From Brevibacterium pigmentatum (GTDB lineage: Bacteria; Actinomycetota; Actinomycetes; Actinomycetales; Brevibacteriaceae), in NCBI RefSeq assembly GCF_011617465.1, contig NZ_CP050153.1, forward strand, positions 3,596,001 through 3,660,000: a DNA stretch of 64,000 bases. The letters run 5' to 3'. Shown piece by piece: positions 1 through 64,000 of this stretch (positions within the stretch are counted from its first letter, which is position 1; every line of letters begins with the position of its first letter). Below the pieces are notes generated by a model. It saw only the letters and a list, made by a program, of their open reading frames with translations, was not told the origin of the DNA and did not search any database. The translations under genes were made by a program, and so were the position numbers.

Positions 1-532
1 ACTCGGCCGCGGCACCGGCGCCGACGACGAGCACTCGCTCCCCCTGCAGCGGACGGGTCGCGATCTGGTGGGACCAGCGGACGAGGTACCGGCTGCCGGT
101 CATGAAGATGACAGCGGAGAACACGGTGAGCAGAACGAATGGGGAATCTCCCAAGGTGACAGCCATCAGACCGCACGCGCTGATCAGTGCGATGATCGCG
201 ATGCCGCCGTATTCGGCGAAGCTGCCGTAGTGGTAGCGACTGCGATAGAGCCCGATGAGCAGGCCGAGGAGCAGCTGCAAGACCGCTGCGGCAGTGACTG
301 CGGAGACGAGTTCGACCGCACTGACGACACCTGCGCCCATCACCGCCGAGGCGAGCAGTCCGGCAGCAGCCCATGCGGCAACGTCGAAGACCAGTTGGAA
401 TGCGGTCTTGCTCCTCCAGATCCGCATCGCCATCCGGGCCGACCATGGTGCACCAGAAGTCACCGGGGCCGGCGGGGCCTCGCCCACTGCCCCCATCCGG
501 GTGAGTGGTTTCGGATGTTCTGACACAGTCAT
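1..532 (-). CDS. Polysaccharide biosynthesis epimerase/dehydratase, N-terminal part (cut by window edge)
   Basis: This reading frame runs off the left edge of the window, so only about the first 177 residues are visible. It begins with ATG at 532, preceded by GGGAG seven bases upstream. The visible part has a short polar leader, then four hydrophobic segments (roughly residues 45-65, 70-95, 108-125 and 130-145), then a Rossmann start reading ERVLVVGAGAAAE. Membrane helices followed by a nucleotide-binding fold match the CapD/FlaA1-like family of membrane-anchored nucleotide-sugar 4,6-dehydratases or epimerases, which make precursors for surface polysaccharides. The catalytic domain lies outside the window, so the exact reaction is unknown. 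Confidence 0.75.
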   Translation of the reverse strand, partial: MTVSEHPKPLTRMGAVGEAPPAPVTSGAPWSARMAMRIWRSKTAFQLVFDVAAWAAAGLLASAVMGAGVVSAVELVSAVTAAAVLQLLLGLLIGLYRSRYHYGSFAEYGGIAIIALISACGLMAVTLGDSPFVLLTVFSAVIFMTGSRYLVRWSHQIATRPLQGERVLVVGAGAAAE

Positions 533-731
533 CGTGATCTCCCATGCTCGGCTGTTCCGGCCCAGTCGTTGTGGCTGCCGGACATCGTCGGAGCGAGCCG
601 GCGATGCAGCGATTCCAACTAGCGGAATGCGTCGACTTCACGCTATGGGCGCGATGACTCTGTTCTGGCGCTTGCGGAGAGGAGACTGCGGTCATCCGCG
701 ATGGCGGTGCGGGTCTCCGTGGGGCGTTCTG

Positions 732-757
732 CCGCAGACGGCACGAACCGTCTGCGG
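732..757 (-). terminator. Hairpin downstream of the first LuxR gene
   Basis: A perfect 10-bp inverted repeat (CCGCAGACGG / CCGTCTGCGG) with a 6-base loop lies about 25 bp past the stop codon of the regulator ending at 782. There is no clear T-run, as is common in high-GC actinobacteria. Confidence 0.6.
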
Positions 758-781
758 CTCATGCACCACACGGATATCAGC

Positions 782-3469
782 TCAGACCGCGGCGAGACGC
801 GGGTTGCCGGCGAGCCTCGATACGAGCTCGGTTCGCGAACCGACGTCGAGCTTGCGGTAGACGGCGGTGAGGCGGAGTTCGACGGTGCGCAGGGAGACGA
901 AGATCCGTTCGGAGATCTCCCGGTTCTTCAGTCCGGCACGGACCAGCTCGACGACTTTGAGCTCCTCATCGCTGAGTTCGCCGAGGCGAGGCAGGTCGGG
1001 CATCGTCGGTGCCTTCGGTTCCTCGACGATCTGCCCGTTGCGCAGGTGCTCGGCGAGACGCCCGGCCCCGACTTCGCGAAGCAGCGCTGCGGCGGCGAGC
1101 CTCTGTTCGCGTGCTCTCAGCTTCGAGCCGTTATCCTCGAGGCGAGAGGCGAATGCCGCATGAGTGACTGCTTTCTCGAAGACGAACTCAGGTGTGCTGG
1201 CCTGCCGCAGTGCCCGCCCGAACAGATCGGCGGCGGTCTCCCCGGCGGCCAGAAGCGCTTCGGACCGACCGACGACCAGATCGGCCCACCGCGACGGGTA
1301 CGTCTTCGCGCAGTCACGCAGCTGCTGGAGCAGAAGAGTCGCATGCTCCCGTCTGCCCACACTCACCAAGGCTTCGATGAGGTCGCCGTCGAAGCGACGC
1401 ACGTTCGGGTTGCCCTCGGCGGCGGACAGCTGTTCGCAGCGTCGAAGGTGTCCGAGTGCTACGGCCGGGCAGTCGGTGCGCAGCAGGTATCTGCCCTGGA
1501 TCGCATTGAGTTCGGCCAGCAGGCGATGGTTGTTCGTCGCCGACGCCAGGGCAGCGGTCTGGTCTTCGACGGGCCCCGCTTCACCCGCGCTTCCGGTCAG
1601 CAGCAGCTTCCAGGCGCGCAGCAGCAGGATCCGATCCTGACGCACGACGGCAAGGCCTCTGCTCTTGTCCGTCGCCACGTCCGCAGAGATTCCGTCGATG
1701 ACCTCGACGGCCTGACTGACGCGGCCGCGCCGCATTTCCAGTTCCGCACGAACACAGTCCACCTGCCGCTTCCAGACCCTGGTCGCGGCACAGATCTCAC
1801 CGATGCGGTCGAGCACGGCCGTGGCGGCTTCATAGTGCTCGGTGAGCATCAGCCCGTGGGCGACGGCGAGTCCGAAGCTCGGTCTGATCGAATCCTGGTG
1901 TTCCTGCAGGCTCGCGAATCCGGCAAGCGCCGATCCTTCCTTCCCGCCGTTGCTGTCGAGCAGGACGCGAACGGCCTGCGCAAGCTGCGGCTCGCTGTCG
2001 CGGAAGTGCTCAGCGGCGGCTTCGGCCAGTGCCAGAAGCTCCCGCGCTCGGGAGAATTCGCCTCGTTCGCAGTGACAGAGCGCCAGAGTCAGCTGCAGCC
2101 GCGCGACTTCAGCGGGCGCCTGCTCCGATTCGTACCTGCTCCACGACGTGAACAATGACGACGGCAACGTCTGCGTCTCGAGGAAGACGTTGCGGACCTC
2201 GAGAGTCCTGGCGCGGACGACGACTGCGGCCCGGTTCGACCGGCAGGCGATCCGCACATAGCGTCGAGAGAAGGCGAACTGCCCGTGGTCGGACAGTGTC
2301 TCGGCGATCTCGACCAACTGGCCCCGCAGCTCCTCGAGGTCGTTGCAGACGCGGATGGCCCGTTCGGCGAATTCGGCCCCTCCGGCAGTGAGTCCGCGCC
2401 GCACCAGTCCGAGAGCATGCGCCGCCAGCTGCTGCGCCGTCTCCTCCCCCGGGTCGATGAACGAGACGTGCCAGGCTTCGACCTGCGGCCAGGTGTCGGC
2501 ACAGTCCTCGGCCAGAACAAGGTGGGTCCTGCGTCGTTCACTCGCCCCCATCGACTGCTGCACCATGGCACGGACGAATCCGTGCGGTATCCGCAGGAAT
2601 GCTCCCCGACGTTCGATCGTCCCGCGCGATTCGAGTTCGTCGACGGCTTCCCAGAACCCGGGCAGCCTTCTGGCCAGAGGCCGCAGCGGGGTCAGCGGGG
2701 ACAGAGACAGGCATCTGAGAAGCCCTTCGGCTTCATCGCTCAGCCCTTCGACGTATTCGGCGATCATCGGGCGGCTGGCCGGTCCCACGCGCACCGGGAT
2801 CGACAGCGCGATCTCCCCGCGCATCTCGCTGGGGGCCATCTCCTCGAGGATGTGGCTGACCGCCAAGGGGCGACCCGACGCGGCGTGGGCGGCGACCTGG
2901 GCCGCCTCCTCGGCGATCCTCGTCTGTCCGAACCGGGCCAGGGCGAGGTCACGCGCGAGGTCGATGAGTTCGGCGATGTTCAGATCCGCAAGTTCGATCT
3001 CCGGCACCGAGGCGAACGGGCTGTCGTCGTCGATCGCCCGTGCCGTGATGACGATGTGCAGACGGCCGGACTTCAGCCGGCGCAGCATCCGTCCGAGCAC
3101 CCGCTGCGAGTCCGTGTCCATGTCGTCGGCATTGGGCACGAGGACGAGCGTGTCCTCATCTCCTGAGATCGATCGGAGTGCCTCCATGAGGCTCGGCACG
3201 ACCTCGTCGGCGGCGAGTTCCGCCGGATCGCAGAGTCCGTCAGCGGATGCGCTGACCGCGGCGAGCAGACCGCTCAACCCGGACAGGGGCGTGTCCTCGT
3301 CGAGCGGGCTCGATGCGACTCTGATGACGGGTCCCTGCCACTCGGATTCGAGTGCCCGCAGGATCGACCGCCTGCCGGTCCCGAATCCGCCGGTGAGAGC
3401 TGCGGCGCGATGCCGTGTGAGGAGAGAGCGGAGGTCGCCGACCTCCTTGCGACGAATCACCTGACGCAT
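782..3469 (-). CDS. LuxR-type large regulator (LAL-like), degenerate P-loop
   Basis: An 895-residue protein with the LAL layout: an N-terminal STAND-type ATPase region, a long helical middle resembling TPR repeats, and a C-terminal LuxR helix-turn-helix (about residues 830-890, including NREISERIFVSLRTVELR). The P-loop position reads GGFGTGRRS (residues 27-35), so the usual GK[ST] lysine is arginine and the next position is not Ser/Thr. The Walker B-like stretch LVLVPNADD is also weak, so ATP turnover may be lost. The ATG start has AGGAGG well placed upstream. It is the last of three tandem same-strand regulators and is separated from the second by 282 bp, so it may have its own promoter. Its target is unknown. 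Confidence 0.8.
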   Translation of the reverse strand: MRQVIRRKEVGDLRSLLTRHRAAALTGGFGTGRRSILRALESEWQGPVIRVASSPLDEDTPLSGLSGLLAAVSASADGLCDPAELAADEVVPSLMEALRSISGDEDTLVLVPNADDMDTDSQRVLGRMLRRLKSGRLHIVITARAIDDDSPFASVPEIELADLNIAELIDLARDLALARFGQTRIAEEAAQVAAHAASGRPLAVSHILEEMAPSEMRGEIALSIPVRVGPASRPMIAEYVEGLSDEAEGLLRCLSLSPLTPLRPLARRLPGFWEAVDELESRGTIERRGAFLRIPHGFVRAMVQQSMGASERRRTHLVLAEDCADTWPQVEAWHVSFIDPGEETAQQLAAHALGLVRRGLTAGGAEFAERAIRVCNDLEELRGQLVEIAETLSDHGQFAFSRRYVRIACRSNRAAVVVRARTLEVRNVFLETQTLPSSLFTSWSRYESEQAPAEVARLQLTLALCHCERGEFSRARELLALAEAAAEHFRDSEPQLAQAVRVLLDSNGGKEGSALAGFASLQEHQDSIRPSFGLAVAHGLMLTEHYEAATAVLDRIGEICAATRVWKRQVDCVRAELEMRRGRVSQAVEVIDGISADVATDKSRGLAVVRQDRILLLRAWKLLLTGSAGEAGPVEDQTAALASATNNHRLLAELNAIQGRYLLRTDCPAVALGHLRRCEQLSAAEGNPNVRRFDGDLIEALVSVGRREHATLLLQQLRDCAKTYPSRWADLVVGRSEALLAAGETAADLFGRALRQASTPEFVFEKAVTHAAFASRLEDNGSKLRAREQRLAAAALLREVGAGRLAEHLRNGQIVEEPKAPTMPDLPRLGELSDEELKVVELVRAGLKNREISERIFVSLRTVELRLTAVYRKLDVGSRTELVSRLAGNPRLAAV

Positions 3470-3663
3470 GGCCTACCTCCTGTCGTCGAGTCCGGGGAGT
3501 CCGTGCGGAGAATGATTCCCGGCCCGGTGATGGTCGCTGCCGTTCGCGCAGCGCGGGGATTGTTTCGCCGAGGAGGGTGCAGTGTGATGTCCATACTCAC
3601 ATACTGCTCGCCGGCAGCCGTCCCGGACCAGGTGGTCGATACGGGAGTCCCCTTCAGGTCACT

Positions 3664-3705
3664 ACTCAGTCACCGCCGGGTCACCACTGGCGAGTTGGAC
3701 TGAGT
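3664..3705. promoter_or_regulatory. Inverted repeat between two LuxR genes
   Basis: An 8-bp perfect inverted repeat, ACTCAGTC (3664-3671) and GACTGAGT (3698-3705), sits in the 282-bp gap between the second regulator's stop and the third regulator's start. It could be an operator for the downstream regulator or a weak terminator for the upstream one. The 26-base spacing makes either reading tentative. Confidence 0.3.
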
Positions 3706-3751
3706 ACTCGCTCGTGTCCGAAATCCGCAATTGCCGGTACTCCATTCGAGC

Positions 3752-6325
3752 TCAGGCGCGCAGTCGTCCTTCGGTATCCCGCATCGCCTCGGCGACCTGA
3801 TCTCTGCGCTCGATTCCGAGTTTTCGGAACAGCCGGTACGTGTGTCCTTCGACGGTTCGCACCCGCACCCCCAGTTCCAGAGCGATCTCCGCATTCGATC
3901 GGCCGGCGACGATGAGCGCGCTGATCTGCTTCTCCCGGGCAGTCAGTCCCGTGTTCTGCCTGCCCGGTCCACCGTCCTGACCAGCTCCGAATCGTGCAGC
4001 CAGGGCGATGCACTTGCCCGCCAGGTCGGGCATCGACGCCCCGTATTCCTCCGCCATGGCCGTCAGCGCAGCACGATCGTGGTCGCGCAGAGCAGCGCCG
4101 AGGCGGCCGACGATGTCGAACTCACGCCCGGTTCCGTGCGCGGCGGCCTCGCACATCGCCTGGGGTGCGATCTCGTCGAAGTGAAGGAAGAGGTGCAGCC
4201 GGATGAGGACGACGATCGCCGCGGCCCCATCGGCTTCGGCTTCGTCCAACATCCGGCGCAGCTCGTGCTCAAACTTGGGTTCTCCGGTGCGTATCGCTCG
4301 TGCGGTGGTGCGGAGCACGAGTGCCCGACGATACTCGTGGTAGAGAGCGGTGACGGGCAGCTCGTCGAAGCGGGCGTGCAGGTCGTCGGCCTCGGCGGGG
4401 GTTCCGACACATGACACCGCATATTCGGCCTCCGCCAACGCGATGGCCAGCTGCGTGCCCATGTTCCAATAGGTCAGCGATTCGATCGCTGCTCTCAGCG
4501 CCTTCATCGCCCCGGGCAGATTGCCCTCGAGCAGATTTGTCTGAGCCCACAGCAGGTCGATCGGCCCGGACCGAGCAGACAGGTAGGCGATGTCATGTGT
4601 CGGCAGTGTCGTCATCAGCTCTCTCGCCTCAGCGATTCGTCCCAGCTGCAGAAGAGTGCGGCCCTGCAGCATGGTCAGGTGAAGTGAAGCTGTGCCTTCA
4701 TTGCTGAAATCAGCTCGAGCGGATTCGAGGAGCGCGAGGGCTTCCAAGGTGCGTCCCGAGTCGAGCATGTCGGTGGCGTGCAGCATCGTGTCAAGCAGTT
4801 GGAAGCTGCCGGTTGCCCCGCTCTCGGGTGTGAGTCCGTCGAAGACGACTACGGTGATCGGCCGTTCTTCGGCCACGACGGCAGCGATCCGGTCGAGGAA
4901 GTCGAGCCCGAACGCCGCGTCCACTCCCCCTCCCGGGTGTCCGTCACCTTCCTCGCGCAGCCGATTGAGAGCGGTGCGGAAGTCCGCAAGTCGCAGGGCA
5001 GGAGACTGGGATGCGGAAGCACGGTTCATCCAGACCACGAGCGCGTCGACGACCAACTGTGCGCAGCATGCGGTACGGACCGCGTGGGCCAAGATGTCGA
5101 GTCCGAGGGGAATCTTATTGCAGCCGCAGTAGAGCAGAGCGACTGAGAGCAACTCGTGCCGGCTCATCTTCTCCGTCGGAACCTCCGCGATCAGACGCAT
5201 GGCCCGATGCCAGTCTCCGAGGCGGGCGGCGATCAGTGCGGCGTCGATGGTCCTCGACTCACTGACTTCCGCTCCGCAGATCATTCCCCATTCGGCCCTG
5301 ATCACCTGCGACCAGTCCGCAGGTGCGTCTCCGCAGGAGTCGATGAAGTCGAACCATTCTCGACTCCGACCGGTTGGGGTCGTGTACCTGATCGTGTCCG
5401 AGGTGTGGTTCTCCACTGCCTCGTAGATATGGGGTCTCTGCGCGTCGATCTTCAGTTCGCCGGCGGCCACGAGGGCATCCGCGGCTTCCCCGAGCCCCGC
5501 CTCGAGCAGTGTCTCCAGCTCCACCTCCCCCGCGAGGACGACCAACGCGAGGGCCTCGGTCTCCTGCGGCGAATGGTCGGCAAGACCGATCCGTGCATAG
5601 TCGCGGGCGCGCGCATCGTAGTCGGTGTCGAGTCCGTCGAGGATCCACACTCCGCGGCGCAGGAGGAAGCGTGACCGTCGTGCGGTGTATTCGAGGAGTT
5701 CGAGCAGCTTTCCCGGATTGCGCTTCGAATGGAAGTCGACGATGTCGACCACGGCTTGGGACACGATGTGGCCGAGGCGGTGTTCGACCATCGACCGATA
5801 GTCCTCACGCGGCAGGGGGCCGAGGACGAGATGCTGGAGCACACGGTCTTCGACCAGGGTTGCGAACGGTATGACCCCGCTCTCGGGGTTCGATCGCGAC
5901 ATCGCGACGAGCCTGATCGAGCCGACGCTGGCCAAGTCGGTCAGGATCTCCTGCGAACGGGGATCGAGCAGGTGGGCATCATCGACGAAGACCGCTCTCG
6001 GGGCGCGCGCCGAGGCAAGTCGGGACACGATGCGGCCCAGCAGCGTGGACGGGTCGCCATCGAGGTCGACGAGCAGACCGAAGACCCCGAACTCGGTGTT
6101 CTGGTGCACGCGGTCCCCGCGGATCCAGATTCCGTCGTTCCCGGCGTCGAAGGCCGTTCTCGCGAGGAGCGTCTTGCCGACGCCGATCTCACCTTCGATG
6201 AGGATGCCGGAGCACTGCGAACACTGTAGTGACTGACTGATCAGGTCGAGTTCGCCCCTGCGTCCGAAGATCTCACCTCCGACCTGAGCACCCGCGGCCG
6301 ATGCGGGGGTCAGTTCCTCAGCCAT
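3752..6325 (-). CDS. LuxR-type large regulator (LAL family)
   Basis: About 857 residues. Near the N-terminus is FGRRGELDLIS, then an intact Walker A (GEIGVGKTLL) and Walker B (AVFVDDAHLLD), a long helical sensor-like region, and a C-terminal LuxR HTH (LTAREKQISALIVAGRSN onward). The frame is open to 6397, but ATG at 6325 is preferred: it has GAGAGG upstream and gives a 16-bp overlap with the preceding regulator, suggesting translational coupling. LAL regulators are ATP-dependent activators, often of catabolic or secondary-metabolite genes. This is the only one of the three, apart from the first-transcribed copy, with good nucleotide-binding motifs. The signal and target are not apparent. Confidence 0.82.
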   Translation of the reverse strand: MAEELTPASAAGAQVGGEIFGRRGELDLISQSLQCSQCSGILIEGEIGVGKTLLARTAFDAGNDGIWIRGDRVHQNTEFGVFGLLVDLDGDPSTLLGRIVSRLASARAPRAVFVDDAHLLDPRSQEILTDLASVGSIRLVAMSRSNPESGVIPFATLVEDRVLQHLVLGPLPREDYRSMVEHRLGHIVSQAVVDIVDFHSKRNPGKLLELLEYTARRSRFLLRRGVWILDGLDTDYDARARDYARIGLADHSPQETEALALVVLAGEVELETLLEAGLGEAADALVAAGELKIDAQRPHIYEAVENHTSDTIRYTTPTGRSREWFDFIDSCGDAPADWSQVIRAEWGMICGAEVSESRTIDAALIAARLGDWHRAMRLIAEVPTEKMSRHELLSVALLYCGCNKIPLGLDILAHAVRTACCAQLVVDALVVWMNRASASQSPALRLADFRTALNRLREEGDGHPGGGVDAAFGLDFLDRIAAVVAEERPITVVVFDGLTPESGATGSFQLLDTMLHATDMLDSGRTLEALALLESARADFSNEGTASLHLTMLQGRTLLQLGRIAEARELMTTLPTHDIAYLSARSGPIDLLWAQTNLLEGNLPGAMKALRAAIESLTYWNMGTQLAIALAEAEYAVSCVGTPAEADDLHARFDELPVTALYHEYRRALVLRTTARAIRTGEPKFEHELRRMLDEAEADGAAAIVVLIRLHLFLHFDEIAPQAMCEAAAHGTGREFDIVGRLGAALRDHDRAALTAMAEEYGASMPDLAGKCIALAARFGAGQDGGPGRQNTGLTAREKQISALIVAGRSNAEIALELGVRVRTVEGHTYRLFRKLGIERRDQVAEAMRDTEGRLRA

Positions 6326-8856
6326 TCCGTCACCACCTCTCGCAGTTCCTGACGATTGGCCACATGCACTCGGCGGTAGAGACGACCGAGGTGCCATTCG
6401 ACGGTTCTGGCCGACAGGTGCACCTCTTCTCCGATCTGTGCGCTCGTCCGACCTTCGACGATGCCTGTGATGATCGAGTGCTCGAGTTCGCTCAGGTTCT
6501 CCTGGAACCGCTCGCCGTCGGCGTCGAAGTCGAGCACGCGCCGGCTCCGGCTCAGCAGGATCCGGGCTTCTTTCGTGACTGCGGCATCGCCTGCCGCGAC
6601 GGCGCGCTTTCGGGCCTCACCGGAGAGCTGGGCACAGAGCACGACTGCACCGAAGAGCAGAGCCTCACGAGCCGCGGTGATGAGCGCCTGCAGATCGTCG
6701 GTGCTGAAGGCCTGAGCCGCGGCACGCAGCAGGCGTCCGAGTGCGCCGTCGACCCTACCGGCCGACGCGGACAAGCTGCCGATGGCCCATTCATGTCCGA
6801 GCCGACCGGCCTCGAGCCAGGCGAGGCAGGCAAGGGTATGCGCACCGTGCTCTTCTGCCCAGGCCCCGAGTTCATACAGCTGCGGGGCAGCGGGCCCCGG
6901 CGACGTCTGCGCCAGCGTCTGAAGATCGAAGAGCCTGGCTTCGAATGACGCCCACCAGGAATGCCGACTGGCTTCGGCCTCCGCGTCGACAGGAAACGAG
7001 ATGACCTCTGTCCGCTGCTGCGTCAGCGAAGCGGACAGAGACTGAGCCGACCTGGCCATTCCCGCTATGTCGACCATGTCGCTGGGATCGGCACCGAGAT
7101 TGAGGTCGCTGAGGCAGCGATGGGCCTTTGCCGCGTTTCCGGTGCGCAGGTCGATGAGCGCGTTCGTCAGTCTGGTCAGCCGCCGGCTGGACGTCAGTTC
7201 ATCCATTGCCGTTCGCGCTTCGGTCCAATTGCCGGCGATGAAATTCGCCACGAAGAACTGCGGAACGGCGTCTTCCCGTTCGAACGATCCGGGTCCGGGA
7301 AGGTCGAACATCAGTCGGGCCTGTGCGATATAGCTCAGTCCCAGTTCGATCCGTCCGGCCATCACTTCGGCCACGCCGAGGAACGCACAGGCGCGCAGAC
7401 GATGGCGCACCGAACTCGCATGGTTGAGATAGACGCTTTCAGCCAGAGCGCAGGCAGCGGCGATGCGACCTCCTTTGAGGTCGAACCGGACACGCGTCGC
7501 GTCGAGCCGTCCGAGGTCGGTCGGCGATTCCAGTCGATCTCGGACCCACTCCAACCGCAGCCGCTCAGGAGTCCGCGGGTCCGTCAGTCGCAGCTCCATA
7601 GCCGCGAGGCGGGACAGATACTCCCCAGACGAGTGACTGTGGTCCAGGCACGCTTCGGCGATGAGCGGGTCGATGATCTCCCTGGCCTGTCGGAGCCTGC
7701 CGGCTCCCCATTCGCAGCGGGCAAGTTCGAGGTCGAGTTCGGGGCCGCGATAGCCGCTCGTGCGGATAATCTCCGCGGCCTCGAGGTACCTTCCCCGCGA
7801 GTTTCCCCACATGGCGGCGTCCACCACCAGCTTCGGCGTGGGCACCCGGCCCAAGGAGATCGACCATGCGGCATACCCGAAGAGCGCCCTCCCATAGAGA
7901 GCCGAATGGTCCGCTCCGGCATCGAACCGGGTGAGCAGCTCGAGACTCCGAGAAGGCGGAATCGCGGCGCGGACGTTCTCGGCCGTGACGGGTTCGTGCA
8001 TACTCACCTCTCCCCCTCGGCCTTTCGAAATCGACAGGAGACCGTCCTCTGCCAGAGAGTCGATCGTCAGCGGACTGGTGAGTCCCACGAGCACGTCATA
8101 GGGCACCGCTTCGATGAGAGAGACGGTCTCGAGTACCTCTCGGCTGGGCTGATCGACCCGGGCGATCGCTGTTTCGACCCCGCTGGTCCGGCTCCGGCCG
8201 AAGAGCAGCCTCTCGAGCAGCCGCGGATTGCCGTGGGCGAGCGCACTCAGCTCTGAAACCGATCTGGTCTCGGTCTCCATGAGTCCGATGCTGTTGATCA
8301 TCGCTGCCGCATCGACCTCGTCGATACCGTCCAGATCGATTCTCACGACGCTTCCGGCCAGCCACAGTCCGGCGATGAGATCAACCGGCGGACGCGCGGA
8401 TTCGGCGGCGACGACGAGCTTGATCCTGTGTGCGTCCGTCAGCTGGGCCAGCACAGCGAGGGAGTGGTCGTCGACGAGATCGGCATTGTCGACGACGACC
8501 AGAGACAGTCGGCCCTCTGCTCTGCGCTCGAACAGCCCACCGATCACCGACAGCGCTCGACCCGGCGGGAGGTCGGTGTCGATGCCCTCTCGGGACAGCA
8601 GTATTTCGAAGATCCCGAGATTTCGCACCCGTGCGTTCTCCGAGCCGCGCAGGCGGGTGACCGACAGTTCCGGGTCGAGGCGAGAGAGTGCGGTGTTGAC
8701 CAGCGCGGTCTTCCCGACGCCGGGGGCGCCGATGATGAGTGCGCCCAGATGCCTCTGGCCGGAGATCGCGTCGACGACCGTCGAGAGTTCGGATCCATAT
8801 CCGAAGAGTCGGCGCGCCGGTGCGACCGGGGGGATGTGTGTGGTCCTGCCTGACAC
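6310..8856 (-). CDS. LuxR-type large regulator (LAL family), first of three
   Basis: About 848 residues from a proposed GTG start at 8856, which has GGAAAG nine bases upstream. Walker A is GAPGVGKTAL, Walker B is LSLVVVDNADLVDD, and the C-terminus holds a LuxR HTH (LEHSIITGIVEGRTSAQIG onward). The frame stays open to an ATG at 9168, but that would cover the AT-rich divergent promoter region and overlap the start of the acyl-CoA dehydrogenase on the other strand, so the shorter form is preferred. It is divergent from the dehydrogenase operon with about 300 bp between them. A role in controlling that operon is an inference from position only. Confidence 0.78.
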   Translation of the reverse strand: MSGRTTHIPPVAPARRLFGYGSELSTVVDAISGQRHLGALIIGAPGVGKTALVNTALSRLDPELSVTRLRGSENARVRNLGIFEILLSREGIDTDLPPGRALSVIGGLFERRAEGRLSLVVVDNADLVDDHSLAVLAQLTDAHRIKLVVAAESARPPVDLIAGLWLAGSVVRIDLDGIDEVDAAAMINSIGLMETETRSVSELSALAHGNPRLLERLLFGRSRTSGVETAIARVDQPSREVLETVSLIEAVPYDVLVGLTSPLTIDSLAEDGLLSISKGRGGEVSMHEPVTAENVRAAIPPSRSLELLTRFDAGADHSALYGRALFGYAAWSISLGRVPTPKLVVDAAMWGNSRGRYLEAAEIIRTSGYRGPELDLELARCEWGAGRLRQAREIIDPLIAEACLDHSHSSGEYLSRLAAMELRLTDPRTPERLRLEWVRDRLESPTDLGRLDATRVRFDLKGGRIAAACALAESVYLNHASSVRHRLRACAFLGVAEVMAGRIELGLSYIAQARLMFDLPGPGSFEREDAVPQFFVANFIAGNWTEARTAMDELTSSRRLTRLTNALIDLRTGNAAKAHRCLSDLNLGADPSDMVDIAGMARSAQSLSASLTQQRTEVISFPVDAEAEASRHSWWASFEARLFDLQTLAQTSPGPAAPQLYELGAWAEEHGAHTLACLAWLEAGRLGHEWAIGSLSASAGRVDGALGRLLRAAAQAFSTDDLQALITAAREALLFGAVVLCAQLSGEARKRAVAAGDAAVTKEARILLSRSRRVLDFDADGERFQENLSELEHSIITGIVEGRTSAQIGEEVHLSARTVEWHLGRLYRRVHVANRQELREVVTEWLRN

Positions 8857-8974
8857 GTTACTCAGCTTTCCGTACCCCTGGGGATGTTCTACGGCGGGGA
8901 ATGCGGAGTCCAACGGCACGGGGTTCAGTCCGGAGGGGCTCTCAAGCGGAATCAACGATGAAATTCCTGAATTA

Positions 8975-9005
8975 GTATTACCACCCGCGATAGGTGTAGT
9001 AATAC
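8975..9005. promoter_or_regulatory. Palindromic operator-like site in divergent promoter region
   Basis: The 302-bp gap between the regulator (GTG 8856) and the acyl-CoA dehydrogenase (ATG 9159) is AT-rich compared with its surroundings. It contains an imperfect dyad: GTATTACCACC at the left (8975) and GGTGTAGTAATAC at the right, ending at 9005. The outer GTATTAC/GTAATAC arms are perfect. The placement suits a shared operator for both divergent units. No other strong motif was seen in the gap. Confidence 0.5.
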
Positions 9006-9158
9006 GATTCTGAAACAAAGTTAGCCGATTGTGATATGAACATCCGATCGGACAGGAGGGCCGCCTCGGCGAGGATCTCCGTCTTTGCCCACTTGTGAGC
9101 CGGAACACCGGACCGTACCATTGGAGGAAAGTTACTGAACGATCTATAAGGAGTTCAC

Positions 9159-10352
9159 ATGGACACACTACTGAATGCGGAAGAGCGCGATTTCGCGCAG
9201 CAGATGCGTCAGTTCTACCGCACGGAGATCCCTGAGGAACTCCGCCTCAAGGTCGCCACCGGCCAGGAGCTGACCAAGGACGACATGGTCACCTCGCAGC
9301 GGATCCTCAACCAGCACGGCTATGCCGTGCCGAACTGGCCGGTCGAATGGGGCGGCCAGGACTGGACCCCCGTGCAGCGTCACATCTGGCTCGAAGAGAT
9401 GCAGCTGGCCTGCGTTCCGCAGCCGCTGCCGTTCAACGTCTCCATGGTCGGTCCTGTCATCGCCACCTTCGGTTCGCAGGAGATCAAGGAGCGCTTCCTG
9501 CCCGCCACCGCGAACATCGACATCTGGTGGTCGCAGGGATTCTCCGAGCCCAACGCCGGTTCGGACCTCGCCTCCCTCAAGACCACCGCGGTGCGCAAGG
9601 GCGACAAGTACATCGTCAACGGCCAGAAGACCTGGACGACCCTGGGCCAGTACGGCGACTGGATCTTCAACCTCGTGCGCACCGATCCGGATGTGAAGAA
9701 GCAGGCCGGCATCTCGTTCCTGCTCATCGACATGAAGACTCCCGGCGTCACCGTCCGTCCGATCCAGCTCATCGACGGCGGCCATGAGGTCAACGAAATC
9801 TTCTTCGACAATGTCGAGGTGCCCGTTGAGAACCTCGTCGGCGAAGAGAACAAGGGCTGGACGTACGCGAAGTTCCTCCTCGGCAACGAGCGCACCGGAA
9901 TCGCCCGCATCGGCGGCTCGAAGGTCAACCTCGCCCGCGCCAAGGCCTATGCCGCGGTGACGAAGACCGCTCGCGGCACACTGCTCGACGATCCTCTGTT
10001 CTCCGCTCGTCTGACGAAGATCGAAGCCGAACTCACCGCGCTCGAGATGACCCAGCTGAGGATCCTCTCGACCCAGGCCGCCGGATCCGACAAGCCGGAT
10101 CCGCGCTCCTCGGTGCTCAAGCTCAAGGGCTCGCAGCTGCAGGAGGACATCTCCGAACTCCTCGTCGACGTGCTCGGCCCGCAGGGCCTCGACTTCGTCT
10201 CCGACCGCGTACAGGGTCAGGGTCTGTCCGACCTGCCCAACGGCGCCGTCGATGCGCTGCCCGCCTACTTCAACACCCGCAAGGTCACCATCTACGGCGG
10301 TTCGTCAGAGGTGCAGCGCGGAATCATCTCGAAGGCACTGCTCGGTCTCTGA
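9159..10352 (+). CDS. Acyl-CoA dehydrogenase, large/catalytic subunit of a heteromeric pair
   Basis: A 397-residue flavoenzyme of usual length that oxidises acyl-CoA to 2-enoyl-CoA. FAD and substrate motifs are visible (WWSQGFSEPNAGSDLASL, QKTWTT). The usual C-terminal catalytic glutamate loop reads IYGGSSEVQR, with Gly where most family members have Glu. A Glu in LGNERTG near residue 244 is placed like the alternative base of isovaleryl-CoA-type enzymes and the FadE26/FadE28 type. This matches subunits that act as heterodimers, such as pimeloyl-CoA dehydrogenase PimC and steroid side-chain FadE proteins. AAGGAG stands 7 nt before the ATG. The gene 38 bp downstream is the presumed partner. 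Confidence 0.88.
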   Translation: MDTLLNAEERDFAQQMRQFYRTEIPEELRLKVATGQELTKDDMVTSQRILNQHGYAVPNWPVEWGGQDWTPVQRHIWLEEMQLACVPQPLPFNVSMVGPVIATFGSQEIKERFLPATANIDIWWSQGFSEPNAGSDLASLKTTAVRKGDKYIVNGQKTWTTLGQYGDWIFNLVRTDPDVKKQAGISFLLIDMKTPGVTVRPIQLIDGGHEVNEIFFDNVEVPVENLVGEENKGWTYAKFLLGNERTGIARIGGSKVNLARAKAYAAVTKTARGTLLDDPLFSARLTKIEAELTALEMTQLRILSTQAAGSDKPDPRSSVLKLKGSQLQEDISELLVDVLGPQGLDFVSDRVQGQGLSDLPNGAVDALPAYFNTRKVTIYGGSSEVQRGIISKALLGL

Positions 10353-10390
10353 GATACCGACGCTCATCCGATCTCCCAAGAAGGACAACC

Positions 10391-11536
10391 ATGGATCTTG
10401 AACTCAACGACATTCAGCAAGAACTCGCCAGCACACTGAACAAGTACCTGCGCACCGAGTACGACATCGCCAAGCGCGAAGAGATCCTTCGCAGCGAAGA
10501 GGGCATCTCCCGCGAGAAGTGGCAGGCGTTCGCCGAGATGGGACTGCTCGGTCTCGCAATCCCCGAGTCCTACGGCGGCGCGGACATGACCTTCAACGAG
10601 GTGGCCGTGGTCGCCGAGGCGTTCGGGCGCTCGCTCGTCCTCGAACCGTTCCTGGCGACTGCAGTCCTCGGCGCCAATGCCGTCCTGCTCGGCGGCAGCG
10701 AAGAGCAGAAGCAGGCCATCCTGCCTGGTGTGGCAGAGGGCCAGACCTTCCTCGCTCTCGCAGCGCTCGAGCCCGGACTGCGCTACGCCGTCGACGCCCC
10801 GCAGACTCAGGTCTCCGGTGCCGACGGCAGCTTCACCCTCACCGGTGAGAAGAACAACGTGCTCGGCGGAGACGTCGCCGACCACTTCGTCGTGACCGCT
10901 TCGCAGAACGGCGAACTGGGACTCTACCTCGTCGCCGCCGATGCCGAAGGTCTGACCCGAGTCGCTCAGCGCCAGGCCGATGGCTTGGGCAGCGCGAACC
11001 TCAAGCTCGACGGTGTCGCCGCTCAGCGCCTCGACGCCGCCGATGCCAACGCCGTCCTGTCCGAGGTCCTCGACCTGGGCAACGCTGCGATCATGGCCGA
11101 GGCCGTCGGTGCACTCGAAGCCTCGCTGACGATGACCGCCGAGTACCTGAAGACCCGTGAGCAGTTCGGTGCTCCGATCGGTGCGAACCAGGCTCTGCAG
11201 CACCGCGCCGCAGACGTCTACGCCGAGCTCGAGTACGCACGCAGCATGGCGCTGTACTCGCGTCTGGCCGTGACCTCCGAGGTCCCCGGGGCCGAGAAGG
11301 ACCGCCACCGCGACGTCATCGCTGCGAAGATCATCGTCGACCGGGCAGCTCGCAACATCAGCCAGGAATCGATCCAGATGCACGGCGGAATCGGCATGAC
11401 CATGGAATACCCCATCGGTCACTACGCCAAGCGCCTGACGGTCATGACCCGCACCTTCGACGACGCGGATTCGCTGACCGCGGAGCTCGCCGAACTGGGC
11501 GGACTCATCGAACCCCAGGCGGCCGACCTCAGCTGA
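10391..11536 (+). CDS. Acyl-CoA dehydrogenase, small/partner subunit
   Basis: A 381-residue acyl-CoA dehydrogenase paralogue, with AAGAAGG before the ATG. It keeps the C-terminal FAD-contact pattern YLKTREQFGAPIGANQALQH and the IQMHGGIGMTMEYPIGHY segment. It shows neither the usual catalytic Glu loop nor the NERTG glutamate of its neighbour, as expected for the non-catalytic half of an alpha2beta2 enzyme of the PimC/PimD or FadE pair type. It is co-transcribed with the upstream gene and followed by a very strong hairpin. The substrate is unknown; neighbours do not point to a complete steroid or pimelate pathway. Confidence 0.85.
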   Translation: MDLELNDIQQELASTLNKYLRTEYDIAKREEILRSEEGISREKWQAFAEMGLLGLAIPESYGGADMTFNEVAVVAEAFGRSLVLEPFLATAVLGANAVLLGGSEEQKQAILPGVAEGQTFLALAALEPGLRYAVDAPQTQVSGADGSFTLTGEKNNVLGGDVADHFVVTASQNGELGLYLVAADAEGLTRVAQRQADGLGSANLKLDGVAAQRLDAADANAVLSEVLDLGNAAIMAEAVGALEASLTMTAEYLKTREQFGAPIGANQALQHRAADVYAELEYARSMALYSRLAVTSEVPGAEKDRHRDVIAAKIIVDRAARNISQESIQMHGGIGMTMEYPIGHYAKRLTVMTRTFDDADSLTAELAELGGLIEPQAADLS

Positions 11537-11595
11537 GGCAGCGACCGAGTCGCTCCGGTTCCGCCGAGGACCCGAGCGACTCGGTCCGGCAGCAC

Positions 11596-11643
11596 AGAAG
11601 CGCCGAGGCGGCACGAAATCATTCGTGCCGCCTCGGCGCTTCT
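11596..11643. terminator. Strong bidirectional terminator hairpin
   Basis: A perfect 22-bp inverted repeat around a 4-base loop (ATCA), about 60 bp after the second dehydrogenase gene and ending in TCTT. The stem contains the genome-wide GCCGAGGCGG motif. It lies between convergent genes and so probably ends both transcripts. Confidence 0.85.
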
Positions 11644-11762
11644 TCGTGTCCGCTTCGCACGGTCAGCATCGTCCGTGTCTACTCCGCCCAACCCTGGCGA
11701 AGGTACAGCACCTTCGGCACCTCACCCACCGGCTGATACGCTGCTGCGCCCGGCGGAGTTGG

Positions 11763-11822
11763 ATTGTGGGGTCGATCCACGGTGATTTCCGCGCTCAGAA
11801 CACGGTGGATCGACCCAACAAT
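11763..11822. repeat. 60-bp dispersed palindrome, copy 1
   Basis: The left arm reads ATTGTGGGGTCGATCCACGG and the right arm ends GGTGGATCGACCCAACAAT, around a less conserved middle. A copy of identical length lies at 48189-48248. Most differences are in the centre, while the outer arms are nearly unchanged. This looks like a REP/MITE-like intergenic palindrome. It sits between convergent genes in a 359-bp gap that otherwise holds only the terminator. Confidence 0.75.
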
Positions 11823-11895
11823 GACGTCAACCGCACCTGCCCGAGGAGGCCACAGCTTCCTCGGCGCGGGCAGCACCTCCGCCCCGACGAAACCG

Positions 11896-12525
11896 TCAGT
11901 TCACGGGCTGGTCGTACACGTGGCGGCGGATCCAGGAGTGCATGGTGATCGCGGCGGCGGCTGCGGCGTTCATCGACCTCGTCGAACCATATTGCGCGAT
12001 CGAGAGCACGTCACGGCTCGCCTGATGCGCTTCCTCACTCAGCCCCGGTCCTTCCTGGCCGAACAGGAGCAGGCAGCGCTTGGGCAGGTCGTAGGTTTCC
12101 AAAGGCACGGAGTCCGGGAAGTTGTCGATGCCCAGCAGCGGCACGTCGTTCTCGGCGCACCAGCTGAGCAGGTCGTCCACGCTCGGATGGTGGATGACGT
12201 GCTGGTACTTGTCGGTGACCATCGCTCCGCGCCGGTTCCAGCGGCGTTTGCCGACGATGTGCACGGCTGCGGCGTTGAACGCGTTGGCGGTGCGCACGAC
12301 CGAACCGATGTTGAGGTCGTGCTGCCAGTTCTCGACTCCGACATGGAAGTCGTGCCGCGAGGCATCGAGGTCGGCCACGATCGCATCGTGCTTCCAATAC
12401 CGATACCGATCGACGACATTGCGCCGATCACCCTCAGCCAGCAGCTCCGGATCGAAGTGCTCTTCCACAGGCCAGGGGCCGGTCCACGGACCGACCCCCA
12501 CCTGCGGTTCAGCGCTTTCGGTCAC
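11896..12525 (-). CDS. TrmH/SpoU-family tRNA/rRNA 2'-O-methyltransferase
   Basis: A 209-residue SPOUT-fold methyltransferase that transfers a methyl group from S-adenosylmethionine to a ribose 2'-OH in RNA. All three family motifs are present in order: NIGSVVRTANAF, LLFGQEGPGLS and a C-terminal IAQYGSTRSMNAAAAAAI, which forms the knotted cofactor pocket. The GTG start overlaps the stop of the ABC permease gene (GTGA), so it is translationally coupled to it. The RNA target cannot be read from sequence. Confidence 0.88.
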   Translation of the reverse strand: MTESAEPQVGVGPWTGPWPVEEHFDPELLAEGDRRNVVDRYRYWKHDAIVADLDASRHDFHVGVENWQHDLNIGSVVRTANAFNAAAVHIVGKRRWNRRGAMVTDKYQHVIHHPSVDDLLSWCAENDVPLLGIDNFPDSVPLETYDLPKRCLLLFGQEGPGLSEEAHQASRDVLSIAQYGSTRSMNAAAAAAITMHSWIRRHVYDQPVN

Positions 12526-14204
12526 TTGTCGTCGCGGGAATCATCCGCCGACTTCGCGTCCTCTTCGTCTTTCGCCTTCACATTCGACTTCTTCGCCGAG
12601 GCGGCCTTCGACTTCCCGTCGACCGCTGAGTTCGCGTCCTCGTCCGAGTCGACATCGTCCGAATCCGCGTCATCCGCGTCCGAGTCCGAATCATCCGCAG
12701 CCGAGTCCGATTTCGCGGAGCCCTTCGCCGAGGTGGCGGCACCGACCTTCTGCGCGCGCTTGCTCATCTTCACGGTCTTGCCGCCGCGTCCGCCTCCGGA
12801 CAGCACCGAGCGCACGTACGCACCCGAGGCCAGAGCGTGGAGGATGACGGCGAGGACGAGAGCGATGCCGGCGGCGACGAGGCCTTCCCACCAATCGGTC
12901 TGACCGGCGAAGGAGCGGCCGGCGATGCCCAGCGGCGAGGTGAACGGCGTCCACGACAGCACCTTCGCGACGGTGCCCGTGGGGCCGATGAGGACCGGGG
13001 CGAAGAAGCCCGCCACAGTGATGACGCCGATGATCGCGAGGAAGGTGGCACGTGCCTTGGACCCGACGACGGTCGATGCCCAGACCAGCAGCGCGAACAC
13101 CGACCAGGCGGTCAGCAGCAGAGCCAGAGCGAACCAGCCGAGGCCCGGCAGCATGGCGAAGGCCAGGGACGTCTTGCCCGACAGCGAGAGTCCCAATTCG
13201 GTGATGACGGCCGCTACGACGAGGTGGACGATGACCAGGGTCAGCATGCCGGTGATCCGGCCCGAGGCAGAGGCACGCGGCGGAATCGTGGCCGCGATGA
13301 TCTCGGTGATCCGGTTGCGCTTCTCCAGGCGCAGGTTCTGGTACAGCGCGGTGCCCAGAGTGGCGACGACGAGGAGCGAGAGTGCGACCATTCCCCACAG
13401 CAGCGGAGTGGCCACCTCGCTGTCGACTGCCGGAGTTTCGAGCAACGTGGCCTCGGTCTTCGGCGCGAGCTTTTCGAGCAGGGCGTCGGGCTGTTTGTCC
13501 AGCGCAATGATCGTCGGCTGCCCCTGACCGCTCGGGTCCTGGATGAACGCGGCATCGACCTTGCCCTCACGCACGAGCTTCTCAGCCGCCGGCGCGTCCT
13601 TCGCGTCGGTGATCTTCACACCGAGCTGCTGCTCGTACATCGCCGCCTGCTCGCCGACTCCGACCATCGCCATGGTCGGTGTTCCGGAGTCCTTCTGCAC
13701 GTCGGCGACGATTCCGGAGATGATGGCGGCCAGCACGCCGAGGATGACCACGGCGGCCGTGACCAGGAAGTACGGGCTGCGCATGGCCGTGGTGCTCTCG
13801 CGGTTCGACACGAGCCATGCGGCCTGGCGGTTGCCGACATCGACGAATTCCGAGACCAGGCCGGTCTCCGGCAGTTCGTCAGGGTCGGGGGTGTCCTCGG
13901 CCAGTTCGAAGGGAACATCGTCGAGGCCGTCGGTGGCGTCGGACTCATCAGTGTCCTTCGCAACTGAGCCCTTTGCTGCCGCGCTCTTCGCGGCCGATTT
14001 CTTCTTCGCCGAGGCGGCCGATCCCTTGGTCGCACCGGTCGCGGTCGCGTCGTCGTCCGACTCGACCTCGTCGGCAGCGGTCTCGTCTTCGATCACATCG
14101 TCATCGACGGGCACACCGAGGTCGTCGATGCCTTCGCCGGCCGTGCCCTTGGACACGAGCGGTTCCGGGGACTCGTCGTTCGCACCGTTGTCTTTGCGCG
14201 CCAT
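12522..14204 (-). CDS. ABC-2 type transporter permease with long acidic tails
   Basis: A 560-residue membrane protein. After about 135 charged, low-complexity residues come a first membrane helix (near 148-172), a large extracellular-type domain, then five more helices between about 285 and 485. This is the NatB/YhaP-like ABC-2 arrangement of one helix, a soluble loop, then a helix bundle. The last roughly 80 residues are very rich in Ser, Asp, Ala and Lys. The ATG overlaps the ATPase stop by one base (TAATG) with AGGAGG upstream, so it is co-translated with the ATPase. An exporter function is likely; the substrate is unknown. Confidence 0.8.
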   Translation of the reverse strand: MARKDNGANDESPEPLVSKGTAGEGIDDLGVPVDDDVIEDETAADEVESDDDATATGATKGSAASAKKKSAAKSAAAKGSVAKDTDESDATDGLDDVPFELAEDTPDPDELPETGLVSEFVDVGNRQAAWLVSNRESTTAMRSPYFLVTAAVVILGVLAAIISGIVADVQKDSGTPTMAMVGVGEQAAMYEQQLGVKITDAKDAPAAEKLVREGKVDAAFIQDPSGQGQPTIIALDKQPDALLEKLAPKTEATLLETPAVDSEVATPLLWGMVALSLLVVATLGTALYQNLRLEKRNRITEIIAATIPPRASASGRITGMLTLVIVHLVVAAVITELGLSLSGKTSLAFAMLPGLGWFALALLLTAWSVFALLVWASTVVGSKARATFLAIIGVITVAGFFAPVLIGPTGTVAKVLSWTPFTSPLGIAGRSFAGQTDWWEGLVAAGIALVLAVILHALASGAYVRSVLSGGGRGGKTVKMSKRAQKVGAATSAKGSAKSDSAADDSDSDADDADSDDVDSDEDANSAVDGKSKAASAKKSNVKAKDEEDAKSADDSRDDK

Positions 14205-15079
14205 TACAGAGCCTCCTTGTACTGCTCGGCCAGTGTCGGGCGGACACTTTCGAAGTTCTTCACATTCTTCAGCTCGGCCACGGCAGCGGCGGCTGCCTTC
14301 GCATCGTTCGCGTGGAAGCTCACGCCCTCGTGTCCGGCGGTCTTCACGTCGCTGATTCCCGTCCGGGACTTCAGCGCCGAGGAAGCCACCTCGGTGTCGG
14401 TCGTCTCGACTCGGTAGTGCGGATCGCCGAGCAGCTTCTCGACGCTGCCCTTGGCAGTCACCTTGCCCTGGCCCAGAATGACGACGTCGTCGGCGAAGGT
14501 CTGTGCGGCCTCCCAGTCGTCGGTGGCCAGGATGACGGGCACTCCCGATGATGCGTGGGCCCGCAGAAGGGACGTGACCAGGCGCAGCGAAGCCGCGTCG
14601 AGGCCGGCGAAGGCATCGTCGATGACGACGACGTCCGGGTCGGCGGCCAGTGTCGCGGCGATGTCGACGCGGGCGATCTCGGCTCCGGAGAGGTTCTTCA
14701 GCGGAGCGTAGCCGCGGTCGGCCAGCTCGAGGTGGCCGAGAAGCGTCAGCGCGTTCCGTTCGGCCGCGCCCAGGGTGATCCCGTGCAGGCGGGCGAGGTA
14801 GACGATCTGGTCGAGGACGCGCATGTTCGGGTATCCGCCGCGTTCGGCGGGCAGATAGCCGAAGTTCTGTCGGTCGCCGAAGTCGAGTTCGAAGTCCTCG
14901 AGTTCGATGGTGCCCTCATCAGCGGCGATGAGGCCCATGATGATGCGCACCAGTTCGGTGCGGCCCGCCGAGCGGGTTCCCACGATTGCGGTGATCCGGC
15001 CCGCCTCGGCGGTGAAACTCACCTCGTCCAGATATGTCCGCTTCCCTTTGCGCAGGGAAACCTCTTTCAGTGTGAGCAC
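14204..15079 (-). CDS. ABC transporter ATP-binding protein with degenerate catalytic motifs
   Basis: A 291-residue ABC ATPase-like subunit encoded just before its permease. The fold signals are in order, but key residues deviate. Walker A reads GTRSAGRT (34-41), with Ser for a conserved Gly and Arg for the ATP-binding Lys. The signature is LSGAE (130-134). Walker B ends IDD, with Asp at 155 for the catalytic Glu, and the switch histidine region reads ATDDWE with no His. It may bind but not efficiently hydrolyse ATP, or use unusual chemistry. The GTG start has AAGGAT upstream. The residue differences are seen directly; loss of activity is inferred. Confidence 0.82.
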   Translation of the reverse strand: MLTLKEVSLRKGKRTYLDEVSFTAEAGRITAIVGTRSAGRTELVRIIMGLIAADEGTIELEDFELDFGDRQNFGYLPAERGGYPNMRVLDQIVYLARLHGITLGAAERNALTLLGHLELADRGYAPLKNLSGAEIARVDIAATLAADPDVVVIDDAFAGLDAASLRLVTSLLRAHASSGVPVILATDDWEAAQTFADDVVILGQGKVTAKGSVEKLLGDPHYRVETTDTEVASSALKSRTGISDVKTAGHEGVSFHANDAKAAAAAVAELKNVKNFESVRPTLAEQYKEAL

Positions 15080-15129
15080 GCGTCATCCTTTACATCAAAC
15101 AGTTCTTGGGGAGTGTCTCATCTATCGTG

Positions 15130-15152
15130 TTGAAATAAGAGACTTGTTTCAA
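15130..15152. promoter_or_regulatory. TTGAAA/TTTCAA dyad upstream of the ABC operon
   Basis: A short inverted repeat, TTGAAA (15130-15135) and TTTCAA (15147-15152), lies 51-73 bp upstream of the ATPase GTG in an AT-rich patch. It could be an operator or overlap the -35 region. Support is positional only. Confidence 0.3.
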
Positions 15153-15259
15153 ACCACGTCCTCGATTTCGACAGAATTGCCAGTCGAGTCCCAGGTCGTG
15201 ATCGGTGAGCCGATTTCGTCGAGGCGGCACCGTGCAGGCCCACCTCGCCGAGGCGGAGC

Positions 15260-15826
15260 TCAGTCGAGTCCGAGATCCGCGGTCGTCAGCGCGGTCAGGT
15301 ACGGAATTCCCGTCGCTTCGACCCGTTCCTTGGCGCCGGTGTCGCGGTCCATGACCACGGCCACCGCGACCACCTCGGCGCCGGCTTCCTTGAGCGCGTC
15401 AACCGCGGTCAGCACGGAACCGCCTGTGGTCGAGGTGTCCTCGACGGCGACGACGCGCTTGCCGGCGACATCGGGGCCTTCGACGCGACGCGACATTCCG
15501 TGCTTCTTCGCCTCCTTGCGCACGACGAAGGAGTCGAGCGGAGTGCCGCGGACGACCGACCGGTGCATGACTGCGGTGCCGACCGGGTCGGCGCCCATGG
15601 TCAGGCCGCCGACGGCATCGACCTTGTCGAGCAGATCATGGGCCTCGAGGAGATCAAGGACGACGTCGCCGACGAGCGGTGCCGAGCGATGGTCGAGGGT
15701 GACTCGACGCAGATCGAGGTAGTAATCGGCCTCCTTGCCGGAGGAGAGGGTCACTCTGCCGCGCACCACGGCGAGTTCGTCGATGAGGTCGAGCAGTTGT
15801 CGGCGAGTGTCAGCGCTGTCGGTCAT
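15260..15826 (-). CDS. pyrE: Orotate phosphoribosyltransferase
   Basis: A 188-residue enzyme that joins orotate to PRPP to give orotidine 5'-phosphate, the fifth step of UMP synthesis. The PRPP-binding loop VVAVEDTSTTGGSV is clear. Also present are the N-terminal GRVTLSSGKEADYYLDLR substrate segment and the RKEAKKHG catalytic-loop segment. Length is typical of actinobacterial PyrE. A TAGACT box ends seven bases before the ATG and no good Shine-Dalgarno is spaced correctly, so the message is probably leaderless. No other pyrimidine genes are nearby. Confidence 0.93.
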   Translation of the reverse strand: MTDSADTRRQLLDLIDELAVVRGRVTLSSGKEADYYLDLRRVTLDHRSAPLVGDVVLDLLEAHDLLDKVDAVGGLTMGADPVGTAVMHRSVVRGTPLDSFVVRKEAKKHGMSRRVEGPDVAGKRVVAVEDTSTTGGSVLTAVDALKEAGAEVVAVAVVMDRDTGAKERVEATGIPYLTALTTADLGLD

Positions 15827-15833
15827 GAACTCC

Positions 15834-15839
15834 AGTCTA
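15834..15839 (-). promoter_or_regulatory. -10 box for leaderless pyrE
   Basis: On the minus strand TAGACT lies seven bases before the pyrE ATG, which would place transcription start at or next to the initiation codon. Confidence 0.55.
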
Positions 15840-16193
15840 CTGGGCGGTCGGCACGCGGCCGTTCAGCCCCATCTCAGTGACTGCGGGGGCACTCAGTGAC
15901 AGTAGGGCCGTCCGGCGAGTGGCCGCGGGCACCTCCGCTCCGCGACCGCGGACATCTCTTCTCTGCGACCGCGGGATTGTTCCCTGAGAGTCCGCGTTCG
16001 TATACGGTTCTCGCCTCCAGTCTCATGTGCGCGATCCGCCGAAGAGGTGCGTGAGGATCCGGACGGCCCTGCGTCCGTACAGATGTCATAAAGAATCAAC
16101 GAGACTTGGCACTTACCCTGCATTTCGGAGGTACAGTGGCAACAGAACCGTGCAACCCGGCCGGTCAACAGTCTTAGAAGGGACGTGAGCAAC
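15840..16193. other. Intergenic region between pyrE and the GlsB-like gene
   Basis: No gene is supported here. It contains two near-copies of CTSYGCGACCGCGG (about 15930-15980) and an AT-richer stretch from about 16080 that probably carries the promoter of the downstream stress gene. I could not assign -35/-10 boxes confidently. Confidence 0.4.
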
Positions 16194-16466
16194 ATGGGTT
16201 TCATCGCATATCTCATCCTCGGACTCATTGCCGGAGCCATCGCCAAGGCGATCCTGCCCGGCAAACAGGGCGGCGGCTTCATCGCCACGCTCATCCTCGG
16301 CGTCATCGGAGCCATGCTCGGCGGTTGGCTCGGCGGCATGATCTTCGGTGTCCAGATGGACAAGTTCTTCTCGCTGTCGTCGTGGCTGTGTGCGATCGGC
16401 GGCTCGCTGATCGTGCTCATCGTCTGGGGTCTCATCACCGGACGCTCGAAGAGCAAGGCCGACTGA
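16194..16466 (+). CDS. GlsB/YeaQ/YmgE-family stress membrane protein
   Basis: About 90 residues with three hydrophobic, glycine-rich segments: GFIAYLILGLIAGAIAKAIL, a central FIATLILGVIGAMLGGWLGG, and WLCAIGGSLIVLIVWGLI. This is the transglycosylase-associated/YeaQ family of small inner-membrane proteins linked to acid and general stress. The frame also has a GTG at 16185, but AGAAGGG lies only two bases before it and eleven before the ATG at 16194, so the ATG is preferred. The Asp23/AmaP-type genes downstream suit an envelope-stress role. Confidence 0.85.
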   Translation: MGFIAYLILGLIAGAIAKAILPGKQGGGFIATLILGVIGAMLGGWLGGMIFGVQMDKFFSLSSWLCAIGGSLIVLIVWGLITGRSKSKAD

Positions 16467-16481
16467 GCGCCACCGGCAACG

Positions 16482-16539
16482 GCCCAGAAAAAGGCGTGTA
16501 GCCCGTGTTTGAACATGGGCTACACGCCTTTTTCTGGGC
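16482..16539. terminator. Terminator-like palindrome with conserved loop, family member 1
   Basis: Perfect 23-bp arms (GCCCAGAAAAAGGCGTGTAG + CCC and its complement) flank a 12-base loop GTGTTTGAACAT that is itself nearly self-complementary. The right arm carries a TTTTT run. The loop and flanking GCCC/GGGC recur at 33321-33378 and 39138-39199. It ends the GlsB-like transcript. Confidence 0.85.
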
Positions 16540-16606
16540 TATTCGCGTTCTATCCTCCACTGCGGGCAGCAGTGAGCCGCGACTGACCCCGCGGGGCGGA
16601 CGGGTT

Positions 16607-16786
16607 TCAGCGGCTGCGGCTGACGACCCGGACGTCGATGTCGATCTCCCCGACGGGCCCGTCGACCGCGGCTCGCAAGTCGACGGCGATGACGGCGAAG
16701 AGCTCATCGACGATCTCGGTCACTGGTCGGCTGTCGTCGAGGTGCGCATCGACACGGACATGGAGATCCTCACCCGTCCGTGGACG
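16607..16786 (-). pseudogene. Asp23/AmaP-like C-terminal fragment on the minus strand
   Basis: An open stretch of 59 codons with actinobacterial codon usage ends at TGA 16607-16609, and an in-frame stop lies just upstream at about 16787-16789. The translation contains LHVRVDAHLDDSRPVTEIV and finishes GEIDIDVRVVSRSR, matching the alternating beta-strand and helix C-terminal half of Asp23-type domains. No start codon is available, so it cannot be an intact gene. It abuts, head to head, a plus-strand Asp23-like fragment. Likely a remnant left by a deletion or rearrangement. Confidence 0.5.
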
Positions 16787-16998
16787 TCACCCGGTCCGGA
16801 CGCAGCTGCACGCTCGCCGTCCAGCTGGGCCTGGCCTACCCCACCCCCATCGCCGAGGCGACCGAACACGTCCGCTCCACGCTGAGCACCGAAGTCGAAC
16901 GCCTCACCGGTGTCACCGTCCGTCAGGTCGACATCAGCGTGCGGTGGCTCGCCCCGGAATCCTCCGGTGCGAATCGAGGAAGGAATCGCCTGCAATGA
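16780..16998 (+). CDS. Asp23/Gls24-like protein, N-terminally truncated
   Basis: A 72-residue frame from GTG 16780 reading DVTRSGRSCTLAVQLGLAYP and later GVTVRQVDISVRWL, the C-terminal half of the Asp23/Gls24 alkaline-shock domain. Its stop overlaps the next gene's ATG (ATGA), the usual arrangement of an intact operon. The first half of the domain (about 50 residues) is missing: the frame is closed upstream by a stop at 16690 and that DNA codes on the other strand instead. There is only weak GGAG support for the start. It may be a decayed gene or a short functional protein. Confidence 0.55.
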   Translation: MDVTRSGRSCTLAVQLGLAYPTPIAEATEHVRSTLSTEVERLTGVTVRQVDISVRWLAPESSGANRGRNRLQ

Positions 16999-17570
16999 GC
17001 ACACGCCTGCTGCGCAAGCGGCCCTCCCGCATCGGTCCGGCCGTGGTCGTCGCCCTCATCCTGCTGCTCCTCGCCGTGGGACTCGGCTGGGCCGGCATCG
17101 CCGCATTCGTGAGCTTCGGATCCGTCGCAACCGCACTGATCGAAACGCCGGATTCCGCCATCGCCGAGGCGGTCGGGAACCTGCATTGGAATTCCACGGT
17201 CGTCATCGCGGTCGGCATCGTCCTGGCTCTGCTCGGACTCATCGCCTTCATCCTCGGCATCTCTCCCGGAGCGCGCCGGATTCTCGGCGTGAGCGCTGCT
17301 GGGTCAGAACACATCGGTGATTTCGAGGTCGCCCTGCCCACCTCGGCGCTGTCTCAGATCGCGGCCGCGGCCGCCGATGGGGTCGACGGCGTCAGCGGGG
17401 TCAAGGCCTCGTCGAACGCGAAGTCGACGATCGTGACGTTCTCGACGCCGGTCCGCGACTTCGAGCCGATCCGCGCCGAGGTCGAAGCCGCCGTGAAGGA
17501 CCGCTTCGCATCGATCTCGTTCGACCGCACCCCCACGGTGAAGGTCCAGGCCAGAAGGAGTCAGTCATGA
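16995..17570 (+). CDS. DUF6286-type membrane protein of the Asp23/AmaP cluster
   Basis: 191 residues. A basic start (MSTRLLRKRPSR) precedes a membrane helix (about 14-40), a loop, a second helix (about 66-88), and a soluble C-terminal domain with the alpha/beta pattern found in Asp23-associated proteins (ADGVDGVSGVKASSNAKSTI, then PTVKVQARR). Two helices plus such a domain are typical of actinobacterial proteins annotated DUF6286. The ATG overlaps the preceding stop and its own stop overlaps the next ATG, so the genes are translationally coupled. A role in cell-envelope stress is inferred from family and context. Confidence 0.72.
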   Translation: MSTRLLRKRPSRIGPAVVVALILLLLAVGLGWAGIAAFVSFGSVATALIETPDSAIAEAVGNLHWNSTVVIAVGIVLALLGLIAFILGISPGARRILGVSAAGSEHIGDFEVALPTSALSQIAAAAADGVDGVSGVKASSNAKSTIVTFSTPVRDFEPIRAEVEAAVKDRFASISFDRTPTVKVQARRSQS

Positions 17571-18163
17571 GACGCACGGCCGCCGCTGCCAACCGCACGG
17601 GACTGATCATCCTCGGCCTCATCGCTCTGCTCATCGGGCTGGCGGTGCTCGCCATCGGGTTCGGTCTCACCGCCCCGATCGCCCCTGCCCTGGAGGCGGG
17701 AGCAGATCTCGGTCCGGTCGCCTCGGTGCTGGCCCTGCCCTATTCGGCGCTCATCGCCGTGGTCGTGGCCCTCATCCTCGCGATCATCGGGCTCCGCTGG
17801 CTGAGCGTGCAGGTCCCGCGGAAGGACTTCGCGAAGCCCTTCCGGATGCAGGCCGATGCCCGCACCGGTCTGACCACGGTGAATGCGGAAGTCATCGCCG
17901 AGGCGGTCGCCGCCGACCTCGAATCCACCGACGGAGTCTCCGACGCACAGGTGATCCTGCGCGGCACCGCGCGGCGACCGGAGCTGCTCATCCACGTCGA
18001 TGCCGATGAGCGCGCCGACATCGATGCCGTCATCGCCGATGTCGCCGAACGCGCCGCCGGCAATGCCTCGGTGGCGCTCGGGGCCCCGCTGAGTGCGGTG
18101 GCATTGGAGATCGGCATCGCCCGCACTCACTCGCGCCGCCAGCGCAGCGTCAGCATCCAGTGA
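17567..18163 (+). CDS. Alkaline shock response membrane anchor-like protein (AmaP-like)
   Basis: 198 residues with two membrane helices (about 10-36 and 55-80) followed by a cytoplasmic domain containing VSDAQVILRGTARRPELLIH and DADERADIDAVIADVAERAA. The layout equals that of AmaP, which anchors Asp23 at the membrane in firmicutes, and of its actinobacterial counterparts. It starts inside the preceding gene's stop (ATGA). A large palindrome 26 bp downstream ends the operon. The anchoring function is taken from the family, not shown here. Confidence 0.72.
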   Translation: MRRTAAAANRTGLIILGLIALLIGLAVLAIGFGLTAPIAPALEAGADLGPVASVLALPYSALIAVVVALILAIIGLRWLSVQVPRKDFAKPFRMQADARTGLTTVNAEVIAEAVAADLESTDGVSDAQVILRGTARRPELLIHVDADERADIDAVIADVAERAAGNASVALGAPLSAVALEIGIARTHSRRQRSVSIQ

Positions 18164-18188
18164 CCCGGAGCACCGCCTGTTGCGCAGT

Positions 18189-18258
18189 GCATCAGCGGGT
18201 CGGAAGTGCATACGTGCTGTATCAGATCAGTGCGTATGCGTTTCTGACCCGCTGATGC
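18189..18258. terminator. Large imperfect palindrome ending the AmaP-like operon
   Basis: About 26-bp arms, starting GCATCAGCGGGTCGGAA and ending TTCTGACCCGCTGATGC, with a few mismatches that would be G-U pairs in RNA and a loop of about 16 bases. It begins 26 bp after the stop codon. It is one of several unusually long terminator-like palindromes in this window. Confidence 0.7.
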
Positions 18259-18590
18259 GGTCCGCGCCTCAGTGATCGCGGAAAACGGCTGTGAATGACA
18301 AGAACCCCGGGGCGCGTAATCGCGACATCCCGGGGTCCTCGCAGCACTCCCCTCGAGTACCCGGACGCATCCCCATACGTCCGTTATGTCCACCCGATCC
18401 CCACCGGGCGAACATCATTAATTTGACCACACTTTCGTAGCGCTTGTAAAGAATCTCACGTCCCGTCTTGAATCCTGTCGGGCTCTATAGCATAGAAGCG
18501 ATCAGAATAAAACCCCTGGTCACAGGCTCATCTCCAGGTAGTTCAATCCTCAACTCAATGCTGTCGGGCTCGCCCAGAATTGCATATAGG
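18259..18590. other. Low-GC intergenic patch between convergent genes
   Basis: This 332-bp stretch is clearly AT-richer than its surroundings and carries the direct repeat TGTCGGGCTC (about 18477 and 18561). A further short hairpin (ACCCCGGGG / CCCGGGGT) lies near 18312-18355. A minus-strand frame ending at 18485 has protein-like content (EPDSIELRIELPGDEPVTRG) but no start. It may be a remnant of foreign DNA. No intact gene is supported. Confidence 0.4.
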
Positions 18591-19442
18591 TCACATCCTG
18601 CGAGTGCGGGCGAAGGAGAATCCAGTCGATCCCCAGCGCATGAGCGGACGCGGCACCGCGGGAGCCACGAGCGCGGCCAACCGATATCCCCATCCCGGAA
18701 CCGAGACGACCTTTCCCGCCCGGGCATCACGCAGCGACTCCCGCACCACCTGATCGACGCTGAGCCAGATCAGACCGGGTCCTGGACGCTCCACGCCGAG
18801 GCGGCTGTGGAACTCAGTCCGGATGAAACCGGGCAGAACGGCGGTGGCCGTCACCGGGCTGTCCCTGAGTTCCCCGGCGAGCGCCTCGGTGAAGATCAGA
18901 GTCGACGCCTTCGAGGCTGCATACTGTCCCATCGTCGTCACCGCCGCCAGCGAGGAGACGTTGACGATTCCCCCGCGACCGCGGGACTGCATGCGCCTGG
19001 CCGCAGCCAGCGACAGCTCCCTCACCGCCCCGGTGAGCACCCGATCCTGTTCGTCGAGTTCGGCGATATCGGTGTCCAGCAGCGTCCCGCGCAGACCGAA
19101 GCCGGCGTTGTTGATGAGCACATCGATCGGCTGCGTGGCGATGATCTCGACGACCGAGTCGATCCCGTCACGGGCGGACAGATCCGCCACGGCCACCTCG
19201 GCGCGGATGTTCTGCGTGGCCTGGAGCTGGTCGGCCAGCTCTCTCAGTCGGGCTTCGTTCCGGGCGACCAGGACGAGGTCGTAACCTTCCGCCGCCAGGG
19301 TGCGGGCATAGCCGCGTCCCAGCCCGGAACTCGCCCCGGTGATGAGGGCACGCGGCCGGGGACTCGGGTCCCGCCTCGGCGAGGATCCGTCCCGGGTTCG
19401 GGACGTCTCGCTGCGCTGCATGGGCGGGACCTCGCGGCTCAT
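18591..19442 (-). CDS. Short-chain dehydrogenase/reductase (SDR)
   Basis: 283 residues. The NAD(P) motif TGASSGLGRG lies near residue 35, followed by the structural NNAG (INNAGFGLRG), the catalytic Ser in IVNVSSLAA, and YAASK. These are the classical SDR hallmarks. The start ATG overlaps the thioesterase stop (ATGA), so the two genes are coupled and read as an operon from 20263. The arginine- and proline-rich first 30 residues are unusual. A short-chain or acyl-type substrate is possible from context but not shown. Confidence 0.85.
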   Translation of the reverse strand: MSREVPPMQRSETSRTRDGSSPRRDPSPRPRALITGASSGLGRGYARTLAAEGYDLVLVARNEARLRELADQLQATQNIRAEVAVADLSARDGIDSVVEIIATQPIDVLINNAGFGLRGTLLDTDIAELDEQDRVLTGAVRELSLAAARRMQSRGRGGIVNVSSLAAVTTMGQYAASKASTLIFTEALAGELRDSPVTATAVLPGFIRTEFHSRLGVERPGPGLIWLSVDQVVRESLRDARAGKVVSVPGWGYRLAALVAPAVPRPLMRWGSTGFSFARTRRM

Positions 19443-20263
19443 ACCGCGCCTTGTCCTCTGCGCACGGTCAGCGACTGCACGGCGGTGCCGATGGGGCCGC
19501 CGGCGTCGCTGAGCACGCTCGTCGTCTGCCCCAACCCGGTCGGTCCGAAGGCGACCCGGGTGTCGAAGCCGACCCAGCCGGGCTCGGGAACGCGCGTGAG
19601 GTGGATGGAGAGGTCGACGTTCGGGAAGAACGTCGTCTTCGGATTCTCGCGGACGGCCAGACCGTTGGCCGTATCAACGAACTTGACGAAGGCTGCGGTC
19701 GGCGGGTCGCTCTCACCATCGACGAGAGGATAGGGGCTGCGCACCCAGGACTGTGCGTATCCGGGGTGGGCGTCCGCGCCCTGCCGGCCCTCGAGCGACG
19801 CGATGTAGCCGCCGCCCCAACGACCGGTGAAAGGAGCCTCGGGCACTTCGGACACCGGTGGCATCGCCTGCCATTCGTCGCCGGCGACCTCCTCGGTGTC
19901 GGATGCCTGCAGACGCCACACCCGCGCGGCCACGCTGGTGCGCTCACCATGGCGCATCTGTGCTTCGACGAGTTCGATGGTCCGTCCCGGACGGATGACG
20001 TTGACGTCGACCGTGAACTCGCCGGAGTGAATGACGCCGAGCACGTCGAAGGTCACTCGGGAGATGAGCTTGTCGCTGGGCAGCCGCCGCTCGATCTCGG
20101 CGAGCACGATCCCCGAGGCAGGCGCGAGGTGCTGCTCGCCGGGCTGCCACGCTCCCTGACTGTGCAGGGTCGAGACGAGGCGGTCCTCTGACAGGCGCAC
20201 ATAGTAGGAGTCCGGGTAGGCGGCCCCGTCGTGGCCCAGGTGTTCCTTGGGAGCTTCAGGCAT
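19439..20263 (-). CDS. Acyl-CoA thioesterase family protein (double hotdog)
   Basis: A 274-residue protein of the TesB-like/double-hotdog thioesterase class, which hydrolyses acyl-CoA to free acid and CoA. The first hotdog half contains SGIVLAEIERRLPSDKLISR and an aromatic/basic RPGRTIELVEAQMRHGER segment. The second half holds DLSIHLTRVPEPGWVGFDTR, GPTGLGQTTSVLSDAGGPIG, then a terminal SLTVRR strand typical of TesB-type C-termini. TAAGCT ends six bases before ATG 20263, with no separate Shine-Dalgarno, so the mRNA is probably leaderless. It is the first gene of an operon with the downstream SDR. Confidence 0.78.
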   Translation of the reverse strand: MPEAPKEHLGHDGAAYPDSYYVRLSEDRLVSTLHSQGAWQPGEQHLAPASGIVLAEIERRLPSDKLISRVTFDVLGVIHSGEFTVDVNVIRPGRTIELVEAQMRHGERTSVAARVWRLQASDTEEVAGDEWQAMPPVSEVPEAPFTGRWGGGYIASLEGRQGADAHPGYAQSWVRSPYPLVDGESDPPTAAFVKFVDTANGLAVRENPKTTFFPNVDLSIHLTRVPEPGWVGFDTRVAFGPTGLGQTTSVLSDAGGPIGTAVQSLTVRRGQGAV

Positions 20264-20269
20264 GGTCCC

Positions 20270-20275
20270 AGCTTA
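20270..20275 (-). promoter_or_regulatory. -10 box for leaderless thioesterase gene
   Basis: On the minus strand TAAGCT lies six bases (GGGACC) before the thioesterase ATG, which fits a leaderless transcript. Confidence 0.5.
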
Positions 20276-20427
20276 TCGAGCCGAGAGGGTCCGCTCGACG
20301 CAGGGGCTGGACACGTCCCCTTCCACACGGCTCCGGCATAAGCGGCTGTGTTGCTCCGGCATAAGCACGCCGAGGCGTCCCACCGGCAGCCGCACGCACC
20401 CCGCTTTCACCTCCGGCGCGGACGGCT

Positions 20428-20433
20428 TAGGGT
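20428..20433 (+). promoter_or_regulatory. -10 box for leaderless exonuclease III gene
   Basis: TAGGGT followed by GGGAGG lies directly before the GTG at 20440. The purine-rich run touches the start codon, too close for a Shine-Dalgarno, so a leaderless message is favoured. Confidence 0.45.
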
Positions 20434-20439
20434 GGGAGG

Positions 20440-21234
20440 GTGAGAATCGCTACGTGGAATGTGAACTCGATCCGTGCCCGCCACGACCGCATCGGGGCCT
20501 GGCTGGATCGTTCGGATGTCGATGTCCTGGCCATCCAGGAACTCAAGTGCAAGGATGCCCAGTTTCCCGAGGAGCTGTTCACCGAGCGCGGATACGAGGT
20601 CAGCTATCACGGCCTCAACCAGTGGAACGGGGTGGCCATCGCCTCGCGCGTCGGCCTGGCCGACACCGAGATCGGGTTCAAGGACATCCCCGCCTTCGGC
20701 GCTGACGAACCCGTCGTCGAAGCCCGGGCGCTGTCGGTGACCTGTAGTGATGTGCGCGTCTACTCGCTCTATGTGCCCAACGGCCGCGAACTCGACCACC
20801 CGCACTACGGATACAAGCTGGAGTGGTACAAGGCGCTGACGGCCGATATCGCCGCCCAGCTCAGTGCCGAACCGGAGAAGAAGCTCGTCCTCTGCGGTGA
20901 CTTCAATGTCGCCCCGCTCGACGAGGACGTCTGGGATATGGCCGAGTTCGACGGCGCCACGCATGTTTCCGGACCCGAGCGTCAAGCTTTCGACGATCTG
21001 CTTGGTGCGGGACTGTCCGAAGTCACTCGACAGTTCACTCCCGGCCCCGGCGTCTTTACCTTCTGGGACTACCAGAAGCTGCGGTTCCCGAAGAAGCAGG
21101 GCATGCGCATCGACTTCCAGCTCGCCTCGCAGGCACTGGCGAAGACCGCGACCGCAGGCGAGATCGACCGCGAGGAGCGCAAGGGCAAAGGCGCGTCCGA
21201 TCACGCTCCCGTCATCGTCGACTACGACGTCTGA
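20440..21234 (+). CDS. xth: Exodeoxyribonuclease III (AP endonuclease family)
   Basis: 264 residues, typical for ExoIII/XthA. The protein cuts DNA at abasic sites and trims 3' ends in base-excision repair. Family motifs are in place: WNVNSIRAR at the N-terminus, AIQELKCKD with the metal-binding Glu, the LVLCGDFNVAPLDEDVW Asp/Asn pair, and the C-terminal catalytic GASDHAPVIVD. The gene stands alone between divergent and same-strand neighbours with its own promoter. Confidence 0.92.
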   Translation: MRIATWNVNSIRARHDRIGAWLDRSDVDVLAIQELKCKDAQFPEELFTERGYEVSYHGLNQWNGVAIASRVGLADTEIGFKDIPAFGADEPVVEARALSVTCSDVRVYSLYVPNGRELDHPHYGYKLEWYKALTADIAAQLSAEPEKKLVLCGDFNVAPLDEDVWDMAEFDGATHVSGPERQAFDDLLGAGLSEVTRQFTPGPGVFTFWDYQKLRFPKKQGMRIDFQLASQALAKTATAGEIDREERKGKGASDHAPVIVDYDV

Positions 21235-21344
21235 GGCACCCTCGTCTCACCTTTCGACACCTCGCGACAACTTCAGCGTCGAAGCCATAGACATCTCTCC
21301 TCTCTTCTGGTGAAGTTGAATCAGGAGCTAGGAAGGTGACGAGG

Positions 21345-22259
21345 ATGTCAGCAACTGTCCGCGAATTGGTCGACGAAGCCTACGACCGGCGTGAGTCCAC
21401 CTGGAGGGCCGCCCTCGAGACGGTCAACGACTGGGTCGAGTCCGTCCGCGCTCCTTCCGCTCTGCTCTCCGGGGATCGAGTGCGCGTCGTCGACGGTCGG
21501 ATCAAGGATCGGATGCGCACAGGCGAGAAGCTGCGCCGCAAACTCGCCGATGCCAATGACGAGATCCACGAATCCGTCGAGGTCGAGAATCAGGTCATCG
21601 ATGTCGTCGGCGCCCGTGTCATCTGCCGCACCGAACGCGAACAGTCAGCCCTGTGGGATCTGCTCACCGCGGTGAGCGACGATACGAACCTCTCCATCGC
21701 CGAGGTGCGCGACTATTCCGCAACCCCGAAACCGTCGGGATACCGCGGCCGCCACCTCATCGTCGAGGTGCCCTTCGACTCCGAACCCTCCGTCCTCGTC
21801 GAACTCCAGCTGCGCACGATCATGCAGGACGCATGGTGCGTGCTCGCCGAGGAGCATCTGTTCAAACCGGGCCAGGCCCTGAAGACCGATGCCCAGCAGG
21901 AACGGCTCTCGGTGATCCTCGCCGGACTTATGGCACAGGCCGACTCCGTGGCCGGCTATATCGCCGATGACGTCGGCGCGTATCTGGGCATGGGCAATTC
22001 CGCTCTGCCCAGAGCCTTCGCCGAGGCGGACGAACCGACCGATCCGGCCATCGAGGTCACGATCCGCGAACTCAACCACTCCTACGTCCTCGCCGCCGAT
22101 GAGGTGGGTCGTCACGGCATCATCCGCTTGGAGACGCTCGGGCTGACTCCCGACAATCCGGAGCGCTCGGCCTTCCCCCATCCGGGCGACAAGCTGCAGG
22201 TGCGGATGGACGAGTCGAACAACACGCGCTACTTCATCCCCGTCGGCCGGGAGAGCTGA
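21345..22259 (+). CDS. RelA/SpoT-domain (p)ppGpp synthetase-like protein
   Basis: About 304 residues. The RelA/SpoT synthetase fold is recognisable: VDGRIKDRMRTGEKLRRKL (ATP-binding basic region), VIDVVGARVICRT, DYSATPKPSGYRGRHLIVEV (the G-loop Tyr/His segment) and VELQLRTIMQDAWCVLAEEH (the Glu and the RT..xxW..xEH motif). There is no HD hydrolase, TGS or ACT domain, so it resembles a small alarmone synthetase or a YjbM/YwaC-type protein with an extra C-terminal region of about 90 residues. ATG 21345 has GGAAGG at ideal spacing; an in-frame GTG lies at 21336. Alarmone synthesis is the family function, not proven here. Confidence 0.82.
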   Translation: MSATVRELVDEAYDRRESTWRAALETVNDWVESVRAPSALLSGDRVRVVDGRIKDRMRTGEKLRRKLADANDEIHESVEVENQVIDVVGARVICRTEREQSALWDLLTAVSDDTNLSIAEVRDYSATPKPSGYRGRHLIVEVPFDSEPSVLVELQLRTIMQDAWCVLAEEHLFKPGQALKTDAQQERLSVILAGLMAQADSVAGYIADDVGAYLGMGNSALPRAFAEADEPTDPAIEVTIRELNHSYVLAADEVGRHGIIRLETLGLTPDNPERSAFPHPGDKLQVRMDESNNTRYFIPVGRES

Positions 22260-22315
22260 GCCCGTCGCCACACGACCGACTGCGGACTGGGCAGCCTTCC
22301 GGGCGCCACACCGAC

Positions 22316-22321
22316 TAGACT
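22316..22321 (+). promoter_or_regulatory. -10 box for leaderless DUF5926 gene
   Basis: TAGACT ends eight bases before ATG 22330 with no Shine-Dalgarno between, suggesting a leaderless transcript. Confidence 0.5.
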
Positions 22322-22329
22322 TGCGTCCC

Positions 22330-23208
22330 ATGGGAAAGAAGTCGAAGCGCTCCAAGGAAGAACTCATCGCCAAACGCCTCGCCAGGGCGCAGGCCACGGC
22401 ATTCGTCGCACGTCCCTTCGCGGACCTGCCGTTCGAAGCCGACCTCATCTGCCTGCGTGAGCTCGTGCCCGCGGCCACCGCGACCGCGAGGCTGACCGAG
22501 GAATACGGCGGCCACGAGGTGACCATCACTTCCCTGCTGCCCGCGGCATGGCAGGCGTGGCACCGCGACGACGGTGAGATCCTGGCCGGAATGCAGGTGC
22601 CCGTGTCCTCGACCGACGCCTCCCGCGATGTCGCCCGCGGACTGCTGGCCGCCGTCGATGCCGAACCCGGCACCTCCATCGAAGCCACCACCGAACCCGG
22701 CGAGGGCCCGCGCCTGCAGGACATCCTCGACACCTCTCATCCGTTCGACGTCCGCGTGCTCGAGAACTTCGACTACTGGGCCCTGCCCGAGGCGGAGAGC
22801 GACCCCGACGTCGCCGCCGCCCTCCAGCAGGCCAACGACTCCGTGGCCCCGACGGAGAAGCTCGCCTCCGTCGACTCCGCCTACTGGACCGAGATGTCCG
22901 GCCGCACCTACGTCCGCTGGGCTCGCCCCGAGGGTGAGGACCGCGTCGTCGACGCGATGGCCCGCCTGCAGGCCGAGAACGCCAACGACCTCGGCGGAAT
23001 CGGCACCTTCCTCGGCTACTTCCGCGCCCACGGCATCATCGTCCCCGTCTGGGAACTCGAGTTCGGCACGCAGGTCGACGACGTCGAAGAGCCCATCGCC
23101 GCCTTCGGCAAGCGCCTCGACGAAGCTCTGAACACGACCGAGCCGATGAGCACCGAGGCCCGCCGCGTCCGCTCGGGCATCGTGTCCCGCCAGCTGACCA
23201 TCCACTGA
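22330..23208 (+). CDS. DUF5926 family protein
   Basis: 292 residues starting MGKKSKRSKEELIAKRLARA, a strongly basic N-terminus, followed by a mixed acidic body with repeated Asp/Glu-Pro segments and a C-terminal TEARRVRSGIVSRQLTIH. It matches the actinobacteria-specific DUF5926 family, sometimes labelled as topoisomerase II-related without clear evidence. No catalytic motifs are visible. A TTG nine bases upstream is in frame, but the ATG is the natural start. It has a promoter-like TAGACT directly in front and a hairpin terminator behind, so it forms a single-gene unit. Confidence 0.75.
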   Translation: MGKKSKRSKEELIAKRLARAQATAFVARPFADLPFEADLICLRELVPAATATARLTEEYGGHEVTITSLLPAAWQAWHRDDGEILAGMQVPVSSTDASRDVARGLLAAVDAEPGTSIEATTEPGEGPRLQDILDTSHPFDVRVLENFDYWALPEAESDPDVAAALQQANDSVAPTEKLASVDSAYWTEMSGRTYVRWARPEGEDRVVDAMARLQAENANDLGGIGTFLGYFRAHGIIVPVWELEFGTQVDDVEEPIAAFGKRLDEALNTTEPMSTEARRVRSGIVSRQLTIH

Positions 23209-23223
23209 TATCCGTCGCCCCAT

Positions 23224-23262
23224 CACCGAGGCGGGACCCGGGAACGGCGCCCCGCCTCGGTG
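23224..23262 (+). terminator. Hairpin after the DUF5926 gene
   Basis: A perfect 12-bp inverted repeat, CACCGAGGCGGG and CCCGCCTCGGTG, with a 15-base loop lies 16 bp after the stop. It covers an alternative GTG (23260) of the next gene, supporting the later ATG start there. Confidence 0.65.
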
Positions 23263-23286
23263 CCGGTGACGGACAGGAGAACCGAC

Positions 23287-24063
23287 ATGAGCGCACAGCC
23301 GCACCCTGCCCCCGAGGCGGTCGCTGCCATCATCCCCGCGATGGACGAATCCGCGCGGATCGCTGCCACCGTCACTGCGGCCAAGCAGATCCCCGGGGTC
23401 GACATCGTCCTCGTCGTCGACGACGGATCGTCTGACGACACGGGGGTCCTGGCCCGCCGGGCCGGCGCCGAGGTGATCACCCACCCGAAGAACAAGGGCA
23501 AGGCCGCGGCCATGATGACCGGGGCGTTCGCTCTGCGCAATCGGGAGATCTCCGACGCCGATCCGGGTGCCGATCCGCACCACCGGGCGCTGCTGTTCAT
23601 CGACGGCGACCTCGAGGACTCCGCGATCAATACCGCTCCCCTGGCCGCCCCGGTGCTCGCAGGGGAAGCCGATATGACGATCGCGATCCTGCCCACCCAG
23701 AAGCGCAAGGGCGGCGGCTTCGGCTTCGTCGTCGGATTGGCGAAGAAAGGGATCGCCGAGCTCTCCGGGTTCGACGCCACCCAACCCCTGTCGGGAATGC
23801 GCTGCCTGTCGCGGGAGGCCTTCGACGCGGCCCTGCCGTTCGCCGCCGGATGGGGCGTCGAGGCGGCCATGACCATCGACGTCGTCAACGCCGGACTGCG
23901 CGTCGAAGAAGTCGAGTGCGACCTCCACCACCGCGTCACCGGTCGCGATCTGAAAGCGCAGCTGCACCGCGCCGCCCAGTACCGCGATGTCGCCCGCGCC
24001 ATCCTCGTCCGCCGCCTCCGCGCGAAGCGGAATGGCGATAACCACAAGGAGACCGGCAAGTGA
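23287..24063 (+). CDS. Family 2 glycosyltransferase
   Basis: 258 residues with a GT-A fold start: AAIIPAMDESARIAATV, then the nucleotide-sugar motif VLVVDDGSSDDTGVLARRAG, NKGKAAAMMTG, and a DGDLED metal-binding (DXD) site. This pattern resembles bacterial GT2 enzymes such as glucosyl-3-phosphoglycerate synthase-like or dolichyl-phosphate glycosyltransferases, but there are no membrane helices. AGGAG lies seven bases before ATG 23287. It overlaps pheA by four bases (GTGA), so the genes are coupled although their functions look unrelated. The sugar donor is unknown. Confidence 0.82.
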   Translation: MSAQPHPAPEAVAAIIPAMDESARIAATVTAAKQIPGVDIVLVVDDGSSDDTGVLARRAGAEVITHPKNKGKAAAMMTGAFALRNREISDADPGADPHHRALLFIDGDLEDSAINTAPLAAPVLAGEADMTIAILPTQKRKGGGFGFVVGLAKKGIAELSGFDATQPLSGMRCLSREAFDAALPFAAGWGVEAAMTIDVVNAGLRVEEVECDLHHRVTGRDLKAQLHRAAQYRDVARAILVRRLRAKRNGDNHKETGK

Positions 24064-24998
24064 GCCTCAACCGTTTCGCGTATCTCGGCCCCGAGGCCAC
24101 CTTCACCGAGGCGGCCCTGCTCAGCTTCCTCGACTCCCGGAACCTGCGTGCCGACGCCTCGACGCACCCGATGCGCAATGCACCCTCGGCACTCGATTCG
24201 GTGCTCGAGGGCGACTGCGATGCCGCGGTCGTGCCGATCGAGAACTCCCTCGAAGGCGGAGTACCGGCCACGATCGATGCGCTGACGGAGAACGGACGCC
24301 TGCAGATCATCGCCGAGGTGGTCGTGCCCGTCCGCTTCGTCCTCGCCGTCAAGCCCGGCACCACCAAGGAGGAGATCTCCTCCTTCGGCTCCCACCCGCA
24401 CGGCGAGGCACAGGTGCGCGCGTTCATGAACGAGCACTTCCCCGAAGCCGTCTACCTGCCGACGTCCTCAACTGCCGCGGCCGCCAGGGATCTGGCCAAT
24501 GACGCCGGCGACCATATGGCCGCGGTCTGCCCGGCTCTGGCCGCGCAGCGGTATGGACTCGAAGTCGTCGCCGAGGACATCGGCGACCGCAAGGACGCAG
24601 TCACCCGATTCGTCGTGGTCACCCGCCCAGGTCCTCTGCCGACTCCAACAGGGGCCGATAAGACGACCATCGTGGCGGCGCTGCGCTCGGACCGTGCTGG
24701 TTCGCTGCTCGAACTGCTCGAACAGTTCTCCAGCCGCGGGATCAATATGTCCCGCATCGAATCCCGTCCGACCGGTGACGGACTGGGCCTCTACCAGTTC
24801 TCCATCGACCTGCTCGGACACATCCATGAGGCACGCATGGCCGAGGCCCTGCAGGGCGTTCACCGGGCGGCTCTCACACTGCACTTCCTCGGCAGCTACC
24901 CGAGCTCCGACGGAGCCGTGGTGCCGATCGACCCGACGACGACGGACGAGTCCTTCGCCGCGGCCGCCGACTGGCTGGAGTCGACCCTGGGCGCCTGA
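24060..24998 (+). CDS. pheA: Prephenate dehydratase
   Basis: 312 residues. It converts prephenate to phenylpyruvate in phenylalanine synthesis. The N-terminal catalytic domain includes FAYLGPEATFTEAAL, VVPIENSLEGGVPATIDAL and the AVTRFVVV motif (Thr-Arg-Phe), followed by a C-terminal ACT domain with GINMSRIESRPTGDGLG (the ESRP phenylalanine-binding motif). Feedback inhibition by phenylalanine is therefore likely. The GTG start overlaps the glycosyltransferase stop. No chorismate mutase domain is fused, as is usual in actinobacteria. Confidence 0.93.
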   Translation: MSLNRFAYLGPEATFTEAALLSFLDSRNLRADASTHPMRNAPSALDSVLEGDCDAAVVPIENSLEGGVPATIDALTENGRLQIIAEVVVPVRFVLAVKPGTTKEEISSFGSHPHGEAQVRAFMNEHFPEAVYLPTSSTAAAARDLANDAGDHMAAVCPALAAQRYGLEVVAEDIGDRKDAVTRFVVVTRPGPLPTPTGADKTTIVAALRSDRAGSLLELLEQFSSRGINMSRIESRPTGDGLGLYQFSIDLLGHIHEARMAEALQGVHRAALTLHFLGSYPSSDGAVVPIDPTTTDESFAAAADWLESTLGA

Positions 24999-25097
24999 AC
25001 GTGTGGTGCGGTGCCCCGTCCCGGCTCGTTGCTGAACGCGGCGCCTGATCGTCCCCTACTCGCCGCCGAATCTGCAATACTGAAGCCTACTGGTAGG

Positions 25098-25153
25098 TAA
25101 GTGTGCGCAGATTGCCAGAAACTGGTCTGTTTCTGGCAATCTGCGCACACTTA
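25098..25153. terminator. Perfect 25-bp palindrome after pheA
   Basis: TAAGTGTGCGCAGATTGCCA + GAAAC and its exact complement flank a 6-base loop (TGGTCT). It starts 100 bp after pheA and ends 41 bp before the next gene's ATG. The stem is longer than an ordinary terminator needs and could also act in the 5' region of the next gene. Confidence 0.75.
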
Positions 25154-25194
25154 AGTCGGTTCACCCGCCGACGAATGCGACAGAGGAGTCGACG

Positions 25195-27087
25195 ATGAGT
25201 TCTTTTGGCAGCACGGACCCGTCCCCCACAGCCGATGACCGCGGCGGCAGCTCCGCGGTTGGAGATCTCTCCGCTCCGGGCCGCCCCTCCCCCGATGCGA
25301 TCATCGTCGGAGCCGGGCTCGCCGGACTCGTCGCCGCCCACGAACTCACTCAGGCCGGCAAGCGCGTGCTCATCCTCGACCAGGAGAACCGCGCGAACCT
25401 CGGCGGGCAGGCCTTCTGGTCGCTCGGCGGGCTCTTCCTCATCGACTCCCCCGAACAGCGCCGACTGCGCATCCACGATTCGCTCGAGCTCGCCAAGGAC
25501 GACTGGGCCACCTCGGCGGGCTTCGACCGAGACGAGGACCATTGGCCCAGGAAGTGGGCGGAGGCCTACCTCGAGTTCGCGGCCGGCGAGAAGCGCGAGT
25601 ACCTGCGTGACCTCGGACTGAAGCTGACGCCGATCGTCGGCTGGGCCGAACGCGGCGGCTCCGGGGCCGGCGAGCACGGCAATTCCGTCCCCCGCTTCCA
25701 CCTGACCTGGGGCACCGGCCCCGAGGTGGTCCGGGTCTTCCGCGAACCCGTCGAATCCGCGGAGGCCGCCGGACTCGTCGAGTTCGCCTTCGGGCACCGC
25801 GTCGACGAACTCATCACCGAGGGTGGTGCCGTCGTCGGGGTCCGCGGACGCACACTGGCCCTCAGCCACACGGCCCGCGGAGTCGAGTCGAACCGGGAGG
25901 AAGTCGCGGACTTCGACCTCCGCGCTCCCGCCGTCATCGTCACCACCGGCGGGATCGGACACAATTTCGAGCTGATGAGGAAATACTGGCCGACCGACCG
26001 CCTCGGCGAGTTCCCGGATACGATGCTCGCCGGAGTCCCCGCGCACGTGGACGGGCGGATGCTGCAGATCGCCGAGGATGCCGGAGCCAGCCTCATCAAC
26101 CGGGACCGCATCTGGGCATATACGGAGGGCATCGAGAACTGGAATCCGATCTGGCCGGGGCACGGGATCCGCATCATTCCGGGACCATCGTCGCTGTGGT
26201 TCGACGCCGAGGGCAACCGCTTCCCGGCCCCGAACTACCCCGGTTTCGATACGAATCGGACGATGCGCACGATCCTGGACACCGGACACGACTATTCGTG
26301 GTTCGTGCTCAACGAGTCGATCATCCGCAAGGAATTCGCGCTCTCCGGTTCGGAGCAGAACCCGGACCTCACGGAGAAGGACATTCGGATCACGCTCGAT
26401 CGGGTGCGCTCCTCCGATGCCCCGGGACCGATCGAGGCCTTCAAGAAGTACGGCTCCGACTTCGTCGTGGCCGAAACCACCGAGGAACTGGTCGCGGGAA
26501 TGAACGAACGCTCCCGGGGACCGGTCATCGATCATGACCACATCGTGGAGCAGATCCGGCAGCGGGACCGGCAGACCGAGCACGGCTTCTCCAAAGATGC
26601 GCAGGTCCAAGCCATCCACAATGCGCGGTCCTATCTGGGCGATAAGATCGTGCGCGCGGTCAAGCCGCACAAGATCCTCGACCCCGCGCACGGACCGCTC
26701 ATCGCGGTGCGGCTGAGCCTGCTCTCGCGCAAGACGCTCGGAGGGCTGGAGACGAACCTCGACGGGCAGGTCCTGGCGGGATCCGGCCCGGCTGCACTCG
26801 GCGGGCCCGGTGGCGGCGACAATGCAGGTGGTCCAGGCGCCGAAGACTCGAACACACCGATCCCCGGCCTCTATGCGGCCGGCGAGGTGACCGGTTTCGG
26901 CGGCGGCGGAATGCACGGCTACAACGCGCTCGAGGGCACCTTCCTCGGCGGGTGCATCTTCTCCGGCATGCGCGCCGGCCGCGCTGCTGCCAAGCAGGGC
27001 CGGGCCGCGGCGACGCAGGTGAGTCTTGAGGCGACGCCTGGACACCCGCAAACCGCATCCGCACCCAACGATGGAGAACACACATGA
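25195..27087 (+). CDS. FAD-dependent dehydrogenase (fumarate reductase/KstD-like flavoprotein)
   Basis: 630 residues. A roughly 30-residue Ser/Pro-rich leader precedes the FAD motif DAIIVGAGLAGLVAAHEL and a flavin-proximal NRANLGGQAFWSLGG segment. A long substrate domain follows, then the C-terminal second FAD-contact GEVTGFGGGGMHGYNALEGT. This is the family annotated FAD-binding dehydrogenase, related to fumarate reductase flavoproteins and 3-ketosteroid dehydrogenases. GAGGAG stands before the ATG. It overlaps the next SDR gene by four bases, so both may act on the same substrate, possibly a hydrophobic or steroid-like compound; that is inference. Confidence 0.83.
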   Translation: MSSFGSTDPSPTADDRGGSSAVGDLSAPGRPSPDAIIVGAGLAGLVAAHELTQAGKRVLILDQENRANLGGQAFWSLGGLFLIDSPEQRRLRIHDSLELAKDDWATSAGFDRDEDHWPRKWAEAYLEFAAGEKREYLRDLGLKLTPIVGWAERGGSGAGEHGNSVPRFHLTWGTGPEVVRVFREPVESAEAAGLVEFAFGHRVDELITEGGAVVGVRGRTLALSHTARGVESNREEVADFDLRAPAVIVTTGGIGHNFELMRKYWPTDRLGEFPDTMLAGVPAHVDGRMLQIAEDAGASLINRDRIWAYTEGIENWNPIWPGHGIRIIPGPSSLWFDAEGNRFPAPNYPGFDTNRTMRTILDTGHDYSWFVLNESIIRKEFALSGSEQNPDLTEKDIRITLDRVRSSDAPGPIEAFKKYGSDFVVAETTEELVAGMNERSRGPVIDHDHIVEQIRQRDRQTEHGFSKDAQVQAIHNARSYLGDKIVRAVKPHKILDPAHGPLIAVRLSLLSRKTLGGLETNLDGQVLAGSGPAALGGPGGGDNAGGPGAEDSNTPIPGLYAAGEVTGFGGGGMHGYNALEGTFLGGCIFSGMRAGRAAAKQGRAAATQVSLEATPGHPQTASAPNDGEHT

Positions 27088-27923
27088 CCACCACCGCGCA
27101 GGCAGACCTCACCATCCTTGTCACGGGCGGCACCTCGGGCATCGGCCGAGCCCTCGCCGAGGCGCTGGCGGCGAAGCGCTGCACGGTACTGACGACCAGC
27201 CGGAACCCCGACCGCCTCGCACCTGCCGAGCGGATCCCCGGTGTCCGGTATCTGCAACTCGATCTGGCCGACCCGGATGGTCCGGACGCCCTGGCAGAGG
27301 AACTCGAGGATCTCGGCCTGCTCGACGACATCGATGTGCTCATCAACAACGCCGGTGAGAGCCAGTCGGGTCCGTTCGAAGAGCTGCCGGCCGAGGCCAT
27401 TGAGCGACTCTTCCGCACCAACGTGTTCGGACCCGTTCGGCTGAGCCAGCTCGTTCTGCCCGGTATGCGTGCGCGCCGCCGGGGGCGCATCATCATGGTC
27501 GGGTCGATGCTCGGCAGCTTTCCCTTGGCCCACCGCAGTTCGTATTCAGCGGCGAAGGCGGCTCTGCGCACTTTCGCCACGGCGGCACGGCAGGAGCTTT
27601 CACCCTTCGGTGTGTGGGTGAGCACCGTCGAACCGGGTTCGATCGCCACGGGAATCGGGCTGCGGCGGACGAAGTACCTCGAGGAGGGCTCACCCTATAC
27701 GGACGACGTCACGACGATGCTCGAGCATCTCGATGCCAACGAACGCGGAGGCATTCCTGCTGAGAAGGTCGCCGCCACGATCGTCGATGCGATGGTCGCG
27801 CCGAGGCCGCGAGAGTTCTACGCCGTCGGCAGCAGGGCACCGCTGCCGTTTCTGCTCAAGCGCGCACTTCCGCGCGAACTCCTGTCGAAGATCGTCGCCG
27901 CCCAGCACGGTCTGAAGCGGTGA
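27084..27923 (+). CDS. Short-chain dehydrogenase/reductase (SDR)
   Basis: 279 residues. It has TGGTSGIGRALAEALAA at the N-terminus, DVLINNAGES, a catalytic-Ser region RIIMVGSMLGSF, and YSAAK, followed by a typical SDR PG segment (EPGSIATGIG). These are the classical SDR signatures for NAD(P)-dependent oxidation or reduction. Its start is inside the stop of the flavin dehydrogenase gene (ATGA), so the two are translated together. It converges on the epimerase gene 26 bp away. Confidence 0.86.
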   Translation: MTTTAQADLTILVTGGTSGIGRALAEALAAKRCTVLTTSRNPDRLAPAERIPGVRYLQLDLADPDGPDALAEELEDLGLLDDIDVLINNAGESQSGPFEELPAEAIERLFRTNVFGPVRLSQLVLPGMRARRRGRIIMVGSMLGSFPLAHRSSYSAAKAALRTFATAARQELSPFGVWVSTVEPGSIATGIGLRRTKYLEEGSPYTDDVTTMLEHLDANERGGIPAEKVAATIVDAMVAPRPREFYAVGSRAPLPFLLKRALPRELLSKIVAAQHGLKR

Positions 27924-27949
27924 GCGCAGGCGGTCCGTTCCCAACCGCC

Positions 27950-28882
27950 CTACTGCAGGCGGGACGGGATGAGGTGTTGGGTGGTCGAGATGCCGAGCAC
28001 CCGCTGCTGCCGGGACAGGTTGTACGTCCGATCCGACTGCAGGTATCTGACGAGGAAGAGCTTCGCTCGGTCCCCGCGCTTGAACACGCCCTTGATCTTG
28101 AGCCCCAGCTTCGCCGACACCAGCGCCTTGTCCTTCGCGACACCCTCGATGACGACCTGGTCATAGCCCATCCGAGCAAAGTGAGTGACCACAGCCTCTT
28201 TGAGCCGGTACGGAATCGGGTCACCGATGTTGAAGGGACCCGCCGCCGAAGGCACGTCGAGGCAGGCGAGCGCTGCCCGCACCACATTGCCGACATGCGT
28301 CAGGGTGATCTTCTGTCGTCCGCCGCCGGGCAGCCGCAGCACACCCTTCTTCGACATCCGCGACAGGAGCGGCATGAGCATCGTCTCCCCCGGACCGTAG
28401 ACAGCCGCAGGACGCAGGATCGCAGCATCGGGACGGAGCCTCATGACGAGCTGCTCGGCGAGAGCATGGGTGCGAGAGTACGCGTCGGCGAAGTCGTTGG
28501 GATCCTTCGGCCCGGCCTCCTCCCACAACTCTGCGTGGGGTTCGGACTCGGAGTACACCGTCGTCGAGGACACATGGACGATGCGAGCCGTCGGGAAGGC
28601 GTCGAGGACATTGCGCGTGCCCGTCACCTTCACGTCATAGAGAGCGTCGTCATCGGCGCTGACGGAGGCGATTCCGGCACAGTGGAAGACCGCGGTCACA
28701 TTCTTGGCCAACGAGGTCACCGAGGCGGACGCGGGTTCGGTGATGTCCCAGTGCTGGAAGTTCACCCCGGGGATCTCGGGATCTCGCCGGCACAGCGCGT
28801 AGACCGTTTCGTCCCTTTCGGCGAGTGCCCGTGCAATGGCACCACCGATGAAGCCGCTGGCTCCGGTCACTATCACCGCCAC
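27950..28882 (-). CDS. NAD-dependent epimerase/dehydratase-like protein with altered active site
   Basis: 310 residues of the extended SDR class: TGASGFIGGAIARALAE, HVSSTTVYSESEP, and a Tyr at YSRTH. The active-site pattern YxxxK reads YSRTH, with His in place of the catalytic Lys, which would weaken classical SDR chemistry unless it is compensated. The C-terminal part (GRQKITLTHVGNVVRAALAC) is like 3-beta-HSD/isomerase relatives. The GTG start has GAAGGG upstream. It may be a variant reductase or a non-catalytic NAD-binding protein. Confidence 0.75.
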   Translation of the reverse strand: MAVIVTGASGFIGGAIARALAERDETVYALCRRDPEIPGVNFQHWDITEPASASVTSLAKNVTAVFHCAGIASVSADDDALYDVKVTGTRNVLDAFPTARIVHVSSTTVYSESEPHAELWEEAGPKDPNDFADAYSRTHALAEQLVMRLRPDAAILRPAAVYGPGETMLMPLLSRMSKKGVLRLPGGGRQKITLTHVGNVVRAALACLDVPSAAGPFNIGDPIPYRLKEAVVTHFARMGYDQVVIEGVAKDKALVSAKLGLKIKGVFKRGDRAKLFLVRYLQSDRTYNLSRQQRVLGISTTQHLIPSRLQ

Positions 28883-28915
28883 GACGTTCCCTTCCTCATC
28901 TTCACAACCGCCGCC

Positions 28916-29695
28916 TCAGCGACGGTGCTGCCACTGCGGCTCCCTCTTCGTCAGGAAGGCGTCGATCCCCTCCTGCGCATCGGCCGCGACGGCATTGTCC
29001 GCCATCACCTGCGACATCCGCGCATAGGCATCAGCCACAGGCAGTTCCCGCTGTTCGTAGAACGCGGCCTTTCCTACGGCAACTGTAGCCGACGAGGCGG
29101 ACGCAACTTTGAGAGCCAATTCCAAGGTGGCGGACTCGAGGTCGGCGCCGGCGACGACGTCGGAGACGAGACCGAACTTCAGCGCATCCTCAGCGGTCAC
29201 GAAATCACCGGTCAGCAGCATCCGCATCGCCTGCTTAGCCGGCACCGCACGGGAGAGCGCCACCATCGGAGTCGAACAGAACAGACCGATCTTCACTCCC
29301 GGAGTTGCGAATCTGGCCGACTCGGCGGCAACGGCCAGATCGCAGGTCGCCACCAGCTGGCAGCCGGCCGCCGTGGCCACTCCCTGCACCTGCGCGATGA
29401 CCGGCTGCGGGATGGTCTGGATGAGCTGCATCAGTCGGGCACAGGCATCGAACGTAACCTGCTGCGTCTCATGGTCGGCCCCGCGGATCTCGGTGAGGTC
29501 ATGACCGGAGCTGAACACATGGCCGGCGGTCGACAAGATGACCGCGCGGACATCGGTGCGGTCGGCCACCTCGTTGAGGGTGTCGATGAGGTCTTCCATG
29601 ACCGTCAGCGACAGCGCGTTGCGCGTGGACGGCCGATTGATCGTCACGGACGCGACCCCGCCGTCGAGCTGCGCGAATACAATTGATTCCGACAT
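28916..29695 (-). CDS. Crotonase-fold protein, ECHDC3-like
   Basis: 259 residues with the crotonase fold (VTINRPSTRNALSLTVMEDL, HVFSSGHDLTEI). At the two catalytic glutamate positions of enoyl-CoA hydratase the sequence reads GCQLVATCD (Gln) and TPGVKIGLFCSTP (Gly), so hydratase activity is unlikely. The stretch VATAAGCQLVATCDLAVAAE and the GLFCSTP segment match the ECHDC3 group, whose reaction is not well established. The longer open frame to 30430 is antisense to the antiporter fragment and is rejected. GAGG sits very near the ATG, so initiation may be weak. Confidence 0.8.
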   Translation of the reverse strand: MSESIVFAQLDGGVASVTINRPSTRNALSLTVMEDLIDTLNEVADRTDVRAVILSTAGHVFSSGHDLTEIRGADHETQQVTFDACARLMQLIQTIPQPVIAQVQGVATAAGCQLVATCDLAVAAESARFATPGVKIGLFCSTPMVALSRAVPAKQAMRMLLTGDFVTAEDALKFGLVSDVVAGADLESATLELALKVASASSATVAVGKAAFYEQRELPVADAYARMSQVMADNAVAADAQEGIDAFLTKREPQWQHRR

Positions 29696-29803
29696 AGCCT
29701 CATTCTGCCAAAGGTCACCGGGCCCGGCGCGGAATCTGCGCCGACATTTTCCGCCCGCCTCCGGACACATCCGCCCCAGTGGGAGCGGTTCGGAAGGACT
29801 GGC

Positions 29804-30463
29804 ATGACCACACTGCTGATGATCATCGGATTCGGAGCCGCCACCTCGGTGGTGGTCGGACGCAAGAGACGCGAGGAGGATCCGGATGCCGCGCCTTTGA
29901 GCGTTCGCGATGCGACTCTGATGACCTGGGGCGGGATGCGCGGTCTGGCCACCGTTGCCCTGGCTCTGTCGATCCCGGCCACGACGAGCGCAGGCGCTCC
30001 GTTCCCCGGCCGGTCCTATATCGTCGTTGCGGTTGCGGTGGCCCTGCTGGTCACACTGGTGCTGGCGGGCTTGAGCTTTCCGACGGTCGTCGCCGTCCTC
30101 GGCATCGACGACGAAGCGGAGAAGGAGCATCAGGCGACGAGGGACATCGCCCTGCGCGCCTATAAGGCCGCGATGCGCGAGGTCAAGAACGATGACACCC
30201 TGCCCGACGACGTCATCGAACCGCTGCGGGCCAGGTTCAAGGTCCTCCATGATCAGCTCAGCGGAACCACCGACGACCAGGCAAGTTCGGAACAGGCGAT
30301 GGCGTTCAAGGAGCACCGGGAGCAGATGATGCAGGTGCAGAAGAAGGCCATGCAGTCTGCGCGTGCCGCGGTGCTCAAGGCCCGGCGCGAACGCGGCACC
30401 GATCCGGAGATCGCCGACCGCGTGCTCCACCGCTTCGACCTCCAGTCAGTCATCACGCGGTAG
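29804..30463 (+). CDS. N-terminally truncated CPA1-type Na+/H+ antiporter
   Basis: 219 residues that correspond to only the C-terminal third of the CPA1/NhaP-like antiporters (normally about 520-550 residues). The retained part has one leading helix, LMTWGGMRGLATVALALSIP (the conserved GMRG helix), a further helix (YIVVAVAVALLVTLVLAGLSF), and the long cytoplasmic helical tail EKEHQATRDIALRAYKAAMR. The first nine or so membrane helices and the ion-binding Asp are absent, and the upstream DNA belongs to the crotonase gene. There is a good GGAAGG ribosome site before the ATG. It may be a decayed gene or a translated membrane-tail protein. Confidence 0.7.
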   Translation: MTTLLMIIGFGAATSVVVGRKRREEDPDAAPLSVRDATLMTWGGMRGLATVALALSIPATTSAGAPFPGRSYIVVAVAVALLVTLVLAGLSFPTVVAVLGIDDEAEKEHQATRDIALRAYKAAMREVKNDDTLPDDVIEPLRARFKVLHDQLSGTTDDQASSEQAMAFKEHREQMMQVQKKAMQSARAAVLKARRERGTDPEIADRVLHRFDLQSVITR

Positions 30464-30564
30464 GGGCTGGTCGGTCCCGACCGGACGGGATTCCGGGCCG
30501 GTCCCGGTGGGGCAGGGGCACACATCCGGGCGGGATACTTCGACGAAGATTCCTCTGGAAATTC

Positions 30565-30591
30565 AAAGTTGAGCGGAATAGACTCAACTTT
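30565..30591. promoter_or_regulatory. HAIR-type HspR operator upstream of clpB
   Basis: AAAGTTGAG (30565-30573), nine bases, then CTCAACTTT (30583-30591) form a perfect 9-bp inverted repeat. TTGAG-N9-CTCAA is exactly the spacing of the HAIR element (CTTGAGT-N7-ACTCAAG) bound by HspR. It lies 62 bp before the clpB ATG. Confidence 0.8.
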
Positions 30592-30652
30592 GTCGATGTT
30601 GTTCTTGGTGAGAGTTCAAATCAGCCCAGAATCTTAAGAAGGAGATGCGCAG

Positions 30653-33259
30653 ATGGACGCACAGATGACAACCAAATCCCGGGAGGCGCTGCAGACTGCG
30701 GTCAACGACGTCGTCGCCCGGCACAACAACCAGATCGAACCGGCCCACCTCGTGGCCGCGCTGCTCAAGCAGCCCGACTCCCTGGCCTCGGCCCTGCTGA
30801 CGAAGGTCGGCGCCAACCCGCAGTCGGTGCTCACCGCGATTGAAGCAGTGATCGGCGGGTTCCCCACGGTCAGCGGAGCCTCGGTCAGCCAGCCGGGCCT
30901 GTCCCGCGCCGGACTCGAGATGATGAACCTCGCGCAGGAGGAGATGACCGCCCTGGGCGATCAGTTCGTTTCGACCGAGCACCTGCTGCTCGCAGCGGCG
31001 GCCGGAGATGACGGAGCCGGTGAGACGCTGCGCGCGAATGGGGCGAACCGGGACGCACTGCTTGCGGCCCTGCCCGAACTGCGCGGAGGCAAGAAGGTCA
31101 CTTCGGAGAACCCCGAGGAGACCATGCAGTCGCTGGAGAAGTTCGGTGTCGACCTCACCGCCACCGCCCGCGAAGGCAAGCTCGACCCGGTGATCGGCCG
31201 CGACAAGGAAGTGCGCCGCGTCGTCCAGGTGCTCTCGCGCAGGACGAAGAACAACCCCGTCCTCATCGGTGATCCCGGCGTCGGCAAGACCGCCGTCGTC
31301 GAGGGCCTGGCCCAGCGGATCGTGGCCGGAGACGTGCCCGAATCGCTGCGGGACAAGACGCTGATCAGCCTCGACCTGTCCGCCATGGTCGCCGGTGCGA
31401 AGTACCGCGGCGAGTTCGAGGAGCGGCTCAAGGCCGTGCTCGAGGAGATCAAGAACTCCGACGGGCAGATCATCACCTTCATCGACGAGCTCCACACGAT
31501 CGTCGGCGCCGGCGCCGGCGGGGACTCATCGATGGACGCGGGCAATATGCTCAAGCCGATGCTCGCCCGCGGCGAGCTGCGGATGATCGGCGCCACGACC
31601 CTGGACGAGTACCGCGAGAACATCGAAAAGGACCCCGCCCTTGAGCGCAGGTTCCAGCAGGTGTTCGTCGGAGAGCCCAGCGTCGAGGACACGATCGCGA
31701 TCCTCCGCGGGCTCAAGGAACGCTACGAAGCCCACCACAAGGTCTCGATCAATGACGGCGCGCTGGTGGCCGCGGCGACGATGTCGGACCGGTACATCAC
31801 CGGCAGGCAGCTGCCGGACAAGGCCATCGACCTCGTCGACGAGGCGGCCTCCCGCCTGCGGATGGAGATCGACTCGGCTCCGGTCGAGATCGATGAGCTC
31901 CGCCGCGCCGTGGACCGCCTGAAGATGGAGGAAATGGCCCTGTCGAAGGAGACCGATTCCGCATCGGCCGAGCGGTTGAGCGCCCTGCGTGCCGATCTCG
32001 CCGACAAGGAGGAGGAGTTGCGTTCGCTCGAAGCGACGTGGGAGTCCCAGCGTGCCGGCCTCAACCGGGTCGGTGAGCTGAAGACGAAGCTCGACGAACT
32101 GCGCTCGCAGGCCGAGAGGGCTCAGCGCGACACGGACCTCGAGACCGCATCCCGCCTGCTCTACGGGGAGATCCCCGCAGTGCAGAAGGAGATCGCCGAA
32201 GCCGAAGCAGCAGAGGCTCAGGCCGACGCCGGTCAGACCACGGATCCGATGGTCTCGGACAAGGTCTCGAGCAGCGATATCGCCGAGGTGGTCTCCTCCT
32301 GGACGGGCATCCCCGCAGGACGCCTCGTCCAAGGTGAGGTCGAGAAGCTGCTCGAAGCCGAGAACATCCTCGGTGAGCGCCTCATCGGTCAGAAGAACGC
32401 CGTCGCCGCGGTCTCCGACGCCATCCGCCGTTCGCGTGCGGGTGTCGCCGACCCCGACCGTCCGACCGGTTCGTTCCTGTTCCTCGGGCCCACCGGTGTT
32501 GGTAAGACGGAGCTCGCGAAGTCTCTCGCGGACTTCCTCTTCGACGATGAGAAGGCCCTGATCAGGATCGATATGAGCGAATACGGTGAGAAGCACACTG
32601 TGTCCCGCCTCGTCGGTGCCCCTCCGGGCTACGTCGGATACGACGAGGGCGGCCAGCTCACCGAAGCGGTCCGCCGTCGTCCGTACTCCGTCGTCCTGCT
32701 CGACGAGGTGGAGAAGGCGCACCCGTCCGTCTTCGACATCCTGCTGCAGGTCCTCGATGACGGCCGCCTCACCGATGGTCAGGGACGTACGGTCGACTTC
32801 AGGAACACCATCCTGATCCTGACTTCGAACCTCGGTTCGCAGTTCCTCGTCGACACGAACCTGTCGACCGAGGAGCAGAGGTCCAAGGTGCTCGATGTCG
32901 TGCATTCGACGTTCAAGCCCGAGTTCCTCAACCGGCTCGACGACATCGTGCTCTTCGATGCGCTCAGCCAGGCAGAGCTCGCCTCGATCGTCGATCTGCA
33001 GATCGCGCACATGGCACGCAGGCTCTCGGACCGTCGGGTCTCGCTCGAGGTCACTCAGGGTGCCGAGGACTGGTTGGCCCTCGAAGGCTACGATCCGGCG
33101 TTCGGTGCCCGGCCGCTGCGCAGGCTGGTCCAGCGCGAGATCGGCGACAAGCTGGCCCGCGCCCTGCTCGCCGGCGACATCGTCGACGGAGATACCGTGG
33201 TCGTCGACCTGCCCGAGGACCCGGAGGCTACCGGCTTGGAGCTGCGCCCCAAGCGGTAA
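30653..33259 (+). CDS. clpB: ATP-dependent chaperone ClpB
   Basis: 868 residues, the full length of the Hsp100 disaggregase that, with DnaK, rescues aggregated proteins in the cytoplasm. In order it has an N-domain (1-150), NBD1 with [18 protein letters not shown] (about 205-222) and [13 protein letters not shown], a long coiled-coil middle domain (about 410-530), and NBD2 with [19 protein letters not shown] and the [20 protein letters not shown] pore loop region. The C-terminus ([15 protein letters not shown]) is canonical. AGAAGGAG lies eight bases before the ATG. A HAIR operator upstream implies heat-shock control by HspR. Confidence 0.96.
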
Positions 33260-33320
33260 GCCTCCCGCCGGTGGGTGCGCCTCGCGGGTCTCCCGGCTCC
33301 GAGCGCGCCTCGCGGATTCC

Positions 33321-33378
33321 GCCCGGTTTGAGGTGAGCAGCCCTAGTTTGAACATGGGCTGCTCACCTCAGACTGGGC
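33321..33378. terminator. Terminator-like palindrome with conserved loop, family member 2
   Basis: A perfect 15-bp stem (TGAGGTGAGCAGCCC / GGGCTGCTCACCTCA) around a 12-base loop TAGTTTGAACAT, with the flanks also partly complementary. The AGCCC...GTTTGAACAT...GGGCT core equals that at 16482-16539. It follows the clpB stop by about 60 bp and probably ends clpB transcription. Confidence 0.8.
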
Positions 33379-33487
33379 TGTTCTGCTGACCGTCGCAGGC
33401 TGCCTGCGGGAATCACGAGTGTCTGCGTCGACAGCACGAGTGGCTCGCAGCCTCTGCGGCGCAGCTACTTGAGCGGCGCAATGCCGA

Positions 33488-33555
33488 GAATGGGACATGT
33501 TTCTCTGAAATGCTCACCGAAGAAAGTGAGCATTTCAGAGGAACATGTCCCATTC
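33488..33555. terminator. Very long palindrome between clpB and the HTTM gene
   Basis: Thirty-base arms with one mismatch around an 8-base loop (CGAAGAAA): GAATGGGACATGTTTCTCTG at the left end is matched by the right end CAGAGGAACATGTCCCATTC. It is AT-richer than its neighbours and has no shared core with the other palindromes. It lies 67 bp from the end of the convergent HTTM gene and is a likely terminator for that gene. The rest of this 362-bp gap holds no gene. Confidence 0.7.
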
Positions 33556-33621
33556 GGCTTCTTTTGACAGTGGTGGACTGCGCGCGGTCTACCTCCGGCG
33601 CGGCCCAGGTGCACGTGCGGG

Positions 33622-34986
33622 CTACGTCTTGCGCGGCCCTGAAGACGTCTTCGCCCCGGACTTCGTCGCACCGCTCTTGGAACCGGAGTTGCCCTTCGAA
33701 CCGGCACCGCCTTTCGAACCGGCGCCGCGAGCAGCCGAACCAGCGTTCGCCCCGGACTTCGCTGCCTTGGCATTCGAACCGCCACGGGCAGCACCCGAAC
33801 CGCGTCCACCGCCCGCGGCCACGCCGGCGCCCGCGGCCCCGTCGGCGCCCGCGGCCCCGCCGGCGCCCGCGGCCCCGCCGGTCGACCGCGGCGCCGATGA
33901 TGCCCACCAATGCCGCAGGTAGACGCTGACCTTCGCGAACGAACGGTCGCGGATGAAGATCGCATCGACGGCGATCATCGTCAGCGAGAACCACGGCAGG
34001 CCCATGAGCAGCGCGATGCCGAGGTGGAAGGACAGGATGCCCAGCAGCGCGATGATGCGGGTGTAGCGGTTGAAGAGCATGAACGGGAAAGCGCACTGGA
34101 AGAGGATCGATCCCCACGAGATCGCCACGACCATCGGTCCCCACGCCGTCATCAGGTCCGACAGCACCGGCCATGTGCCGAACTGCTGAGTGTGCAGCGG
34201 GTTGTACACGGCGAATCCGTGCTGCCAGGCTTCGCCACCGGCTTTGTACAGACCGCCGGACATGTAGATCGCGCACACCTGGAATGCGAGCACGACGATC
34301 GCAAGATTGTTGGCCATGATGAGCGCCCAGCGCCACTGCCCGCCGTCGTTGTCAGGGAACTCCGGACTCCGCGCCCGCCGCCTCGCGTCAAGCGACCAGC
34401 GACGGGTCGTATCGGCGAAGAGCAGGGCGATCATGAACATCCGGTAGGCGTTGTCCCCCTGGTCGCCGGCCCCGTCGTTGAGCTCGATGAAGCTCACCCA
34501 CAGCACGAGATAGATCGGCAGGATGATCCGAGTGCGCCAACCGAGGATGATGACGACCGCCAGCAGCGCAAGGCCGATCATCATCGCCGTGAACAGCGGC
34601 GGCGTCGTCACCGCCCGATGGAAGAGGGAGAAGAGCCAGATGGTCGGGAAGTCGCTCTTGGGTTCGGCGATCTCCCCATTCCACGCCGATCCCACACCGA
34701 AGGTGTAGTGCCGCGCATTGAAGTTCGTGAGGATGAGGCCGAGACCGGTCAACCCGATGAGGATCCGCGTCACCGCCAGCCCGTACGTCGCGTGGTACCG
34801 GCCGGTGAGCATCTCCTCGAGCCAGTTCCACCCCTGCGCGAGCTTCGTCCGCACGAGGGTCGTCACCGGGACGAGCCCGAATTCGGGTGCGGATTCCTCC
34901 GCCGAGGAGGCCGCGCCGGTCCGGTGGTCCGTGACCTCACCATTGCGGTCGTCCCCGTCCTTGCGGGTCGTATCGTCACTGTTCAC
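33622..34986 (-). CDS. HTTM-domain membrane protein with Gly/Ala/Lys-rich tail
   Basis: 454 residues. A 50-residue charged N-terminus is followed by about seven to eight membrane helices (between about 60 and 370) with the segments TNFNARHYTFGVG, FIELNDGAGDQGDNAYRM and GGLYKAGGEAWQHGFAVYNP. These are features of the HTTM domain found in vitamin-K gamma-carboxylase relatives. The last 80 residues are a repetitive Gly-Ala-Ser-Lys tail. It overlaps the upstream DUF5819 gene by 11 bp, and that pairing recurs in actinobacteria. Whether it carboxylates anything is unknown. Confidence 0.8.
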   Translation of the reverse strand: MNSDDTTRKDGDDRNGEVTDHRTGAASSAEESAPEFGLVPVTTLVRTKLAQGWNWLEEMLTGRYHATYGLAVTRILIGLTGLGLILTNFNARHYTFGVGSAWNGEIAEPKSDFPTIWLFSLFHRAVTTPPLFTAMMIGLALLAVVIILGWRTRIILPIYLVLWVSFIELNDGAGDQGDNAYRMFMIALLFADTTRRWSLDARRRARSPEFPDNDGGQWRWALIMANNLAIVVLAFQVCAIYMSGGLYKAGGEAWQHGFAVYNPLHTQQFGTWPVLSDLMTAWGPMVVAISWGSILFQCAFPFMLFNRYTRIIALLGILSFHLGIALLMGLPWFSLTMIAVDAIFIRDRSFAKVSVYLRHWWASSAPRSTGGAAGAGGAAGADGAAGAGVAAGGGRGSGAARGGSNAKAAKSGANAGSAARGAGSKGGAGSKGNSGSKSGATKSGAKTSSGPRKT

Positions 34987-35764
34987 CGACGCACCTCACT
35001 TCGTCGGAGGCGCAGAAGTACTTCGTGAACTCCTCCTGGGACTGATGTTCTTCGACGACGAGTGCGCGCCACCCCACGGGGACGGGCTGGATGTTCGGAC
35101 GCTTCGCGTCTTTGTCGTTGCGTTCGGCGAAGGGCACGACGTTCTGACGGGCGGCCTGGTATTGGACGCGCTGGACGTCGTCGCCCCAGATGGCCTTCGC
35201 CACCTGCGTCGCATACGCGGTCGCCAGGTGTTCGCTCTCCAGGTACTCCGGAATCGCATTCTGCGGGTCGTCGTACTCCCCCAGCTTCGTCTCCAGCCTG
35301 TCGACGGAGTCATCGCCCTTGAAATAGTCGAGTTTGACGATCGCCTTCTGATCGTCGGGCAGCTCTTCCCAGGACCCCTTGATGTCCGAGGCCACTCCGA
35401 CACCCAGTCCCGCCGACCGCGGCGGGAAGAGCTTGTAGGTCGAGTGGTCGAGCTCGACATCGGTGGCCCGGACCCACTGGGTGATCTCTTCGCCGCTGTC
35501 GGTCTTGATCACCGCGCGCACGTCGAAGTAGTAGTCGCCATTGATCGGTTCGGGGGCGAACACGCTCCACGACTGCCCCCACAGCGGGATCATGTACTTG
35601 GAGAGCAGGTCACCGGGAATCACCTCCCGCATCGTCGACGCAGGGGCGATCCACAGGAAGCTGGCGAAGATATGGAAGCCCGTGATCGCCATGGCGACGA
35701 CCATCAGGGTCCGTTTCACCGCCGAACGTCGCCGAGGTGTGACCTCGGTCGGCTCATTGTCCAT
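34976..35764 (-). CDS. DUF5819 family membrane-anchored protein
   Basis: 262 residues. A basic cytoplasmic start (TPRRRSAVKRT) precedes a single hydrophobic anchor, LMVVAMAITGFHIFASFLW (about 19-38), and a long extracytoplasmic domain. The segments IPLWGQSWSVFAPEPINGDY and YYFDVRAVIKTD are typical of DUF5819, and two Cys lie at the extreme C-terminus (YFCASDEVRCVGEQ). It is translated with the HTTM gene, which follows with an 11-bp overlap, so the two probably form a complex or act in one process. No enzymatic motif is recognised. Confidence 0.75.
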   Translation of the reverse strand: MDNEPTEVTPRRRSAVKRTLMVVAMAITGFHIFASFLWIAPASTMREVIPGDLLSKYMIPLWGQSWSVFAPEPINGDYYFDVRAVIKTDSGEEITQWVRATDVELDHSTYKLFPPRSAGLGVGVASDIKGSWEELPDDQKAIVKLDYFKGDDSVDRLETKLGEYDDPQNAIPEYLESEHLATAYATQVAKAIWGDDVQRVQYQAARQNVVPFAERNDKDAKRPNIQPVPVGWRALVVEEHQSQEEFTKYFCASDEVRCVGEQ

Positions 35765-35981
35765 CTCGGTTCCGGATTTCTCTTGGGAGTACGACAGTCG
35801 TCACCGCTGGTCCCGCGCCTCATTGCTGGCGTGGCGGTTCCCTCGGTGACAACACACAGTCAATAGCGTACTTCAGCTGTCCCACTGCCCGCCCGGGCAA
35901 CGACAGAATCACTCGCGGTCACAGCGCACACGATGACTTGCCGATTCGCGGCACACAGTCGACGTCGAACTCGGCCGAGGT

Positions 35982-37157
35982 CTACTTGGACGCCCGAAGC
36001 CACGCCTTGACCGCTTCGGTGGAATCACCGAGCGTCGGCGGGGCCAGTTCGTAGCTGGGCGGAGTCTCGGACAGTCGGATCGGGTTGCGGACTGTGGGGA
36101 TGACGCGATCGCCGGTCCCCGTCTCGGCGACGGGCTCGAGTCCCAGCGACGATGCCAGGTCCACACCTTGGGCGATCGAGTTGATCGGCGCACACGGCAG
36201 CCCCGCCTCGGTGAGGATGTCGAACCATTCCTGGTTCGTCTTCTCACTCAGCGCGGCGATGAGTTCGGGTTCGAGGTCGTCGCGGTTGACGTTGCGGTCG
36301 GCGAAGTTCGCGAACCGTTCATCGGCAGCCCATTCGGGATGGCCGAGCACCTCGGCAAGTCGGGCGAACTGTTTGTCGTTGCCGCACGCGATGATGATCT
36401 GCCCCTCGGCGGTGGGCATCGGCTGGTACGGGTAGAGACTCGGGTGCTTGTTGCCCATTGCCTGCGGAGTCACGCCGCCGGCCACATACGCCGAGGTCTG
36501 ATTCGCCAGTCCGGACAGAGCCGAGGACAGCAGGTTGGTCTCCACCAGCTGACCGACGCCGGTGTCCTTCCGATGGGTGAGCGCACCGAGGATGCCCACC
36601 GCCGTGTGCAGACCCGTGATCACGTCGACGACGGCGACACCGGCCTTGACCGGGCCCGATTCCTCGGAGCCGGTGACCGACATGAATCCGGACAGGCCCT
36701 GGATGAGCAGATCGTAGCCCGGCTGCGAGTTGCCCCGACCGAACCCCGTCACCGACGCGTAGACGATTCCGGGATTGCCCGCGCTGACCGTCTCATAGTC
36801 GAGGCCGTACTTCGCCAGTCCCCCGGCCTTGAAGTTCTCGACGAGCACGTCGGCACGCGCGGCGAGCCGCTGAGCGAAGGCGAGGTCCTCCTCGTCCTTG
36901 AAGTCGAGGACGACGGAGTGCTTGTTCCGATTCGCCGTGAGGAAATACGTCGCGTCGTCCCCTCGCCGAGGCGGCGCCCAGTGACGTGTATCGTCCCCGG
37001 TCTTCCCCTCGACCTTGATGACGGTGGCACCGAGATCCGCAAGCATCATCGTCGCGTAGGGTCCGGCGAGGACTCGAGAGAAGTCGGCCACGATGGTTCC
37101 GGCCAGCGGCCCCGTCCCCCGCCTGCCGAACATCTCCTCCAGATCCTGGTCTTCCAC
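35982..37157 (-). CDS. CaiB/BaiF-family CoA-transferase
   Basis: 391 residues of the class III CoA-transferase family, which moves CoA between carboxylic acids through an enzyme-aspartate adduct. The N-terminal GTIVADFSRVLAGPYATMML and IKVEGKTGDDTRHWAPP segments, NRNKHSVVLD, and the YDLLIQGLSGFMSVTG region are characteristic. An Asp in the GYDLLIQ segment is the likely catalytic residue. The frame is open to 37268, but GTG 37157 has AGGAGG at ideal distance. Its substrate is unknown; the isolated position gives little help. Confidence 0.87.
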   Translation of the reverse strand: MEDQDLEEMFGRRGTGPLAGTIVADFSRVLAGPYATMMLADLGATVIKVEGKTGDDTRHWAPPRRGDDATYFLTANRNKHSVVLDFKDEEDLAFAQRLAARADVLVENFKAGGLAKYGLDYETVSAGNPGIVYASVTGFGRGNSQPGYDLLIQGLSGFMSVTGSEESGPVKAGVAVVDVITGLHTAVGILGALTHRKDTGVGQLVETNLLSSALSGLANQTSAYVAGGVTPQAMGNKHPSLYPYQPMPTAEGQIIIACGNDKQFARLAEVLGHPEWAADERFANFADRNVNRDDLEPELIAALSEKTNQEWFDILTEAGLPCAPINSIAQGVDLASSLGLEPVAETGTGDRVIPTVRNPIRLSETPPSYELAPPTLGDSTEAVKAWLRASK

Positions 37158-37407
37158 TTCCTGCCTCCTTCGGCACGCGATCGAATGCTGGCTCCGGGTC
37201 CGGTGTGCGGTGCCCCGGCCAGCTCTGTGACTCCCTGCCAGACTATACGGACTCTTATGAGCGCTCATCGCCCGGGCTGACTACGTGGACTCTCCCGAAC
37301 CGTCTGGTGCGCGGATCCAGGGAACGGACCTGCGAAATCCGTCGACCGCCTCGGCGAGATTCTGGCTACACTCGGGCTAAGCGACTGGCCAAGCGAAGGG
37401 ACGAACG

Positions 37408-38442
37408 ATGACGTTGCACATGCCGGCGGAGACCGCCGCCCAGGACCGAGTCTGGATGGCGTTCCCGTCCTCCGGCTACGCCCTCGGCGATACGGAGTCG
37501 GAGGCCGAGGCCGCACGCGCCACCTGGGCCGCCGTTGCCCGTGCCACCAGCGAATTCACCCCTGTAACGGTCGTGGTGACCGAGGCACAGACAGAGCACG
37601 CGCGGGCCCACCTCGGCGAGGGCATCAATCATGAGATCACCGTCGTCAATGCCGAGCTCGACGATGCGTGGATGCGCGATATCGGGCCGAGCTTCGTCAT
37701 CGACGACGCGGGAGCGCTGCACGCGGTGGACTGGGTGTTCAACGGATGGGGCGCGCAGGCATGGGCGACGTGGGATCACGATGAGCTCATCGGACGATTC
37801 GTCGCGGACCTCGCTGGGGCTCCCGTGATGTCCTCGGATCTGCGCAACGAAGGCGGCGGATTCCACGTCGACGGTATGGGCACGGTGCTCGCAACGCGCA
37901 GCGTCCAGCTCGATCCCGGCCGCAATCCTGGCCTGACCGAAGCCGATGTGGAAGCCGAGTTCGCACGCACGATCGGGGCGAAGAAGGTCATCTGGCTCGA
38001 CCGCGGACTCCACCGGGACAATCAGACCTTCGGCACGCGGGGACATGTCGACATCGTGGCCGCGATGCCCACCCCCGGGGTCGTCCTCGTCCATGATCAG
38101 CGCAATCCCGACCATCCCGACTTCGAATTCAGTCGCGCACTCAAGGAGCAGTTCGCGGCCGAGACCACCGCCGACGGCACCCCCTTCGACGTGGTGCCGA
38201 TCCCGGCTCCCGAAGTGCTGCGCGACGAGGAGGGGTGGGTCGACTACTCGTATGTCAATCACCTCGTCACCAACGGCGGCGTCATCGCCTGCACCTTCGA
38301 TGATCCGATGGACGCCGAGGCGGCCGCCGTGCTCGAACGCGTCTACCCGGGCCGGAAGGTCGTCGGAGTCGATGCACGCGAACTCTTCGCTCGCGGCGGC
38401 GGGATCCACTGCATCACCCAGCAGCAGCCGAGTCTCGGCTGA
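37408..38442 (+). CDS. aguA: Agmatine deiminase
   Basis: 344 residues of the porphyromonas-type peptidyl-arginine/agmatine deiminase fold. It hydrolyses agmatine to N-carbamoylputrescine and ammonia, on the route from arginine to putrescine. Visible motifs are the N-terminal RVWMAFPSSGYALG, the substrate-binding WMRDIGPSFV, the NEGGGFHVDGMG histidine region, and the C-terminal catalytic Cys in GGGIHCITQQQP. AAGGGA precedes the ATG. No N-carbamoylputrescine amidase is next to it, so the rest of the pathway would be elsewhere. Confidence 0.92.
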   Translation: MTLHMPAETAAQDRVWMAFPSSGYALGDTESEAEAARATWAAVARATSEFTPVTVVVTEAQTEHARAHLGEGINHEITVVNAELDDAWMRDIGPSFVIDDAGALHAVDWVFNGWGAQAWATWDHDELIGRFVADLAGAPVMSSDLRNEGGGFHVDGMGTVLATRSVQLDPGRNPGLTEADVEAEFARTIGAKKVIWLDRGLHRDNQTFGTRGHVDIVAAMPTPGVVLVHDQRNPDHPDFEFSRALKEQFAAETTADGTPFDVVPIPAPEVLRDEEGWVDYSYVNHLVTNGGVIACTFDDPMDAEAAAVLERVYPGRKVVGVDARELFARGGGIHCITQQQPSLG

Positions 38443-38683
38443 GCCTCGAAGCCGGGTCTCAGTTGAGCCGCGCGGGGTACGCCTGCACGCGCCACGTGCC
38501 GACCCGACGGCTGTGACGATTCCGCGATGACGACGCGGGTGAATCCATACCCGCACGGGCCCGACTCGGTATAAGGTGGATCTCAAGGGCACAGTCCCCG
38601 TGCGCTGCCACATCGTTGCCCGGACCTGTGTCGCACAGCAGAACCGAATACGGTGACGTCGAGTTGCGAAGAGGAGCAAGACC

Positions 38684-39121
38684 ATGAAGAAGAGATTGAT
38701 TCTCCTGGCCGGTCTCGGAGTCGGATTCATTCTGGGTTCACGCACCGGGCGTCAGAGCTACGAACGGCTGAAGGCCCAGGCTCAGGAACTGTGGACCGAC
38801 CCGCGAGTTCAGGACACCGTCGAGAAGGCCAACCAATCGATCCGCGAGAAGTCGCCGGCCGTCGCCGATGCCGTCCAGACCGCGGCCGACAAGGTCAATG
38901 CCGCCGCAGCCACGAACACTCCCGTCTCAGAGTTCGATGGTGACGAGGATTCGGCTGCCGCGAAGAACACCACGGCCGCGCATGATACAGCGAAGTCGGG
39001 CACGACGGCGAAGCACACGCCCTCGCCGAAGGCCCAGGACGTGGTCGCCGATCCCGAGCGTCGCCTCGACGACGAGGGTCCGGCCGGAGTCGCCGACGAC
39101 GACCAAGAGCCACCCGACTGA
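38684..39121 (+). CDS. Small YtxH-like membrane-anchored protein
   Basis: 145 residues. A short basic start (MKKR) and one hydrophobic segment, LILLAGLGVGFILGSRTGR, precede an amphipathic helical stretch (YERLKAQAQELW) and a low-complexity, acidic, Ala/Thr-rich C-terminus. The GLGVGFILGSRTGR junction is characteristic of YtxH-domain proteins. AGGAG stands 7-8 bases before the ATG. TATAAG at 38570-38575 may be its -10 box. The function of the family is poorly defined. Confidence 0.7.
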   Translation: MKKRLILLAGLGVGFILGSRTGRQSYERLKAQAQELWTDPRVQDTVEKANQSIREKSPAVADAVQTAADKVNAAAATNTPVSEFDGDEDSAAAKNTTAAHDTAKSGTTAKHTPSPKAQDVVADPERRLDDEGPAGVADDDQEPPD

Positions 39122-39137
39122 CTGAGTCAGTCGGCTA

Positions 39138-39199
39138 CGGCACAGAAAGAGGTGAACAGCCCATGTTTGAAACTGGGCTGTTCACCTTTTTCTGTGCCG
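39138..39199. terminator. Terminator-like palindrome with conserved loop, family member 3
   Basis: Twenty-five-base arms with one G-T pair around the loop ATGTTTGAAACT. The right arm contains TTTTT. The AGCCC...TGTTTGAA...GGGCT core is shared with 16482-16539 and 33321-33378. It lies between convergent genes (stops at 39121 and 39234), so it is a bidirectional terminator. Confidence 0.88.
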
Positions 39200-39233
39200 T
39201 TAGCGGATTCCGCCGGCAGCGACCTCTCCGCGC

Positions 39234-40730
39234 CTACAGCAGTGAGCTCGTCAGGCGGGCCACGTTCTCCAGATACTTCTTCAGCAGCGGTCGCGACTGC
39301 CATTCCTCGGCATTGAGCTCGACGGAGTTCGGTGCATAGCGTTCGGCTTCGAGGTCGTACATGCGCTGGGTGAATTCCTTGTTGACGATGAAGAGCGTGG
39401 CCTCGAGGTTCATCGCGAAGGACCGTTCGTCCATATTCGACGAGCCGATGATCGAGACCTCGTCGTCGATCATGAGGAACTTCGAGTGCAGCACCGTCGG
39501 TGCGTGGTACATGAAGATCCGCACTCCAGCCCGCACCAGCTCGTCATAGTAGGACTGCTGCGCTTTATGGGTCAGCCAGTGGTCGCTCGTCTCCCCGACG
39601 TAGAGACGCACTTCGACCCCGGATCTCGCCTCCGTGGTCAGTGCGTGCAGCAGTGATTCGTCGGGCACGAAATACGGTGAGCAGACGACGACGCGGCGGT
39701 TGGCGTTGTAGATGAGGTGGTTGAACAGCCGCAGATTGTTCTCGTCTTCGAAACCCGGACCCGAAGGCACGACCTGCGCCTGGATACCGCCGAATTCAGG
39801 AGCTTCGAGTTCGAAGCTGTCGGGTTCGTCGAGGATCTCGTCGGTCTCCGAATACCAGTCGGTGATGAACACGGCATCGAGCTCTTCGACGACCGGCCCA
39901 CGACATTCCACAGACAGGTCCTTCCACTGGAAGCCCTTCCTGCGGTTGCGGGCCTTGTTGTAGGTGCGGTCGATGATGTTCTGCGAACCGGTGAACGCGA
40001 CCTTCCCGTCGACCACGAGGATCTTGCGGTGATTGCGCAAATCGGGACGCTGGTACTCGCCCTTCCAGGGGCGGATCGGCAGGGCACGGCGCCAGCTGAT
40101 GCCCGACCGGTCGAGCTTCTTCACGAGCTCCGAATACCCCGGGTAGCCCAGCGATCCCACGTGGTCGATGAGCACCCGCACACTCACCCCGCGTTGATGC
40201 GCGGCCAAGAGCGATTCGAGCAGCCGCCTCGTCGTGTCATCGATGGCGACGATGTAGAACTCGAAGTGGACGAACCGCTGTGCTCGGTCGACGGCATCGG
40301 CCATCGCCTCCATGCAGGCGTGGTTGTCGACGTGGAGGTCGAAGGAGTTGCCGTGCGTCATCGGCAGGGCACCGAGGTCGAAGTTGAGCTGCGCGGCAGT
40401 GCTCAGGGGTTCGGGCATATGGTCTTGGCGCCCGACGATCGCCTGGTGGCGGATCTGATCGCGGAAGAGGTGATTCATCTTCGACTGCTTGTCCCGCCGC
40501 CGCTTCGGCAGCTTCGCCGAACCCAGCAGCAGGAAGGCCGCAATGCCCACATAGGGGATGAGGAAGATCGCGAGCAGCCAGCCGAGCGCGACCGACGGCC
40601 TGCGATTGTGCGGAATCCACCCGAGCGCGATGATGCGGATGATCAGATCGACCAGCAGCAGGATGATGATCACCCAGTTCGGCCAAGCCTGGTTGATCGT
40701 GAAGAACGGATAGATCCCGAAACTGCTCAT
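39234..40730 (-). CDS. cls: Cardiolipin synthase (PLD family)
   Basis: 498 residues. The N-terminus holds two membrane helices of the PLDc_N type (WVIIILLLVDLIIRIIALGW and LGWLLAIFLIPYVGIAAFLL), then two phospholipase-D catalytic repeats: NHRKILVVDGKVAFTGSQN (about 225-245) and LHSKFLMIDDEVSIIGSSNM (about 400-420), each with HxKxxxxD. The enzyme condenses two phosphatidylglycerol molecules into cardiolipin at the membrane. The C-terminus ends SRPLLKKYLENVARLTSSLL, as is usual for bacterial Cls. Confidence 0.92.
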   Translation of the reverse strand: MSSFGIYPFFTINQAWPNWVIIILLLVDLIIRIIALGWIPHNRRPSVALGWLLAIFLIPYVGIAAFLLLGSAKLPKRRRDKQSKMNHLFRDQIRHQAIVGRQDHMPEPLSTAAQLNFDLGALPMTHGNSFDLHVDNHACMEAMADAVDRAQRFVHFEFYIVAIDDTTRRLLESLLAAHQRGVSVRVLIDHVGSLGYPGYSELVKKLDRSGISWRRALPIRPWKGEYQRPDLRNHRKILVVDGKVAFTGSQNIIDRTYNKARNRRKGFQWKDLSVECRGPVVEELDAVFITDWYSETDEILDEPDSFELEAPEFGGIQAQVVPSGPGFEDENNLRLFNHLIYNANRRVVVCSPYFVPDESLLHALTTEARSGVEVRLYVGETSDHWLTHKAQQSYYDELVRAGVRIFMYHAPTVLHSKFLMIDDEVSIIGSSNMDERSFAMNLEATLFIVNKEFTQRMYDLEAERYAPNSVELNAEEWQSRPLLKKYLENVARLTSSLL

Positions 40731-40962
40731 AAATTGCCCGTTCAGCCCGCCCTGTTCGTCACCGGTTGGGTTATCGGCCTCCGATGGAGGATGTCAGATT
40801 GTCACCCATCGTATCCTGCCCGTCACCTGCGCACTCGGCCCACCCCTCCGCCCGTCGCCCGCTCGGGCCCGAACGCACTCGACCCACCCCGCCGACCGCT
40901 GCTCGTCGCTTCCCCGGCATACTGGATGAAGACATCAATTGCTGAGAGCGAAGGTGCTGAAC

Positions 40963-41664
40963 GTGATTCGAGACATCAACCCTGAGGGCTCCGACCGTTC
41001 GGATACCGCCGACAGCGCGAGCCGCGGTCCCGATATCGCCGACGCCGAGGCGGTCCCGATCAGGCCCGCCGTCAGCGTGCTCATGCTCCGCGACGGGGAC
41101 GAAGGACTCGAGGTCTTCGTCCAGCACCGGGTGTCGACGATGGACTTCGCCGCCGGTGTCGTCGTCTTCCCCGGCGGCCGCGTCGACCCCATCGATTACA
41201 CGACCGCACCGTCCATCACCGTCCCCGATCCGCAGGTGCACACCTCCGCCTGGTCGAAATCGACCATCGCCGAGGATGCCGAGGGTTGGCGCGTTCTGCT
41301 CGCCACCGCTGTGCGTGAGGTCGAGGAGGAGACCGGCGCGGTCCTCGATCCCGCAGGGCTGACGCCGTGGGCGAACTGGGTGACTCCCCTGGGCCGGCCG
41401 AAGCGCTTCGACACGTACTTCTATACGATCGCCGCTCCCGAACTCGCCGCCGCCAAGCATCAGACGACGGAGGCGCACACGAGCGAGTGGCGCTCGGTGA
41501 CCGGGATCCTCGCCGATGAGGGCGAGGGCAAGCTCAAGCTGATGCGTCCGACGTTCGTGCTGCTGCGTGAGCTTTCGGAGTTCTCGACCGTCGCCGAGGC
41601 GGTCAACGCCGACCGGATCATCGACCCCGTTCGCCCGGAGTTCCCCTCCAATCGCGGTTCCTAA
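40963..41664 (+). CDS. Nudix hydrolase-like protein
   Basis: About 233 residues. The core has AVSVLMLRDGDEGLEVFVQH, the FPGGRVDP substrate segment and a Nudix box core VREVEEETGAVLDP (the REVEEETG signature). The initial Gly of the Nudix box is not obvious in the longer insertion that precedes it, as is typical for the actinobacterial relatives of mammalian NUDT19-like, CoA-type hydrolases. GTG 40963 with AAGG eight bases upstream is preferred over a TTG at 40939. The substrate could be an acyl-CoA or a nucleotide. Confidence 0.8.
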   Translation: MIRDINPEGSDRSDTADSASRGPDIADAEAVPIRPAVSVLMLRDGDEGLEVFVQHRVSTMDFAAGVVVFPGGRVDPIDYTTAPSITVPDPQVHTSAWSKSTIAEDAEGWRVLLATAVREVEEETGAVLDPAGLTPWANWVTPLGRPKRFDTYFYTIAAPELAAAKHQTTEAHTSEWRSVTGILADEGEGKLKLMRPTFVLLRELSEFSTVAEAVNADRIIDPVRPEFPSNRGS

Positions 41665-41675
41665 GTCACCTCATT

Positions 41676-41715
41676 CGCCTGAGCCCCACATCCCGCGCCT
41701 GAGTCCCGCATCCCG
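41676..41715. repeat. Tandem 20-bp repeat between convergent genes
   Basis: Two adjacent 20-bp units reading CGCCTGAGYCCCRCATCCCG differ at two positions. Directly after them CTGTTCGCAG occurs twice (41716 and 41737). This fills most of the 115-bp gap between the Nudix and crotonase stops. Confidence 0.6.
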
Positions 41716-41779
41716 CTGTTCGCAGGACGGCGCGGGCTGTTCGCAGCAGAATGCGGCTGTCCGAGACAGCGCCCGGATC

Positions 41780-42667
41780 TCAGCCCTTCGCGCGAGCCTT
41801 CATCGCAGCCAGTCGAGTGGCGACGACCTGTTTCTGCTCGTCGGTGCCGAGCAGCGCGGCGAGCGCTTCCTGCTCCGCGTCGAGTCCGGTGCTGAGATCG
41901 GATTCGTAGGACAGGTCGACGAGCCGCTTCGCCCACACCAGTGCCGACCGTGACTGGCCGGCGATCTGCCCCGCCAGTTCGAGAGCACGAGCCAGAGGAT
42001 CCTCGGCGACTTCGTCGACGAGGCCGATGCGCAGGGCTTCTTCGGCCCCGACAGTGTCGGCGGTGACGATGAGCTTCTTCGCCTGAGCCGGTCCGACGAG
42101 CCGTGGCAGCAGCTGGGTGCCGCACATATCGGGGATGATTCCCCAGTTGAGTTCCATGAGCGAGAGCTTCGCATCGGGTCCGGCCACCCGCATGTCCGCA
42201 CCGAGGGCGATCTGCAGCCCGCCGCCGAGCGCGGCCCCGCGCACGGCCGCGATGACCGGAACCTCGACGAGCGACCACACATGCACGGCCTTCTGGGCCA
42301 GGGCCCGGGCCGAACCGAGTCGCTCTCCGACGTCGACGGCGGAGGCCACGGAGTCCGCCCCACCCGACTCACCGGCGCCGGCGTCCTTCTCAGCTGCCGC
42401 TTCCTCAGCGGATGAACGGGTAGCGGCCCCCGCCTCGGCGATTCGGGCGAGCTCGGTGAAGTCGAGGCCGGCGCTGAAGGCGCGACCGCGACCGGACAGG
42501 ACCACGGCCTTGACCTCACTCGAGTCCTTCAGCGCCAGACCTGCCTCGACGAGGTCTTCGAAGACCTCGCGAGTGAGCGAATTGAGTTTGTCGGCACGGT
42601 CGATCTCGACGTGGGCGATGCCGTCGGCGATCGAGCAGACGACGGTCGAATTGGTGGTCTCGGGCAT
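41780..42667 (-). CDS. Enoyl-CoA hydratase/isomerase-family protein
   Basis: 295 residues from ATG 42667 (AAAGG upstream); the longer frame to 43321 is antisense to the MFS gene. The crotonase fold is clear: LNSLTREVFEDLVEAGLALK, RGRAFSAGLDFTELARI and the oxyanion region AAVRGAALGGGLQIALGAD. Of the two hydratase glutamates, the first position is Gln (GGLQIAL), but a Glu stands at the second (LSLMELNWGIIPDM), a pattern more like isomerases such as ECI/dienoyl-CoA isomerase relatives than hydratases. An Ala/Glu-rich insertion of about 40 residues near position 85-125 is unusual. Confidence 0.82.
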   Translation of the reverse strand: MPETTNSTVVCSIADGIAHVEIDRADKLNSLTREVFEDLVEAGLALKDSSEVKAVVLSGRGRAFSAGLDFTELARIAEAGAATRSSAEEAAAEKDAGAGESGGADSVASAVDVGERLGSARALAQKAVHVWSLVEVPVIAAVRGAALGGGLQIALGADMRVAGPDAKLSLMELNWGIIPDMCGTQLLPRLVGPAQAKKLIVTADTVGAEEALRIGLVDEVAEDPLARALELAGQIAGQSRSALVWAKRLVDLSYESDLSTGLDAEQEALAALLGTDEQKQVVATRLAAMKARAKG

Positions 42668-42774
42668 GAGGTGGCCTTTCGAAGACGGTGCCGGTGATGC
42701 ATCAGCCGGCGGAAGCGGAACACGCTGCGACCGCAGGCTCCCCGGCGCAGGCACCGGCGACCCTGAACGAGCGA

Positions 42775-44064
42775 TCAGTTGCGTTTCCTGAACCCTATCG
42801 GAGCTCCCGTCAGGGTCAAGACCAACACGGCGATCAGCGAGGCCGCGCACATGCCGACGACGCCGGGCCACGAGAAATCGGCGAAGAGGACCGCCGAGAG
42901 CCAGGCGCCGAGGCTCGTGCCGAGGTAGTAGACGGTGAGGTAGATGGCCGCGGACCGGGTCGAGTCGACTCCCGGCCGGGCGGCGCTGGCCGCCGCGGAG
43001 GCGCCCGTATGGCCGAGAAAGAATCCGGCGGTGAGCAGCGACATGCCGATGATGATCACCACGAGCGAATCGACGAGGGTCAGACCCGCACCGGCTAGCG
43101 CGATGACCATTCCGGCCAGGGTGATCCGCGTGCGCGGGTACTTCGTGGCCAGGCGGCCGTAATACGTGGTCACGACGGTGCCGACGAGGTAGATGAGGAA
43201 GAACAGAGCGACCGCGCCCTCGCTCAGCCGCCACGGGTCCTGCTGCAGGCGGGTACCGAGCATCGTGAATGATCCGCCGAAGACGATCATGCACAGGAAC
43301 CCGGTGAGGTAGATCCGCCACAGTCCCCCGCGCAGCGGAATCGCTCGCCGAGGCGGCTGTGCACTCCCGGTCCCGCCGTCGCCGACTTCGGTGACGCCGT
43401 CACCTGCAGTGACAGCGTCGGGGTCGGCCGCCTCGGTGGGGGTGGGATCCGTGTCGGCCGGGACGGCCCGGCTGCGGGCGGTGGAGAAGAGGTCGTGGCG
43501 CAGCAGCCAGACGACGATGAGGCCGAAGACCAGTGACACGACCGCGGTGAACGCGAGGCCTCCGTGCCAGCCGAGGAATTCGGAGGCCAGTCCGGTGAGC
43601 AGTCGCGAGCACAGTCCGCCGATCGTGTTGCCGGCGATGTAGATGCCGATCGCTCCGGGCAGGGCGGCGGGTGGCAGGCGCAGGGACAGGTAGGCCATGG
43701 CCGTGGCCGGCACCGAGGCGATCGCCACGCCCTGCAGGAACCGGACGACGATGAGCAGCTCCGGAGTCGGAGTGAAGGGAAGGACGAGCGCGAGGATCGC
43801 CGCAACGATCACTCCGGCACCGATCTGGCGGGCGTGGCCGATGCGCGGGGCGAGCATGGAGAACGGGATGAGGAAGCAGGCCATGGCCACGTTCGTCGCG
43901 GACACGGTCAGGCTCGCCGTTGGTCCGTCGATTCCGTAGGCATCCCGGATCGCCGGCAGCAGACCCTGGGTCTCGTAGAGGACGAGGAAGACGGAGACTC
44001 CCGCGAGGAAGACCGCAGCGACGGTACGCCGAGTGCTCGTCGGACTCGGCTCACCTGTGCTCAT
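42775..44064 (-). CDS. Major facilitator superfamily transporter
   Basis: 429 residues with twelve predicted membrane segments in two halves separated by a polar Asp/Glu-rich loop around residues 195-240. The N-half begins TVAAVFLAGVSVFLVLYETQ, and the third-helix region IGHARQIGAGVIVAAILALV carries the MFS charged signature remnants. Overall it resembles YnfM-like efflux transporters. TAGCGT ends seven bases before the ATG at 44064, suggesting a leaderless mRNA; an ATG 24 codons upstream is less likely. The substrate is unknown. Confidence 0.85.
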   Translation of the reverse strand: MSTGEPSPTSTRRTVAAVFLAGVSVFLVLYETQGLLPAIRDAYGIDGPTASLTVSATNVAMACFLIPFSMLAPRIGHARQIGAGVIVAAILALVLPFTPTPELLIVVRFLQGVAIASVPATAMAYLSLRLPPAALPGAIGIYIAGNTIGGLCSRLLTGLASEFLGWHGGLAFTAVVSLVFGLIVVWLLRHDLFSTARSRAVPADTDPTPTEAADPDAVTAGDGVTEVGDGGTGSAQPPRRAIPLRGGLWRIYLTGFLCMIVFGGSFTMLGTRLQQDPWRLSEGAVALFFLIYLVGTVVTTYYGRLATKYPRTRITLAGMVIALAGAGLTLVDSLVVIIIGMSLLTAGFFLGHTGASAAASAARPGVDSTRSAAIYLTVYYLGTSLGAWLSAVLFADFSWPGVVGMCAASLIAVLVLTLTGAPIGFRKRN

Positions 44065-44071
44065 GAGCTCA

Positions 44072-44077
44072 ACGCTA
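44072..44077 (-). promoter_or_regulatory. -10 box for leaderless MFS gene
   Basis: On the minus strand TAGCGT precedes ATG 44064 by seven bases (TGAGCTC), without a Shine-Dalgarno. Confidence 0.45.
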
Positions 44078-44298
44078 TGCCTCCGATGATCGCGACTCAA
44101 ACGATTCCGGGTCCCGGACCGTGTGAATCCCGACACCGCGGGACTCGCTGACCCGAGAGGCGTAGTCCCGCGTGGACTCCCTGTGCACCTTCACCAAGAT
44201 TGTCGCGGATGTGGAGGATAACCCCATCGCCGAGGCGGCCCTGCACTTCATAGGCTGAAGACCAGAATTCGACGCACAGTGAATGGAAGTGCCCAGCG

Positions 44299-44739
44299 AT
44301 GACGGCGACCAGCGAGATTCCCGCACTCAGCGCAGACCCCGCGAACCGCCCTGCCGCGCCCTCCCCCAGCGTCCCCACCTCGTCGCTGGAATCGCTTGCG
44401 CCAACCGAAGGCCAGCACACGGACGTCCCCGCCAACCGTTCCTTCGTCGTCACCTGGCTGCTGTCGATGCTCTTCGGCATCCTCGGTCTTGATCGGTTCT
44501 ACACCGGCCGGTACCTCACGGGCGCACTCAAGCTGCTCAGCCTCGGCGGTCTGGGGATCTGGTGGATCATCGATCTCGGCATCGTTCTGGCCGGCGGTCT
44601 GCGCTACGGGCGGGGTCCGCTGCGCGGTTACGCCCAGGACAAGGAGATCGCGTGGATCGCCACCGGCTTCACGCTCATCGTCGCCTACTCGCTGCAGGTC
44701 GACGAACTGGTCGCGACGCTGGTCACCGGACTGTTCTGA
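44299..44739 (+). CDS. TM2-domain protein
   Basis: 146 residues. A Pro/Ser-rich cytoplasmic or extracytoplasmic region of about 45 residues precedes a TM2 domain with SFVVTWLLSMLFGILGLDRF, the signature DRFYTGRYLTGALKLLSLGG and a second helix IWWIIDLGIVLAGGL. A third hydrophobic segment ends the protein. TM2 domains occur in small membrane proteins from bacteria to animals. No enzymatic role is known for such short members. Confidence 0.85.
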   Translation: MTATSEIPALSADPANRPAAPSPSVPTSSLESLAPTEGQHTDVPANRSFVVTWLLSMLFGILGLDRFYTGRYLTGALKLLSLGGLGIWWIIDLGIVLAGGLRYGRGPLRGYAQDKEIAWIATGFTLIVAYSLQVDELVATLVTGLF

Positions 44740-44908
44740 GCAGTCTCGGGCGCCTGTCCTGGTGCGTCCCGGCGGTCTGTCCTGAAGCGTCTCAGCTGAC
44801 GGTTCTTATGCGGTTCGCCGGCAGTTCACAACCGTCCTAGGTCTGCCTTTCCTGAAATCTGCGCCTCCCGGGTCTAGGCTCGAGGTGAGGACAGTTCAAG
44901 GAGGCACT

Positions 44909-46492
44909 ATGAAACGGCAAGTCCCCATTGTCAGAATGGTCACCGGCGACTCGGCAGGCAGACAGTTCGCGGGAGTGGCGGCGGCCGCCTCGGCGATCGG
45001 GCTCGGCGCACTCGCCGCGTGGGATCTCACGCAGAAGAAGCACTCGATCCTGCGCAACTATCCGGTCGCCGGCCACGCCCGGTTCCTGCTGGAGTCGATC
45101 CGGCCGGAGATCCAGCAGTACTTCATCGAACGCAACTGGGACGGGCGTCCATTCAGCCGGGATACCCGCACCACTATCTACGAACGCGCCAAAGGCACCC
45201 ACTCCGAGCACGCATTCGGCACCGAGCACGATGTCGACCGCGCCGGCTACGAGGCGCTCATGCACTCGAATATGCCGATCCCCAATCCGCCCCGGCCGCC
45301 GCGCGTGCGGGTCGGCGGTGACGAGTGCACTCAGCCCTACGACATCTCGCTGCTCAACGTCTCGGCGATGAGCTTCGGCTCGCTGAGCAACAACGCCATC
45401 CGCGCCCTGAACAAGGGCGCGGCGATGGGCGGATTCGCCCACGACACCGGCGAGGGATCCATTTCGCCGTATCACCGTGAACACGGCGGCGACCTCATCT
45501 GGGAGCTCGGCACCGGATACTTCGGTGCCCGCACCCCCGAAGGGAAGTTCTCCCCCGAGATCTTCGCCGAGAAGGCCAGGGACCCGCAGGTGAAGATGGT
45601 GTCACTCAAGCTCTCTCAGGGCGCGAAGCCGGGCATCGGCGGCGTGCTGCCCGGGCCCAAGGTCACCGAGGAGATCTCGGAGATCCGCGGCATCCCCGTC
45701 GGCCAGACCTGCATCAGCCCTCCCGGACACACGGTGTTCTCCACCCCGATCGAGCTCCTCGAGTTCATCCGGCAGATGCGTGAGCTCTCCGGCGGCAAGC
45801 CCGCCGGCTTCAAGCTGTGCGTGGGTTCGCGCACGGAGTTCCTCTCGATCGTCAAGGCCATGGTGGAGACCCACATTCTGCCGGACTTCATCATCGTCGA
45901 CGGCTCCGAGGGCGGCACCGGTGCGGCACCGCTGGAGTTCGAGGACAACGTCGGTCTGCCGCTGACCCAGGGGCTGATGATCGTGCACAACGCGCTCGTC
46001 GGCGCGGGGCTGCGGAAGAAGATCAAGGTCGGCGCCTCGGGCAAGATCGCCACCGGCACCGATATCGTCAAACGCCTCATCCAAGGTGCTGACTTCACGA
46101 ACTCCGCCCGCGCCATGATGATGGCCGTCGGCTGCATCCAGGCGCAGGTCTGCCATACCGGCAAGTGCCCCGTCGGCGTCGCCACTCAGGATCCGCGGCG
46201 CGCACGCGCCATCGACGTGCCCACGAAGGCCGATCGTGTGCGCAATTTCCATGACGGAGTCGTCGCCGAGGCGGTCCGGCTCATGGCGTCGATGGGCGCG
46301 GCCTCCCCAGAGGAGTTGGAACCGACGATGCTACGTCGCAATGTCTCGGCATCCGAGTCCTGGTCCTACGCCCGCCTCTACGAGTGGCTCAAACCGGGAG
46401 AACTGCTCGAAGACACTCCCGAGGAATGGGCCGATGACTGGGCCACGGCCCGGGCAGACACCTTCACCATTCCCCGCGGCCACAGCCGATAG
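44909..46492 (+). CDS. FMN-binding glutamate synthase-family protein
   Basis: About 527 residues. After a hydrophobic stretch near residues 20-40 (GVAAAASAIGLGALAAWDL) comes a glutamate synthase central/FMN barrel: NVSAMSFGSLSNNAIRALNK, GEGSISPYHREHGGDLIWEL, GQTCISPPGHTVFS, DGSEGGTGAAPLEFEDNVG, KVGASGKIATGTDIVKRL and the cysteine cluster VCHTGKCPVGVATQDPRR. There is no glutaminase domain, so it is not a full glutamate synthase. The N-terminal hydrophobic segment suggests membrane association. Start ATG 44909 has AAGGAGG seven bases upstream. The substrate is unknown. Confidence 0.87.
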   Translation: MKRQVPIVRMVTGDSAGRQFAGVAAAASAIGLGALAAWDLTQKKHSILRNYPVAGHARFLLESIRPEIQQYFIERNWDGRPFSRDTRTTIYERAKGTHSEHAFGTEHDVDRAGYEALMHSNMPIPNPPRPPRVRVGGDECTQPYDISLLNVSAMSFGSLSNNAIRALNKGAAMGGFAHDTGEGSISPYHREHGGDLIWELGTGYFGARTPEGKFSPEIFAEKARDPQVKMVSLKLSQGAKPGIGGVLPGPKVTEEISEIRGIPVGQTCISPPGHTVFSTPIELLEFIRQMRELSGGKPAGFKLCVGSRTEFLSIVKAMVETHILPDFIIVDGSEGGTGAAPLEFEDNVGLPLTQGLMIVHNALVGAGLRKKIKVGASGKIATGTDIVKRLIQGADFTNSARAMMMAVGCIQAQVCHTGKCPVGVATQDPRRARAIDVPTKADRVRNFHDGVVAEAVRLMASMGAASPEELEPTMLRRNVSASESWSYARLYEWLKPGELLEDTPEEWADDWATARADTFTIPRGHSR

Positions 46493-46539
46493 GCCGTCGC
46501 CGCAGCCCGGCCACAGCCGCTAGTCCGGCACCGCAGCCC
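46478..46539. repeat. 31-bp tandem duplication across a stop codon
   Basis: Two 31-bp units begin GGCCACAGCCGATAGGCC and GGCCACAGCCGCTAGTCC, respectively, and both end CCGCAGCCC. The first includes the last codons and stop (TAG) of the glutamate-synthase-like gene; the second copy would keep that stop, so the protein end is unaffected. Confidence 0.75.
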
Positions 46540-46557
46540 GGCCCCGTTGCCCATCCT

Positions 46558-46611
46558 CCCGTCGCCGGGATGCCTCCCGTTGCCGGGATGCCGCCCGCTG
46601 CCGGGAGATGG
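46558..46611. repeat. Three 18-bp tandem repeats
   Basis: Consecutive units read CCCGTCGCCGGGATGCCT, CCCGTTGCCGGGATGCCG and CCCGCTGCCGGGAGATGG. They lie 40 bp upstream of the hydrolase gene; the GC-rich units could fold into hairpins. Confidence 0.7.
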
Positions 46612-46653
46612 GGATGGAATCGGCCTCAGTGAACTCTGTCGAAAGGAACCTTG

Positions 46654-47223
46654 ATGACCACGCTCGTTCTTCTCCACTCAGCCCTGGGGCGCACATCCGG
46701 AATGGACGCCATCGCCGAACGCTTCGCTCTGGCCGGCTATGCCGTGCACACCCCCGATGTCTACGCGGGACGGACCTTCGACTCCGCCGAACCGGGAGTC
46801 GCTCACTCCCAAGAGGTCGGGTTCTCGACCCTCGTGGATCGAGCGAAGGACGCGTGCGAGGACCTCGGGGATGACCTCATCTTCGGCGGATTCTCGCTGG
46901 GAGCGGCACTGGCACAGCAGATGGGCAAAAACGATCCGCGGGCCCGCGGCGTCCTGCTCTTCCACGGCGGCGGCTTCCCGAAGCCGACGCGCTGGCAGGC
47001 CGGAGTGCCGGTGCAGGCTCACTTCGCCGTCGATGACTCGTGGCGCAGTCCGGGCACGATCGAGACCCTGATGGAATCCGCGACGAAGGCCGGAGCGCAG
47101 GCGGAGTACTTCCTCTACCCGGGCAGCACCCACCTGTTCAGCGACCCGACTACCCCGGACTACCGCGAGGACAGCGCCGAACTGCTCTATGAGAGGGCCT
47201 TGGCCTTCCTCGACCGCTTCTGA
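46654..47223 (+). CDS. Dienelactone hydrolase-family alpha/beta hydrolase
   Basis: 189 residues of the DLH family. A nucleophile elbow FGGFSLGAAL has Ser where dienelactone hydrolase has Cys, followed by VDDSW (likely acid residue) and GSTHLFSD (likely His), giving a plausible Ser-Asp-His triad. ATG 46654 follows a TTG at 46651; GAAAGG lies upstream. It is converging with the following SDR gene, 51 bp away. The substrate is unknown; the protein is shorter than classic DLH. Confidence 0.82.
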   Translation: MTTLVLLHSALGRTSGMDAIAERFALAGYAVHTPDVYAGRTFDSAEPGVAHSQEVGFSTLVDRAKDACEDLGDDLIFGGFSLGAALAQQMGKNDPRARGVLLFHGGGFPKPTRWQAGVPVQAHFAVDDSWRSPGTIETLMESATKAGAQAEYFLYPGSTHLFSDPTTPDYREDSAELLYERALAFLDRF

Positions 47224-47274
47224 TCGTTCGTCGGCTCAAGGGCTAGGATTCTGGGCGCCGGCTGACAGTCGGCT

Positions 47275-48078
47275 TCACCCCATGACGAGGCCGTTGTCGA
47301 CGATGAGGTTCTGACCGGTCACCGCTCTGGAGGCGGGAGACGCGAAGAACACCACCGCCGAGGCGAAGTCCTCCGGAGTCGTCACCCGCCTCAGCGCACT
47401 GGCTGCGGCAATCTGGTCGAAGACCTCCTCGGGAGTCGCCGACGACGCATCCGTGGTCCGCAGCAGTCCGCCGGAGACCATGTTCACCCGCACCCCGGCC
47501 GGTCCGAGATCCTTCGCGAACGTCCTGGTCAGCGACAGCAGAGCCGCCTTGCCTGCCGTGTAGTCGTGGTACGGCACGACCGGGTCCTGGAACAGATTGG
47601 TGCCGATGTTGATGACCCGGCCGGAACCGAGCTCACGGAAACCGTGCATCGCGGCTTGGATCGTGTTGACCGCACCTTCGACCGAACCGCGGAACTGTTC
47701 GGCGAAATCCGAATAGTCGATCTCATCGGCCGGTTGGCGCTCATCTCCGTTGAACGAGAAGTCTGCGAGCGCATTGTTGACCACGGTGGATACGGGAGTA
47801 CCGAACTCGGCGGCCGCGGTTTCGAACATGGCATCGACGGCGCGGGAGTCCGTGACATCGGCCTCGATGGCCACGGCACGTCCACCGCGAGCGCGGACCG
47901 CCTCGGCGAGCTCTTCTGCAGTCTCGGCAGAGTACCGGTAGTTGATGACCAGGGCCGCACCCTCGGGCGCGAAGGCCTTCGCGATCGCAGCGCCCAGGCC
48001 GCGACCGGACCCGGTGACGAGCACGACCTGCTCATCGAGTGGCAGGGCCTCGGAGGTGAATGCCTGTGGGTTGCTCAT
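47275..48078 (-). CDS. SDR family oxidoreductase, FabG-like
   Basis: 267 residues with TGSGRGLGAAIAKAFAPEG at the N-terminus, VVNNALADF in place of the usual NNAG, INIGTNLF in the Ser region, where Thr stands in for Ser, and YTAGK as the catalytic YxxxK. The C-terminus (GGLLRTTDASSATPEEV and GQNLIVDNGLVMG) is typical of FabG-type 3-oxoacyl reductases. AAGGAG lies eight bases before the ATG. It is divergent from the membrane protein at 48408; the 329 bp between them include a 60-bp palindrome. Confidence 0.8.
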   Translation of the reverse strand: MSNPQAFTSEALPLDEQVVLVTGSGRGLGAAIAKAFAPEGAALVINYRYSAETAEELAEAVRARGGRAVAIEADVTDSRAVDAMFETAAAEFGTPVSTVVNNALADFSFNGDERQPADEIDYSDFAEQFRGSVEGAVNTIQAAMHGFRELGSGRVINIGTNLFQDPVVPYHDYTAGKAALLSLTRTFAKDLGPAGVRVNMVSGGLLRTTDASSATPEEVFDQIAAASALRRVTTPEDFASAVVFFASPASRAVTGQNLIVDNGLVMG

Positions 48079-48188
48079 CGCGTGTCTCCTTCGGACGTCG
48101 GTGGGCGGATGTCGCAGACCTGATCCCACCCTACCCAGGAAGCGGGCTCGCCGAGACTGAGCGGCGCGAGACGGGCAGCAGCGCGGCG

Positions 48189-48248
48189 ATTGTTGGGTCG
48201 ATCCACGGTGATATCGAGGCTTAGAACACCGCGGATCGACCCAACAAT
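48189..48248. repeat. 60-bp dispersed palindrome, copy 2
   Basis: Left arm ATTGTTGGGTCGATCCACGG and right arm ending GCGGATCGACCCAACAAT, the same length and ends as the copy at 11763-11822. It lies between divergent promoters. Apart from it, the 329-bp gap contains only a TAGACT box (about 48358) near the following gene. Confidence 0.75.
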
Positions 48249-48407
48249 CGCGCAATGGCCGTGCTCGCACCTCCTCCAGCAGGAAGCAGATCGGCCACAG
48301 AACTGCCCCGAACCGCGCACACATCGGCCACGGAACGTGCTCTGAGCGGCATGAGTCCATAGACTGAAACGAAGACCACCGTTGTCCATCCCCAGGAAGT
48401 CACCCTT

Positions 48408-49424
48408 ATGAACGAGCTCGGCGCCGGCATCTCCATCGGAGTCCTCGCGGCTCTCGTCGTCTTCGTCATCTACTTCGTCGGAGCGAAGATCGGACGATGG
48501 CAGCCCCGGAACCAAAGCGCCGGAGCGGGCGCTCAGGGCGGCTACCCGCAGACACAGGGCTACGGTCAGAACCCCTACGGTCAGTCCGGGTACAACCAGT
48601 CCGGCCGCCCGTGGAGCAGCGAGGATGAGACTCGCGTCCTTCCCAGCAATTCGCAGGGCTATGACGACGTCGACGCCGATCCGCCACGGGCCACTAAGAA
48701 CGAACTCGCCGGCAACATCCAGCACTCCGGCCAGATGATCGAGGCCAATCGGCGGGCCGCCACCGCGGCCAACGGCGACACCGTCGCGGTGTTCACCTAC
48801 ATCCTCGGCGCCGCACTCATCGCCGTCGTCGCCTTCGTGTTCTTCAACAACCTGCTGCTTCCTGCCACCATCGGCGCACTGACGGGCGCGATCATCTGCG
48901 TCGCCCTCTCGGCGACCTACACGATCAAGCACCTGGACTTCTGGCCGGACAATGCGACGATCTCGATCATCAACCTGCTCGTCGCCCTGGCCGCCTCGAT
49001 CGTCATGTACATCGGGTCCGTGCAGACGGTGCGCGACAACATCAGCCTGTCCACGATCACCGACTCGTTCGAGGCTCTTCCCTTCAGCGACGGCTTCTCC
49101 GCCTTCGCCATAGCCATCGGCGACCGGGTGGTGACGTTCTTCAAGGACTTCGGCTTCCTGGGCTTCGTGTTCCTGCTGTTCATGGGCATCGGCTGCATCA
49201 TCGTCTTCACCCTAGCGGCGAAGTCGCTCATCGACGTCATGGACTGGCGGATCTTCGCTCAGTTCGGCCACAACGTCACCGATCGTCCCATGTCGTATTC
49301 GCGTGCCGTGCGCTTCCAGACCTCGAAGGTCTCACACACTGTGACCTCGCTCGTTCTGGCCGTCATCGCTGTGCTCGCCGCCACAGGATTGCTCTATGAC
49401 GGCTTCACCTGGTTCACGCGCTGA
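48408..49424 (+). CDS. Membrane protein of unknown function with Gly/Gln/Tyr-rich region
   Basis: 338 residues. The order is one N-terminal helix (LGAGISIGVLAALVVFVIYF), a low-complexity linker rich in Gly, Gln, Tyr and Asn (about 35-75), and then about five further hydrophobic segments from residue 125 onward (TYILGAALIAVVAFVFFNNL, LGFVFLLFMGIGCIIVFTL and others). No enzymatic motif is seen. It lies immediately upstream of the olefin operon but has its own likely promoter, so no shared role can be claimed. I do not recognise the family. Confidence 0.7.
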   Translation: MNELGAGISIGVLAALVVFVIYFVGAKIGRWQPRNQSAGAGAQGGYPQTQGYGQNPYGQSGYNQSGRPWSSEDETRVLPSNSQGYDDVDADPPRATKNELAGNIQHSGQMIEANRRAATAANGDTVAVFTYILGAALIAVVAFVFFNNLLLPATIGALTGAIICVALSATYTIKHLDFWPDNATISIINLLVALAASIVMYIGSVQTVRDNISLSTITDSFEALPFSDGFSAFAIAIGDRVVTFFKDFGFLGFVFLLFMGIGCIIVFTLAAKSLIDVMDWRIFAQFGHNVTDRPMSYSRAVRFQTSKVSHTVTSLVLAVIAVLAATGLLYDGFTWFTR

Positions 49425-49447
49425 TGAACATCTCAGAAACCGGGCGG

Positions 49448-49485
49448 TAGGATAGGTCCGGAAATCCCCGTCGTGACGCGTCACG
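49448..49485 (+). promoter_or_regulatory. Promoter/operator candidate for the ole operon
   Basis: A TAGGAT box (49448-49453) is followed by a perfect 14-bp palindrome, CGTGACGCGTCACG (49472-49485), which would cover the early transcribed region of the olefin operon. The palindrome is typical of a dimeric regulator site. The start codon TTG is 62 bp further on. Confidence 0.5.
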
Positions 49486-49547
49486 TGCGCGCCTCTGCGG
49501 CCGATAACGACACCGACGAACGACCCGAAAAGGGATGAGTACCTCAA

Positions 49548-50576
49548 TTGGCGAACGGCAACGCAACATTTCGGCACTCGAACGTGGCCTTGCTCGGCCT
49601 GACCGAGATCCTGGCCCCGAATGAAGTGACCTCACAGGAATTCGACGAGCGCCTCGCCGATACGCTGTCATCCCTCAAACTGCCGACGGGTCTGCTCCAA
49701 CGCGTCGCCGGCGTCTACGCCCGCCGCAACTGGGATGAACCCCACCAATTCGCCGATGGTGCGATCGCGGCCGGAAAGAAGGCCCTCGCCGAGGCGGGTG
49801 TCCCTCCCGACGCCATCGGACTGATGGTCAACACTTCCGTGACCCGTGAACACCTGGAACCCTCCGTGGCCGTCGGCGTCCACGCCGGAATCGGGCTCGG
49901 CCCGCAGGCGATGAACTTCGACATCGCCAACGCCTGCCTCGGATTCGTCAACGGAATGACTCTGGCCGCGAACATGATCGACGCCGGACAGATCGAATAC
50001 GCCCTCATCGTCGCCGGCGAAGACGCCTCCCGCGTCCAGGATGCAACGCTGCGCCGCCTCAACCGTCCGGAGATCACCCGCGAGGAGTACCTCAACGAAT
50101 TCGCGTCCCTGACCCTGGGCTCCGGCGCTGCCGCCGCCGTTCTCGGCCCGGCCGACAAACATCCGGAAGGCCACCGCATCCTCGGCGGAATCACCCGTGC
50201 GGCCACACAGCATCACGAACTCTGCGTCGGCGACCACAACGGAATGTTCACCGACACGAAGGGCCTGCTCTCCGGCGGCATGGAACTCGTCGTCGCCGCG
50301 TGGGAGGAAGCCCACGAGACCGGTTGGGACTGGCGGGAGATGGACCGCTACGTCATGCACCAGGTCTCCGATGTGCACACGAATTCGATCACGAAGGCCG
50401 CGAACCTCGACCCCGACCGGATCCCCGTGAGCTACCCGGAGCTGGGCAACGTCGGCCCCGCCTCCCTGCCCATCACCCTGTCCCGCGAGGCCGAGAACCT
50501 CAAACCCGGCGACCGCATCCTGTGCATGGGCGTCGGCTCCGGCCTCAACACCGCCATGACCGAGATCGAGTGGTAA
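49548..50576 (+). CDS. oleA: OleA: head-to-head acyl-CoA condensing thiolase
   Basis: 342 residues from a TTG start (GGGATGAG upstream). OleA condenses two fatty acyl-CoAs into a 2-alkyl-3-ketoacid, the committed step of long-chain olefin synthesis. The thiolase-fold active site is complete: Cys130 (DIANACLGFVNG), His271 (VMHQVSDVH) and Asn301 (LGNVGPASL), plus Glu104 (EHLEPS), spaced like Cys143/His285/Asn315/Glu117 of Xanthomonas OleA. It lacks the chain-initiation features of FabH and is followed by oleBC and oleD, so the assignment is firm. It is the first gene of a three-gene operon. Confidence 0.93.
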   Translation: MANGNATFRHSNVALLGLTEILAPNEVTSQEFDERLADTLSSLKLPTGLLQRVAGVYARRNWDEPHQFADGAIAAGKKALAEAGVPPDAIGLMVNTSVTREHLEPSVAVGVHAGIGLGPQAMNFDIANACLGFVNGMTLAANMIDAGQIEYALIVAGEDASRVQDATLRRLNRPEITREEYLNEFASLTLGSGAAAAVLGPADKHPEGHRILGGITRAATQHHELCVGDHNGMFTDTKGLLSGGMELVVAAWEEAHETGWDWREMDRYVMHQVSDVHTNSITKAANLDPDRIPVSYPELGNVGPASLPITLSREAENLKPGDRILCMGVGSGLNTAMTEIEW

Positions 50577-50584
50577 AGACTTTC

Positions 50585-53365
50585 ATGAGAATTCCTGCAC
50601 GGCCGGCCACGATTCCCCCGCAGCTGCCCGAGTGGGACCCCGCCTGGTCCCGAATCGTCGAGGCGAGAACCTCCGACGGGACGCATGCGTTCCATGTGCT
50701 CGACACGCTGCCCACCCTGACCGCAGCCGGTGTGGAGCCGGCGGGCACGATCGTCGCCCTCCACGGCAATCCGACCTGGTCGTATCTGTGGCGTCGGCTG
50801 GCCCGCGCCACCGTCGATGCCGCGCAGTCCGGCGGCCGCGCCTGGCGGCTCATCGCCCCCGACCAGCTCGAGATGGGCTTCTCCGAACGGCTCGCCCACG
50901 AGTCGATGCCCGCCCCGAAGTCCCCCGAGGTGCGTCGCATCGCCGATCGCATCGCCGATTTCGATGCCGTCGTCTCCGATCTGTTCGCCGAGGTGGCCGC
51001 CACCGGATCCGACACCCACCCGATCGTGACGATCGGTCACGACTGGGGCGGCGTCCTCTCGCTCGGCTGGGCGGCCCGGAACACAGACCGCGTGTCCGCG
51101 GCCATCAGCCTCAACACGGCCGTCCACCAGCCCGAGGATGCCCCGGTGCCTGCACCGCTGCGCGCGACCTTGGCCGGGCCCATGCTGCCGACGGCCACCG
51201 TGCTCACCGACTGGTTCCTGCGCGTGACACTGAGCCTCGGCGATCTCGATGCCGAGACGAAGGACGCATTCCACGCCCCGTACCGGAAGGCAGAGGACCG
51301 GTGGGCGATCGGCAATTTCGTCGCCGATATCCCCGTCGACGACACTCATGCCTCCGATCCCGAACTCCAGCGCATCGGCAAGGACATCGCCGCCTTCGAC
51401 AAGCCGGCTCTGCTCATCTGGGGCCCGAAGGATCCGGTGTTCCTCGAACGCTATCTGCGGGACCTGCGCCAGCGTCTGCCGCAAGCCGATGTGCACCGGT
51501 TCGAAACGGCTTCCCACCTCGTCAGCGAAGATCACGATGTTCCCGGTCTCGTCCTCGACTGGCTCAGCGCCCGGTTCGATTCGCCCGACACGGCGAACAC
51601 CCCCACCGAGGCGGCCCCCGCGAAGGGATCGTCCGCACGGTCGGGAACGGCCGCCTCGGCGAAGGGATCGACTTCCGATGCCGCGGATGACTCCGCCGAC
51701 AGCGGCGCGGACGTGCGCGCGGTGACGGCGATCCTCGATGCACGCCGTGACGACGAGGCGATCGCCTCGGTCGACTTCGCACAGAACCCCGCGCAGCAGA
51801 TCACGTGGCGCCACCTGTGGCACGTCACGACGTCGATCGCGAACGGGCTGCTCGACCTCGGCGTGAAACCCGGGGATCGGGTGTCCATGCTCGTGCCTCC
51901 GGGCAACAATCTCACCGCCGCGCTCTATGCGTGTCTGAAGATCGGTGCGGTCGCCGTCGTCGCCGACGCCGGACTCGGCCCGAAGGGGATGACCCGGGCG
52001 GTCACCTCGGCAGATCCGCAGTGGATCATCGGCGAGCTGCCCGGACTCACCCTGGCACGAGCCTTCGGTTGGCCGGGGCGGCGGATCTCCGTGCGTCCGC
52101 TCGGGCCCGTACGCTTCCGCCTGTTCAAAACGGAGACGAGCCTGACCGAACTCTCCCGCACACCGCACCGGGACGCGCTGCCGACCCCGGCACCGGATGC
52201 CGATGCGGCGATCCTCTTCACCTCCGGGTCGACCGGACCCGCGAAGGGTGTGCGCTATACGCATGCGGACATCTCCTCGTTGGCGGCCGTGCTGACCAGG
52301 ACCTTCAACGTCACGGAGGGCACCGGTCTGGTGGCCGGCTTCCCACCGTTCGCGCTGTTGGGACCGGCCATCGGGGCCACCTCGGTGACACCGGACATGT
52401 CGGTGACGAAACCGAAGACGCTCACGGCCACGGCGATCGCCGATGCGATCATCGCCGGACGAGCGACCATGGTCTTCGCCTCCCCTGCGGCCTACACGAA
52501 CGTCGCCGCGACCGCTGCGGACCTCGACGAGCAGCAGCGAGCAGCGTGCGCCGGAGTCGAACTCGTGCTCTCGGCTGGTGCGCCCGTGCCTCTGGAGCTC
52601 ATGGACGCCATCGCCGAGGTGTTCCCGAACGCGTCCATCCACTCCCCCTACGGTATGACCGAAGGGCTCCTGCTCACCGACATCGACCGTGACGGAGTCG
52701 CTGCCGCCGACGCCACCGGCGGCCTCGGAGTGTGCGTGGGGCAGCCGATCGACGGCGTCGAACTCGCTCTGGCACCCATCGATGAGTCGGGCGCATCCTC
52801 CGATGAGCTGCTGCAGGGCGAGGCCGCGCAGGGCCGCCTCGGCGAATTCGTCGTCAGCGCCGCCCATATCAAGTCCGGCTACGACAACCTGTGGCGCACC
52901 ACTGCGGATTCGGCTCGCGACGATCTGCACGGTCTGACCTGGCACCGGACGAACGACATCGGCCATATCGATGACGCCGGTCGGGTGTGGCTCGAAGGAC
53001 GCCTGCAGCATGTCGTCACGACGCCACGTGGGCCGGTCGGGCCCGGTGGTCTCGAGGCGCTCATCGACGCCGACGAACAGGTCAGCCGCAGCTCCGTCGT
53101 CGGAATCGGCCCCGTCGGCACTCAGGCTCTCGTGGCGGTGCTCGACGCCGAGGGCACCTCGCTCTCACCGGGTCTGGCGCCCTTGGACCTGACGGAACGT
53201 CTGCGGGAGACGGTCGCCGAGGCTGGCGGTCATGATCTGGCTGCGGTGCTCGTGGCGCCCGAATTCCCCACCGACATCCGCCACAATTCGAAGATCGACC
53301 GTTCCCGCCTCGCCGCCTGGGCCGACAGCGTCCTGGCCGGTGGGCAGGTGCGTGGAAGCGTCTGA
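50585..53365 (+). CDS. oleBC: OleBC fusion: beta-lactone decarboxylase and beta-lactone synthetase
   Basis: About 926 residues. The N-terminal roughly 330 residues are an OleB of the haloalkane dehalogenase-like alpha/beta hydrolase family (HGNPTWSYLWRRL, nucleophile Asp153 in TIGHDWGGVLSL), which decarboxylates the beta-lactone. A low-complexity Ala/Ser/Thr/Gly linker (about 335-380) joins it to an OleC AMP-ligase domain with AILFTSGSTGPAKGVRYTHA, HSPYGMTEGLLLTD and, near the end, SKIDRSRLAAW, which makes the lactone. This gene fusion is known in actinobacteria. ATG 50585 is 8 bp after oleA; an in-frame GTG at 50570 would overlap oleA by 7 bp. Confidence 0.92.
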   Translation: MRIPARPATIPPQLPEWDPAWSRIVEARTSDGTHAFHVLDTLPTLTAAGVEPAGTIVALHGNPTWSYLWRRLARATVDAAQSGGRAWRLIAPDQLEMGFSERLAHESMPAPKSPEVRRIADRIADFDAVVSDLFAEVAATGSDTHPIVTIGHDWGGVLSLGWAARNTDRVSAAISLNTAVHQPEDAPVPAPLRATLAGPMLPTATVLTDWFLRVTLSLGDLDAETKDAFHAPYRKAEDRWAIGNFVADIPVDDTHASDPELQRIGKDIAAFDKPALLIWGPKDPVFLERYLRDLRQRLPQADVHRFETASHLVSEDHDVPGLVLDWLSARFDSPDTANTPTEAAPAKGSSARSGTAASAKGSTSDAADDSADSGADVRAVTAILDARRDDEAIASVDFAQNPAQQITWRHLWHVTTSIANGLLDLGVKPGDRVSMLVPPGNNLTAALYACLKIGAVAVVADAGLGPKGMTRAVTSADPQWIIGELPGLTLARAFGWPGRRISVRPLGPVRFRLFKTETSLTELSRTPHRDALPTPAPDADAAILFTSGSTGPAKGVRYTHADISSLAAVLTRTFNVTEGTGLVAGFPPFALLGPAIGATSVTPDMSVTKPKTLTATAIADAIIAGRATMVFASPAAYTNVAATAADLDEQQRAACAGVELVLSAGAPVPLELMDAIAEVFPNASIHSPYGMTEGLLLTDIDRDGVAAADATGGLGVCVGQPIDGVELALAPIDESGASSDELLQGEAAQGRLGEFVVSAAHIKSGYDNLWRTTADSARDDLHGLTWHRTNDIGHIDDAGRVWLEGRLQHVVTTPRGPVGPGGLEALIDADEQVSRSSVVGIGPVGTQALVAVLDAEGTSLSPGLAPLDLTERLRETVAEAGGHDLAAVLVAPEFPTDIRHNSKIDRSRLAAWADSVLAGGQVRGSV

Positions 53366-53374
53366 GGAGTTGAA

Positions 53375-54343
53375 GTGAGAATCACCGTCACCGGAGCCTC
53401 CGGACTGCTCGGTTCGTCCGTCGCTCGTGAGCTCGTCACCGCTGGTCACGAGGTCACGACCCTGCAGCGTCGCCCCTCTGGGGTCGACGGCGCCACCGAT
53501 GTGGTGGGGTCGGTGACCGATGCGGCTGCCGTTGAGAAGGCGGTCACCGGCGCCGAGGCGGTCGTGCACTTGGCCGCGAAGGTGTCCATGATGGGTGACC
53601 CCAAGGAATTCGAGGCCGTGAACATCGGCGGCACCCGCACTCTCGTCGATGCGGCTCGGGCCGCCGGCGTACAGCGCCTGGTCCATATCTCATCGCCGTC
53701 GGTGGCCCATACCGGTGAGTCGATCATCGGCGACGGCGCCGAACCGGCATCTCCGGAGTCTGCGCGCGGCGAGTATGCGCGGACCAAGGGGGCCGGTGAG
53801 CGGATTGCCCTGGGAGCGGACTCGTCCGACTTCCGGGTACTCGTCCTGCGGCCCCACCTCATGTGGGGTCCTGGTGACACTCAGCTCACGGAACGGGTCA
53901 TCGATCGCGCCCGATCGGGGCGGATGCCGGTGCTCGGTTCGGGAGCGGCGTTGGTCGACACCCTGTTCGTCGACAATGCAGTGGAGGCGATCGTCGCGGC
54001 GGTGACCGCGGTCGATTCCACCCATGGTGAGGCATTGGTGGTGACGAACGGTCAGCCTCGGCCGATCGGTGAGCTGATGTCACGCATCGCGATCGCCGGC
54101 GGTGCGGCGGAGCCGAAGCTGCGCATTCCGGTGGCACCGGCGCTGGCAGCAGGGTCTGTGGTCGAAAAGGTGTGGGAGTTCGGAGAGCATGACGACGAAC
54201 CGCCGTTGACGAGGTTCCTCGCCGAACAGCTGTCGACCGCGCATTGGTTCGATCAGCGGCGGACGCAGGAAGTCCTCGGTTGGGCTCCCCGAGTCAGCAT
54301 CGAAGAGGGGCTGGAGAAGTTGGCACAGCACTACCGGCCCTGA
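53375..54343 (+). CDS. oleD: OleD: NADPH-dependent 2-alkyl-3-ketoacid reductase
   Basis: 322 residues of the extended SDR family. OleD reduces the OleA product to a 2-alkyl-3-hydroxyacid for OleC. Nucleotide motif ITVTGASGLLGSSVARELV, LVHISSPSVAHTGE and the catalytic Tyr/Lys of YARTK are present, as in other OleD proteins. The GTG start is 9 bp after oleBC with GAGG upstream. It converges on the ferredoxin gene with no base between the two stop codons. Confidence 0.9.
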   Translation: MRITVTGASGLLGSSVARELVTAGHEVTTLQRRPSGVDGATDVVGSVTDAAAVEKAVTGAEAVVHLAAKVSMMGDPKEFEAVNIGGTRTLVDAARAAGVQRLVHISSPSVAHTGESIIGDGAEPASPESARGEYARTKGAGERIALGADSSDFRVLVLRPHLMWGPGDTQLTERVIDRARSGRMPVLGSGAALVDTLFVDNAVEAIVAAVTAVDSTHGEALVVTNGQPRPIGELMSRIAIAGGAAEPKLRIPVAPALAAGSVVEKVWEFGEHDDEPPLTRFLAEQLSTAHWFDQRRTQEVLGWAPRVSIEEGLEKLAQHYRP

Positions 54344-54559
54344 TCAGCGCGGAGGGATCTGATGCTCGTCGAGCTGGATCGCCTTCGACGGGCACAGGTA
54401 CTCTGCTGCCCGGACGGCCTCCCGCTGCGATTCGGGAGGTGACGTGTCGTTGAGCTTCGCAAATCCCTCATTCTCATCTGGGTTCGAAGAGACTTCGGGC
54501 GCGACGAATCCGCAATTGCCGGACGCAACGCACATGCTCGAATGCAGTGTGATCTTCAT
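54344..54559 (-). CDS. Small ferredoxin, [3Fe-4S]-type
   Basis: 71 residues: MKITLHSSMCVASGNCGFV contains Cys10 and Cys16, and a third Cys56 lies in the C-terminal YLCPSKAI, the CP..AI pattern of actinobacterial three-cysteine ferredoxins. These small proteins usually pass electrons to P450s or oxygenases. It lies 56 bp downstream of the desaturase gene on the same strand, so it is the likely electron donor of that desaturase; this is inferred from context. The stop codon abuts the oleD stop. Confidence 0.85.
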   Translation of the reverse strand: MKITLHSSMCVASGNCGFVAPEVSSNPDENEGFAKLNDTSPPESQREAVRAAEYLCPSKAIQLDEHQIPPR

Positions 54560-54615
54560 CGGTTCGCTCCTGAGTGGTGGATGCGGCACATCGGTTTGAG
54601 GATCAGGCATGGACG

Positions 54616-55659
54616 TCACCCTCGGTATCGTCGCACGAGCGGACAGGTGTAGGGATCCTGTCCTCTCACGCCGACCTGGCTGAGATAGGCGACAACCGTG
54701 GCCGCTGCCTCGGTCAGTGTCCTCTCCGTGTACGGGATGTCGTAGCGGGCGCAGCGCTCGCGGACGATCGTCTGCATCTTCGGGAGGCTGGTGCGCGGCG
54801 CGGCCGGGAACAGGTGATGTTCGATCTGGAACTGCAGACCGCCGAGGAAGAATCGTGCCACCGGCCCGTCCTTGATATTCCTGGACATGACCACCTGCCT
54901 GCGCAGGAAGTCGATGTGGATTCCCTTCTCGACGGTGGGCATCCCGATGTGGTTGAGGGCGAAGGCCCCACCGAGAAGGATCCCGAAGAAGCCGACCTGC
55001 ACACCGAAGAACGCGCACGCCATGCCGAATGGCAGCACAACGAAGAGAAGCGAGAGATAGCCTCCATGCCGGACCGCGATCAGCACGATCTCGGTGATGC
55101 GGTGAGGCACATTCGGAGCCGAGAACAGGGTCTTCAGCGATGCGTAATGAAGGTTCGCTCCCTCCAAGAACAGCAGGGGGACGAAGAACGCGCCCTGGTG
55201 ACTGGAGAGAAAGGCTCCTATCCCTCTGCGACGGCCCGCGGCGTTGGGGGTCATCGCAATGAGATTGGAGTCGATGTCGGGGTCGACGCCCTCCTGATTC
55301 GGATAGGCGTGATGCGTGTTGTGTTTGGCCATCCACCAGCTGAAGCTGAGCCCCATGAACAATCCCGCGATGATGCGCGATGTCCACTCGTTCCATCCCC
55401 TTGAGGCGAAGATCTCACGATGGGCGGCTTCATGCGAGAGGAAGCCGAGCTGAGCCATGACCATCCCGATCAACCCGGCAGTGATGAGTTGGAACCATGT
55501 GGCTCCGAAGGCGATGACGGCTGCGAGCAAACCGGCCAGAACCACCAGCCAGGCAACGATCCGGCTGAGATAGAAGCTTCGGTGTCGACGCATCAGACCA
55601 GCGTCATGGATGGTCCCGCTGAGTTGCCGATACGACTCGACGTACTTGGCGACCGCCAT
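54616..55659 (-). CDS. Membrane fatty acid desaturase
   Basis: 347 residues. It introduces a double bond into fatty acyl chains at a di-iron site in the membrane. All three histidine boxes are visible: HEAAH, HNTHH and QFQIEHH, with four hydrophobic stretches (AWLVVLAGLLAAVIAFGATW, LITAGLIGMVMAQLGF, YLSLLFVVLPFGMACAFFG and GFFGILLGGAF). The QxxHH third box resembles front-end (delta-6-type) desaturases, but no cytochrome b5 domain is fused; the adjacent ferredoxin may replace it. ATG 55659 is favoured over a GTG three codons upstream. Its closeness to the ole operon suggests unsaturated fatty acyl supply, by inference. Confidence 0.88.
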   Translation of the reverse strand: MAVAKYVESYRQLSGTIHDAGLMRRHRSFYLSRIVAWLVVLAGLLAAVIAFGATWFQLITAGLIGMVMAQLGFLSHEAAHREIFASRGWNEWTSRIIAGLFMGLSFSWWMAKHNTHHAYPNQEGVDPDIDSNLIAMTPNAAGRRRGIGAFLSSHQGAFFVPLLFLEGANLHYASLKTLFSAPNVPHRITEIVLIAVRHGGYLSLLFVVLPFGMACAFFGVQVGFFGILLGGAFALNHIGMPTVEKGIHIDFLRRQVVMSRNIKDGPVARFFLGGLQFQIEHHLFPAAPRTSLPKMQTIVRERCARYDIPYTERTLTEAAATVVAYLSQVGVRGQDPYTCPLVRRYRG

Positions 55660-55708
55660 TGATATCACCCCGCCCGAGAATGGTCGACGGGTTCAGAGGC
55701 TGGGACCA

Positions 55709-55729
55709 TTTGTCCAGTACTGTGCTAAA
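55709..55729. promoter_or_regulatory. Dyad centred on AGTACT upstream of the desaturase
   Basis: An imperfect 21-bp palindrome (TTTGTCCAGT and ACTGTGCTAAA) lies 50-70 bp upstream of the desaturase ATG; a TTGAAA on the minus strand at 55734-55739 could be a -35 box. The arrangement fits a regulator of TetR or related type. Confidence 0.35.
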
Positions 55730-55884
55730 CCCTTTTCAACATCGTAGGTTCGCTGGTCGTAAACAGCAATGGACGAGTCTCATAGACAGACCACGCACAG
55801 CCAGGGGTCGTGCCTCACATAGATTTCCGCGCGGAACTCTTCGCTCTCAAACGTCGACACTCACCCCACGTCGGCGCGAGGGCT

Positions 55885-57210
55885 TCAGAGCCGGTACTGG
55901 TTGTTCTCCTCGGCTGAGGGACCTCTGCGTTCCGGTGCCTGGTCTTCCGCAGTCTCGTCTTCGACAGGCTCTTCTTCAGCCGAGTCTGCAGACTCCTCGG
56001 CCTCGTCCGGCATCTTGCCGGAGAGCGCGTCGGCCGACATTCCGGGTTCACCGGTCGGCGGCGCCTCGAGCGAGGAGCCGCTCGCGGATTCGTCGAATTC
56101 CTCGGGGTCGAGCGTCGCCGGGTCTTCGGCGGGTCCTTCGAGTTCGGGGTCGGACGCCGAGGCGGACCCGCTGTCACTGACATCGTCCTTATCCAGTGAC
56201 GAAGCGGACATGGTCACGTTCGTCGTATCCGCAGCCTGTGGGGCGGCGGGCTGGCCCGGGAACGACGGCGGCATCGGCGGAGGCGGCGGCAGTTCGGACG
56301 AATCCCCTGACTGCGCGGCTGTCTTCTCATCGGCTTTCGACGGGATGTTTTCGACACCTTCTGCACCGGCGGCATCGGCGGGTGCGATGGGCTTGACTGC
56401 CTCTGCGGGCTGCGCGGGCTTCACCAGCAGATCGGGCTTCGCAGACTCAGTGCCACCGGTCGTGTCCTCGCCAGATTTCGGTGTTTCGATCGGTGCCGCG
56501 GCTTCATTCGGGGCAACTGCTTCGGACTCCATCGCATCCGCGGGCTGCCTCTCATCCTGCGAGGTCACGTCGTCTCCGGTTCCGTCCGATTCCAGGGACG
56601 ATTCCGTTTCCCCGTTCGGATCGGCGGCACCCTCGGTCGCATCATCGTCGGCGCCGCTTTCGGGATTATTCTCCTCAGAGGTCGAGCCGTCAGTCGCTTC
56701 GGCGTCTGTGGCAGCGGAAGGCTCATCATCGGCACGGTCACCGGCCTGGTCGGTCCCTTCGCTCTCGAAAGACGCTCCCTCGGTGGGAGCCGCCTCCGCA
56801 GACTCACCCTCGGCAGCCGAATCACCTTCGGCAGCAGGCGCGCCCTCAGAGGCCGACTCACCGTCGGTGGAGGTCGCCTCGGAGGATTGGGCGGTCGATC
56901 CCGGCAGGGCACCGTCGACGCCTTCGAGGCTCACTCCCGCCTCGGCGGCGAGTCGGGCACGTCGTTCGGCACGGGCCTTCGCTCGGTCGTCTTCGCTCTT
57001 CTGCGCCTTGGCCTTGGCCTTCGCCGATTCGCCCTTCGGCTGGGTCGGGCGCACGGCCTCCCAGATGAGCAGGACGACGAGCATGGTCAGTCCGACGATG
57101 ACGCCCATGAGGATCGAACCCCACGGTCGCGCCATCGCAAAGAAGTCGAAGATGGCGTTCAGACCGAACATGACCGCCAGGCCGAGGATCAGTGCAACCA
57201 GGAATCTCAT
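55885..57210 (-). CDS. Membrane protein with very long acidic disordered tail
   Basis: 441 residues from ATG 57210. Two membrane helices at the start (MRFLVALILGLAVMFGLNAI and ILMGVIVGLTMLVVLLIW) are followed by an Ala/Lys/Arg/Glu-rich coiled section (about 60-90) and then about 350 residues of acidic, low-complexity sequence rich in Glu, Ser, Ala, Asp, Pro and Thr, with a short PPPPPMPP stretch. It has no recognisable domain. Such architecture is often found in actinobacterial membrane scaffolds, but no role is inferred. On the opposite strand there is a long open frame, rejected as a shadow. Confidence 0.65.
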   Translation of the reverse strand: MRFLVALILGLAVMFGLNAIFDFFAMARPWGSILMGVIVGLTMLVVLLIWEAVRPTQPKGESAKAKAKAQKSEDDRAKARAERRARLAAEAGVSLEGVDGALPGSTAQSSEATSTDGESASEGAPAAEGDSAAEGESAEAAPTEGASFESEGTDQAGDRADDEPSAATDAEATDGSTSEENNPESGADDDATEGAADPNGETESSLESDGTGDDVTSQDERQPADAMESEAVAPNEAAAPIETPKSGEDTTGGTESAKPDLLVKPAQPAEAVKPIAPADAAGAEGVENIPSKADEKTAAQSGDSSELPPPPPMPPSFPGQPAAPQAADTTNVTMSASSLDKDDVSDSGSASASDPELEGPAEDPATLDPEEFDESASGSSLEAPPTGEPGMSADALSGKMPDEAEESADSAEEEPVEDETAEDQAPERRGPSAEENNQYRL

Positions 57211-57322
57211 AACCCCATTGTGCCCTCTCCTGGTCCGAGTGCAGGGAAATGGGTCGACTTTCGTGCCGATGGCACTCCCCGAGGATGTGCACCCCACCTC
57301 TTCACATCACTGTGCCATGCGT

Positions 57323-57328
57323 CACAAT
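57323..57328 (+). promoter_or_regulatory. -10 box for acyl-CoA synthetase gene
   Basis: CACAAT lies six bases before ATG 57335, with AGGATC between; a leaderless start is likely, though AGGA could serve as a poorly spaced ribosome site. Confidence 0.45.
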
Positions 57329-57334
57329 AGGATC

Positions 57335-59263
57335 ATGAACACCACCGAGAACTCCGCACCCAGCTACGACGACGTCGTGTCACGCATCGCCGAGGACCCC
57401 GAGGGGTTCTGGCTCGAGCAGGCCAGGAACCACATCGACTGGATCACCGAACCGACGAAGGCCGTCGACGATTCGAATGCGCCGATCTATCGCTGGTTCC
57501 CCGACGGCGAGCTCAACGTCTGCTACAACGCGATCGACCGCCATGTCGCGAACGGCCGCGGCGATCAGGCCGCCATCATCTACGACTCGCCGGTCACCGA
57601 CACCGTCCGTTCAATCACCTACGCAGAACTGCTCGACGAGGTCTCCCGCTTCGCGCGGGCTCTGTCCGACAAGGGCGTGACCAAGGGCGATCGAGTCGTC
57701 ATCTACATGCCGATGATCCCCGAGGCGGCCGTGGCCATGCTCGCCTGCGCCCGCCTCGGCGCGATCCACTCGGTCGTCTTCGGCGGCTTCGCCCCGAACG
57801 AACTGGCCGTGCGCATCGACGACACCGCCCCGAAGGCCGTCATCTCCACCTCCTGCGGTGTCGAGAAGAGCCGAGTCCTCGAATACAAGCCGATGCTCGA
57901 TGAGGCGATCGAGATCGCTGAGAACAAACCGGACTTCACCGTCATCGTCCAACGAGACGAACACCGCTGCGAACTCGGCGAGACCGACCTCGACTACGCC
58001 GAACTGCTCGACCAGACACCCGAGGGCATCGACCCCGTGCCCGTTAAGGCCACCGACGAGCTCTACGTCCTCTACACCTCGGGCACCACCGGCAAACCGA
58101 AGGGAATCGTCCGCGATTCCGGCGGATACGCGGTGGCCGGCGCTTTCTCGATGCCGACCGTCTTCGGTCTTCAGCCCGGCGACACGATGTTCACCGCCTC
58201 CGATGTCGGGTGGGTCGTCGGGCACACGTACATCATCTACGCACCCCTGCTCGCCGGCGTCACCTCGGTGCTCTATGAAGGCAAACCCGTGGGCACCCCC
58301 GATGCCGGAGCCTTCTTCCGCGCCATCGAGCAGCACAAGGTCAACGTCCACTTCACCGCCCCGACGGCCATGCGCGTGGTGCGCAAGGAGGATCCGAACG
58401 GTGAGTTGATGAAGAAGTACGACCTGTCGTCCCTGCGTGCGGAATTCCTCGCTGGGGAACGTCTCGATCCCGACACGTACGAGTGGACGACGAAGATCCT
58501 CGCCGAGGCGACCGGACGCGACATCCCCGTCGTCGACAACTGGTGGCAGACGGAGACCGGCTGGCCGATCACGGCCAATCCCCTGGGACTGAACCGATTC
58601 CCCCTCAAAGCAGGGTCGTCGACGAAGCCGACTCCCGGCTTCCAGGTCGAGGTCGTCGACCCCGGCGGCAAACCCGTTCCGGCCGGAGAGGAAGGGCTCA
58701 TCGTCATCAAGCTGCCGCTGCCTCCGGGCACCATGGCAACCGTGTGGGGCGATGACGAGCGGTTCATCTCCTCTTACCTCGCCGCCTTTGACGGCTATTA
58801 CCTCACCGGCGATTCCGGCTACCTCGATGAGGACGGCTACGTCTTCGTCATGGGCCGCACCGACGATGTCATCAACGTTGCCGGTCACCGCCTGTCCACC
58901 GGCATCATCGAGGCGGTCGTCGCTTCCCACCCGGCCGTGGCCGAGGCAGCTGTGATCGGCGTCCACGATGACGTGAAGGGGCAGATCCCGCGTGCCCTCG
59001 TCGTCCTCGGGGATTCCGCCGAGGCGGCCGACCCGGACACCGTCGTCGACGAACTCGTGGCGCTCGTGCGCAAGGAGATCGGGCCGGTCGCCGCATTCAA
59101 ACGCGTCGACATTGTCTCGGGTCTGCCGAAGACCCGGTCGGGCAAGATCCTGCGCAAGACGATGCGGCAGATCGCCGACGGCGACGCCGATCCGGCAGTG
59201 CCCTCGACGATCGAAGATCGCAGCGTTCTCGATGATCTCGGGGCGGTGCTCGCCCGCAGCTGA
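57335..59263 (+). CDS. prpE: Propionyl/acetyl-CoA synthetase-like acyl-CoA ligase
   Basis: 642 residues, close to the usual length of acetyl/propionyl-CoA synthetases. It activates a short-chain carboxylate with ATP to acyl-AMP, then to acyl-CoA. Motifs: LYTSGTTGKPKGIVRDSGG (P-loop), NWWQTETGWPI, TGDSGYLDEDGYVFVMGRTD and the C-terminal SGKILRKTMRQIA with the modifiable Lys. The GIVRD continuation and start WITEPTKAVDDSNAPIYRWF are closer to PrpE than to Acs; acetate remains possible. The far longer frame reaching 55901 is antisense to the acidic membrane protein. Confidence 0.85.
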   Translation: MNTTENSAPSYDDVVSRIAEDPEGFWLEQARNHIDWITEPTKAVDDSNAPIYRWFPDGELNVCYNAIDRHVANGRGDQAAIIYDSPVTDTVRSITYAELLDEVSRFARALSDKGVTKGDRVVIYMPMIPEAAVAMLACARLGAIHSVVFGGFAPNELAVRIDDTAPKAVISTSCGVEKSRVLEYKPMLDEAIEIAENKPDFTVIVQRDEHRCELGETDLDYAELLDQTPEGIDPVPVKATDELYVLYTSGTTGKPKGIVRDSGGYAVAGAFSMPTVFGLQPGDTMFTASDVGWVVGHTYIIYAPLLAGVTSVLYEGKPVGTPDAGAFFRAIEQHKVNVHFTAPTAMRVVRKEDPNGELMKKYDLSSLRAEFLAGERLDPDTYEWTTKILAEATGRDIPVVDNWWQTETGWPITANPLGLNRFPLKAGSSTKPTPGFQVEVVDPGGKPVPAGEEGLIVIKLPLPPGTMATVWGDDERFISSYLAAFDGYYLTGDSGYLDEDGYVFVMGRTDDVINVAGHRLSTGIIEAVVASHPAVAEAAVIGVHDDVKGQIPRALVVLGDSAEAADPDTVVDELVALVRKEIGPVAAFKRVDIVSGLPKTRSGKILRKTMRQIADGDADPAVPSTIEDRSVLDDLGAVLARS

Positions 59264-59290
59264 GAAGCCGGAGCCTTCAGCACGCAGACG

Positions 59291-59327
59291 CGATCCGGTG
59301 CGAACCTCGGAGGTTCGCACCGGATCG
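59291..59327. terminator. Terminator hairpin after the acyl-CoA synthetase
   Basis: A perfect 17-bp inverted repeat, CGATCCGGTGCGAACCT, with a 3-base loop (CGG) lies about 30 bp after the stop and 12 bp before the convergent gene's stop, so it serves both directions. Confidence 0.85.
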
Positions 59328-59338
59328 AGGCGGTTACG

Positions 59339-60268
59339 TTACGAGTTGCGCCCCTGTTCGAAGCCCGCGGCGAATCCGCGCTCGAAGGCCTCTTGGACCT
59401 CCTGTTCGCGGCTGCGACGCTCATCGGCCCAGCCGAAGGGGTCGAATCCTCGTCGGCCCGGTCCGAAGCCAGGACCGAAGTTCGGGCTGAACCCGCGGCG
59501 TCCGCGGCCTCCCCCGCGGCGGTCACGATCGCCATGCCCGTGCGCCTCGTGGCGGTCAGGGCCGCCTCGGTGATCGTCGTGATTATGGAAGCGTTTGTGA
59601 TCGTGCGGTCCGTCGTGGCGGTCTGAGTCGTCTCCGCAGCGGTCGGGGCCGAGGTTCTCGACGATCTTCGACAGGGAGGCTTTGAGGTTCTCGAACTCTT
59701 CGGAGGTGAGCACCTCTTCGATGTGGTCGCCGACTCCGTCGCGCATATCGCGGAAGCGCTGGCGCAGCTCTTCGGGATCGATGTTCTTCGACGGACCCCA
59801 ACCGCCCCGCCCGCGCGGCGGACCGTAGGTCACCGGCTCTTCGGGGTAAGCGGCACCGTCGGCGACCACTTCATCGGAGTCCCAGCGACGACGTCCGCGC
59901 CGCATGCGCCCGAAGTCGCGAGGGTCGAATCCGGAGTCCGCCGCGACCGAACGGAATTCGCGGCGCAGCACGTGGCTGAATTCGCGCAGCAGCTGCGGCA
60001 GATCGGCGTCGGTGTCATTGCTCTTGTCGTCGCCCGAACCGGCGTCGCCCACAGGTTCATCGCCTGCGGTCGCGGCATTGTCCGCGTCGACTGCGTCTGC
60101 CGCGCCGAGCTTGTCGCGACCGGCATCAGAGCGTGAGGCATCGCCCGTGGCGGTGTTCTCGTCTGAGTTCATAGAGTCCTCGCTGCCTTTTGCGCCGGCG
60201 CCTGCTGCGCCTGCGGTCGGGGTGGTGAAGTCGTCGTTGTCATCGTTGAAGGCTTTGTTATCGGTCAT
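59339..60268 (-). CDS. Unknown protein rich in Gly, Arg, His and Asp
   Basis: 309 residues. About 85 acidic, low-complexity residues start the protein, then a short conserved-looking helical piece (DLPQLLREFSHVLRREFRSV), a basic run (RMRRGRRRW), another helical piece (EELRQRFRDMRDGVGDHIEE) and a His/Asp/Gly/Arg-rich tail with repeats such as NFGPGFGPGRRGFDPFGW. The C-terminus ends in a helix (EQEVQEAFERGFAAGFEQ). It resembles no known enzyme; the His clusters could bind metal, which is inference. It is divergent from a MarR regulator with a shared operator region. Confidence 0.6.
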   Translation of the reverse strand: MTDNKAFNDDNDDFTTPTAGAAGAGAKGSEDSMNSDENTATGDASRSDAGRDKLGAADAVDADNAATAGDEPVGDAGSGDDKSNDTDADLPQLLREFSHVLRREFRSVAADSGFDPRDFGRMRRGRRRWDSDEVVADGAAYPEEPVTYGPPRGRGGWGPSKNIDPEELRQRFRDMRDGVGDHIEEVLTSEEFENLKASLSKIVENLGPDRCGDDSDRHDGPHDHKRFHNHDDHRGGPDRHEAHGHGDRDRRGGGRGRRGFSPNFGPGFGPGRRGFDPFGWADERRSREQEVQEAFERGFAAGFEQGRNS

Positions 60269-60292
60269 GTCATCTCCTTAGTTGTCATCTGA

Positions 60293-60332
60293 CATGTACA
60301 TGCAGAATGACATGCAATTCGATTGCATGTCA
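60293..60332. promoter_or_regulatory. Operator cluster between the MarR and Gly/His-rich genes
   Basis: TGACATGCAA (60308-60317), five bases, then TTGCATGTCA (60323-60332) form a perfect 10-bp palindrome. A second palindrome, CATGTACATG, lies at 60293-60302, and GCATGTA occurs at 60337. They fill the 85-bp gap between the divergent start codons (60268 and 60354), typical of a self-regulating MarR pair. Confidence 0.7.
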
Positions 60333-60353
60333 AGTAGCATGTAAAATCGAATC

Positions 60354-60923
60354 ATGAGCACGAACGATGACATTCAGGCGATCGCCGAGGCGCTCACCCG
60401 ACTGCAATGGCGGCGCGGGCCCGGCGGTCCGCGCGGATTCGGACCCTTCGGCGGGTTCGGTGAGCACGGTAGACCCGCCGAACGCGGGGGGTTCGGTGAG
60501 CGCGGAGGATTCGGAGGCGGTCGGCACTCAGACGACTTCCCCTTCGGCGGCAAGCGTCATCCCGGCGGACCGTTCGCCGCACACGGCCGCGGGCGTGCGC
60601 TCATCCGCCTGCTCGTCTCCCTCGTCCAGGCGGGCACGGCACTGGGAGTCAGCGCGCTCGGCGATGCAATCGGCGTCGATCAGCCGCGCGCGTCCCGACT
60701 CGTGTCCCAAGGTGTCGAGCTCGGCTTCCTGCGTCGCGAGGCCGACCCGGATGATGCCCGGCGGACCCTCATCGCGCTGACGGACAAGGGCCGCGCGATC
60801 ACCAACAGGTTCCGCGGCGCTCAGCGTGAGAACGTCGATCAGGCGCTGAGCGCATTCACCGAGGAGGAGCGCGCTCAGCTGGCCTCGCTGCTCACTCGTT
60901 TGGCGGATGCCTGGCCGAAATAA
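60354..60923 (+). CDS. MarR-family regulator with Gly/Phe-rich N-terminus
   Basis: 189 residues. Residues 20-75 are low complexity (GPGGPRGFGPFGGFGEHGR and further Gly/Phe/His/Arg repeats), a rare addition for MarR proteins. A winged-helix core follows: LIRLLVSLVQAGTALGVSAL, IGVDQPRASRLVSQGVELGF (recognition helix) and LRREADPDDARRTLIALTDK (the wing). It is divergent from the Gly/His-rich protein, and the palindromes between the two are probable autoregulatory sites. The ligand is unknown. Confidence 0.82.
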   Translation: MSTNDDIQAIAEALTRLQWRRGPGGPRGFGPFGGFGEHGRPAERGGFGERGGFGGGRHSDDFPFGGKRHPGGPFAAHGRGRALIRLLVSLVQAGTALGVSALGDAIGVDQPRASRLVSQGVELGFLRREADPDDARRTLIALTDKGRAITNRFRGAQRENVDQALSAFTEEERAQLASLLTRLADAWPK

Positions 60924-61020
60924 GCGTCTCGGCGCCACTCCGGTCAGTCGGCCGTTGACTATTCCGGGCAGACGACTGCTGACAACTCCGGTCAGAACGC
61001 GGCCTGCCCGGAGCCTGACC

Positions 61021-61506
61021 TCAGCTCTCAGCGAGCTGTTTGAGTCGCTTGAGTGACGCGAGCAGATTCTGGGCCGTTGTCGACTGTGCCCGCGGCAGGC
61101 GCTGAGGATCGCGCAGCTCGGTCCAGTCATAGGTGTGACGGACCAGGACCGAATCATCCCCTGTCGGTTCGATCTCCCAGACCCACTTCTGCCCGAACGG
61201 CTCTCCCCCGACCTCGGAAGGCTTCCAGGCGATGAGCCTGCCCTCGGCGAAGTCGACGATGTGGTTCTCGCGGTCCACTCCCATGGTCAGGGTCGTGAAG
61301 AAGGAACCGCCTGTCCCACGCACCCGCTGACCGTCGACGGCCGAACCGAGGTTGTCGTTTCCGTCCCATTCCGGCTGTCGCTGCGGATCGGCGATGAGGT
61401 CGAAGACCGCCTCGGCGGGGGCCACAATCTCGATCTCGGCGGTGACCACCCTGAGGACCGGATCGATCGAATCGAAGACGGAAGCATCGGGGGTCTGGTC
61501 GGTCAT
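61021..61506 (-). CDS. SRPBCC-fold protein (polyketide cyclase/dehydratase-like)
   Basis: 161 residues with the START/Bet v 1-like pattern: TAEIEIVAPAEAVFDLIADP at the N-terminus, QPEWDGNDNLGSAVDGQRV, and a strand/helix series ending RHTYDWTELRDPQRLPR. SRPBCC proteins bind hydrophobic ligands; a few are cyclases or dehydratases. ATG 61506 is preferred to the ATG at 61584 because AAGG precedes it and the upstream residues are not family-like. No specific function can be given. Confidence 0.8.
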   Translation of the reverse strand: MTDQTPDASVFDSIDPVLRVVTAEIEIVAPAEAVFDLIADPQRQPEWDGNDNLGSAVDGQRVRGTGGSFFTTLTMGVDRENHIVDFAEGRLIAWKPSEVGGEPFGQKWVWEIEPTGDDSVLVRHTYDWTELRDPQRLPRAQSTTAQNLLASLKRLKQLAES

Positions 61507-61654
61507 GGAGTCCTGCCTTCGTGTGTGGTCCTGCCTCGGCGTCGAGCTGGGCTGCGGAGTGGATCGGACACGGTCAGAATACACGCGCCCGCCATCGCGG
61601 TCCTCCGGCCGACGGCCCCGCCAACGTGGCCTTCGGTTCCGCGAGTCTCCAGCC

Positions 61655-63124
61655 TCAGTCCTCGAGCGCGCGGTCCTGGCGCTCGGCGCGCAGGGCCGCC
61701 GTGCTGAACCGGGTGAACATCCGGGAGGAGTCGCTCGACAGCGCCAACAGCACTGCCACCTGCATCGCGATCGTCGTCAGCGCGTACATGTTCGTCGCCA
61801 GGTCGCGGTCGCCGGTGAAGTAGTTCGTCATCGACACGATCACAGAGATCGTCGAGAGAGTGAGGATCCACAGTCGGGCCCGGTTGCTGCCGCGGAAGAC
61901 CGAGGTCGAAGCGATGACCTGCAGACACCCGATGAGGAGACTGACGCCGACAAGCACTCCCGCGACGATGCGCGTGGCAGTGTCGTCGCTGACGGCCGCG
62001 ATGTCCGAGCTGTAGTCGACGACTTCGGACCGCAGCCCGTTCCAGTCGAGGAGCATGCTGATCACGTCCCACGCTTGGAAGAGCAGCAGGACGAGCACGA
62101 GGGCGGCCCCGACGACGGTCTGCAGGGGGCGCCGCCGCCACAGCGTCTTCGTCACTTCGGACACGCTGCGAGATTCGGAGTAGATGCTGGTGGCGTCGAG
62201 GGCCAGCTCCAAACGTTCCGGATGGTCGGCTTCGTCGGCGACCACCTCGGTGACGTCGACGATCGGCAGGTGCCCATCGGTGATGATCGAATCGCCGCCG
62301 CCGTTGCGAGAGTGGTATCCGGTGGAGAAGTCCTTGATCCGATCGACCGAGATCGCGTCGTTGACGCTTGTGACGGTGTCGACGATATGGTCGCGTTCGA
62401 CGTCGGTGTTCTCTTCGATCTTGTGGGTGAACTGGAGGGTGAACAGGGAGATGCCGACGGCTTTGTCGTAGGTACCAGCGGCCAGCCAATCGGCCTGATG
62501 ACCGCCGGGCAGCAGCCATCCGCTGGGGCATTTCCAGAACCGCACGTGGTGACGCTGCCCCGGATCGCCGTCGACTTCCTGCTGGTAGGCGAAGTCCTGG
62601 CGTCGACCGAACAGCAGCAGCGGGGACACCGGAGCCTCCGGGTAGCTGCGATTCGTCACTGTCGAGCGGATGATCTCCCACGTCGAAGCGGGGGTGATGC
62701 TGTCGGCGAGGATCCACCCTGCTTCCCGCATCGCGTGGTGGATCTGCGCTTCCTCACCGCGCCAGGCGAGGTTGACCGGATCGCCGAGCAGACCGTCGGA
62801 GGTGCGGGTACGGCCGATGAAGTAGTTCGGCACATAGATCTGGGACAGGATGCGGTGCAGTCTGGGCAGAGCCAGGTAGGACACGACTCCCCAGAACACG
62901 AGCAGCGTCAGCACCTGCCACCAGCCGAGGCTGAATCCTTTGAGCAGGATCAGCAGCGCCAGCCAGGTCGAGGCCGCACCGGCGAAGAGGAAGAACAGGT
63001 AGTCGAGCACCCCGGTGGGCGTGAAGTGGTGTCGCCGAAAGATGAACGGCTGCCTCAGCCGCCGTTTCTGCCCGACCGCCGCGCCGGCTGCATCCGTTCC
63101 ACTTGTCGTCCCTCCCGTTGCCAT
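61655..63124 (-). CDS. LssY C-terminal domain membrane protein
   Basis: 489 residues. Two N-terminal helices (about 40-60 and 65-90) precede an LssY_C-like soluble domain with PVNLAWRGEEAQIHHAMREA, TPASTWEIIRSTVTNRSYPE and ADWLAAGTYDKAVGISLFTL. Four C-terminal helices follow (TVVGAALVLVLLLFQAW and three more). The order resembles LssY/PAP2-associated proteins, but no phosphatase motif is visible. ATG 63124 is favoured over TTG 63142 because TAAACT lies seven bases before the ATG (leaderless). Confidence 0.75.
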   Translation of the reverse strand: MATGGTTSGTDAAGAAVGQKRRLRQPFIFRRHHFTPTGVLDYLFFLFAGAASTWLALLILLKGFSLGWWQVLTLLVFWGVVSYLALPRLHRILSQIYVPNYFIGRTRTSDGLLGDPVNLAWRGEEAQIHHAMREAGWILADSITPASTWEIIRSTVTNRSYPEAPVSPLLLFGRRQDFAYQQEVDGDPGQRHHVRFWKCPSGWLLPGGHQADWLAAGTYDKAVGISLFTLQFTHKIEENTDVERDHIVDTVTSVNDAISVDRIKDFSTGYHSRNGGGDSIITDGHLPIVDVTEVVADEADHPERLELALDATSIYSESRSVSEVTKTLWRRRPLQTVVGAALVLVLLLFQAWDVISMLLDWNGLRSEVVDYSSDIAAVSDDTATRIVAGVLVGVSLLIGCLQVIASTSVFRGSNRARLWILTLSTISVIVSMTNYFTGDRDLATNMYALTTIAMQVAVLLALSSDSSRMFTRFSTAALRAERQDRALED

Positions 63125-63131
63125 GGGCGCC

Positions 63132-63137
63132 AGTTTA
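63132..63137 (-). promoter_or_regulatory. -10 box for leaderless LssY-type gene
   Basis: On the minus strand TAAACT precedes ATG 63124 by seven bases (GGCGCCC), without a Shine-Dalgarno. Confidence 0.45.
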
Positions 63138-63268
63138 GCCAACCGACTGACGCGCCCGGAATGCGGATTCCCGCCTTCCCCTCACCGAGGTGACCCCACC
63201 GGAACCGCTCACGCTCGTCCCTCGTGGGCCGCCTAGCCCCCGCGCCGAGGCGGCCGGTCCGCATCCGT

Positions 63269-64000
63269 TCACGTTCGCCGTCGACGGCGATTGAGTTCGG
63301 CGCGCGCGGTGGCCGCGAGTTCCGGACTGCAGTCGTCACTGAGCTCGGCGATGAGGTCATCGCTGTCGTCGCCGGAGATCTCGAGGAGGACTTGGAGCAC
63401 TCGGAACCGCGTCGTCGTCTCGCTCGATTCAGCACGTCTGTGCAGTTCGGACAGGATCCCTTCGCCTATGTCGGCATTCGGTCCGGCCGCCTCAACGATG
63501 GTGCCGAGGGTCTCCGCCGCCTCGATGTCCTTCGGCCCGTTCATCGCCAGGTCGAGCAGCACGGGCACAGCCTTCGCATCACCTGCTTTTCCGAGGGCGA
63601 GCGCGGCGATGCTGCGAATGTCGGAGTCGACGTCGTCGAGCCCGACCTCCAGCGCGTGCCGGATCATCGACGTCGAGTGCGAGCTGAGCTTCTCATCCGG
63701 TGTGGTTCTGCGGATCTCGTCGAGGGCGAGCAGCGCGTTGCGGCGTACCTGAGCGGATTCGTCGTCCATTCCCTTCACCACATGCGGCACGGCTTCGGCG
63801 CCGGCTTGGGCGAGCGCCCATCGCATGGCCCCCGCCGCGTTGAGCACGGTCTCCTGCAGGACCGCCTGCGCCAGGGTCTCGATCGGCATTCCTCCGTCGA
63901 CTCCGCTGCCGAGTGCGGCCTTGTGCCTTTGAATGACGTCACGCGATTCGAGGGAACGCATGAGATCGATGGTGTAGAGGAGCGATCCGCCATCGGTCCG
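63269..64000 (-). CDS. HEAT-repeat-containing protein, C-terminal part (cut by window edge)
   Basis: The frame enters from beyond the right edge and ends with TGA at 63269; about 243 residues are visible. Repeated helical pairs of the HEAT type are seen: AQVRRNALLALDEIRRTTP, DSDIRSIAALALGKAGDAKA and TRFRVLQVLLEISGDDSDD. The ATG at 63961 could be a start, but the preceding frame (GSLLYTIDLM) is open and protein-like, so it is probably internal. Such proteins form scaffolds; the N-terminal domain would decide the role. Confidence 0.7.
   Translation of the reverse strand, partial: RTDGGSLLYTIDLMRSLESRDVIQRHKAALGSGVDGGMPIETLAQAVLQETVLNAAGAMRWALAQAGAEAVPHVVKGMDDESAQVRRNALLALDEIRRTTPDEKLSSHSTSMIRHALEVGLDDVDSDIRSIAALALGKAGDAKAVPVLLDLAMNGPKDIEAAETLGTIVEAAGPNADIGEGILSELHRRAESSETTTRFRVLQVLLEISGDDSDDLIAELSDDCSPELAATARAELNRRRRRT

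Follow-up and report, generated by a model that had tools for sequence, protein, structure and literature searches.

Autoregulators of the MarR family that stand beside divergent promoters, such as Rv2887 and MexR, are the closest described relatives of the regulator analyzed here. MarR proteins dimerise through helices 1, 5 and 6. The window, that is, the whole stretch of 64,000 nucleotides under study (bases 3596001-3660000 of the single-contig, 3.91-Mb genome of Brevibacterium pigmentatum), contains a gene for one such regulator, A (60354-60923, plus strand; 189 aa, with the ATG at 60354 and the stop codon ending at 60923), and a divergent gene, B (59339-60268, minus strand; 309 aa). Like proteins of the Rv2887/MexR type, A combines the family's winged helix with its C-terminal helices and is separated by a palindromic operator from the gene that diverges from it; unlike them, it carries a low-complexity arm (38-98 aa across orthologues) inserted after helix 1, ahead of the winged helix, and what it apparently controls is a relative derived from MarR instead of a transporter or an enzyme. 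The MexR-ArmR pair offers a second, purely functional comparison. There, the partner is a short peptide-like antirepressor, ArmR; here, B could likewise relieve repression by a MarR protein but is itself a MarR-derived protein with a tail. By analogy only, the arrangement also resembles that of the eukaryotic Id proteins and bHLH factors, in which a paralogue lacks the DNA-binding part and keeps the dimerisation part; the folds of A and B are unrelated to those, and an interaction between A and B would be part of the analogy. Finally, the zinc-sensing regulators AdcR and ZitR share the MarR fold with A and suggest a metal as a possible ligand; unlike theirs, the histidines of A lie in a low-complexity arm, and A falls below the cut-off of the NCBIfam equivalog model for AdcR (18.5 bits vs 175). 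The components themselves belong to a known type, A being a MarR autoregulator. A description of the A/B pair was not found in the open-access literature searched, in line with the first-pass annotation, which knew no name for the unit; nor did that literature yield a partner whose DNA-binding domain has been lost repeatedly and whose low-complexity arm is matched by one in the regulator.

Matches to A at E < 1e-30 were obtained in 19 of the 37 Brevibacterium genomes searched. A scan of public genomes returned 80 loci with A, 21 of them from Brevibacterium and nearly all others from Microbacterium, the remainder consisting of a few Microbacteriaceae loci and one from an Actinomycetes metagenome-assembled genome (MAG). 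Outside the Brevibacteriaceae and Microbacteriaceae the matches were weaker (E 1e-19 to 1e-31). A divergent B was recovered beside A by script in 73 loci and by profile in four more, two of these four at contig ends. Both genes, the arms of their products and the 85-bp gap are found again in each of the 21 Brevibacterium loci retrieved and in almost every one of the approximately 55 Microbacterium (Microbacteriaceae) loci, bearing out the earlier suggestion of a two-gene unit and yielding the conserved pairs that the first-pass annotation had proposed to look for. One locus (L105) is truncated at a contig end. In a Microbacterium locus (L128, 3692-4333), an apparent antisense of the B tail precedes the A frame and the B core was not found, as if the repeats had led to a rearrangement or to an error in assembly. 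One locus from a MAG (L145) has an A gene with no detectable B; at this site (L145:3690-4495), A, complete with its arm, diverges from a gene for a CbiX-like chelatase (named by eye) with no B in between, and a similar gene adjoins the A/B pair of L107. Conserved neighbours that might hint at a function were sought, and none was common to Brevibacterium and Microbacterium loci. Since the flanking genes differ between the genera, A and B themselves are the conserved unit.

The product of gene A scores 29.5 bits against the Pfam model MarR_2 (cut-off 27) and 25.2 bits against the MarR model (cut-off 24.6), and 25 of 25 homologues scanned match both; on these matches, A is a MarR regulator. Its helix-1 segment, IAEALTRLQWRR (60372-60419, plus strand), so labelled by its position, is made of invariant or nearly invariant alignment columns and shows dN/dS values of 0-0.16. 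It is followed by the Gly/Phe/Arg(/His) arm (60420-60596, plus strand), placed by the Pfam boundaries. After the arm come the winged helix and the C-terminal helices (60597-60920, plus strand), with the near-invariant recognition segment IGVDQPRASRLV. The arm, present in every orthologue, is of Gly/Phe type in Brevibacterium and of Gly/His type in Microbacterium. Going by the predicted helix boundaries, it interrupts in all orthologues the continuity from helix 1 to helix 2 that is typical of the family.

B of the window, an acidic, Gly/His/Phe-rich protein, has no significant match to any Pfam or NCBIfam family, and its origin was revealed by its counterparts in Microbacterium. In these, as in that of genome G056, a winged-helix-like domain comes first and is followed by an FGPGFG/GH-rich tail like that of the window protein; most Microbacterium members also end in the motif A[YF]ERGFxAGFxRGR. 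Sequence searches with Microbacterium B reach generic winged-helix models only. However, one member (L090) yields an AlphaFold model that, with pLDDT mostly above 90 in the core, has the helix 1-2-3-4-strand-strand-5-6 topology of the MarR fold. Among solved structures, Foldseek returned MexR, Rv2887 and MarR as its best matches (E 2.5e-5), and the VIA matches were MarR proteins (Z 10-11.5, the best being 11.5 over 122 residues). Judging from the model, B of Microbacterium has the MarR fold in full. A profile built from its winged-helix-bearing members, with three short members left out, scores the cores of 22 of 22 Brevibacterium B proteins at 12.5-33.9 bits, compared with a maximum of 10.7 among 3885 shuffled or reversed control sequences. 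The window protein scores 24.3 bits, of which helices 5-6 contribute 16.9 and helix 1 contributes 5.7. Profile-profile comparison by hhalign aligns Brevibacterium with Microbacterium B at E 1e-15, an alignment that partly covers the low-complexity tail; the match between the A and B profiles is moderate (hhalign probability 84). The low-confidence model of window B (mean pLDDT 47.5) places helices at residues 90-112, 117-128, 165-186, 189-205 and 281-308, an order that fits helices 1, 2, 5 and 6 plus a terminal helix.

The resulting map of B, all on the minus strand, takes its helices 1-2 and 5-6 from the profile and from this low-confidence model. Putative helices 1-2 occupy residues 89-128 (59885-60004) and helices 5-6 residues 165-208 (59645-59776). 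Between them, a linker (residues 129-164; 59777-59884), in which the low-confidence model shows neither helix nor strand, replaces helices 3-4 and the wing; the wing motif is missing from the alignment. Then come the Gly/Arg/Asp/His/Phe-rich tail (59429-59644), with FGPGFGPG repeats and a single cysteine (residue 211), and a C-terminal helix (59342-59428), whose motif, AFERGFAAGFEQGR, is kept in both genera. The N-terminus that precedes helix 1 (60005-60268) is acidic, varies in length and changes faster than the remainder of B (dN/dS 0.28-0.58). On the profile evidence, the presumptive dimerisation helices 1, 5 and 6 of window B are homologous to those of a MarR-fold protein, and the winged-helix DNA-binding domain has been lost. 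Earlier, A and B had been said to belong to different folds. This does not hold: B is MarR-derived, retaining the full fold in Microbacterium, and the Brevibacterium protein has the dimerisation-type helices but no winged helix. The possibility that B is an unrelated Gly/His-rich protein was ruled out by the structure of Microbacterium B and by the profiles. Two Microbacterium lineages, represented by L108 and by L135 together with L137, likewise have a B that lacks the winged helix. Since L108 and the L135/L137 pair are placed separately on the tree of A, this distribution suggests at least three separate losses, the L108 case coming from a MAG. Because B keeps the winged helix in most Microbacterium, any DNA-free action of B would not be ancestral.

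The start codons of A and B are separated by 85 bp (60269-60353). The two palindromes and the half-site that had been noticed in this gap were found again, as parts of an array of five boxes that is conserved in 73 aligned gaps (consensus TTGTCA - CATGTAYATG - TGACATG-N11-CATGTCA - CATGTAAAAT). Box 1 is TTGTCA (60282-60287); box 2 is an imperfect palindrome, TGACATGTACATGCA, around CATGTAYATG (60290-60304); boxes 3-4 (60308-60332) form the perfect palindrome TGACATGCAATtcgATTGCATGTCA, with 11-bp arms in the window; and box 5 is the half-site CATGTAAAAT (60338-60347, plus strand). The array keeps a constant spacing to A in most loci, its core ending 21 bp from the start of A in 61 of the 73. 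In the window, box 5 contains a -10-like TAAAAT. As this element lies six bases before the ATG, the A mRNA is probably leaderless, with box 5 as its putative promoter. On the minus strand, AAGGAG (60274-60279) is the ribosome-binding site of B, and a TTGACA overlapping box 4 (60328-60333) may be its -35 element. Judged by a sigma-70 scan, such promoter elements are weak; the scan found no promoter in the gap and supported neither TAAAAT nor TTGACA.

The pattern TGACATGN{6,16}CATGTCA matches once in the window (0 matches in 100 shuffles) and once in the whole 3.9-Mb genome. The central palindrome is present in 19 of 19 A-positive and in none of 18 A-negative Brevibacterium genomes; among Microbacterium genomes it occurs in 31 of 59, never in more than one copy. 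The match in G072 sits apart from the A/B pair of that genome and is thus probably due to chance. A palindrome that is single-copy and tracks the presence of A suggests that the control exerted by A is probably limited to A itself and B. A wider regulon was considered and rejected, the exact operator pair occurring once per genome; when three mismatches are allowed, 58 sites appear, compared with 32 for the reversed control, and a few weaker sites are therefore possible. This reversed control, ACTGTACN{10,11}GTACAGT, is itself a palindrome that occurs once in this genome (recorded at L228, position G000:C1:638858-638881) and in many Brevibacterium genomes; it is perhaps the operator of another regulator.

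With B apparently the only dedicated target of A besides A itself, the output of the system must be B or A. This would fit a scheme in which B is an independent effector, an oligomeric scaffold or condensate former working through its tail and C-terminal helix and repressed by A with no contact between the two, and the retention of the terminal helix motif and of the Gly/Phe-rich tail in both genera points the same way. Yet A's own arm would be left unexplained, as would the retention of MarR helices 1, 5 and 6 after the loss of the winged helix, and we consider such a role quite unlikely.

The low-complexity repeats reported in both proteins by the first-pass annotation were readily seen (RGFGPFGGFGE.. 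in A, NFGPGFGPGRRGFDPFG in B). In a greedy choice of 47 open reading frames from the window, A and B rank first and second for the Gly+Phe+Arg+His fraction in any 60-residue stretch (0.72 and 0.68, the next being 0.55); A ranks first (6) and B joint second (3) for FG dipeptides. The repeats, which might have been missing from orthologues, are present: as well as the arm of A, the tail is kept in B. The GC-richness of the genome and the variable length of the arm would agree with two ordinary genes whose GC-rich repeats have drifted neutrally. However, the A arms hold one and the same place in both the Brevibacteriaceae and the Microbacteriaceae, and pairwise comparisons of the window genes with eight Brevibacterium relatives give dN/dS values of 0.04-0.27 for the A arm, 0.03-0.26 for the B tail and 0-0.17 for the B C-terminal helix. 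All three segments are under purifying selection, making neutral drift highly improbable.

Histidine and cysteine bear on a further alternative, in which the His-bearing arm of A would sense a transition metal that relieves repression, while the His/Cys tail of B would sequester the metal and the B helices would serve homodimerisation only. Microbacterium B tails mostly contain 6-28 histidines and usually one cysteine, A is devoid of cysteine in 73 of 73 proteins, and the His contents of arm and tail covary (rho 0.79, 74 pairs), all of which speak for such a metal switch; no covariance was seen for Phe. In phylogenetic contrasts the correlation falls to r 0.43 (permutation p < 0.0002) and its rank version is not significant (p 0.11), leaving the covariance suggestive only. 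Also against the switch, in the B. casei-like group (L081, L083, L084 and L089) the tail of B contains only 1-5 histidines, and this scarcity in some Brevibacterium argues against a store made of His alone; the AdcR model rejects A, as mentioned above; and no gene adjoining the pair is common to both genera. Overall, we regard this alternative as fairly unlikely. Exactly one cysteine is found in 56 of 74 B proteins, mostly in the tail and often beside a histidine (59636-59638 in the window); it is a possible metal or redox site.

Taken on the sequence evidence, the reading that we prefer, with a probability of about 0.45, is a closed, self-regulated two-gene circuit made of the repressor A and a MarR-derived partner, B, that perhaps acts in the manner of an Id protein. 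Dimers of A would bind the array of CATG-centred boxes and repress both leftward transcription of B and rightward transcription of A. Made upon derepression, B would pair with A or with itself via helices 1, 5 and 6, in the way that Id proteins pair with bHLH factors, thereby weakening or retuning the grip of A on the array; alternatively, only homodimers of B might use the helices that it has kept. The disordered arms (of Gly/Phe/Arg type, with His in varying number and, in B, usually a single Cys) may contribute contacts that are multivalent or respond to a ligand, for which a transition metal is the first candidate. In its fullest form, which is still a doubtful proposition, the circuit would have a wing-losing MarR paralogue heterodimerise with a divergent MarR repressor, while the matched disordered Gly/Phe/His arms, through metal binding or condensation, set the switch on a unique five-box operator.

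Many Brevibacterium and Microbacterium genomes carry the A/B unit, whose members match generic MarR models only, or none. If the Id-like circuit proves correct, a common repressor family would have given rise to a regulatory partner devoid of a DNA-binding domain, the losses being visible as separate events in several lineages, and the pair would provide a compact system in which to ask what low-complexity arms do within bacterial transcription factors.
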